Part shown: in pieces, positions 1 through 32,361 of the stretch
Layout: every line of letters begins with the position of its first letter
How positions within the stretch are numbered: position 1 is the stretch's first letter
From: Nitrosomonas sp.
GTDB taxonomy: Bacteria; Pseudomonadota; Gammaproteobacteria; Burkholderiales; Nitrosomonadaceae
Direction: 5' to 3'
Assembly (NCBI GenBank): GCA_008015565.1
Contig: SSFV01000124.1
Coordinates: 1-32,361 of the forward strand
Length of the DNA: 32,361 bases
The notes under the pieces: model-generated
What the model was told of the DNA's origin: nothing
What the model saw: only the letters and a program-made list of their open reading frames with translations
The model's database searches: none
Made by a program: the position numbers and the translations under genes

Positions 1-1
1 A

Positions 2-226
2 CCTAAACCAGGTCTGGTTTTTCATAATGCCGTCGTTGAGCGATTCTTCGGTAGCCTGAAGCATGACTGGATTTTCAAAGTGGCCCAGCCTACACGCAAA
101 CATATGAAACAAGATGCAACGGATTATATTCGTTATTACAACAATGACCGGCTATATACAGCTAATGATGGAATGTCCCCGGTTAAATATGAAATGTCTC
201 TGATTAAAGTGTCAGGTTCTACTTGA
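2..226 (+). pseudogene. IS3-family transposase, C-terminal part, internally deleted
   Basis: The frame opens at the window edge and stops with TGA at 224-226. It reads PKPGLVFH, then directly NAVVERFFGSLKHDW, and ends with a YYNNDR...MSPVKYE segment. The second half is the typical C-terminus of an IS3-family DDE transposase, where the final catalytic Glu sits in the VERFFGSLK segment. In intact relatives, KPGLVFH is followed by SDRG.QY and a few dozen more residues before NAVVE. Here the two pieces are joined directly, so the second catalytic Asp (HSDRG) is missing. The joint lies near base 25. The element is therefore probably inactive. The N-terminal part is outside the window, so I cannot say whether the rest is intact. 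Confidence 0.8.
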
Positions 227-275
227 CCAGAACAGGGTACGTGAATTACCTGGTCAACTTTCGACCGGTGTCAAC
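224..275. repeat. Probable right end of the IS element, with inverted repeat
   Basis: TGACCAG at 224-230 is repeated in inverted form as CTGGTCA at 250-256, a 7-bp perfect stem starting at the transposase stop codon. The following bases to about 275 (TTTCGACCGGTGTCAA) look like a terminal inverted repeat of an IS3-type element. The partner left end is outside the window and no target duplication can be checked, so the boundary is a guess. Confidence 0.35.
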
Positions 276-740
276 AATTCTACTTTTTAGTGAATTTCTC
301 GTGTAGTAAAAATTCTCGCCGAAGTGATGCGGTAATTCTATTTACTTTTCTATGTAGAAGCGCATATTTAAATGATTGGCCAATAATGCTTCTTTGCTGC
401 TTGGGCTTTACGATACGTTCAATAGCTAATGTGAAATGTTTAAGTCGCTTATTGAGTTGTAAATAATTTCCTACAAGTAATTACCTTATCTCTTATTAAA
501 AAATAATCACTTACTGACGGAATAGTTTTTTTTATATTCCGTAATGGTGTTTTTGAAGTTTCGGAATTGGTTGCAAATATTGAAAACATCAATTTTCATT
601 TTTACAAAAAATGCCAATATTTTATAAGTGAGTTAGGTAGATGTTTAGTTTCTTTATCAGAAGCCTAATTAGCAAATAGTCGACTTAAATCAGTTTTAAT
701 CGATTCAGGAAATATAAAAATAAGCGTGAGGAACGTAACG
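276..740. other. AT-rich intergenic region upstream of the chemotaxis genes
   Basis: About 460 bases of AT-rich sequence between the IS end and the CheW-like gene. I found no convincing reading frame on either strand, no RNA gene and no good match to a sigma-28 flagellar promoter. The promoter for the chemotaxis genes should lie here, but I cannot place it. A Shine-Dalgarno GAGGAA at 728-733 belongs to the downstream gene. Confidence 0.5.
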
Positions 741-1253
741 ATGCTACAGGAACAAATTATAAATAATGTTATTGAACCAGCTGGTAAAGTTATCAGCCAA
801 GTGACCAACGAATTTCTCATTTTTCGTTTAGGAGAGGAAGAATACGGGATAGCAATATTGAAAGTGCAAGAAATTCGCGGTTATGACGCCATTACTCAAA
901 TTGCCAATGTTCCTGAATTTATCAAAGGCGTAATTAATCTTCGTGGAATCATCGTACCAATTCTTGATATGCGGATTAAGTTCAGACTTGGCAGTGCAAG
1001 CTACGACCAGTTTACGGTGGTTATCATATTGAATGTTGCAGGACGAGTGATGGGGATCGTAGTGGATGGTGTTTCAGACGTGATTAACCTTGATGCCGGG
1101 CAGGTTAAACCCGCACCTGGACTTGGATCGGTAATTGATATCGAATTTATCATGGGGTTAGGTACAGTCGATGAACGAATGTTAATACTGATAGATATCG
1201 AAAAGATGATGAGTAGTGATGATATGGGTTTGATTGAACGGAGTATTAACTAA
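741..1253 (+). CDS. cheW: CheW-like chemotaxis adaptor protein
   Basis: A cytoplasmic adaptor that couples chemoreceptors to the CheA kinase. The protein has a single CheW-type SH3-like fold: the FLIFRLGEEEYGIAI strand near residue 25, the VQEIRGYDAITQIANVP segment, the hallmark GVINLRGIIVPILDMR motif near residues 62-77, and the VDGVSDVINL segment. The frame is open from a GTG at 726, but the ATG at 741 is preferred because GAGGAA sits 7-8 bases upstream; this gives 170 residues, a normal CheW length. It is followed after 47 bases by a chemoreceptor on the same strand, so the two are probably cotranscribed. No cheA, cheY or cheR is in the window; the kinase must be elsewhere. Confidence 0.9.
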   Translation: MLQEQIINNVIEPAGKVISQVTNEFLIFRLGEEEYGIAILKVQEIRGYDAITQIANVPEFIKGVINLRGIIVPILDMRIKFRLGSASYDQFTVVIILNVAGRVMGIVVDGVSDVINLDAGQVKPAPGLGSVIDIEFIMGLGTVDERMLILIDIEKMMSSDDMGLIERSIN

Positions 1254-1300
1254 TGGCTGGAATGGGTATTTTTTGATAAAGAAATTTATAGGAGATTCAG

Positions 1301-3028
1301 ATGGTTAAAAACATGACAATAAAATCGCGTTTGGTTTTTGTGATTGGCTTACTTTCTATATTGCTGATCGGTGTCGGAGCTTTGGGTATTTATGGATTGA
1401 ATCAAACCAATGATTCATTTAAAGGGGTTTATGAGGATCGTGCGGTTCCGTTAGGGGATCTCGCCTTAATTCTGGATCGTGTACAGCGTGCACGTTTGAA
1501 TACGACAATGTCTGCTTTTGGGAGGAGTGCCGAAATCGTAAAAGAAAGACAAACATTGAATATGCAAAGAGATGCCGAGATTGAAAGTACATGGCAAAAA
1601 TATATGGCGACAAAATTGACGCCTGAAGAGGTAATACTGGCGGATAATTTCAGCCAGCAATGGAAGATATATCAAGATTCGCGCAACAGGACAATGGCTT
1701 TTGCCTCAGCGGGTGATTATGATGCTGCGATTGCAAATTTGACAGGTGATGCTGCAGCCAAATTTGATGCGGCACATGCTGCCATATTTAAACTGCTCGA
1801 ATTGCAACGCGATGAGTCGGCAAAGGAGTATTTAGAGGCTCAGAATAATTACCAAAACATTTTCCTGACTTCTGTCTTGGTGATTGGTTTGGGAATATTT
1901 CTCGCAGCTTTAATCGGTTTCCTATTGATTCGGGCGATACTTGGTCCATTGAATGAGGCTGTAGCTGTGGCTAATGCAGTGGCTTCCGGTGATTTAACTA
2001 GCCGCATTGAAGTTAATTCTACCAATGAAACCGGTCGTTTACTGCAAGCGTTAAAAACCATGAATGACAATCTGATTGATCTTGTGAGCAGGGTGCGTAC
2101 GGGAACGGATCAAATTGTAACTGCTTCCGGTGAAATTGCTTCCGGTAATTCTGATCTGAGTCAACGGACAGAAGAGCAAGCCTCTAGTTTGGAAGAAACT
2201 GCTGCTTCAATGGAAGAGCTAACTTCTACCGTCAAGCAGAATGCAGATAATGCCCGACAGGCAAATCAACTGGCAGCTGGTGCATCTGAGGTTGCGGTGA
2301 AGGGTGGCGCGGTAGTTGGGCAAGTAGTGCAAACTATGAATTCGATCAACGAAAGCTCTAAGAAAATAGTTGATATTATCAGCGTCATCGATGGTATTGC
2401 ATTTCAGACTAACATCTTGGCATTGAATGCTGCGGTGGAAGCAGCGCGAGCAGGAGAGCAAGGTCGCGGGTTTGCTGTGGTCGCAACTGAAGTACGTACT
2501 TTGGCGCAACGTTCTGCAGCTGCAGCTAAAGAAATAAAGGAATTGATCAATGATTCGGTAGCGAAAGTGGATGACGGGACTCGCTTAGTAGATGAAGCAG
2601 GCGTGACAATGGATGAAATCGTTAATGCAGTTAAACGTGTTACTGACATCATGAATGAGATTTCCGCTGCATCAAACGAACAAAGTTCTGGTATCGAACA
2701 AGTAAATCAAGCTGTAACACAAATGGATGAAGTCACACAGCAAAATGCTGCATTGGTGGAAGAAGCGGCCGCGGCGGCTCATTCTATGGATGATCAGGCA
2801 CAGGCTTTGATTCAAGCAGTTAGCGTCTTTAAATTATCTACTAGTAGCAGCCATTCCTTGGTTACACCTATCAAAAGAAGCAATCGTCCAACAGTGGCCA
2901 AGTTACCTAACCGCGGCTCTGCAACACGAAAAGCTATAGCGGCAAAAAAAGATACAGATTCTACGTCTGTGTCATCACAGCCGCGTAAGGTTGCAGCTGG
3001 CGGTGGCGGTGACTGGGAAGAATTTTAA
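1301..3028 (+). CDS. Methyl-accepting chemotaxis protein (Tar-like four-helix-bundle receptor)
   Basis: A 575-residue transmembrane chemoreceptor. A first membrane helix (about residues 11-31) is followed by a periplasmic four-helix-bundle ligand domain to about 188, a second membrane helix (about 189-210), a HAMP linker (about 210-262, with the GPL and SGDL positions) and a long antiparallel signalling coiled coil. The hairpin tip that binds CheA/CheW is canonical: [19 protein letters not shown] begins at residue 368. The protein ends in GGGGDWEEF. The final xWxxF resembles the NWETF pentapeptide that tethers CheR/CheB in enteric receptors, and the glycine linker before it fits. AGGAG lies just upstream of the ATG. 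The ligand is unknown. It is closely related to the next gene in the sensor half. Confidence 0.95.
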
Positions 3029-3046
3029 TATCATATGTAGTGTTAG

Positions 3047-3074
3047 AACACCATCTGATAGGCAGATGGTGTTT
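3047..3074 (+). terminator. Strong hairpin after the chemoreceptor gene
   Basis: AACACCATCTG at 3047-3057 pairs perfectly with CAGATGGTGTT at 3063-3073 (11 bp, 5-base loop). Only three T follow, so it is either a weak intrinsic terminator or an mRNA-stabilising stem. It lies 19 bases after the receptor stop codon and would separate this gene from its decayed copy. Confidence 0.6.
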
Positions 3075-3147
3075 CCAATTAATCCCATACGTACGAACAA
3101 CAATCAAATCGGTTACTTAGTTTTTACTCTGTGAAACGGTTATTGCT

Positions 3148-4545
3148 ATGCAGAAAAAATCACAGTCAGCATTTGGTATTGTTTTGCTATCTTTGCTATT
3201 AGCCTGCCTGGGAAGCATAGGGAGCTTGGGTATGTATGGCTTAGATCAAACGAATCATTCTTTCAAAGAGATTTATAAAGACCGTGTTGTTTTAATGGGA
3301 GATTTGGGTCTAATCCTGGATCGAATACAGCAAGAGCGGCTTGCTGCAGTGATATCGGTATACGGAAGAAATGCTGAAAAAGTTAAAGAACAGAAAAAGA
3401 CGATTCAGCAGCTTGACGCTGAGATTATCAATGTGTGGCAAAAGTATATGGCCACAAAATTGACCGTTGAAGAAATAAAATTAGCAGAAGATTTTAAGCA
3501 TCTGTGGAAGCTTTTCATGGACTCTTATAATCACACTATGACGTTAGCAGCTGATGGAGATTATGATGCTGCAATGATAATTCTGAATACCGATACGAAG
3601 TTGAAATTTGAGCCGCTATATGTGACGATGTTAAGGCTGCTTGAATTGCAACGTAATGTGAAAGTTGCAGAGTATTCAGCTTCGGAAGACCGGTATCAAG
3701 ATATTTTTGGTATTACACTACTCATGATGGTAATGGGTATCCTTTCGACGTTATTTGTCGGATTTATATTGTTGCGTGGGAATACAAATTCTGTAAAAGA
3801 CATAGCACTTGTTGTAAGAACTGACAGTTCTGGAACTTCGATTAACTGCAAAGCGATCTCAAAGAATAAGACCGACCGCCTTGTGTATACTTTAAAAGCA
3901 CTGAATAGCAAGTTGATTGATTTAGTTTGTTCAGTACCTATAAATTTGTACAAATTTTCTACAGCTGTTTCGACTGAAAACGATACAACTCCAGCAGCCC
4001 GGCAGGAATTTGAGAATGCTCATAACCAAGATTCAGAAAAAATTGCAGAGCATATCGATGCCATCAAAAGCATCGTCTTACAAACTACTGCCTTAGCATT
4101 AAATGAAATTCATGCACATACACAAACAGATGAAAAAGAACATGGCGTTAAGGTATCGATAGCAAAATCGGATACACTGAGGCAAGACTACGAAGTAGCA
4201 AGCGGAAAAATTAGGGAAGTAATCAATAACCTAAACCATGGTGTTAGAAAAATCAAAGAAGACAATGACTTGGCTGATGTGCAAACAAATATGGCTAACC
4301 TGTCGGAAATTGTGAGTGAGATATTTTCCATTATGCAAATATCAAGGGCTAGTGCCGAACAACCTGTTTATTTAGCGCAGCAAATTAACGAAACGGAACA
4401 ACAAAAAGCTATCTTACCGGAAGAGCAAATTGCAGTTAAGTCAATCACTAACTCTGAAGATGGTTCCCTAAAAGATACGGCAATCCTTACGGTAGTTAAT
4501 AATCGATGGAATAAATTTAATTGTAAGAACAATTCATTAGAATAG
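3148..4545 (+). CDS. Degenerate chemoreceptor paralogue with damaged signalling domain
   Basis: A 465-residue open frame clearly duplicated from the preceding receptor. The two align almost without gaps from the first membrane helix to the end of HAMP (shared [28 protein letters not shown] and GDYDAA segments). After HAMP the copy has lost about 55 residues of the descending signalling helix: the distance from LIDLV to the QT of the hairpin is 56 residues instead of 111. The ascending helix is near full length. The CheA/CheW-binding tip is eroded: LQTTALALNEIHAHTQTDEKE replaces the invariant [15 protein letters not shown] lacks the conserved Pro and the GDL turn. A trace of the C-terminal pentapeptide remains (RWNKF), followed by eight extra residues. 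No good Shine-Dalgarno is visible. It may be a pseudogene that has not yet acquired a stop, or a non-signalling membrane protein. Confidence 0.85.
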   Translation: MQKKSQSAFGIVLLSLLLACLGSIGSLGMYGLDQTNHSFKEIYKDRVVLMGDLGLILDRIQQERLAAVISVYGRNAEKVKEQKKTIQQLDAEIINVWQKYMATKLTVEEIKLAEDFKHLWKLFMDSYNHTMTLAADGDYDAAMIILNTDTKLKFEPLYVTMLRLLELQRNVKVAEYSASEDRYQDIFGITLLMMVMGILSTLFVGFILLRGNTNSVKDIALVVRTDSSGTSINCKAISKNKTDRLVYTLKALNSKLIDLVCSVPINLYKFSTAVSTENDTTPAARQEFENAHNQDSEKIAEHIDAIKSIVLQTTALALNEIHAHTQTDEKEHGVKVSIAKSDTLRQDYEVASGKIREVINNLNHGVRKIKEDNDLADVQTNMANLSEIVSEIFSIMQISRASAEQPVYLAQQINETEQQKAILPEEQIAVKSITNSEDGSLKDTAILTVVNNRWNKFNCKNNSLE

Positions 4546-4668
4546 CGCGTTAAAAAATGCCAGAAAATATTAAGCTTATTCGCAACGAATAGATTTTTTG
4601 GAGACTTATTACAGGATTTTGCAAAGGTCCGGGATATAATTCAGTATTTAAATTTTTACTGTACTAAC

Positions 4669-5208
4669 ATGCAGAAACCTGAGCCGCCTGTTTTGCAACC
4701 TTTTAAATTCGTTTTTAGTTGGCGTCGTTTCTTTTTGCACTTCGCCATTATGGGCTTTTGTGTGATACTCGGTTTACTTACGTGGTATTTTTCTAAACCC
4801 CAAAGTATAAGGTTTTATGAAACAAAAGCAGAACCTTTAATGACTTCCGTTGTTTCCGGTATTGATTTAGCCCTGGATGCTGGCAGCTCTGTTGCTGTGA
4901 AAGATAGCCACCCTATGCAAGTTGAACTGTTTAAAGGAAGTGCATATTTTGAAATTAATACGAGTGCTGTCAATACACTTGAGGTCAAAGTCGGCAGAGT
5001 GGTCATCAGAGATATTGGAACGCGCTTCAGCATTCGTATGAACAAAGATGGTAGTGCAAATGTGGCGGTCGCGGAGGGGTATGTGAAGATTTATGTCTCA
5101 TCCGGAGCTTTCCAGATCAATGCGCTTGAACAGGCTGATTTTGATGACCACAATATTAGCAAACATAGACTGGTGACTGAGCGTGATATCGCTCCTTGGC
5201 ATCATTAA
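4669..5208 (+). CDS. Orphan FecR-domain membrane protein
   Basis: A 179-residue protein with a short cytoplasmic N-terminus (about 22 residues), one membrane helix (about 23-43, FFLHFAIMGFCVILGLLTW) and a periplasmic FecR domain. FecR hallmarks are visible: LALDAGSSVAVKD, VELFKGSAYFEIN, VVIRDIGTRFSIRM and VAVAEGYVKIY. Classical FecR proteins are anti-sigma regulators with a longer cytoplasmic anti-sigma region and a C-terminal STN-binding tail, and they sit beside an ECF sigma factor and a TonB receptor. None of these is present here: there is too little N-terminal sequence to hold a sigma factor and no sigma gene nearby. It may be a FecR-fold periplasmic protein with another role. No obvious Shine-Dalgarno precedes the ATG, so the start is uncertain. 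Confidence 0.75.
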   Translation: MQKPEPPVLQPFKFVFSWRRFFLHFAIMGFCVILGLLTWYFSKPQSIRFYETKAEPLMTSVVSGIDLALDAGSSVAVKDSHPMQVELFKGSAYFEINTSAVNTLEVKVGRVVIRDIGTRFSIRMNKDGSANVAVAEGYVKIYVSSGAFQINALEQADFDDHNISKHRLVTERDIAPWHH

Positions 5209-5394
5209 TCTGTTGCGGTTGTGTCTTGACGGTTACTCGATTTGACGATGTGCCTGTTCGATCCAATTGAGATATTCAAGCCGACATTTTATTGTCGCAC
5301 CTCCTGGCGTCAATGTATGTTTCTTCGGCTAATCGTTGAGTTAGTGCACTGAGTATGACAAATGAATTTAACTTGCTGAGAAAAGGTTCGGATT

Positions 5395-5547
5395 ATGAAA
5401 AAATTTATCATGATTGGCTCTTTAGTTTTTTCTATAACTCTCTATGGATATTTTGTGCTAACAGGCGAGGAAGCCGTGCTTGCCTATGTATTATTAGGAT
5501 TGCTTGCTGCATTTGTTTGTGCAATGTTATATCTAACAGAAAAATAG
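5395..5547 (+). CDS. Small two-helix membrane protein, 50 residues
   Basis: An ATG at 5395 preceded by AAGG (5383-5386, 8 bases away) opens a 50-codon frame ending in TAG at 5545-5547. The peptide begins MKKFIMIGSLVFSITLYGYF, passes through a short polar turn (LTGEEA) and continues with VLAYVLLGLLAAFVCAMLYL before TEK. That is two hydrophobic stretches around an acidic loop, typical of a small inner-membrane protein. I do not recognise a family. A longer overlapping frame (5355-5687) has no hydropathy pattern or start signal and is a shadow. The gene converges on the DUF4139 gene. Confidence 0.6.
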   Translation: MKKFIMIGSLVFSITLYGYFVLTGEEAVLAYVLLGLLAAFVCAMLYLTEK

Positions 5548-5600
5548 CGATAAAAGATAGAGAGCGCTTGTTTCTAAATCCACCGAATTCTTTTCATTTA

Positions 5601-7115
5601 TTAATATTTGACACGAACCCGATAGATAAGCTTTGTCTCATTATCGGCAGCTACGGGTACTTTCCATTCGACTTGGCCAGCCTTTAGTTTTGTATGAGGT
5701 AAAGACTCTGAAATAATTGTCCAATCACCAGGAATGGGTTCTCGGACTTGAACAACGACGGCCTCTTTTTTTGCATTTCTTAGCGTGATTTGATAAGCGC
5801 TTTCAAAAATGCTGCCATGTTGCATAGTACCTCCAAGTTGCTGGAAATCGGTTTGGACTTTATCAGCCGTGATATCAAATATCTTCCCTAATTGAAGACG
5901 GATCAATGCGTTACTGGCTGCATGGTCGATGTAATCTTCTCCTATATATTGACTCTCACTCTGGAAATCCTTTTTGTAAACACGAATAATACCTTTTGGC
6001 AGAGGAATGCCTAGACCTTCACCTGTATTACGAAAATTGATAAACACATTGATTTTGTATGGCTGGTTAATCGAATCGTGTCTCGACGAATAATAGTAAT
6101 CTGCACCCTCTAGTACATATTCTTTGTTAAAAGGAATATTTGTTGCAGACATGAGCGCAACTTGCTTAGTTTGATTCTCTGCAAGCGTGGTAAGGTGAGG
6201 CAAGTTATAGAGATGGTATTCAAACAATGATTCCTGTTTCATTTGTGCAACATCGGCAGACTCTGCTGCAAACGCCATCATTTTTTGGTTGATGTGATGG
6301 GCAGGCTGAGCACGGTTAATGTCGCCCGAGACCAAATGCAGCTTTACATTCTGATAAGTCATGCCACTTTGATTCGTCAGCGTGACAAAGCTATTCACAT
6401 CGAGCATATGATTTGTTTCGTTCAGGGCAATGACATAATCAGCGCGCCACGATAGGCCTTCTGTCAAATAAGAAAGTTCCAGATCATGCGTGCCCTGTGG
6501 TGAGTTCAATAGCGAGATCAGTAAAGTAGGCTTGTCGCGCAAGTCTCTTGGCACGCCTGGAAATATCAGCCGTCCTGGAGTGCCTGTTTCAATTCGATCA
6601 TCGAATTTTAGAATAATGCCTTCATTGATAGTCAGTATTGTCGCAGTCTCGCTTGTTTCAATACCCGATACTGGATTCGTTCGAATAACTTTGATTTCCT
6701 TTCCTATATATTTTTCTAAAAGTTTGTTCGGTGTCAGAAGATCAAAATCGAAATTTTGTTCGAGTAATTGGAATTCTCCAGGTGCTGTAAGATTACGTAA
6801 AATCGCCGTCTCGGAACGAATCTGGGTCGATACATTGCGCCAGGCCAATCGATTAACACCCTGATCCAGATTGACATTGCGTGTATCCTTGATTAGAGCC
6901 AGATTCTCATTGTAAATAGTAATGGAGACGCTTTTTTGATCTTGCGCTGTTGATACTTTTTCTTCTATTGACCCTGCAAATGAGCAGGTTGCAATGGTCA
7001 AAAAGTTCAGTAGTAGGACCGCCATTATGGGGTACTTGCCACGATTATAGTTATGTTCCAGCTGTTCCAACATCTCTGAAAATCCAATTTTGGTCATCAT
7101 GATAAATATTCTCAC
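5601..7115 (-). CDS. DUF4139 domain-containing secreted or membrane-anchored protein
   Basis: A 504-residue protein of the DUF4139 family (related to the C-terminal part of mucoidy-inhibitor A-like proteins); molecular function unknown. Recognisable features are the opening strand VSITIYNENLALIKDTRNV, the LSYLTEGLSWRADYVIALN segment with TNQSGMTYQNVKLHLVSGD, and the closing beta-sandwich (NAKKEAVVVQVREPIPGDW, LKAGQVEWKVPV). A hydrophobic stretch MAVLLLNFLTIATCSFAG at about residues 31-48 looks like a signal peptide ending AG|S. The 30 residues before it are unusually long for a signal n-region, so the real start may be the ATG at 7100, the ATG at 7073 or the ATG of MAVLLL (about 7025) rather than the GTG at 7115; no Shine-Dalgarno decides. 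It is divergent from the tRNA-Leu gene. Confidence 0.8.
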   Translation of the reverse strand: MRIFIMMTKIGFSEMLEQLEHNYNRGKYPIMAVLLLNFLTIATCSFAGSIEEKVSTAQDQKSVSITIYNENLALIKDTRNVNLDQGVNRLAWRNVSTQIRSETAILRNLTAPGEFQLLEQNFDFDLLTPNKLLEKYIGKEIKVIRTNPVSGIETSETATILTINEGIILKFDDRIETGTPGRLIFPGVPRDLRDKPTLLISLLNSPQGTHDLELSYLTEGLSWRADYVIALNETNHMLDVNSFVTLTNQSGMTYQNVKLHLVSGDINRAQPAHHINQKMMAFAAESADVAQMKQESLFEYHLYNLPHLTTLAENQTKQVALMSATNIPFNKEYVLEGADYYYSSRHDSINQPYKINVFINFRNTGEGLGIPLPKGIIRVYKKDFQSESQYIGEDYIDHAASNALIRLQLGKIFDITADKVQTDFQQLGGTMQHGSIFESAYQITLRNAKKEAVVVQVREPIPGDWTIISESLPHTKLKAGQVEWKVPVAADNETKLIYRVRVKY

Positions 7116-7168
7116 TCAATGTAAGATTAGCGAATAATAAGCCATATTAAAATGTCTCGCTTTCGGGT

Positions 7169-7174
7169 TATAAT
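7169..7174 (+). promoter_or_regulatory. -10 box of the tRNA-Leu promoter
   Basis: A perfect TATAAT lies 58 bases upstream of the mature tRNA 5' end. The -35 position at 17-bp spacing (7146-7151, ATTAAA) is poor. The GC-rich stretch GCCGCC just after the box fits a discriminator of a stable-RNA promoter. This would give a leader of about 50 bases removed by processing. Confidence 0.55.
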
Positions 7175-7232
7175 GCCGCCTGCACTTCATACCTGTCTGC
7201 AGCAGAAATACCGCTCGCAGACATTTTCAAGT

Positions 7233-7322
7233 GCCCGGGTGGTGAAATAGGTAGACACAAGGGACTTAAAATCCCTCGGGCTTAAACCGCCCATGCCGGT
7301 TCGACTCCGGCCCCGGGCACCA
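7233..7322 (+). tRNA. tRNA-Leu, anticodon UAA
   Basis: A complete class II tRNA. The acceptor arms GCCCGGG (7233-7239) and CCCGGGC (7312-7318) pair perfectly. The discriminator is A and the terminal CCA is encoded (7320-7322). The anticodon stem AGGGA/TCCCT encloses the loop CTTAAAA, giving anticodon UAA (reads UUA and UUG). A long variable arm (CGGGCTTAAACCGCCC region) and a T arm GCCGG/CCGGC with TTCGACT loop are present. The A-discriminator and long variable arm are leucine identity features. Confidence 0.97.
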
Positions 7323-7338
7323 CGATTTAGAAAATCGT
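7322..7338 (+). repeat. Short hairpin directly after tRNA-Leu
   Basis: ACGATTT (7322-7328) pairs with AAATCGT (7332-7338) around a 3-base loop, using the last A of the encoded CCA. There is no T-run, so this is more likely a processing signal or weak pause site than a complete terminator. Confidence 0.3.
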
Positions 7339-7361
7339 AGTATCAACGGGATATTTGACCT

Positions 7362-7448
7362 ATGTCAGATTTAATAGAAATTACCTTTTATTCTGTGATT
7401 GCTTTAGTTGCAGGATTTATTATCGCTCAGAAATTTCTTAATAAATAA
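7362..7448 (+). CDS. Possible 28-residue single-helix membrane peptide
   Basis: An ATG at 7362 opens a 28-codon frame ending in TAA at 7446-7448. The peptide MSDLIEITFYSVIALVAGF continues with IIAQKFLNK: a short acidic start, one hydrophobic helix of about 17 residues and a basic tail, which gives an N-out or N-in single-span topology. The Shine-Dalgarno is poor (a GGG about 12 bases upstream). It starts 40 bases after the tRNA. The hydropathy pattern is suggestive but the frame is short enough to occur by chance. Confidence 0.3.
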   Translation: MSDLIEITFYSVIALVAGFIIAQKFLNK

Positions 7449-8058
7449 GACAATTTTTGAATGATGTGTAATTTTTCTGTTTGATTTTCTTTCGCCATTT
7501 CTGTTTTCGGTTAAATCATCTGCAACAATTTTACAAACATCAATACATTCGCATTGTTATTGAAAAAAGTATTGAATCGCCCTAGGCTAGTTAGGGCGAT
7601 CTCTAGTTTGGATTGTAATTTAGTCCACAATCAAGCTCTACTACTAACCTGGCAATTTGCCATCTGATATTGTTGATTTACTCTTTGCGAGTGCACGATT
7701 TTGTTAAAAACGTAATTATAATTTGTGTAACTTTTATACAAATGCCGGAAAAGCAATGTTCGTTTGAGTTTATTGAATAACATGCTGTATTAATGCTATT
7801 TTTAATGAATGATTGATACCGAAGCGGGAAAGAATCAGATAAAATGACCCTCTGACTTTAAATTCAGAGAACTATTTATATGAATTTATAAATTATTACT
7901 TATTACTGAGAAATTTAGTCAGGCCCAGAAACTAAATTGATACGAACCATTATGATTGACATAGTAAATTAACCTAAATTCGACAGACTTTTTGCTTGCA
8001 TAAAGCCCTGCAGTTTTTACAATACTGGCTGTAATAAATAAAAAAAGAAAAAGGTGAT
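7449..8058. other. Long intergenic region with hairpins, no gene seen
   Basis: About 610 AT-rich bases between tRNA-Leu and the SGNH gene. One clear stem is ATCGCCCT (7576-7583) with AGGGCGAT (7593-7600), 8 bp perfect with a 9-base loop and no T-run. Two smaller ones lie just after: GATTGT with ACAATC near 7613-7630, and TGGCA with TGCCA near 7651-7663. No coding frame is convincing. A small RNA is possible but there is no direct support. An AAGGTG Shine-Dalgarno for the SGNH gene sits near 8050. Confidence 0.45.
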
Positions 8059-8622
8059 ATGCATTACCAGAACTTACTTTGCATAGGTGATAGCCAAACT
8101 TATGGCGCGCGCACCTATGGATGTTATCCTTTATACCTTGCGCAAATATTGACTGCGCGAACGCCTTACCAATGGCGTGCCATTAATCGTAGTGTGAATG
8201 GTTATACGGCGCGCGATTTATGGTTTCTACTCAATCAAGACATCGAGACAATCAGCGATACTTATCAAGCTTGTGTGTTGATTGGCACCAATGATGTCGG
8301 CAATGAAACACCGATCGAACTTTTTGAAGAGTATTACCGGCAGATTTTACGAACGCTGTTAATTAAACGCTATAAAGCTATTTTCTGCGGGGAAATTCCG
8401 CCTATTTATCCCGATGGTCATATTTTCTTCTGCAAAAACACTGTTGAACTACGCGATCAATATAACACTGCGATCAAAGCGCTTTGCGCCGAAAGTAAGA
8501 GCATCGTGTGGGTGCCCATCAATGGCTTGAAGCGTGATTGCTATGTTGATCCTGTTCATTTCAACGAGCAGGGAAATCGCCATGTGGCTGAATCATTTTC
8601 TATCGCTATTCTTGAGCGGTGA
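8059..8622 (+). CDS. SGNH/GDSL-family hydrolase
   Basis: A 187-residue single-domain esterase of the SGNH fold, with all four consensus blocks: the nucleophile in IGDSQT (Ser12), the oxyanion Gly in NRSVNG, Asn in GTNDV (Asn78), and the catalytic pair in DPVHFNEQGN (Asp164, His167). There is no signal peptide, so it is predicted cytoplasmic. The substrate cannot be read from sequence; family members remove acyl or acetyl groups from lipids or sugars. An AAGGTG precedes the ATG. Its TGA overlaps the GTG start of the next gene by four bases, which implies translational coupling and a shared pathway with the sugar epimerase, for example acting on an acylated amino-sugar intermediate (inference). 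Confidence 0.85.
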   Translation: MHYQNLLCIGDSQTYGARTYGCYPLYLAQILTARTPYQWRAINRSVNGYTARDLWFLLNQDIETISDTYQACVLIGTNDVGNETPIELFEEYYRQILRTLLIKRYKAIFCGEIPPIYPDGHIFFCKNTVELRDQYNTAIKALCAESKSIVWVPINGLKRDCYVDPVHFNEQGNRHVAESFSIAILER

Positions 8623-9674
8623 AAGTAGGAATAGTTCTCGGTACTCGACCCGAGGTTATGAAAAACTATGCCATCGTGCAAGCACTTCGTGAGGCATCCA
8701 TTGATTTTGTTGTGTTGCATACGAACCAGCATCAGGATCCGTTATTGCGCGACGTAATATTTAACAGAATGGGGTATGAGCCGGATTTTATTTTTCCTCA
8801 TGTTTATAGTATTGGTGCGGCAATCGATTGGGTTTGTAAATTGATTCACCTATATAAAATCGATTTGATTCTTGTAAATGGCGATACCGCTGCTTCACTG
8901 GTAGGTGCACTTGCCGCAATTTATTCTGATGTCGAATTGGCTCATGTCGAAGCTGGCTTACGTTCTTTTGATAACCGCATGTATGAAGAACGTAATCGGA
9001 TTATGGTCGATAGTGCTGCGCACTATCTTTTCGCTTACACACAACATCAGGTTGAGTACTTAAAAAAAATACCCGATTTACGTGGACAGATATTCAATGT
9101 CGGCAATACCACTGTCGATTTAATTCAGGATTTTTCGCATGCATTGATCAAATTGCGTACGGATAATTATGCTTATGTAACTTTACATCGCAAAGAATTT
9201 ACCGAAAACTACCACAGAATGACGAGTGTCTTTACAGCACTGAATGCTTTGGCGGACGAATTTGATGCGATGATTTTTCCCATGCATCCCCGCACGTGGT
9301 CGGCCGTCAAAAATCACGGCTTAAGTCAGGATCTTTTGTCACGAATAACGGTGATCGATCCAGTCGATCCCCTTACTTCGCTTTCATATGAAAAATTTGC
9401 AGAGGTCATCATTACGGATAGTGGCACAATTCAGGAAGAAGCATACATTTTTGGCGTGCCTTGTGTTACTGTACGGGAAAATACCGAACGGCCGGAAACG
9501 ATTGCTGCCGGGGCCAATGTTTTAACTGGATTTTCTCCAACAGTTATTTGCGAAAAAGTATCTCTGCAGAAGCGCTATCGCAAGCAAAAGTTTCCACCCG
9601 TCTATGGTGAGCATGGAGCGGGCAAACGTATTGTGCAGATTCTGAAAGCGTATTTTCCAGGTGGTTATAGCTGA
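8619..9674 (+). CDS. wecB: UDP-N-acetylglucosamine 2-epimerase (non-hydrolysing type)
   Basis: A 351-residue enzyme interconverting UDP-GlcNAc and UDP-ManNAc for surface polysaccharide synthesis. Family motifs appear in order: GTRPE at residues 8-12, HTNQHQD, VNGDT, HVEAGLRSFDN (the His-Glu-Ala-Gly-Leu-Arg signature), EERNR, VGNTTVD, TLHRKE, FPMHPRT, ITDSGTIQEEA and VRENTERPE near the C-terminus. All are conserved, so it should be active. It starts with GTG inside the stop of the SGNH gene (GTGA overlap). UDP-ManNAc dehydrogenase and later enzymes are not in the window. It converges on the heparinase-like gene with 18 bases between stops. The symbol is by family; other names such as mnaA are possible. 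Confidence 0.9.
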   Translation: MKVGIVLGTRPEVMKNYAIVQALREASIDFVVLHTNQHQDPLLRDVIFNRMGYEPDFIFPHVYSIGAAIDWVCKLIHLYKIDLILVNGDTAASLVGALAAIYSDVELAHVEAGLRSFDNRMYEERNRIMVDSAAHYLFAYTQHQVEYLKKIPDLRGQIFNVGNTTVDLIQDFSHALIKLRTDNYAYVTLHRKEFTENYHRMTSVFTALNALADEFDAMIFPMHPRTWSAVKNHGLSQDLLSRITVIDPVDPLTSLSYEKFAEVIITDSGTIQEEAYIFGVPCVTVRENTERPETIAAGANVLTGFSPTVICEKVSLQKRYRKQKFPPVYGEHGAGKRIVQILKAYFPGGYS

Positions 9675-9692
9675 TGACTGCCAATAGTCAGC

Positions 9693-11540
9693 TTATTGCG
9701 TACATTTTTGCCGAAGTACGGTAATCAACTCATCGTTTATTGAAAATTCTTTAGGGTTCTCAGGAATTAATCTTATGATAGTCAGAAATTCATGAGGCAG
9801 GTGGGCTTCAGTTTCGATCTTTATCGTGTTAATTGCTTCTCGAAATCCATACTTTCTAGCAATCCAGCCTAGGGGAAGATCCGCATTGCCGTGATATAGC
9901 CTTGGTGTTCCTCCTGTAAAATGGATAGACCAAAGGTTTTCTTCTTGCCGGATTAAGATTCTTTGCGCAAGTAAATCAAGCGGCGCATCGATATGCCAAT
10001 GCATGGCAAGATGATGTTTGCCTTTGCCTTCAATACGATCCCAGACAATCCAACCAATCGTGTGATCATATATCAGTGCCCGCCAGTGGAGTACTTCGAT
10101 ATCCGAATAGCCGTTGTGGTTAGCCAACAGTACAATCCTGCCGTTAAAGTTTTGATGATGCCACACTAGATTTGCGGTATAGGGCTGTAGCCAACCGAAT
10201 GAGGTTTTATGATTTTGCAATGCCTGGTCGCGACCATCGACCACAACGGTATTGTGTGCGGCTGTGCCGCGAAAATAGTGTCTAAAATGTGGTTCTTTAT
10301 CGTAAAGATAAGTTCCTGGATCAACAAGTATTGGCTGGCTGTCAATGTCCCAGCAAACCGATAATGCATCAGCATGTCCGTGGCCAAATCCGGATGCAAT
10401 GCCAAGTTTGCCATGACTAAATCGCATCATGCCATGATTGACTGTGCCTGATATTTTTGAATATCCGGAGGGGCTGAAAATTTGCAGCGGGTATCCCGGT
10501 GCATGATCAATTTTGTTATCATTTTTCCAGGATAGCTGGAGGTAAGGTGACAATGCATAGCCATCGTCGCTATCGCCAACAGCAGGTAAGTAATCGGGTG
10601 AAGAGGCAAATGCTTGTAAAAATGCGCTTCCTCGCTGCCAGGCTTGTTCAATTACATTGGGTACAGGCCGATTATGATGTTTTAAAAGCATTGTTATAAG
10701 TCCACAGAGATCGACGATCAAAGCGAGATAACGAAAAGATTGCTCGCGATTGCCGCCATCCTCGAGAATCTGAATGCTTGCTTCCCGTTCCATATGACAT
10801 AAACCTATCAGCGACCATTCGTTGGCATCCGGAAATTCCGGAAAAAGTACGCCCGCATAGATGAGTCCTGCGCACTCACCGATTGTATGGTTTCCTGCAT
10901 ACGAGTACAGGCAAAGTCTGCGTCGAATAAAATAAGCATGGCTGTGAACAAGATATACGAGATTTTGCCAAGCTTGTGTACTCACTTGGTTATTTCTGAT
11001 CAAATCGAATGCATGGCAAATACTGATTAACCTCAATGCGCATTCCATAGTGGAAATATAATGTATTCCAAACAGCCATGGATTACTATCAAGCCATGAC
11101 TGCAAAGCTGCTTCGATTTGTTGCGTAAGTTGATGCTGAGTGTGGGAATTATTTGTTAGATTGGCGGCTAAACCTAACGTTACCAGATCTTGTAAGCGCG
11201 ACCGATTCCAAGCGAGTTGGATATCACCAATTGGATTACCTGACGAAAAATGGATGCGTGCAAAAAATTTAACAGGCCACAACTGCTGAGTGCTGGGTTC
11301 TTCATGCCAATTGCGGATTGCAGGCATTGAATAATATTGAGGCGCTGGAATCGCTTCATGGCGCCAAGGAAGATCCGGAAGGCACGATTGATTACTGTGG
11401 CAAAAAACGTAGCATGCAGGATCTTGTTTTTTTTTGAATGGCAAGCCATAACCAATCTGCATTTTGATCCACATTTTCAGTAGAGATAAGTGTCTCACTA
11501 CCCGGTATAACAATTCCTCTAAGGTCATTGTCGTTCTCAC
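9693..11540 (-). CDS. Heparinase II/III-like polysaccharide lyase
   Basis: A 615-residue protein with the two-part architecture of heparinase II/III-type lyases: an alpha-helical N-terminal domain (about residues 80-330, including CALRLISICHAFDLI and YSYAGNHTIGECAGL with the catalytic-type Asn-His) and a C-terminal beta-sandwich (about 350-600). The signature segment SGFGHGHADALSVCW with LVDPGTYLYD, FRHYFRGTAAHNTVVVDG is present. Such proteins cleave or process uronic-acid-containing polysaccharides; many bacterial copies lie in exopolysaccharide clusters. There is no clear signal peptide at the predicted start, so the location is uncertain. It faces the epimerase, which supports a role with a ManNAc- or uronate-containing surface glycan. 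Confidence 0.85.
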   Translation of the reverse strand: MRTTMTLEELLYRVVRHLSLLKMWIKMQIGYGLPFKKKQDPACYVFCHSNQSCLPDLPWRHEAIPAPQYYSMPAIRNWHEEPSTQQLWPVKFFARIHFSSGNPIGDIQLAWNRSRLQDLVTLGLAANLTNNSHTQHQLTQQIEAALQSWLDSNPWLFGIHYISTMECALRLISICHAFDLIRNNQVSTQAWQNLVYLVHSHAYFIRRRLCLYSYAGNHTIGECAGLIYAGVLFPEFPDANEWSLIGLCHMEREASIQILEDGGNREQSFRYLALIVDLCGLITMLLKHHNRPVPNVIEQAWQRGSAFLQAFASSPDYLPAVGDSDDGYALSPYLQLSWKNDNKIDHAPGYPLQIFSPSGYSKISGTVNHGMMRFSHGKLGIASGFGHGHADALSVCWDIDSQPILVDPGTYLYDKEPHFRHYFRGTAAHNTVVVDGRDQALQNHKTSFGWLQPYTANLVWHHQNFNGRIVLLANHNGYSDIEVLHWRALIYDHTIGWIVWDRIEGKGKHHLAMHWHIDAPLDLLAQRILIRQEENLWSIHFTGGTPRLYHGNADLPLGWIARKYGFREAINTIKIETEAHLPHEFLTIIRLIPENPKEFSINDELITVLRQKCTQ

Positions 11541-11924
11541 TCGTTAAAAATAAATCAATACCTCAGATTTTTTGAACGTTCCTCAGTATTAATAGATACT
11601 ATCTTCAAACACGATATTAATTGATTTTCCTCGTAATGCTTTTGTCTAGGCTTGAAATTTATTCTAGTATGTGATTTTAAGAAAAATTTTTATTAACTGC
11701 TTATCAACAGTGGCAGCAAATTACTAATATCAATTTTTATAATAATATTAACCGGTTATTTGTGACTTGGGCGTCCCGTAGCACGATGAATCCTGACTCA
11801 TCCCTATCCACATTTGTTGTACCAAGTCGAGTGGGGAAGGGGGTTGTTAAATTAGAAGCTGATAGTGGAGATGAATGTGTGAACAAATATTGTTGCGGGT
11901 ATCAGATGGTTGTTGCAGTATTCA
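11541..11924. other. Intergenic region between two leftward genes
   Basis: About 380 bases between the stop of the EAL-HDOD gene and the start of the heparinase-like gene. It must contain the promoter of the latter, since 11560-11760 is strongly AT-rich. A GTG-started frame at 11762-11944 runs through it but has no recognisable content and overlaps the neighbouring gene. No RNA gene or strong terminator was found. Confidence 0.4.
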
Positions 11925-13175
11925 CTACTTGGCTGACTGCTTGACAGCGTCGCTGATTCTGTTTGCCCATGCCGAAGCTTCCAATTCCATTTTTGTGAAC
12001 TCGCTGAAGTTGAGAAACCCCATATCTGACAGCATCGAAGCGGCTTTTTCATACTCACCTTTTTCATAGGCCTCGATCAATTGCAATTGCCGTCCTAAAT
12101 AACCGCGCCGGTCTATCAATGCGTCGCTCATATCTTTCTGAATACTCAATGTTTCAACAAGCTTTGACATTTCTATGCCCAGCAAGGTGTCCAGCAAAGA
12201 TAAAACACCTACCATAAAAGCGCGGTCCTGATGATTCTTATCGTGCGGACGATCTGCAATAGCAATCAATTCAAGTAACTTGCCGCGTATTGACGCAGTT
12301 TGCATCAAAATATCGGATGAACTGCCATTTTTCTGTTTTTTAGCGGCATAAAGTAATATTTGTATCCATCGTTGTAATTGCTTGCGGCCCAATATCATAA
12401 TCGCGCGTTTGATCGAATTAACTTTGCTGGGTAAGCCGCTTGCAGCTGAGTTAACTATACGCATCAGGTTGTAGCTCAAGCCAGGCTGATATTTGAGTTC
12501 ATTTTCGATGTCGTAAACTTCACTATCTTTAACAACCAGTAACAATAATTTCAATAAAGATAGTTTTGTGGGATCAATGCGCTTGCCAGAAATGATTTCC
12601 GGCTTTGCAAAATAGAATCCTTGCAACATCTGGAAATTTAAGGCGATACAGCGTCTGGCAACATCCTGAGTCTCAACTTTTTCAGCCAATAATAAAACCG
12701 GCCAACGTTTAAGTTCTCTCAACAGACTGAGTAACTGATGCACACTTAGGTTATTGACATTAATTTTTACGACATTGATTAATGGCATGATGTGGCAATA
12801 TTGTTGAGTGAGCTGAACAACGTTGGATAATGCCAGTTGATAGCCTTTTTGTTTAAGATACATGCAACGGTGAATGATTTGATCGTTAATCGATACGCTT
12901 CTCAAGATTTCGAGAACTACATGTTTTCTTGGCAATGTGAGAATAGCGTCATTCATTAATAGTTGCGAATCGACTTTAATGAAGCCACGCCGTTTTCCAA
13001 TAACATTTTCTATGCCTAATTCACCATAAGCTTCAACAATGACATTTGCTGAAGCGGAAGAATTATTGGTGACGTTGGCGTTAATTTGCGGATCGGAACG
13101 GAAGAGGAGTTCGAATGCGACGATATTTTGTTTGCTGTCTAGAATCGGTAGTCTGCCTAGATACACTTCATTCAT
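11925..13175 (-). CDS. EAL-HDOD signalling protein (YuxH/CdgJ-like) with inactive EAL domain
   Basis: A 416-residue cytoplasmic protein: an EAL-like domain (about residues 1-200) followed by HDOD (about 200-400). The EAL half is degenerate. The opening motif is FELLFR, the catalytic Asp pair (DDFG) is replaced by LSNVVQ, and the usual LKID is VKINVN, so c-di-GMP hydrolysis is not expected. The VET and QGFYFAKP segments survive. HDOD shows QPGLSYNLMRIVNSA and SIKRAIMILGRKQLQRW. Proteins of this build regulate motility and attachment in other proteobacteria. I start it at the ATG at 13175, because GGAG lies five bases upstream and itself overlaps the alternative ATG at 13187. Confidence 0.85.
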   Translation of the reverse strand: MNEVYLGRLPILDSKQNIVAFELLFRSDPQINANVTNNSSASANVIVEAYGELGIENVIGKRRGFIKVDSQLLMNDAILTLPRKHVVLEILRSVSINDQIIHRCMYLKQKGYQLALSNVVQLTQQYCHIMPLINVVKINVNNLSVHQLLSLLRELKRWPVLLLAEKVETQDVARRCIALNFQMLQGFYFAKPEIISGKRIDPTKLSLLKLLLLVVKDSEVYDIENELKYQPGLSYNLMRIVNSAASGLPSKVNSIKRAIMILGRKQLQRWIQILLYAAKKQKNGSSSDILMQTASIRGKLLELIAIADRPHDKNHQDRAFMVGVLSLLDTLLGIEMSKLVETLSIQKDMSDALIDRRGYLGRQLQLIEAYEKGEYEKAASMLSDMGFLNFSEFTKMELEASAWANRISDAVKQSAK

Positions 13176-13385
13176 GTTTTCTCCCATTTTTCACAACCCA
13201 TCTTGCACGTTATTTATCGTCCAAGACGGGATCAACTTGAGTTTTGGGGGTGAAAACGCAGAAATGGCAGGGAATATGGATTCTTATTGTTAATCCTATA
13301 GTTATAGCCGTCAGCTGCTGAGGTTATTGCACTGTTCTCGGGTTTTTCTACTCAAACCATATGTGTCCGGGTGCTTGACCACATT

Positions 13386-14906
13386 CTATTGTTGTTTGCT
13401 ATCATCGTTATCGGGCACCATATGAGCTCGCTCGAGAGGCAGGGTTTCACCACGGAAAAATTTCGGTTCTTGCAGGTTCCACAGTACCATCAGCGGTATG
13501 CCAATCAGTAAAGTAATCACTCCGATTAGAAATACCGCACCGATTCCGGCTATTGATCCGCTCGAACCATAACCTGGATCCATCATATTCCAGGCTTGAA
13601 TGATACTTACTGCAATCAGAATAATAGTGGCAATAGCGGGCAAAATGACTTGTGACAGAGCCGTGTGCCAATGATTAAACGCGGTACGATGAAAATAGAA
13701 TACGCACGATAACGCTGCAACTGTGTAGTAAGTACATACTGCGATACTGACACTATGGATTGCATCTTTGACAATAGATTCGCTGATCAGGCTAAGAGTA
13801 ATATAGATAATCAATGTCATCACGCCGATCATCCAAGTTGCAAACTGAGGTGTATGCGTTACTTTGTTGACCAAAGAAAATTTACGCGGAATGGCTCGAT
13901 ATGTAGACATGGCCAGTGCAACGCGTGCTGCGGGCATGATAGTGGAGATTGTCGCTGAAAACGCCGAGATAGCGACAATCAGTGCTGCAACCAATGCGCC
14001 TTCTGCGCCGATGATATCGGTTACCAGCACTGTTATCGTTGAGTCGATATTGTCTTTAAATGTTAGGCTGGATTGGTTTTCTGCATCGATGCCAGCATAG
14101 GCCAATGCCGCAATGGAAAATATGACATACGTGATAATGGTGATAATCATCGCAATGATACCGCTTTGTCCGGCTTGTTCCGAATTTCCGGCCGTTTCTT
14201 CTGACATTGCCAGCGATGCATCAAATCCCCAGAAAATGAATAATGCGATGAGAAAACCATTCAAGAAGGCACTAAATGACGGTATCTCAAAAGGATTAAA
14301 CCATTGCAGAGAAAACGGCGCAGCCGTTACAACTGCATTTCCTTGCAGGATATGTATATACAACATCCCTGCCAGAGCAATGAGTCCGCCATACTGAAGA
14401 AAAGTCAGGATCATGGTTGTGCGGGAAGATTCCTTAGCCCCAAGCGCTGTGAGATAAGTCGTACTAAAAATAAACAGAATCGCTACTACAAAGTTGAACC
14501 ACACTGGAATTTTTGCCAAGCTAAATAAAACTGCCAATGCGTTGACTGTAATTTGTGTTGCAGTAACGCCGGCCATCATACTTGCCAATAGCAACGCCCA
14601 TCCGCCGAACCATCCAGCTCGTGGTCCGATGGCCTTTGTGCCCCATGTAAAAACGGTGCCGGAATCCGGCGCAGAAGTGGTTAAGTGTTTATAGGATAGT
14701 GCTACGAAGAACATCGGAATTACTGAAAGAATGAATACAATCGGTAATTGATAGCCACTTTCGGAAGCGCCATAGCCCAATGCGCCGGTTAATGAATAGG
14801 CGGGAGCGGTTGCTGCCAGGCCAATGGTTACCGCTGCTGATTTGGATACGGATCCTTTTTTCAGTCCCTTGGCCTTCAGGCCGTGCATAGCTGTTTCTTC
14901 GTGCAT
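13386..14906 (-). CDS. APC-superfamily amino acid permease
   Basis: A 506-residue integral membrane transporter with about 12 hydrophobic helices. The first helix region carries the family signature AAVTIGLAATAPAYSLTGAL, with the unwound Gly-rich segment expected to contact substrate. ALSYKHLTTSAPDSGTVFTW and GWALLLASMMAG follow, and FWGFDASLAMSEET matches the conserved helix-6 region. The substrate is not predictable: amino acids or amines are usual. A charged N-terminal tail (about 20 residues) precedes helix 1. No amino-acid metabolism gene is adjacent. The nearest neighbours are a rhodanese (divergent) and the EAL-HDOD gene. Confidence 0.85.
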   Translation of the reverse strand: MHEETAMHGLKAKGLKKGSVSKSAAVTIGLAATAPAYSLTGALGYGASESGYQLPIVFILSVIPMFFVALSYKHLTTSAPDSGTVFTWGTKAIGPRAGWFGGWALLLASMMAGVTATQITVNALAVLFSLAKIPVWFNFVVAILFIFSTTYLTALGAKESSRTTMILTFLQYGGLIALAGMLYIHILQGNAVVTAAPFSLQWFNPFEIPSFSAFLNGFLIALFIFWGFDASLAMSEETAGNSEQAGQSGIIAMIITIITYVIFSIAALAYAGIDAENQSSLTFKDNIDSTITVLVTDIIGAEGALVAALIVAISAFSATISTIMPAARVALAMSTYRAIPRKFSLVNKVTHTPQFATWMIGVMTLIIYITLSLISESIVKDAIHSVSIAVCTYYTVAALSCVFYFHRTAFNHWHTALSQVILPAIATIILIAVSIIQAWNMMDPGYGSSGSIAGIGAVFLIGVITLLIGIPLMVLWNLQEPKFFRGETLPLERAHMVPDNDDSKQQ

Positions 14907-15158
14907 CTGATATCTCTTTTATTTTTTAAGAATTTCGAGAATTTCTTTTTTTAAGAGCTGGAAAGTAGCAAAGATTATGTGTGAAGTCAAAACGCTTTCG
15001 TATAGCCAAAGTCAACGATGACATTTGCATTTCGGTGCAACTTTGGTAAATTCTTAACTTCGCAAAAGCTGTTGAAAAGCTCTTTACTATTGGCTATGGC
15101 CACTGAGGTGTTATTGTGGTGGCCGATTTTTGGTTTACTTACTTTACCAAGGAGAATC

Positions 15159-15539
15159 ATGCAGCATAATCCAGGATTTTTACAATTAGTTCAACAAGCG
15201 AGGCGGAGAATAAAAGAATGCTCTGTTTCAGATGTGCAGGCTAGATTAGCACGGGGAGAATCGTTTCATTTTATCGATGTACGGGAAGATCATGAATTCT
15301 GGATAGACCATGCAGCAGGTGCTCTCCACCTTGGGAAAGGCATTATTGAACGGGATATCGAAACTGCGATACCCGATAAACAAGCGCCTATCGTTTTATA
15401 TTGCGGTGGAGGATTTCGTTCAGTCCTAGCGGCTGATGCGCTACTGCAAATGGGTTATACCAATGTGATGTCGATGGACGGCGGAATTAGGGCCTGGCGT
15501 GAGGCAGGGGGCGCCCTTGAAAAAGACAAGTCGATTTAG
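15159..15539 (+). CDS. Rhodanese-domain sulfurtransferase
   Basis: A 126-residue single rhodanese domain. It shows the CH2A-like FHFIDVREDHEFWIDHAAGALHL segment and the active-site loop LYCGGGFRS with the persulfide-carrying Cys82, followed by AADALLQMGYTNVMSMDGGIRAW. The frame is open from 15018, but the ATG at 15159 is chosen because it follows AAGGAGA by five bases and begins a normal-length domain; the longer form would add a meaningless 47-residue extension. Likely cytoplasmic (no signal peptide). Its sulfur acceptor is unknown. It stands alone between the divergent permease gene and the transposase scar. Confidence 0.9.
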   Translation: MQHNPGFLQLVQQARRRIKECSVSDVQARLARGESFHFIDVREDHEFWIDHAAGALHLGKGIIERDIETAIPDKQAPIVLYCGGGFRSVLAADALLQMGYTNVMSMDGGIRAWREAGGALEKDKSI

Positions 15540-15549
15540 AATGTGAAGG

Positions 15550-15720
15550 TTAAATGAAAAGCGAACTTCTATTCAGGCAGGTATTGTTAATAACGTGTGG
15601 CCCCAACTCGATCGGGGTTTGATAGCCCATTGCGGGGGTTGCTTGTTGTGCATTATAAAAACATCAAAGAAGATTCAGCATCGCTCATCAGTAAGTTCAA
15701 TCGGTTAAATGGCATCGGTT
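15550..15720 (-). pseudogene. Transposase C-terminal remnant with frameshift
   Basis: Read leftward, the sequence contains YNAQQATPAMGYQTPIELG, the typical C-terminal YN..R....LGY.TP.E segment of IS3-type transposases, running to a stop at 15550-15552. Upstream the matching frame is broken: NRLNLLMSDAESSLMF is in another frame, and a stop interrupts the conserved frame just before it. Restoring one T in the T-run near 15655-15660 would join the two. Only this scar remains; no inverted repeats are visible. It fills part of the 350-base gap before the P460 gene. Confidence 0.6.
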
Positions 15721-15791
15721 TAAGTTAAAGGTTGTCAAATAAATAAATATGATAGTTAATTTATGTCATTAAACACTCAATTGCTCATTTC

Positions 15792-15820
15792 TTGACGTAT
15801 CAAACGTATATGACTACTAT
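15792..15820 (+). promoter_or_regulatory. Sigma-70-like promoter of the P460 gene
   Basis: TTGACG (15792-15797) and TACTAT (15815-15820) are separated by 17 bp, giving 5/6 and 4/6 matches to the consensus. Transcription would begin near 15827, about 60 bases before the ATG. The -35 box is part of a small palindrome TTGACGTATCAA, whose arms are two bases too close for an FNR-type site. Confidence 0.5.
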
Positions 15821-15887
15821 GAAAAAGGAAACGGTATGGATTATCGCTGTTTTCAATATGTTTCTTTAATCATTAAAAGGACTCATT

Positions 15888-16484
15888 ATGTTAAAGTTTA
15901 AAAGCACGTTAGTAAGTGGTATTGTTTCTGTATTGTTTGCCGGTTCACTGGTCAATCTAGCACATGCTTCGGATGCACATCATGCACATAAAGGTTTAAA
16001 TTATGGTAGTTTTACTAAAGAACATGACTTATTAACCCCGAAGGGTTATCGCGAATGGGTATTTGTTGGATCCCCAGTAACTCCCAAAGATATGAACGAT
16101 GGAAATCCTGCATTTCCCGAGTTTCATAACGTATATATCGATCCTACAAGTTGGGATCATTGGAAAAAAACGGGTGAATTCCGTGACGGTACTGTAATCG
16201 TTAAAGAACTGGTTAGTGTAGGTGCTAAGGAATCCGCCAGCGGGAATGGCTATTTTCAAGGTGAATTTCTTGGGATTGCCGCTACAGTAAAAGATTCCAA
16301 ACGTTATCCCGACAGACCTGGTAATTGGGCGTACTTTACTTTTGAATCTTATGAAGCTAAACAAGGAGTAATCCAAGCGGATGAAGCTTGTGCAGCTTGC
16401 CACAAAGCTAATGCCGCACAAGATATGGTTTTCACTCAACACTATCCTGTATTGCGGGCTGCTAAGCCAGGCAAAAAAGACTAA
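15888..16484 (+). CDS. cytL: Cytochrome P460 with Ala at the catalytic-base position
   Basis: A 198-residue periplasmic c-type haem protein. A signal peptide (LVSGIVSVLFAGSLVNLAHA, likely cut after residue 27) is followed by the P460 beta-fold domain. The haem attachment motif is CAACH at 168-172. Lys106 in GTVIVKELVSVG matches the lysine (Lys70 in mature N. europaea P460) whose cross-link to the haem creates the P460 chromophore. Active N. europaea P460 oxidises hydroxylamine, giving N2O or releasing nitrogen oxides. The second-sphere Glu96 needed for this aligns here with Ala131 (LGIAATVKD against GLEASVKD). This is the same substitution I recall being described for Nitrosomonas sp. AL212, where the enzyme does not oxidise hydroxylamine. 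So haem assembly should be normal and activity altered. AAGGA precedes the ATG. The gene has its own promoter and terminator. Confidence 0.95.
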   Translation: MLKFKSTLVSGIVSVLFAGSLVNLAHASDAHHAHKGLNYGSFTKEHDLLTPKGYREWVFVGSPVTPKDMNDGNPAFPEFHNVYIDPTSWDHWKKTGEFRDGTVIVKELVSVGAKESASGNGYFQGEFLGIAATVKDSKRYPDRPGNWAYFTFESYEAKQGVIQADEACAACHKANAAQDMVFTQHYPVLRAAKPGKKD

Positions 16485-16516
16485 ACAGCATTCTGCCAAA
16501 ATAATTAAAATAAGGT

Positions 16517-16582
16517 GACGGTCAATCTGACAGGTACTAAGAAATTAGTAGCTTAATACGTCAAATTGCCGTCCGGTTTTTT
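16517..16582 (+). terminator. Intrinsic terminator of the P460 gene with nested GAAA hairpin
   Basis: GACGG-CAAT-TGAC (16517-16531, one bulged T and one C/A mismatch) pairs with GTCAAATTGCCGTC (16560-16573). Inside the loop a second perfect stem, TACTAA/TTAGTA (16535-16540 and 16545-16550), closes a GAAA tetraloop. T6 follows at 16577-16582. The position 32 bases after the stop codon fits. Confidence 0.75.
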
Positions 16583-16720
16583 CTGGCAGTTTGAATTGCA
16601 TCTCAGAATCTGCGTTTCCTAGTAATCCTAGTACAGCAGAACTGTTTTGCACTTTCATAATGTTAAGAGTAATGTGGTTTTTTCAAATATTCCTAAACAA
16701 GATGCCACCAGATAAACTGT

Positions 16721-16769
16721 TTTGAATGTCTAAAGCTTTTATTGATTTTTTTATTCAATGACATTCAAA
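16721..16769. repeat. Inverted repeat at the nitrosocyanin 3' end
   Basis: TTTGAATGTC (16721-16730) and GACATTCAAA (16760-16769) are a perfect 10-bp inverted repeat. The right arm lies inside the last codons of the nitrosocyanin gene and the left arm beyond its stop. A T7 run lies in the loop on the plus strand. It could protect the mRNA 3' end or end transcription weakly; the role is not clear. Confidence 0.45.
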
Positions 16770-17161
16770 GAACCAGGCAGGTGGATATTTTTTGGATGTA
16801 ATTGACACCAAATTGTAAATGCACCAGCTTTATCTGCCACTAAAGAGATGACTTTAGTTTCGCCTGCTTTAATTATTTCTTTAATACCGTATTCATCAAT
16901 GGCAAATCCTTCACTGATTGGGGATTTGTTCTCAACGGTTATTTTGACTGAAGTTCCCTTTTTGACAACTAGTGTTTCAGGTTCATTCAAGACATTAAAA
17001 GCACGAATATTGGTAACTGTCACACCTTCAACCTTGAGTTCTGGAATATTGGTGTCGTAAGCATTGACAACTACTTTAAAATTTTGTTCTGCCGCGTGGG
17101 AAATGCCAGTTAATAGCAAGCCCGCGACTGAACTTAAAAGCATCATTTTGGTTATCTTCAT
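16751..17161 (-). CDS. ncyA: Nitrosocyanin (red mononuclear copper protein)
   Basis: A 136-residue precursor of a periplasmic copper protein restricted to ammonia oxidizers; its physiological role is still unsettled, with an enzymatic role in nitrogen-oxide chemistry suspected. The signal peptide ends SHA|AEQ (about residue 23). The cupredoxin fold follows. All four copper ligands are present: Glu84 (PISEGF), Cys119, His122 and His127 ([10 protein letters not shown]). Subtracting 24 gives 60, 95, 98 and 103, exactly the N. europaea structural numbering. The frame is open from 17269, but the ATG at 17161 is the start, since CCTCCTT (17169-17175) is a near-perfect Shine-Dalgarno in reverse complement 7 bases away and starts a proper signal peptide. 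It converges on the P460 gene. Confidence 0.97.
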
Positions 17162-17240
17162 AAATATACCTCCTTCAAATATATTATGTGTTAGTGAAAT
17201 TGCTGTTTGCTTTGCACATTTAAGCGCATAAGCGGTAGCT

Positions 17241-17269
17241 ACTCTAGATTGGATAATTGCAGCTGTCAA
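17241..17269 (-). promoter_or_regulatory. Sigma-70 promoter of the nitrosocyanin gene
   Basis: On the minus strand a perfect TTGACA (17264-17269) is separated by exactly 17 bp from TAGAGT (17241-17246, 4/6). Transcription would start near 17234 with a leader of about 70 bases ending in the strong Shine-Dalgarno. The combination predicts strong constitutive expression, in keeping with the abundance of nitrosocyanin. Confidence 0.65.
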
Positions 17270-17342
17270 TATTCAATTTTTTAGATGTATTCAACAGGTA
17301 CTTGCATAAGCGATAGTAAGAAAATAATTTGATGTTCAATTT

Positions 17343-18116
17343 CTAGAAATTGTTTTTCCATTCTCGCAGTGCTGTAAAAGTGTTTAATGGGCCAGTAAGT
17401 ACTTGTTTGGAGTGATTCTTTACATGATCAATGACCGCCTGCTGGTCACAACGCAAGAATGGATTAACCGCTTTCTCTAGCATTAGTGTCGTCGGAATCG
17501 TTGGGATATTTTCGTTGCGTAATTTTCGCGCGGCTATTTCCAACTCGGCAAGCTTAGAATTTTTTGGATCAACGGTTCTGGCAAAACGTATATTGTCTAA
17601 CGTATATTCATGTGTGCAATAAATCAATGTATCATCAGGCAATTGAGAAAGCTTTTGTAGAGACTGATACATTTGCTGTGGGGAGCCTTCGAATATCCTT
17701 CCACATCCGCATGAGAAAAGTGTATCGCCGCAAAATACCATGTTCATTGGATTTGAGGCAAAATACGCAATATGCCCTTGCGTATGCCCAGGGGTATCCA
17801 GCACGGTGAGATTAAGTGAAATTTCTTTTAAATTGACATGATCACCTTCATTGAGAGGGTGAGTCATTGACGGAATAAATTCATTTCGTGGACCGTATAC
17901 AGGTACATCGAACGACTTGAGTAATGCCTTGTTTCCGCCGGTATGATCATTATGGTGGTGGGTGATAAGAATTGCGCTTAAGTGTAATTTTTTTAATTCA
18001 AGATATTCAATAACAGGTGTTGCTATGCCTGGATCCACAATGACAGCATAATTTTGATTATGAATCATCCAGATATAGTTATCTTTAAAGGCATGAATCG
18101 GGTAAATATTCAACAT
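17343..18116 (-). CDS. gloB: Hydroxyacylglutathione hydrolase (glyoxalase II)
   Basis: A 257-residue metallo-beta-lactamase-fold enzyme that hydrolyses S-lactoylglutathione to lactate and glutathione, completing methylglyoxal detoxification. The dinuclear metal site is intact: THHHNDHTGG with His53, His55, Asp57 and His58, then VLDTPGHTQGHIAYF, the CGDTLFSCGCGRIFEG loop and CTHEYTLDNIRFA. The C-terminal helical lid shows NPFLRCDQQAV. The length is typical. It is divergent from the methyltransferase gene 74 bases away; the same gloB / yafS pairing occurs in E. coli and other proteobacteria. Confidence 0.95.
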   Translation of the reverse strand: MLNIYPIHAFKDNYIWMIHNQNYAVIVDPGIATPVIEYLELKKLHLSAILITHHHNDHTGGNKALLKSFDVPVYGPRNEFIPSMTHPLNEGDHVNLKEISLNLTVLDTPGHTQGHIAYFASNPMNMVFCGDTLFSCGCGRIFEGSPQQMYQSLQKLSQLPDDTLIYCTHEYTLDNIRFARTVDPKNSKLAELEIAARKLRNENIPTIPTTLMLEKAVNPFLRCDQQAVIDHVKNHSKQVLTGPLNTFTALREWKNNF

Positions 18117-18190
18117 GAAATTTTTGTGTAAAAATCGTTCAATTTAGAACTGGTATGCTTAACATACTTTGATTAATAAGCTGGCAATTA

Positions 18191-18961
18191 ATGGATATCG
18201 ATAATCATCAGCATTGGTTCGAATCTCCTCTTGGCCGATATTTGATTGAGCATGAGTTTCGTTATTTTGATCAGACTGTGGCTAATATATTTGGCTATAA
18301 TGCAGTACAGATAGGATTGCCTCAATTCAATTTCTTGCGTTTGAATAGAATGCCTTTGCATTTTTCAATAGGTCCGGATAAAAGTGTATCGCTGCGAGCT
18401 ACGGCTGATTTTCTTCCCATTCAGAGTAATAGCATGGATCTCGTTATTTTGCCACATGTGCTTGAATTTGATTCAAACCCGCATCAGATTTTGCGGGAAG
18501 TGCATCGTATCTTGATTCCTGAAGGTCATATTGTGATTTCGGGTTTTAATCCACTGAGCTTGTGGGGCGGTTGCCGCTATTTAAAATCGAGGCGGCGTCA
18601 ATATCCATGGAATGGAAACTTTATTGCGTTATCTAGACTTAAAGATTGGCTGAAATTATTGGGTTTTGAGATGACCGGAGGACGACTGAGCTGTTATGCA
18701 CCGCCATTTAAACAAGTAAAATGGCTCCAGCGTTTTAATTTTATGGAAGCGGCGGGTGATCGCTGGTGGCCAATTTCAGGAGGAGTTTATTTTTTGCATG
18801 CGGTTAAGCGCGTGCATGGTATGCGAATTATCAAGCCGGGTTGGAAAAATTGTTTTGATACAAAAGCAAGAGTGGCATCCATCACACAGAAGTTTAATAA
18901 AAATACCACTAAAAAATTGCCCGGTAATATGAATCCCGCTGACAAATTAGAAAAATCATGA
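18191..18961 (+). CDS. YafS-like methyltransferase-fold protein lacking the glycine-rich SAM motif
   Basis: A 256-residue protein of the class I methyltransferase superfamily, recognisable from [22 protein letters not shown] (motifs II/III) and [29 protein letters not shown]. The usual motif I (Asp-x-Gly-x-Gly) is absent; [16 protein letters not shown] stands in its place. E. coli YafS, which sits in the same position between gloB and rnhA, shows the same feature, so this is a family trait rather than damage. Substrate and reaction are unknown. Its TGA overlaps the rnhA ATG by four bases (ATGA), so translation is coupled. Confidence 0.8.
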
Positions 18962-19428
18962 ATCAGGGTGGCAATAAAGTGGTGGAAATTTATACGGATG
19001 GCGCATGCAAAGGAAATCCGGGAATTGGAGGCTGGGGTGCTTTATTGAAATATGGAGATTATGAACGTGAAATTTTTGGCGGTGAGAAATTGACTACCAA
19101 TAATCGCATGGAATTAATTGCGGCAATACGCGCTTTGGAGTCATTGAAGCGACCATGCAAAGTCCATTTACATACAGATTCAGTGTATGTTCAGAAAGGC
19201 ATCAATGAGTGGATGGATGCGTGGAAAATCCGCAATTGGTTAACATCCGCAAGGAAGCCAGTAAAAAATGAGGATTTGTGGAAATTGCTTGATAACTTAG
19301 CGCAACAACATGAGATAGAATGGTATTGGGTGCGCGGTCATGCAGGGAATGATGGCAATGAGCGTGCTGATGCATTGGCAAATCGCGGCGTAGAAATGAT
19401 TGCAGCCAAACAAGCGCTGCATTCATAA
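18958..19428 (+). CDS. rnhA: Ribonuclease HI
   Basis: A 156-residue enzyme that cuts the RNA strand of RNA-DNA hybrids. The catalytic carboxylates correspond to those of E. coli with an offset of four: Asp14 ([11 protein letters not shown]), Glu52 ([13 protein letters not shown]), Asp74 (HTDSVYV) and Asp138 (NERADALA), and the flap His is in [10 protein letters not shown]. Full length. Start ATG overlaps the upstream stop. It is followed by dnaQ after 8 bases on the same strand; in E. coli these two genes are adjacent but divergent. Confidence 0.97.
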
Positions 19429-19436
19429 GTTTTACT

Positions 19437-20156
19437 ATGCGCCAAATAATTTTAGATACGGAAACAACAGGCTTGGATTATAAGCACGGTCACCGTATTG
19501 TGGAGTTAGCAGCCGTAGAGCTCAGTAATAGGCAATTTAGCGGTCACAATTTTCATTATTATCTTAATCCTGAACGAGATAGCGATGATGGTGCTTTGCA
19601 AGTGCATGGCTTATCTTCTGAGTTTCTTCAGGACAAACCGAAATTTTATGAAATTTCGGCTGAGTTTTTAAATTTTATCCATGGAGCAGAGCTTATTATC
19701 CATAACGCACCGTTTGATGTCGGGTTTCTTAACCATGAGTTAAATTTAATCGATCTGCAACCGCTTGACAATTACTGTTTGCAGATAACTGATACCTTAA
19801 AGTTAGCCAAAGAGCTCCATCCTGGTAAACGCAATAATCTTGATGCCTTATGCGAACGTTACAACATAGATAATTCCAGGCGTACACTGCATGGCGCTTT
19901 ACTAGATGCCGAATTATTGGCTGAAGTGTATTTGGCCATGACACGCGGACAAGAAAGCTTGCTTATCGACCTGGGTCACAGCGATTTCTTGCAGCATCCT
20001 GTAGAACAGTGGCAATGTCATGATCTCAAAGTCATTCAAGCGACAGCCCACGAACTTCAGCAGCATCTGGCTGTGTTAGAAAATCTTACTCGCGAGAGCG
20101 GCGGTAAGTGTTTGTGGGAAAAACTGGAAGCGAATGATTCAACAAGCATAGTATAA
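19437..20156 (+). CDS. dnaQ: DNA polymerase III epsilon subunit (3'-5' proofreading exonuclease)
   Basis: A 239-residue DEDDh exonuclease. Exo I is LDTETTGLD (Asp7, Glu9), Exo II is IIHNAPFDVGFL, and Exo III is the C-terminal HGALLDAELLAEVY segment with the active-site His and Asp. The C-terminal portion that would bind the polymerase alpha subunit is present but without a clear clamp-binding motif. It is in an operon with the methyltransferase-fold gene and rnhA, and probably with the small gene that follows 14 bases later. Confidence 0.95.
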   Translation: MRQIILDTETTGLDYKHGHRIVELAAVELSNRQFSGHNFHYYLNPERDSDDGALQVHGLSSEFLQDKPKFYEISAEFLNFIHGAELIIHNAPFDVGFLNHELNLIDLQPLDNYCLQITDTLKLAKELHPGKRNNLDALCERYNIDNSRRTLHGALLDAELLAEVYLAMTRGQESLLIDLGHSDFLQHPVEQWQCHDLKVIQATAHELQQHLAVLENLTRESGGKCLWEKLEANDSTSIV

Positions 20157-20170
20157 CTGGTACTACGCTC

Positions 20171-20452
20171 ATGCAGCCTACTGTAATCATTAATCAGCAT
20201 CGTCAAACAGCACTGGTAGTCGCAAACCAAGGTAAAGATTTCCTTGTCATCAAATTGAGTAAAAGAAAATTAGCGGTAACTAAACTATCCATAGAACAAA
20301 TCAAAATGCAAGGCTATATTACGAGTGATTATTCTCCAAGGCTCGCAGCACAATCTTATTTGCAGCATGGTGCAGGTGTGAGCGAGAAGGCAAAAAAATA
20401 TCTTAATAAAATTATAAAGACGGAATTTTCCGGTCGTTTGTTTTTTTCTTGA
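20171..20452 (+). CDS. Small protein of unknown function downstream of dnaQ
   Basis: A 93-residue basic protein (many Lys and Arg) beginning MQPTVIINQHRQTALVV, with no membrane segment, cysteines or signal peptide. The N-terminal half looks like a small beta-sheet (TALVVANQGKDFLVIKLSK). The middle, YSPRLAAQSYLQHGAGVSEKAKKYL, is predicted helical. It starts 14 bases after dnaQ, so is probably cotranscribed. I do not recognise a family. The final codons overlap an inverted repeat CCGGTC (20430-20435 region) with GACCGG (20451-20456 region), with a T7 run between, which may be the operon terminator. Confidence 0.65.
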   Translation: MQPTVIINQHRQTALVVANQGKDFLVIKLSKRKLAVTKLSIEQIKMQGYITSDYSPRLAAQSYLQHGAGVSEKAKKYLNKIIKTEFSGRLFFS

Positions 20453-21102
20453 CCGGCGCTGGGCCCTATAACACAGTGCCAATTAAAATCACACATACTC
20501 CCTCTATTTTTGGATTTAGTCATCGCTGAGCTTGCCATAAAGTTCGTTGATTTAATGTCTTATCAACCACTTGACTAAATAGCGGACTCTACTTATATTG
20601 AAAAAAGTTTTTGCGTGTTATCTCTTTGCTTAATCAATGAAGACCCTAGAATTAAGTTCTATGTTTTGTTAAGAAAGAGCGCTGACATTGATTATAAAAT
20701 CCGGCTAGTTCATACCGTCGTTATTCACTCGAAATGGCGCTATCACTAAAGTTAGTGATTTTTTCTAGAAAAGCTGCATCTGAAGATACTTTATCAGTTT
20801 ATGCGGCTCAACTGGTTACTGTATAACAAAACCGGGAAAAATTTTGGTTTTTAGCAGGCTACTGAAAACTTTTTCTGCCTGCTGGCGAATAAACAAGGCA
20901 CTACGAGTCTATCGAACTTAAGGCTCATCAGTTGTGCCAATTGGATAATGGTTTATATTTTCTCAATTTTTCGTTACATCGATTTCTATGCACCTCAAAA
21001 TTAAAAATATTAGCATTTACTATCCGACTTGGCCCGTTGAGACTACTTATTTCCGGCAGATTCCAAAGATAAGTTGGTGCAGGATTCTGGCTAGTTTTCA
21101 TA
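20453..21102. other. 650-base intergenic region with one inverted repeat
   Basis: No convincing gene on either strand. AGCAGGC (20853-20859) and GCCTGCT (20877-20883) form a 7-bp inverted repeat around an A/T-rich loop, reminiscent of IS-end or intergenic repeat elements, though no transposase is attached. A leftward frame at 20928-21362 overlaps the glycosyltransferase gene and has no recognisable content. Confidence 0.4.
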
Positions 21103-21960
21103 ATGAGAAATGTATATTCTAATTTATATAAAAAATATGTTCGGCCGCATCGCACTGATGCGGCAGGACCATGGCGATGGTTTTTTAATACCAGTACAGT
21201 CCTACAATCTGCATATTCGGCTGGATCGCTGACATTTGACCGATTACGCTTTGCATTGAAACAATGTGACATTGAATTACTGTATACGCAACGCGAAGCG
21301 GTTAATTTTGATATAACTTGTATTAACCTGCTGCGCAGGGCGGATAAGCGAAAGTTCATCAAGAAGCAATTAAGCAGAGCAGGCTTAGATTTTAAAATTT
21401 TTCCTGCAATTGATGGTTTGATACTTGACCATCACCGGCTGGTTGATGATGGCATATTGGCTCCGGATAATTATTGTCCCGCTACCAGTAAACCATTAAC
21501 ATCAGCGCAGATTGGTGTTTATCTTTCTCACTACGAATTGTGGAAAGCAGCGCTTCGATCGCCAAATAAAATATCACTCATTCTCGAGGATGATGCGCTA
21601 TTTACCTGTGACAAGCCAACTTTGCAAGAATATGCCCGGCATATTCCTGCCGATACAGATTTATTTTTTATTAATCATAGAAAAAACAAAATAAAACATG
21701 TCACCTTGCATGCATCGAAGTTTGCTTGCCATTTCTGGGGACTGACTGCCTATTTCCTTACTAAGCAAGGCGCAGAGAAGCTGATAGCCATGTCTTTGCC
21801 AATTCATAAAAGCGCTGATGAGTCTATTAGCGAGCTCAACGAAATCGGCAAGCTCAACTGTTATTGTTCCCGGCAAGAGTTGGTGGTGGAATGCAGCAAC
21901 CCCAAGGATGCAAAAAACTTCCGTTTCTCGAGCGACATTATCAGCAGGGTGCAAAAGTAA
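21103..21960 (+). CDS. Glycosyltransferase family 25 protein (LPS-type)
   Basis: A 285-residue protein with a GT25 domain from about residue 66. It shows ITCINLLRRADKRKFIKKQL, IFPAIDG, LTSAQIGVYLSHYELWKAAL and the metal-binding ILEDDALF motif, then HFWGLTAYFLTKQGAEKLI. GT25 enzymes add galactose or related sugars to lipooligosaccharide or protein acceptors. The first 65 residues (basic, no membrane helix) are an extension not usual for the family, and there is no Shine-Dalgarno before the ATG at 21103, so the true start may differ; no internal ATG replaces it. It stands alone and converges on the GGDEF-EAL gene. Confidence 0.85.
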   Translation: MRNVYSNLYKKYVRPHRTDAAGPWRWFFNTSTVLQSAYSAGSLTFDRLRFALKQCDIELLYTQREAVNFDITCINLLRRADKRKFIKKQLSRAGLDFKIFPAIDGLILDHHRLVDDGILAPDNYCPATSKPLTSAQIGVYLSHYELWKAALRSPNKISLILEDDALFTCDKPTLQEYARHIPADTDLFFINHRKNKIKHVTLHASKFACHFWGLTAYFLTKQGAEKLIAMSLPIHKSADESISELNEIGKLNCYCSRQELVVECSNPKDAKNFRFSSDIISRVQK

Positions 21961-22000
21961 TCCGCTAGGTTTTGCGGAATGCCGGTGTCTTTCAAGAAAT

Positions 22001-24526
22001 TTATTTACTGGATATTTTGGCCGGAGTGAGACATTCAGACTGAAATGGGTAAGGCCGCGCGAGTCCAAAACCTTGAACATAGTCGACTCCCATATCTTCT
22101 AGTAACTTCAAGGTCTCATTATCTTCAACCCACTCGGCGATCGTTTTCAATTCCATCACATGTCCAATATGATTGATAGCCTCGACCATTGCCCGGTCTA
22201 TCGGATCGCTAGGTATGCCTTTTACTAATCGCCCATCAATTTTCAGGAAATCCAAAGGGATATTTTTTAAAAATCCAAATGAAGACAAACCGCTGCCAAA
22301 GTCATCCATTGAAAAGCGGCACCCGAGTTGTTTTAAAGTTTGCATAAATTTCATGACATGCTGCAGATCTGCCAGCGCAACATTTTCGGTAATTTCGAAA
22401 CATATATTGGATGGGTTTCCACTATAATTTTTTAAACTGTGGACTACAAAATCAAGAAAGTCTTCGTTGCTCAGTGCATGGGCCGACAGATTGATGGCAT
22501 ACATATTTTTGGGATTGTGCTGTGAGCGGTCTTTAAGTAGCTTAAATGATTGCTCCACTACCCAGCGATCGATAGCGAGCATCTGATCGTAGCGTTCTGC
22601 GGAAGGTAAAAAAGAGCTGGGGGGAATCAATTGGTTTTGTTCGCCTTGCAAGCGGAGAAGAATCTCTCCATGTTCTTCGATTTCGTTTTTATCGGTAATG
22701 GCTATGATAGGCTGGAAATATAAGCGTAGCCGCTGCTCTGCCAGGGCTTGCTGTATGCGAGGCAGCCAATGCATTTCACCGGATCTTTTTTGCAGTACAT
22801 TATCGTCTGCCTGATAAATATGAACGCGGTTTCTTCCTCTGTCTTTGGCAACGAAACAAGCACTATCAGCGGCGCTCATTGCATTTGCAAGTCCTTCATT
22901 ACGATGGGTGATAGGAAATAATCCTATGCTGACACCAATGGTGAAAGTTTTGTCTTGCCATCTAAAACGAAAATCTTGCACCAATTCGCGCAATGCATTG
23001 GCTACTTGCAGTGCTTCATTTTTTGGGCAATGTTCCAAGATCACGCCGAATTCATCGCCGCCCAGTCTTGCCAGCGTATCGCGGGTGCGCAATTTGGAGT
23101 ACAGTAATGCTGTTACTTGGCGTAGCAATTCATCGCCTGCGCTATGTCCGCAAGTATCATTAATGACTTTGAACTGGTCTAAATCCAGAAATAGCAGGGC
23201 GTGGGTATCGTGCTTGCGGGTAGACGTTAGAATTTTTCCGAGTCTATTTTCAAATTCGTCGCGGTTCAATAAACCGGTCAGTGAGTCGTGTGCTGCTTGA
23301 TACGCAAGTTTTTGTGTTAATTTACGTTGCTCGGTTACATCACGGAAAGTCAGCACAGTTCCGATTACGGCTTTCCGGTCATTCAGAATTGGCGCAATGG
23401 AATAATCAATAAAGCATTCATGATTATTTCGTTGTACCAACAAGCTTTCCTGATTTCTGCAGGATTCCCCGGGTGTGTGTAAGCACCTGTTAAGTGGATG
23501 ATTTTCAACTAAAGTATCGGTGATTGCATCTTTAAGGCGAAATATATCTTGTAATAATGCGCCATTCGCGTCATGGTTTTTCCAGCCGGTATATAATTCC
23601 GCGATGGGATTTAAGTAAGTTATTCTTCCCGTTGAATCTGTGGTAATGACCGCATCGCCAATGCTGGCCAACGTGACCTGGAAGAGTTCTTTTTCCTGTT
23701 GCAGAATATCTTTTGATAAAGCAAGCGCTGCAGTGCGTTCAACCACTCGTTGTTCCAATTCTTCCTTAGCGCATTGCAGTGCCTGGTGTGCCATATCTTT
23801 TTCGACGATTTGTTTTTGTAGTTCGAAATTGATTACTTTCTGACGATTCTTAGCAACGTACAGTCGATTTAATAACTCGAAATTATCGAATCTTAAACTC
23901 AGTGAATCGGTAATGGTGCGATGGAGGCGATGCGAGATCCTGCCCATCATCATTACAAAAAATAGAAAAGTAAAAGCTATTGGCAGGCTGGTATCGCTAT
24001 CCTGATTCAAGATCAGATAACTGAAAGGAAGAATGGCTGGTATGGCGAAAACAAGAAATGCGCTGCGATACGACGATAACGTTGCCATGGCTCCTGCGAC
24101 CATACCGCCCAGCAAATAAGCGAGAAATAGTTGATGCAGGGCACTGCTTGTAACAAAAAAAATTCCTCCCGCGAGACCCCAAAGTATTCCGGATAGTAGG
24201 AGGCCTGCAATAAAATAGTTCCCCCAGATACTTGATTCAGTGGTTGACGGATTATTGCGGAAATACGATTGAATAACAAAAAACCGGATGGCAGCAAGCA
24301 GATAGATAGCAGCAAGCCAACCTAAAGCCCAGTGTTTCGATACATAGTTATAAAAAACAAATACAAGAACCAGGGAAATGATTAGCGTGGCAAGTAATGC
24401 CTTACTTGCTTGCTGATAGAGCAATTTTATTTGTTCAGCAAGCAGTGCCGCAGAGTGATCCGATTGGCGAAGACCGGATTCTTCCTTATAAGCGTCCAAC
24501 GGCAATTCATTCTGATCATTTTTCAT
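22001..24526 (-). CDS. Membrane GGDEF-EAL cyclic-di-GMP enzyme with PAS domain
   Basis: An 841-residue protein. An N-terminal membrane sensor of about six to seven helices (about residues 38-200) is followed by a short coiled coil (QKQIVEKDMAHQALQCAKEE), a PAS domain (about 272-395), GGDEF and EAL domains. The cyclase site GGDEF is intact at 489-493, and a product-inhibition site RTRD lies at 480-483. In the EAL half the opening motif is EIL (Glu621). Catalytic partners are kept: INLSAH, FEITEN, DDFGSG, LKIDG and YVQGF; AEWVE replaces the usual AEGVE. Both synthesis and breakdown of c-di-GMP are therefore possible. No Shine-Dalgarno is evident at the ATG. The input signal is unknown. Confidence 0.93.
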   Translation of the reverse strand: MKNDQNELPLDAYKEESGLRQSDHSAALLAEQIKLLYQQASKALLATLIISLVLVFVFYNYVSKHWALGWLAAIYLLAAIRFFVIQSYFRNNPSTTESSIWGNYFIAGLLLSGILWGLAGGIFFVTSSALHQLFLAYLLGGMVAGAMATLSSYRSAFLVFAIPAILPFSYLILNQDSDTSLPIAFTFLFFVMMMGRISHRLHRTITDSLSLRFDNFELLNRLYVAKNRQKVINFELQKQIVEKDMAHQALQCAKEELEQRVVERTAALALSKDILQQEKELFQVTLASIGDAVITTDSTGRITYLNPIAELYTGWKNHDANGALLQDIFRLKDAITDTLVENHPLNRCLHTPGESCRNQESLLVQRNNHECFIDYSIAPILNDRKAVIGTVLTFRDVTEQRKLTQKLAYQAAHDSLTGLLNRDEFENRLGKILTSTRKHDTHALLFLDLDQFKVINDTCGHSAGDELLRQVTALLYSKLRTRDTLARLGGDEFGVILEHCPKNEALQVANALRELVQDFRFRWQDKTFTIGVSIGLFPITHRNEGLANAMSAADSACFVAKDRGRNRVHIYQADDNVLQKRSGEMHWLPRIQQALAEQRLRLYFQPIIAITDKNEIEEHGEILLRLQGEQNQLIPPSSFLPSAERYDQMLAIDRWVVEQSFKLLKDRSQHNPKNMYAINLSAHALSNEDFLDFVVHSLKNYSGNPSNICFEITENVALADLQHVMKFMQTLKQLGCRFSMDDFGSGLSSFGFLKNIPLDFLKIDGRLVKGIPSDPIDRAMVEAINHIGHVMELKTIAEWVEDNETLKLLEDMGVDYVQGFGLARPYPFQSECLTPAKISSK

Positions 24527-24737
24527 GGCACTAGGTTATTAGCATTTGCGGATAGGTTGGATTAATCGGCCAATTCACTAAATATATATTAGTGCAATAG
24601 GGAAATAAACTTATTTTAATTTACTGTATTTATTGCGATTGGATTTCTATCTGGAGGTATTTTTAACCGCTGTCTGATTAAATAAGCAAGTTGAATTATT
24701 GCGGTCGAAAGAGGAGGTTATGTGTTACTCAATTTGG

Positions 24738-24766
24738 TTGACATTCTGCAAGATATGTTCGAGAAT
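24738..24766 (+). promoter_or_regulatory. Candidate promoter of the FadL-family gene
   Basis: A perfect TTGACA (24738-24743) is followed after 17 bp by GAGAAT (24761-24766, 4/6 match). Transcription would start about 57 bases before the chosen ATG. Confidence 0.45.
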
Positions 24767-24829
24767 TCAATGAGGTAGCGGAGCATATCGATATCATGAT
24801 TACTTATAGAAATGGTCACTAGGAGTAAA

Positions 24830-26197
24830 ATGATTAAACAGAATTGTAGCGCAGAACCTTTTTACCTCCATTGTTTCCGTTATCTAGGTGGATTGTTCTT
24901 ATGTTTTACTCCTTTGGCACACAGTGCCGGCATAGCCATAATGGAACAGAGTGTCAAAGAATTAGGACAGGCTTTCTCAGGTGCGCCGACTAATTTTACT
25001 GATGCCAGCATGGTGTTCTTCAATCCGGCAGCAATGAGCCAAATCCGAGGTAAGTTAGTTTCTACGGCAGGGTATGTGATTGCACCGTCTGCAGTATTTC
25101 ATGATAGTGCTTCGCAATTAAGTCCTGCATTGGGCGGTGTGCCACTTAGTGGCAATAATGGCGGCAATTCTCCTGATCTGGTATCAGTTCCAAATGTTTA
25201 TTTTGTTCAGGAGCTTACTCCTAGATTAGCATTCGGTTTTGGATTCAACAGTCCCTATGGGATGCGTAACAGCTATCAACCGGATTGGAAAGGGCGCTAC
25301 CAGGCTCTTGATTCAGAGCTGCTGACGCTGAATTTCAATCCGTCTTTATCGTTCAAGGTTACAGAACGGCTTTCAGTCGGCGCTGGTTTTAATGTTCAGT
25401 ACCTCGATACCAAACTAACCAATGCAATCGATTTTGGAACTATCTGCCTGCCGGTGTTGGGCCCAATTACGTGTGCCGGTCAGGGATTGTTACCGCAATC
25501 TTTCGATGGTCATGTATCACTTAATGGCGACAGTGTCGGTTTTGGTTATAATTTTGGGGCTTTTTACACTTTAAATCAGAATACACGATTTGGCGTCAGC
25601 TATCGTTCCAGAATTACTCACGATGTGCATGGTCATGCAAATTTTTCTGTGCCTGATAATGCTTCGGCCTTAACATTAGGCGGTAGCTTCATCGACACCA
25701 AGACACGTACCTCAGTCACATTGCCAGATAGTGTGTTATTCGGTTTTTCTCATCGTATGGGGTCGCACTGGGAAGTATCCGCAGATGCATTGTGGACGCA
25801 TTGGAGTCTGATACGCGAGTTGAGAACTGATTTTTTGTCAGCGCAGCGCGATGATGTTATGGATTTGCGATGGAAGGATACGTGGCGGCTTGCTGCTGGC
25901 ATCAATTATTTTTCTGAGGATAATAAATGGATATTCAGGACAGGATTTGCGTACGATCAAACGCCGGTTCCAGATTCATTGCATCGATCTCCGCGAATTC
26001 CTGACAATGACCGTTATTGGCTGACCGCAGGGGTAACCTACGCATTATTCAGAAACATCACGTTACATGCCGCTTATGCGCATTTATTTATGGGAGATGC
26101 CGCAATTAATCATCGAGGTACTACAGGCGATTTTCTGATAGGTCAATATGCCGAACAAATCAATATTGGCGGTTTGCAGATGGATTGGCGTTTTTAA
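24830..26197 (+). CDS. Outer-membrane transport protein, FadL/OmpP1 family
   Basis: A 455-residue beta-barrel channel for hydrophobic compounds (long-chain fatty acids or aromatic hydrocarbons) in the outer membrane. The signal peptide (hydrophobic YLGGLFLCFTPLAHS) ends just before AGIAIMEQSVKELGQAFSG, which matches the N-terminal hatch that starts mature FadL proteins. MVFFNPAAMSQI carries the family NPA motif. The rest alternates in amphipathic strands and ends in an aromatic residue (WRF), the usual signal for barrel insertion. An in-frame ATG at 24812 exists, but AGGAG at 24821-24825 serves the ATG at 24830. It is unlinked to other lipid genes. Confidence 0.9.
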   Translation: MIKQNCSAEPFYLHCFRYLGGLFLCFTPLAHSAGIAIMEQSVKELGQAFSGAPTNFTDASMVFFNPAAMSQIRGKLVSTAGYVIAPSAVFHDSASQLSPALGGVPLSGNNGGNSPDLVSVPNVYFVQELTPRLAFGFGFNSPYGMRNSYQPDWKGRYQALDSELLTLNFNPSLSFKVTERLSVGAGFNVQYLDTKLTNAIDFGTICLPVLGPITCAGQGLLPQSFDGHVSLNGDSVGFGYNFGAFYTLNQNTRFGVSYRSRITHDVHGHANFSVPDNASALTLGGSFIDTKTRTSVTLPDSVLFGFSHRMGSHWEVSADALWTHWSLIRELRTDFLSAQRDDVMDLRWKDTWRLAAGINYFSEDNKWIFRTGFAYDQTPVPDSLHRSPRIPDNDRYWLTAGVTYALFRNITLHAAYAHLFMGDAAINHRGTTGDFLIGQYAEQINIGGLQMDWRF

Positions 26198-26285
26198 GGA
26201 GCTGTTGTTGTTTACTTTCAAGGCAATCGAAATCATGTAATGATAGGTAAAAAGCGCAAGTTATTTTGAAATAAGGGTATGTATT

Positions 26286-26426
26286 TTAAGTATCTTTCTT
26301 AACAACCTGGCAATAGCGCACTGAGTTTTTAAATGGTCCATCCTGTGTAAAATAGTTCGGAGCATTACCGCCTTGTAAGTCCGATAAGAATAGATGATCC
26401 ATATCGAACGTGGTTACGCCCTGCGT
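26286..26426 (-). pseudogene. Short protein-like reading frame, possible gene remnant
   Basis: Read leftward, a 46-codon stretch between stops has a protein-like composition: TQGVTTFDMDHLFLSDL, then QGGNAPNYFTQDGPFKNSV, then RYCQVVKKDT and TAA at 26286-26288. An ATG at 26402 would give a 38-residue product without a clear Shine-Dalgarno. The look is that of the C-terminus of a soluble protein. The preceding frame (FDHSFTDHF) may be the frameshifted continuation. I cannot name the family. It lies directly downstream of the FmdB-type gene. Confidence 0.35.
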
Positions 26427-26466
26427 TTAAAATGGTCTGTAAAAGAGTGATCGAATCGAACAACAA

Positions 26467-26709
26467 TTAATGTTGCCTACATCGGCATCCAGGTCCATGC
26501 ATGCGGTTTATAGAATCAGAATTCTGTTCAAACGAACGCATTGCTTGCTCTCGGCCACATGCCATGTTGCCGTGCATTGCTGGAGCAAAAAGAAACATTT
26601 TTACGGTCAAACCGCCACAGGCTAGGCATTCTGGATTGGAAGCACTCATTGGACGGTATGCTTCGAAACGCTGCTGGCACTGCGTGCATTGATAATCATA
26701 AGTTGGCAT
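26467..26709 (-). CDS. FmdB-family zinc-ribbon protein
   Basis: An 80-residue protein starting MPTYDYQCTQCQQRFEAYRPM, the standard FmdB/CxxC zinc ribbon, with the second Cys pair in PECLACGG. The first CxxC is at residues 8-11 and the second at about 32-35. The C-terminal tail carries additional Cys and His residues (GPGCRCRQH). Family members are named for a putative formamidase regulator, but the role is generally unknown. AGGAA precedes the ATG. It lies 88 bases downstream of the carbonic anhydrase gene in the same direction and is probably in its operon. Confidence 0.9.
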   Translation of the reverse strand: MPTYDYQCTQCQQRFEAYRPMSASNPECLACGGLTVKMFLFAPAMHGNMACGREQAMRSFEQNSDSINRMHGPGCRCRQH

Positions 26710-26797
26710 TTGATGTTCCTATCAGTTGTTTTAACGTTACTTCGCTGTAGTATTAAGGTATGGCCACCAGCCAGAGCCGGTGGCAAATTTTTAAGAT

Positions 26798-27451
26798 CTA
26801 ACTCCAACGTGTAGGTTGCTTTTCTTTGACGCCGAATTGTGCTGCCGTGACATCGGTTCTTGCCCGTTTTTCTGCATCCCTGGTGGGTGCTCTTAAGCGG
26901 CGTGTTTCGACTTCCCAGACCCAACCGCTGATAATCACATCTTTAGGAATAAGCGGGTGATTTTTAAATGCTTCTATTGTTTTCATACAGGTTTCATCAA
27001 CGTCATCCATCATGCCGATCCATTTAGCAAATGCACCTTTTTCCAGTTTCAGTTCAGGTAATGTTGGGTCCATAGGAACGTTGTCGGTATCGATTCCTTT
27101 GTCACGCAACATTTTTTCCAGATCGGTTGCATTGGCCGACAACATACCGCACTGTGTATGTTGCACAATAACAATTTCCTTGGTACCAAAGAAATTGCAA
27201 GTTAACATCGCCGAGCGGATCGCATCATCGGTGACGATACCTCCCGCATTACGGAAGCAGTGAGCATCGCCGCCGCCCGCTGGAGTGTCGACTTGAATGC
27301 CAAGTGCTTCATCAATCGGCAAACGTTCGTCCATGCAAGTCAATACCCACAGTTTGCGATTGTTATGCCCATCTTGTCCGTGACGGCGGCGTTGAGCCCA
27401 AAGATCGTATGCGGCAACCCGTGCATTTAATTCTTCTTTGAGAGTTTTCAT
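26798..27451 (-). CDS. Beta-class carbonic anhydrase family protein
   Basis: A 217-residue enzyme of the beta-carbonic anhydrase fold, expected to interconvert CO2 and bicarbonate. Zinc ligands are Cys39 (TCMDER), His98 and Cys101 (QHTQCGM), and the Asp41-Arg43 dyad is intact. HCFRNAGGIVTDDAIRS carries the conserved RNAGG. It belongs to the smaller, divergent type of beta-enzyme; related folds hydrolyse other substrates such as CS2, so the assignment is by family. There is no signal peptide: cytoplasmic. AAGGA lies 9 bases before the ATG. A sigma-54 promoter lies about 130 bases upstream and a sigma-54 activator gene is divergent. In an autotroph this would feed bicarbonate/CO2 metabolism. 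Confidence 0.9.
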   Translation of the reverse strand: MKTLKEELNARVAAYDLWAQRRRHGQDGHNNRKLWVLTCMDERLPIDEALGIQVDTPAGGGDAHCFRNAGGIVTDDAIRSAMLTCNFFGTKEIVIVQHTQCGMLSANATDLEKMLRDKGIDTDNVPMDPTLPELKLEKGAFAKWIGMMDDVDETCMKTIEAFKNHPLIPKDVIISGWVWEVETRRLRAPTRDAEKRARTDVTAAQFGVKEKQPTRWS

Positions 27452-27579
27452 GATGTTATTCCTTATTGTATCTATTGAAAGTTAAAATATCCTGAAGCTA
27501 TCTGCTTACTGTAAGCGCGCTTATAGGGATTTTTCCGGACTATATAAGTCGTGCACCTTTTTCTAGGTACAACCTATAA

Positions 27580-27595
27580 CGCAAATATCATGCCA
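27580..27595 (-). promoter_or_regulatory. Sigma-54 (-24/-12) promoter for the carbonic anhydrase gene
   Basis: On the minus strand the sequence reads TGGCATGATATTTGCG. Against the consensus TGGCACG-N4-TTGCW it matches the GG and GC dinucleotides with the exact 10-base interval required, plus CA, G and TT; only C6 and the last base differ. Transcription would start near 27569, leaving a leader of about 118 bases to the carbonic anhydrase ATG at 27451. Confidence 0.75.
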
Positions 27596-27629
27596 TTCAT
27601 ATTTGATATTTACTTTCTCTAAATATCAA
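27583..27629. promoter_or_regulatory. Three-copy half-site array, candidate activator binding sites
   Basis: AAATATCA occurs at 27583-27590 and 27621-27628, and its inverse TGATATTT at 27604-27611. The second and third copies form a perfect 10-bp inverted repeat: TTGATATTTA (27603-27612) with TAAATATCAA (27620-27629), 7-base spacer. The first copy overlaps the -12 region of the sigma-54 promoter. The array lies between the divergent carbonic anhydrase and activator genes. Confidence 0.6.
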
Positions 27630-27666
27630 TAGATTATGATTATGTAATTGTTGTATTCGTGTAGTT

Positions 27667-29277
27667 ATGATTCAATTGATGAAGAACTGCTTCACATACT
27701 ATGCAAAGCTTATGAACAAAAATCCTCTTTCAGAATTAACTCCGGTCTTCTTTTTACAAACATTCATTCTTGAACTCATGCATGCGAGTGAACAGCAAGG
27801 GCAAGCACATTGCGAGCAATTGATAGAACATATCGCTAAAACTGCAGGATGTTTTTTTGAAAAAACTTACCGGGAAAATACCGGCAAGCATGATCAACTT
27901 GATATTGAAAGTTATGTGGAACTTATACTCGGTTTAAAAAATAATATTGGTGGTAAATTTTCACTGGCTACTAGCAATCAGGATTGTATAACCGTGACAA
28001 ATGCTTGTTGCCCATTTGGTGATCAAGTAACCAACTTTCCAGAATTGTGCCGGATGACTTCAAGTGTATTTGGCGGCATTGCGGCCAGAAACTTCGGGTA
28101 TGCCAAAGTTGAAATAAAAAAAAGCATTGCCCGCCACGATGGTAAATGCCATGTCTGTATTTACACTAATCCACGCGTAGCGAAAGGACGCGCTGGCTTG
28201 GAATACACGGACTCAACGTCAGTGAGAGAGATTGAGGATATTAATGCGTTACATTCACGCATTGAAACAAGTATGCGGCAGCTCTGGAATAAACAAAGCA
28301 AGCGAATTTTGTATAAACATCAACAGCCTGCGATTATTGCGAAATCCCCCGTCATGCAAAGAATATTGCAATCTATCGAAGTTATTGCCCCTACATTGGC
28401 GACAGTACTAATTCAAGGACAAACAGGCGTCGGCAAGGAATTAATCGCACGCGCCATTCATGCCATGAGTAACCGCTGCCAAAAACCTTTTATCCCTATA
28501 AACTGCGGCGCGATTCCGGAAAGTTTGATTGAAAGCACATTGTTTGGGCACGAGAAAGGTGCTTTTACCGGGGCTATCGAAGTGCATCAAGGCTATTTTG
28601 AAAGAGCTGAAGGCGGTACTCTTTTTTTAGATGAAATTGATTCATTGTCGCCCGCGGCACAGACCCGGTTGCTACGGGTAATTCAAGAGGGAGAAATGGA
28701 AAGAGTGGGTGGTAAGCAGACGTTAGCGATCGATGTGAGAATTATTTCCGCGACCAACCAAGATCTGGAACAACTTGTTAAACAAAATTTATTTCGTAAT
28801 GACTTGTATTACCGAATCAATGTTGTTCGTTTAAGCATTCCTCCTTTGGCGGAACGCTCTGAAGACTTACCGTATCTCGTGCAATTGATTATTCAGCGAT
28901 TGAATAAAAAATATAATAGAGAAGTTGAATCAGTCGGCCGCGAAGTGATGCAGCAAATTCTCGCTTATCATTGGCCCGGTAATGTTCGTGAACTGGAAAA
29001 CATCATAGAGCGCAGTCTCCTCTTTACCCGTGGCAAAGAAATAACTAAGTTAGATCTGGAACTTCCACTTCCAGCGGAAAATCTTGCGCAATGGAAGGGA
29101 GTCAAGGGAAGTACTGTCGCCAGAATTGAACAGTCATTTCTCGAAGCGGCTTTAAAACAGCACCGTGGCGACATAAAGAAAATTTCCGAGAATATGGGAA
29201 TCTCATCGCGAGCGGTTTATGCTAAATTGAAAAAATATGCGATAAATTTAGCGGATTATCGTGGAAATTGTGAATGA
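27667..29277 (+). CDS. Sigma-54-dependent transcriptional activator with Cys-rich sensor domain
   Basis: A 536-residue bacterial enhancer-binding protein. The N-terminal sensor (about residues 1-200) is cysteine-rich: Cys107, Cys114-Cys115 (NACCPFGD), Cys128 (ELCRM) and Cys161/Cys164 (GKCHVC), with the SSVFGGIAARNFGYAKVE segment between. It resembles V4R/MetOD1-type output or sensor domains, but I am not certain of the name. The AAA+ domain has Walker A GQTGVGKE at 251-258, the sigma-54-contacting GAFTGA loop at 298-303, Walker B GGTLFLDEID, and the sensor II region WPGNVREL. A Fis-type helix-turn-helix (KKISENMGISSRAVYAKLKK) ends the protein. The start may be M1 or M5; no Shine-Dalgarno decides. 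It is divergent from the carbonic anhydrase, with a sigma-54 promoter between, so it is the probable regulator of that gene. Confidence 0.93.
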   Translation: MIQLMKNCFTYYAKLMNKNPLSELTPVFFLQTFILELMHASEQQGQAHCEQLIEHIAKTAGCFFEKTYRENTGKHDQLDIESYVELILGLKNNIGGKFSLATSNQDCITVTNACCPFGDQVTNFPELCRMTSSVFGGIAARNFGYAKVEIKKSIARHDGKCHVCIYTNPRVAKGRAGLEYTDSTSVREIEDINALHSRIETSMRQLWNKQSKRILYKHQQPAIIAKSPVMQRILQSIEVIAPTLATVLIQGQTGVGKELIARAIHAMSNRCQKPFIPINCGAIPESLIESTLFGHEKGAFTGAIEVHQGYFERAEGGTLFLDEIDSLSPAAQTRLLRVIQEGEMERVGGKQTLAIDVRIISATNQDLEQLVKQNLFRNDLYYRINVVRLSIPPLAERSEDLPYLVQLIIQRLNKKYNREVESVGREVMQQILAYHWPGNVRELENIIERSLLFTRGKEITKLDLELPLPAENLAQWKGVKGSTVARIEQSFLEAALKQHRGDIKKISENMGISSRAVYAKLKKYAINLADYRGNCE

Positions 29278-29292
29278 AAAATCTTAAATAAC

Positions 29293-29340
29293 CAGGGTAA
29301 CCGTCCGCACACGCCCGGCAATGATAAAGGTTTTACCCTG
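29293..29340 (+). repeat. Inverted repeat after the activator gene
   Basis: CAGGGTAA (29293-29300) and TTACCCTG (29333-29340) are a perfect 8-bp pair separated by 32 bases containing a GC-rich stretch (CACGCCCGGC). No T-run follows. It may fold as a transcription end or be chance. The rest of the 360-base gap to ftsH (29341-29651) shows only a basic 38-codon frame (29481-29597) that I do not trust. Confidence 0.35.
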
Positions 29341-29592
29341 AAAATCGGCCAACTTGTTTTTTCTTGATCAAGAACTAACAAAATCAAATGCGAGATAGCC
29401 AGAAAAGACCGGCGCATATGGCATGAGATTATAAATGTCCTACGGGTGTGTTTTTAAAAAAGAAAGCAGATGGTAAAGGGATGAAACGTAAGCACCCAGG
29501 ACAAGTCTGCATGATTTTGCTCAGCCAAAAAAGAGGCGCCAAATATTGGGCGGATCAGATTCCCGACCACATACATAGGGTAAAAGTTTTTT

Positions 29593-29598
29593 TATAAT
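29593..29598 (+). promoter_or_regulatory. -10 box upstream of ftsH
   Basis: A perfect TATAAT 54 bases upstream of the chosen ATG, after a T-run. The -35 position at 17 bp (CATACA, 29570-29575) is a 3/6 match. No heat-shock-type promoter was recognised. Confidence 0.35.
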
Positions 29599-29651
29599 AG
29601 CGATTAATTGCTATGAAAAAATTTTATTATTGATACTCATTGAGGAACGCA

Positions 29652-31478
29652 ATGGATAATAAAGCAAAGATCAATTTTTGGTTTGTCATTATCGCTATCG
29701 CGAGTTTGTTGCTAGTTCAGAATTTATATACGCGATATACACAGATTGAGCCTATTCCATACAGCCGTTTTCAACATTTTCTGGAGCAGGGGCAAATTGC
29801 CGAAATTGCGATTACTGAGAATCAGATTTTCGGTACGCTGAAAGAAAAGCATGCCGATGGTTTTAAGGATTTCGTGACGACGCGTGTTGAACCGGATTTG
29901 GCAGAAATACTCGATAAATACAACGTCGTGTATACCGGTGTAGTGCAAAGCACGTGGCTACGTGATGTGCTTTCATGGATTGTGCCGATGGTTATTTTTA
30001 TTGCTATTTGGTTATTCATAATCCGGCGTATGGGTGGCAGTATGAGCAGCGGCTTGATGTCGATAGGTAAAAGCCGTGCGAAGGTGTTTGTCGAGAAAGA
30101 AACCAAAGTTACTTTCAATGATGTTGCCGGCGTCGATGAAGCCAAGGAAGAATTGATAGAAATCGTAAATTTTCTAAAGAATCCAGCTGATTACAGCCGC
30201 TTGGGCGGGCGTGCGCCAAAAGGTATTTTACTGGTAGGTCCGCCAGGCACCGGCAAGACGCTTTTGGCGCGCGCTGTGGCCGGTGAAGCGGGGGTGCCGT
30301 TTTTTTCCATTTCAGGTTCGGAATTCGTTGAAATGTTTGTCGGTGTCGGCGCAGCCAGGGTGCGTGATTTATTCGAGCAAGCACGGCAAATGGCGCCGGC
30401 AATCATTTTTATCGACGAACTGGATGCCTTGGGTCGTGCCCGGGGTGCTTATGGACTCGGCGGCGGGCATGACGAAAAAGAACAAACTTTGAATCAGCTC
30501 TTAGCAGAGTTGGATGGTTTTGATCCCAGTAGCGGGATCGTACTCCTGGCGGCGACCAATCGCCCGGAAATTCTCGATCCGGCCTTGTTGCGCGCCGGCA
30601 GGTTTGATCGTCAAGTGCTGGTAGATCGCCCCGATAAAGCAGGACGAGAGCAGATTCTTGCGGTTCATGCAAAAAAAGTGAAGTTGCATGGCGATGTGGA
30701 AATCGAACAAATTGCTGCGTTAACCCCCGGATTTACCGGCGCGGATCTGGCAAATCTGATTAACGAGGCCACCTTGCTTGCGACACGGCGAGGTGCGGAC
30801 TCGGTATCCATGGAAGATTTTAATAATGCCATTGAGCGTATTGTGGCAGGTTTGGAAAAGCGCAATCGCCTGCTGAATCCAAATGAGCGGCGTGTGGTGG
30901 CGTTTCACGAACTGGGCCACGCTATGGTGGCATTGGCACTGCCGGGTACTGACGAGGTGCACAAAGTATCCATTATTCCGCGTGGTATTGGCGCATTGGG
31001 TTATACCATTCAGCGGCCTACGGAAGATCGATTTTTAATGACGCGCGTAGAATTGCAGAATAAGATGGCGGTGCTTCTTGGCGGACGAGCCGCCGAGCAA
31101 GTGGTATTTGGAGAGATTTCGACGGGTGCCGCCGATGATTTGGTACGAGCTACCGATATTGCCCGTGCCATGGTATTGCGGTACGGCATGAGTGAGGCGC
31201 TAGGCAATGTTGCATACGATCGTGAGCAATCCGTTTTTTTGCAAACCAATATCCCTATGCCGCAGAATCGTAATTATAGCGAAGAGACTGCGCATAAAAT
31301 CGACATCGCAGTCCGTACCTTGGTTGATCAAGCTTTGGTATCCGCAAGTAATATTTTAAAAAGGAACCGTCCTTTATTGGATCAAACTGCAGAAAAATTG
31401 TTGCAAAACGAAACACTTAATCAGTCAGATATCATCAAACTCAAACAAGCCATTGCAGCGAATACGGTAAAAACCTAA
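29652..31478 (+). CDS. ftsH: FtsH-type membrane AAA+ zinc protease (second-copy type)
   Basis: A 608-residue inner-membrane protease. Two membrane helices (about residues 8-24 and 98-118) flank a periplasmic loop. The AAA+ module has Walker A GPPGTGKT from residue 196, Walker [13 protein letters not shown] and the second-region-of-homology [19 protein letters not shown]. The zinc site is HELGH at 419-423, where housekeeping FtsH usually has HEAGH, and the acidic ligand region [11 protein letters not shown] follows. It is a little shorter than E. coli FtsH and not next to rlmE or folP, so I think it is an accessory paralogue. GAGGAA (29642-29647) supports the ATG at 29652; a TTG at 29640 is only an extension. 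It converges on the kinase-like gene with 13 bases between stops. Confidence 0.92.
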
Positions 31479-31491
31479 GCGGAAAAAATGG

Positions 31492-32361
31492 TTATTGACT
31501 GGCAACTTGGATGGCCTTGCTATTTAAGGAAGGCGGGATCAAAACCCGAATGGGCCGCGTGCTGATACTGAATTCAACAGTGCTCTCGGCCTCGATATCG
31601 CGATTGCGGAAATAATCGCCGTCGACTTGCAACGGATACGATTTATTATGGAGTGTGCAGGCAATTTTTTTTCCCGAGAAATATTGCATGGGCAAATTTG
31701 CCGGTTTACGTTGCAGAATTTTCATGGCTTTGACGAGTTCATGCTGATGCTTAGCACCCGGCAAGAAGCCAACCACCAATTCACTTTTTGAAGGATTGGC
31801 TGCGGGAACAAGTTGTAAGTTTCTGGCGTATGCAGAATTGTTGGCTACGATGATATACCCTGATCCGTGATCAATAACCGGTTCTCCATCAACACGGACG
31901 GATACTGTCGGGTGATGTAAGGAACATAATGCTTTTAATCCGTGCCAGATATAAATGGAATCGTTGAGTGGGCCTTTTCTTTTACCGATATTTTTGACTG
32001 TTAACGAATCCAGCCCCATAGAAGCCATATGAAAAAAAGGCTTTTCACCTTGAATGTCTTGACCGCTGATCAAGCCATAAAATTGCTGCAAACAGGTTCC
32101 TGCCGCTATGGCTTCAAGCAAGTCTTGGACATATATGCTCATTTCGTAGGAGCGGGCAAAAAGCGATTCATTGCCGCCGGGTATGGCATAAAGGGGGGTG
32201 CCGGTCTTATTGATGATGTCAAGCAGTTTCCGGATGGTTCCGTCTCCACCTACCACTACCACCAAATCACTTTTGGCAATGTCATCCTTGACGCGTGAGT
32301 AGCCCTTCATCTTTTTCTCGGATGTGCGGACAACAACACTTTTCCCCTGGCCGGATAGCTC
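31492..32361 (-). CDS. Diacylglycerol-kinase-family protein, N-terminus outside window
   Basis: The frame is open to the right edge: upstream of the ATG at 32310 it continues in frame with a GKSVVVRTSEKK segment, so the gene probably begins beyond 32361. The nucleotide-binding signature VVVVGGDGTIRKLLDII and the AIPGGNESLFAR segment are those of the DAGK catalytic domain (lipid kinase, YegS/BmrU-like). The second beta-rich domain continues with FFHMASMGLDSLTVK and ends with a conserved-type PLQVDGDYFRNRDIEAE region. It likely phosphorylates a membrane lipid or sphingoid base; the substrate is not known. The GGDGT loop is intact. Confidence 0.88.
   Translation of the reverse strand, partial: ELSGQGKSVVVRTSEKKMKGYSRVKDDIAKSDLVVVVGGDGTIRKLLDIINKTGTPLYAIPGGNESLFARSYEMSIYVQDLLEAIAAGTCLQQFYGLISGQDIQGEKPFFHMASMGLDSLTVKNIGKRKGPLNDSIYIWHGLKALCSLHHPTVSVRVDGEPVIDHGSGYIIVANNSAYARNLQLVPAANPSKSELVVGFLPGAKHQHELVKAMKILQRKPANLPMQYFSGKKIACTLHNKSYPLQVDGDYFRNRDIEAESTVEFSISTRPIRVLIPPSLNSKAIQVASQ

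Follow-up and report, generated by a model that had tools for sequence, protein, structure and literature searches.

A maintained clade of cytochrome P460 with alanine at the position of the catalytic glutamate in Nitrosomonadaceae, and its possible role in nitric oxide binding

The gene of cytochrome P460, cytL, is discussed in the accessible part of the literature as a gene for the conversion of hydroxylamine to N2O or for detoxification, and the P460s that oxidize hydroxylamine carry a distal carboxylate near their haem (Glu96 in the Nitrosomonas europaea protein, NeP460, and Asp102 in McP460). What can a P460 without this carboxylate be doing, and is such a protein an oddity of one genome? 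The question is raised by a stretch of 32,361 nucleotides from Nitrosomonas sp. (contig SSFV01000124.1 of assembly GCA_008015565.1), called here the window. The original prediction, whose alignment was made by eye, was that the window encodes a P460 having alanine at the position of Glu96, with the haem motif and the cross-linking lysine conserved, and that its chemistry is changed, for example to NO handling only, under strong selection to stay intact. The features discussed below are collected in Table 1. In the genome of the window (2.6 Mb, 91% complete) one P460 gene was found. In the named collection the nearest relative of the protein belongs to an uncultured betaproteobacterium labelled AOB (97% identity), followed by proteins from Nitrosomonas MAGs at 88, 87 and 83%; because of these relatives and of the nitrosocyanin gene next to it, the host is presumably an ammonia oxidizer.

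Table 1. Positions of the genes, codons and motif considered in the window
Feature	Position	Strand	Basis
Cytochrome P460 (cytL), Ala131 form, 198 aa	15888..16484	+	Intact ORF, PF16694, best PDB match 6amg
Codon of Phe76, distal capping residue	16113..16115	+	Phe in 82/82 Ala/Val-131 rows and 62/62 Glu-131 rows
Codon AAA of Lys106, expected haem cross-link	16203..16205	+	AL212 Lys106 cross-link published
Codon GCC of Ala131, replacing the catalytic glutamate	16278..16280	+	Alignment to 6amg and NeP460
Haem c motif CAACH, residues 168-172	16389..16403	+	ORF translation
Nitrosocyanin (ncyA), convergent neighbour	16751..17164	-	TIGR03096 equivalog 245.3 bits (cut-off 142.85); PDB 1iby E 6.1e-59
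gloB (hydroxyacylglutathione hydrolase), conserved syntenic neighbour	17343..18116	-	TIGR03413 338.4 bits
Rhodanese-domain protein, upstream	15018..15539	+	PF00581

The only Pfam match of the protein is PF16694 (Cytochrome_P460, E 2.3e-32), a model that is not specific for P460 and covers cytochromes c'-beta as well. The beta-sheet P460 fold was recognized by Foldseek on an AlphaFold2 model (mean pLDDT 71, pTM 0.69): the first thirteen hits were chains of the P460 from Nitrosomonas sp. AL212 (NsP460) and the next two were NeP460, with a top TMt of 0.86. A CxxCH motif is present, and so is the lysine at the position of the haem cross-link, the residue whose absence characterizes cytochromes c'-beta. 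The N. europaea cytochrome c'-beta (7s5o) resembles the window protein in its fold and in having alanine at the carboxylate position, but differs by a methionine in place of the lysine and by an arginine cap (PMC11928373, accessible part).

Among solved structures the best match is that of NsP460 (6amg, E 1.9e-103). The phmmer alignment of the two proteins is ungapped over residues 1-196, so that their numbering is common, and the mature sequences are 81.5% identical; none of the 31 substitutions found after residue 28 touches Lys106, Ala131, Phe76 or the CAACH motif, which all coincide. In the same column as Ala131, NeP460 (2je2) has its glutamate (GLEASVKD, against GIAATVKD in the window); the chain numbering of 2je2 gives E97 and K71 for the residues published as Glu96 and Lys70, a shift of one. 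The by-eye alignment was therefore correct. NeP460 (2je3) shares with the window protein the fold, the cross-linking lysine, the haem motif and the capping phenylalanine, and differs from it by Glu96 and by its place in a separate clade.

The properties of the AL212 protein are reported in a review (PMC11928373), which numbers the residue as Ala 130 in a single paragraph and as Ala131 in the others. Its haem is cross-linked to Lys106, and the capping role of Phe76 is given in Table 2 of that review. NsP460 binds both NO and hydroxylamine, with a Kd of 18 mM for hydroxylamine and of 8 µM for the formation of {FeNO}6, and forms a stable FeIII-NH2OH complex, without oxidizing hydroxylamine: its activity of 0.43 is that of the background measured with no protein (0.44), compared with 4.5 for NeP460, and the A131E mutant gains activity (2.1), about half that of NeP460. 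The published facts agree with those stated in the original prediction. By sequence, the window P460 is the ortholog of NsP460, and since the latter is inactive with hydroxylamine, it very probably has no hydroxylamine oxidase activity either.

How common is this form? We collected 196 hits of the P460 superfamily from 47 named loci, a family search of 125 Nitrosomonadaceae genomes and fetched regions; with 22 duplicate sequences and 5 fragments shorter than 140 residues left out, the set comprised 169 rows. Sorted by residues 106 and 131, they comprise 76 Lys/Ala, 62 Lys/Glu, 25 Lys/Phe, 4 Leu/Ala and 2 Lys/Val rows, that is, 82 rows with Ala or Val at 131 against 62 with Glu; because the sampling was seeded from an Ala-form protein, the Glu and Phe forms are under-sampled in these counts, above all outside the family. 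The two Val rows (GTT codon; L095 and L099) come from genomes that hold a Glu-type P460 as well (G080 and G010). In the family, 97 of the 125 genomes have a P460 match, 84 with a gene of the Ala clade and 32 with a Glu gene: 64 have the Ala form without Glu, 20 have both, 12 have Glu without an intact Ala copy and one has only the Phe form, it being understood that draft genomes may hide further copies. The Ala form is thus the commonest P460 among the sampled family genomes and not a peculiarity of the window gene. In the present samples it was found only within Nitrosomonadaceae; in a phylum-wide sample, where 43 of 398 genomes matched, the window gene is the only Lys/Ala row of the 34 aligned (query included), the distant rows being aligned with low certainty. 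Our literature search, with most subscription papers outside its reach, found no report of the family-wide spread of Ala131 or of a linkage to nitrosocyanin; the new point here is that proteins of the Ala form make up a maintained majority class in the sampled genomes, all of them in one clade.

The Ala and Glu classes are separated by one residue that can be read from sequence, and this has a practical side. If Ala131 predicts inactivity, then of the 96 sampled family genomes that have a P460 of the Ala or Glu type, 64 show only the form that does not oxidize hydroxylamine, and counts of cytL would therefore overstate the P460-derived N2O in many ammonia oxidizers.

Trees were built without columns 106 and 131, on 133 rows (quick tree) and 81 rows (careful tree) after thinning. 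In both, the Ala/Val rows form one clade, of 55 rows in the quick tree (SH-aLRT 99) and of 36 rows in the careful one (100/99). When the quick tree is rooted on the Phe rows, this clade is nested among the Glu rows, with 83% on the deciding branch; as Glu rows surround it, Glu to Ala appears the likelier direction of change, with moderate support, and the Ala form would most likely have arisen once, from a glutamate form. The gene environment was also compared. The Ala-form gene adjoins gloB, a methyltransferase gene, rnhA and dnaQ in many Nitrosomonas genomes, and gloB lies within 2.8 kb downstream of it in 50 of 76 Lys/Ala rows and in both Lys/Val rows, against none of the 4 Leu/Ala and 25 Phe rows (some rows have no flank); near the Glu form gloB was seen in one of 62 rows, 4.3 kb upstream. 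This conserved neighbourhood points to vertical inheritance of the Ala form. The rhodanese gene was found upstream of P460 in the window and in L002 only, among compared loci of which several have little flank. Elsewhere in the window, at 1301-3028 and 3148-4545, two consecutive related ORFs look chemoreceptor-like, the second with a C-terminal half that, judged by eye, has diverged.

The maintenance of alanine can be followed at the codon level. Codon 131 is GCT in 40, GCC in 17, GCG in 15, GCA in 8 and GTT in 2 of the 82 Ala/Val rows, and GAA in 46 and GAG in 16 of the 62 Glu rows. Its third base therefore turns over in the clade without glutamate reappearing, even though a single base change would give Glu in the 23 rows with GCA or GCG; this argues that alanine is maintained. 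For pairs with dS between 0.1 and 1.2, the median dN/dS is 0.058 in the Ala/Val clade (150 non-independent pairs, range 0 to 0.30) and 0.047 in the Glu rows (40 non-independent pairs), so the constraint on the Ala form is about as strong as that on the glutamate form. Between the window gene and its 97%-identical relative L002, dN is 0.0027 for a dS of 0.299. The strong selection foreseen for this gene is borne out as purifying selection. A sequencing artefact or a pseudogene is ruled out by the intact ORF and by the alanine in 80 of the 82 rows of the clade. Ten near-full hits with one stop (G070, G020, G047, G019, G009, G055, G046, G041, G072 and G060) had been candidates for broken genes and were rejected, as in all ten the stop simply follows the normal C-terminal sequence (...YPVLRAAKP or like). 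Truly broken copies, each split over two frames, are those of G013 and G092 for the Ala form and of G111 for the Glu form, so that G013, scored above as Glu only, retains a broken Ala-form copy; the pieces from G013 and G111 fell below the length required for the 169-row set, while the longer one from G092 is included. Short decayed pieces with stops are also present in G099 and G095.

That the Ala form is produced in cells is suggested by N. ureae, in which CytL made up 0.08% of the detected proteome (PMC5960693, accessible part). The protein of N. ureae strain Nm13 (L008) is of the Ala form, and the form is thus probably an expressed protein. We infer that strains Is79 and N. ureae Nm10 carry it as well. 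For Is79 and N. ureae, published accounts, as far as their text was accessible, mention a P460 and no annotated NO reductase, and report that much NO was released and not consumed again.

Concerning the function, we favour, as probable though with reserve, a periplasmic P460, ortholog of NsP460 and member of a single maintained clade, that binds NO and hydroxylamine without oxidizing hydroxylamine and has a task connected with NO. In this protein Lys106 should form the cross-link to haem c and Phe76 should cap the haem, and both ligands should be bound as by the ortholog; with no carboxylate at 131 to take protons, hydroxylamine would not be oxidized, as published for the ortholog. The most likely task would be to bind NO coming from HAO or NirK, or to pass it on, as proposed for cytochromes c'. 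NO binding or transfer would be the simplest reading of the role, and as the main role we advance it tentatively. The NO affinity of NsP460 (Kd of 8 µM) is close to that of the active NeP460 (5 µM, accessible part of the source), so that NO binding does not set the Ala form apart, and a strong NO sink is disfavoured because Is79 and N. ureae did not take up again the NO that they released. Of the changed chemistry first proposed, the likely inactivity with hydroxylamine thus stands, through the orthology with the AL212 protein, whereas NO handling only is a supposition.

The other genes of the genome bear on this role as well. It has nirK (472 bits) and, elsewhere, a cytochrome c'-beta gene (L176, E 2.9e-62), relative of the N. 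europaea protein of known structure. We had considered that the genome might have no NO reductase, which was rejected: a contig of 27,838 bases (C30) has at its end a gene for a NorC-like protein and, after it, the codons of the 67 N-terminal residues of a NorB-like protein. These names were given by reading, both proteins scoring below the Pfam cut-offs (PF22085, 24.4 for a cut-off of 29; PF00115, 27.9 for 34.8) and receiving no name from the NCBIfam models; the only full COX1-family hit of the genome is cytochrome c oxidase subunit I. Together with the cytochrome c'-beta, these proteins could already handle NO, which weakens the case for an NO role of the P460.

An alternative that we regard as unlikely is that of a protein in transit towards cytochrome c': once glutamate was lost, the cross-link would have become less necessary, and the protein would be drifting towards an ordinary gas-binding haem. 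Lys106 is indeed replaced by Leu in 4 of the 82 rows of the Ala clade and in none of the 62 Glu rows, the Leu rows forming one subclade (98 in the quick tree, 100/97 in the careful one) with two named Nitrosospira, Nl5 and NpAV, and two genomes of group g3, G095 and G099 (proteins L016, L018, L111 and L119). A cytochrome c'-beta from Nitrosospira sp. NpAV (NpCP-beta), in which Leu takes the place of the cross-linking lysine, is published, and its L105K mutation restores the cross-link, according to the accessible part of the source; from strain and residue we infer that it is our locus L018, which lies in the Ala-131 clade even though the protein was published as a cytochrome c'-beta. However, Lys106 is kept in 78 of the 82 rows and the dN/dS values of the Ala and Glu forms are similar, which suggests that in Nitrosomonas the cross-link has kept its importance. 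The natural series Glu+Lys, Ala+Lys and Ala+Leu is useful for understanding how a P460 becomes a cytochrome c'.

Another alternative, distinctly unlikely in our view, is that the protein couples NO with hydroxylamine: ready-made NO from HAO or NirK would give {FeNO}6, which hydroxylamine would attack to yield N2O. Glutamate could be needed only for the oxidation of hydroxylamine to the NO level, and the Ala form could keep the second half-cycle. The two complexes that NsP460 forms are consistent with such a cycle, as is the statement in the accessible part of PMC11928373 that an NO donor can 'shunt' resting P460 to {FeNO}6, which is assumed to react with hydroxylamine. Is79 and N. ureae also formed most of their N2O during active hydroxylamine oxidation, and more of it than the other strains tested, but the authors judged this N2O abiotic, and heat-killed cells of both strains gave N2O with hydroxylamine; moreover, in the literature examined, accessible in part, the coupling step is not described for wild-type NsP460. 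That the Ala-131 P460 is not a dead enzyme but one dedicated to making N2O in this way seems quite doubtful to us; if true, ammonia oxidizers would have in it a route to N2O that is independent of NO reductase.

Little probability is given also to a different substrate or to electron transfer, for example with the neighbouring red copper protein nitrosocyanin. In the window its gene sits between P460 and gloB, on the strand opposite to P460; we chose its start codon, the longest ORF running to 17269. Nitrosocyanin scores above the cut-off in 67 of the 125 genomes, 41 of which also have an Ala-clade P460. In 12 of these 41 the genes lie next to each other. The twelve are spread over four positions in the P460 tree: the window group, the group of AL212 and N. 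ureae, G029, and G052, where the arrangement is another. The row closest to 6amg (L061, 98.5%) has an adjoining nitrosocyanin gene too, and the N. ureae Nm10 locus tags, ATY38_00645 and 00655, are close in the accessible part of the source. Against a partnership, 11 of the 12 pairs are arranged convergently and hence do not make one operon, the genes were not found together in the other 29 genomes (drafts with contig ends, such as G084, may hide pairs), and 43 of the 84 Ala-form genomes have no nitrosocyanin above the cut-off. For a carrier role, the potential of -424 mV (PMC11928373, accessible part) looks low, in our judgement, for a carrier in this chain.

Finally, the distal carboxylate might be replaced elsewhere. 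In a comparison of acids over 158 columns, column 131 is acidic in 62 of 62 Glu rows and in none of the 82 Ala/Val rows, and acids are also lost in the Ala clade at 143 (from 95% to 0) and 178 (from 61% to 26%); none took the distal position in the columns compared, and we see no convincing replacement as far as sequences can tell. An active hydroxylamine oxidase using another base is highly improbable, since the acids gained in the Ala clade relative to the Glu rows, at 153 and 165, stand just N-terminal of the haem motif in a gapped stretch of the alignment, and identical surroundings, FESYEAK and DExCAACH, occur in the AL212 protein, which is inactive. Tyr155, considered as a second marker of the clade, was dropped because of a gap there in 29 of 82 rows.

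Two other forms were seen beside the Ala and Glu ones. The Phe-131 form is a P460-like second gene that keeps the lysine and mostly has no residue aligned to the capping phenylalanine; it occurs in Nitrosomonadaceae, Enterovibrio, Ruegeria and single MAGs of other groups (e.g., L020, L034, L039, L041, L135, L139 and L142). It closely follows a Glu-type P460, 21 of the 25 Phe rows having a Glu gene on the same strand in the locus, with a distance between the stop-to-stop frames (not the assigned starts) that ranges from -191 to +181 bases, and its product is possibly a partner subunit. A distant PF16694 group from other Pseudomonadota (L177-L190, 14 of the 34 rows of the phylum-wide alignment) has the lysine and, where the uncertain alignment places residue 131, a glutamine (e.g., TVQVMVKD).
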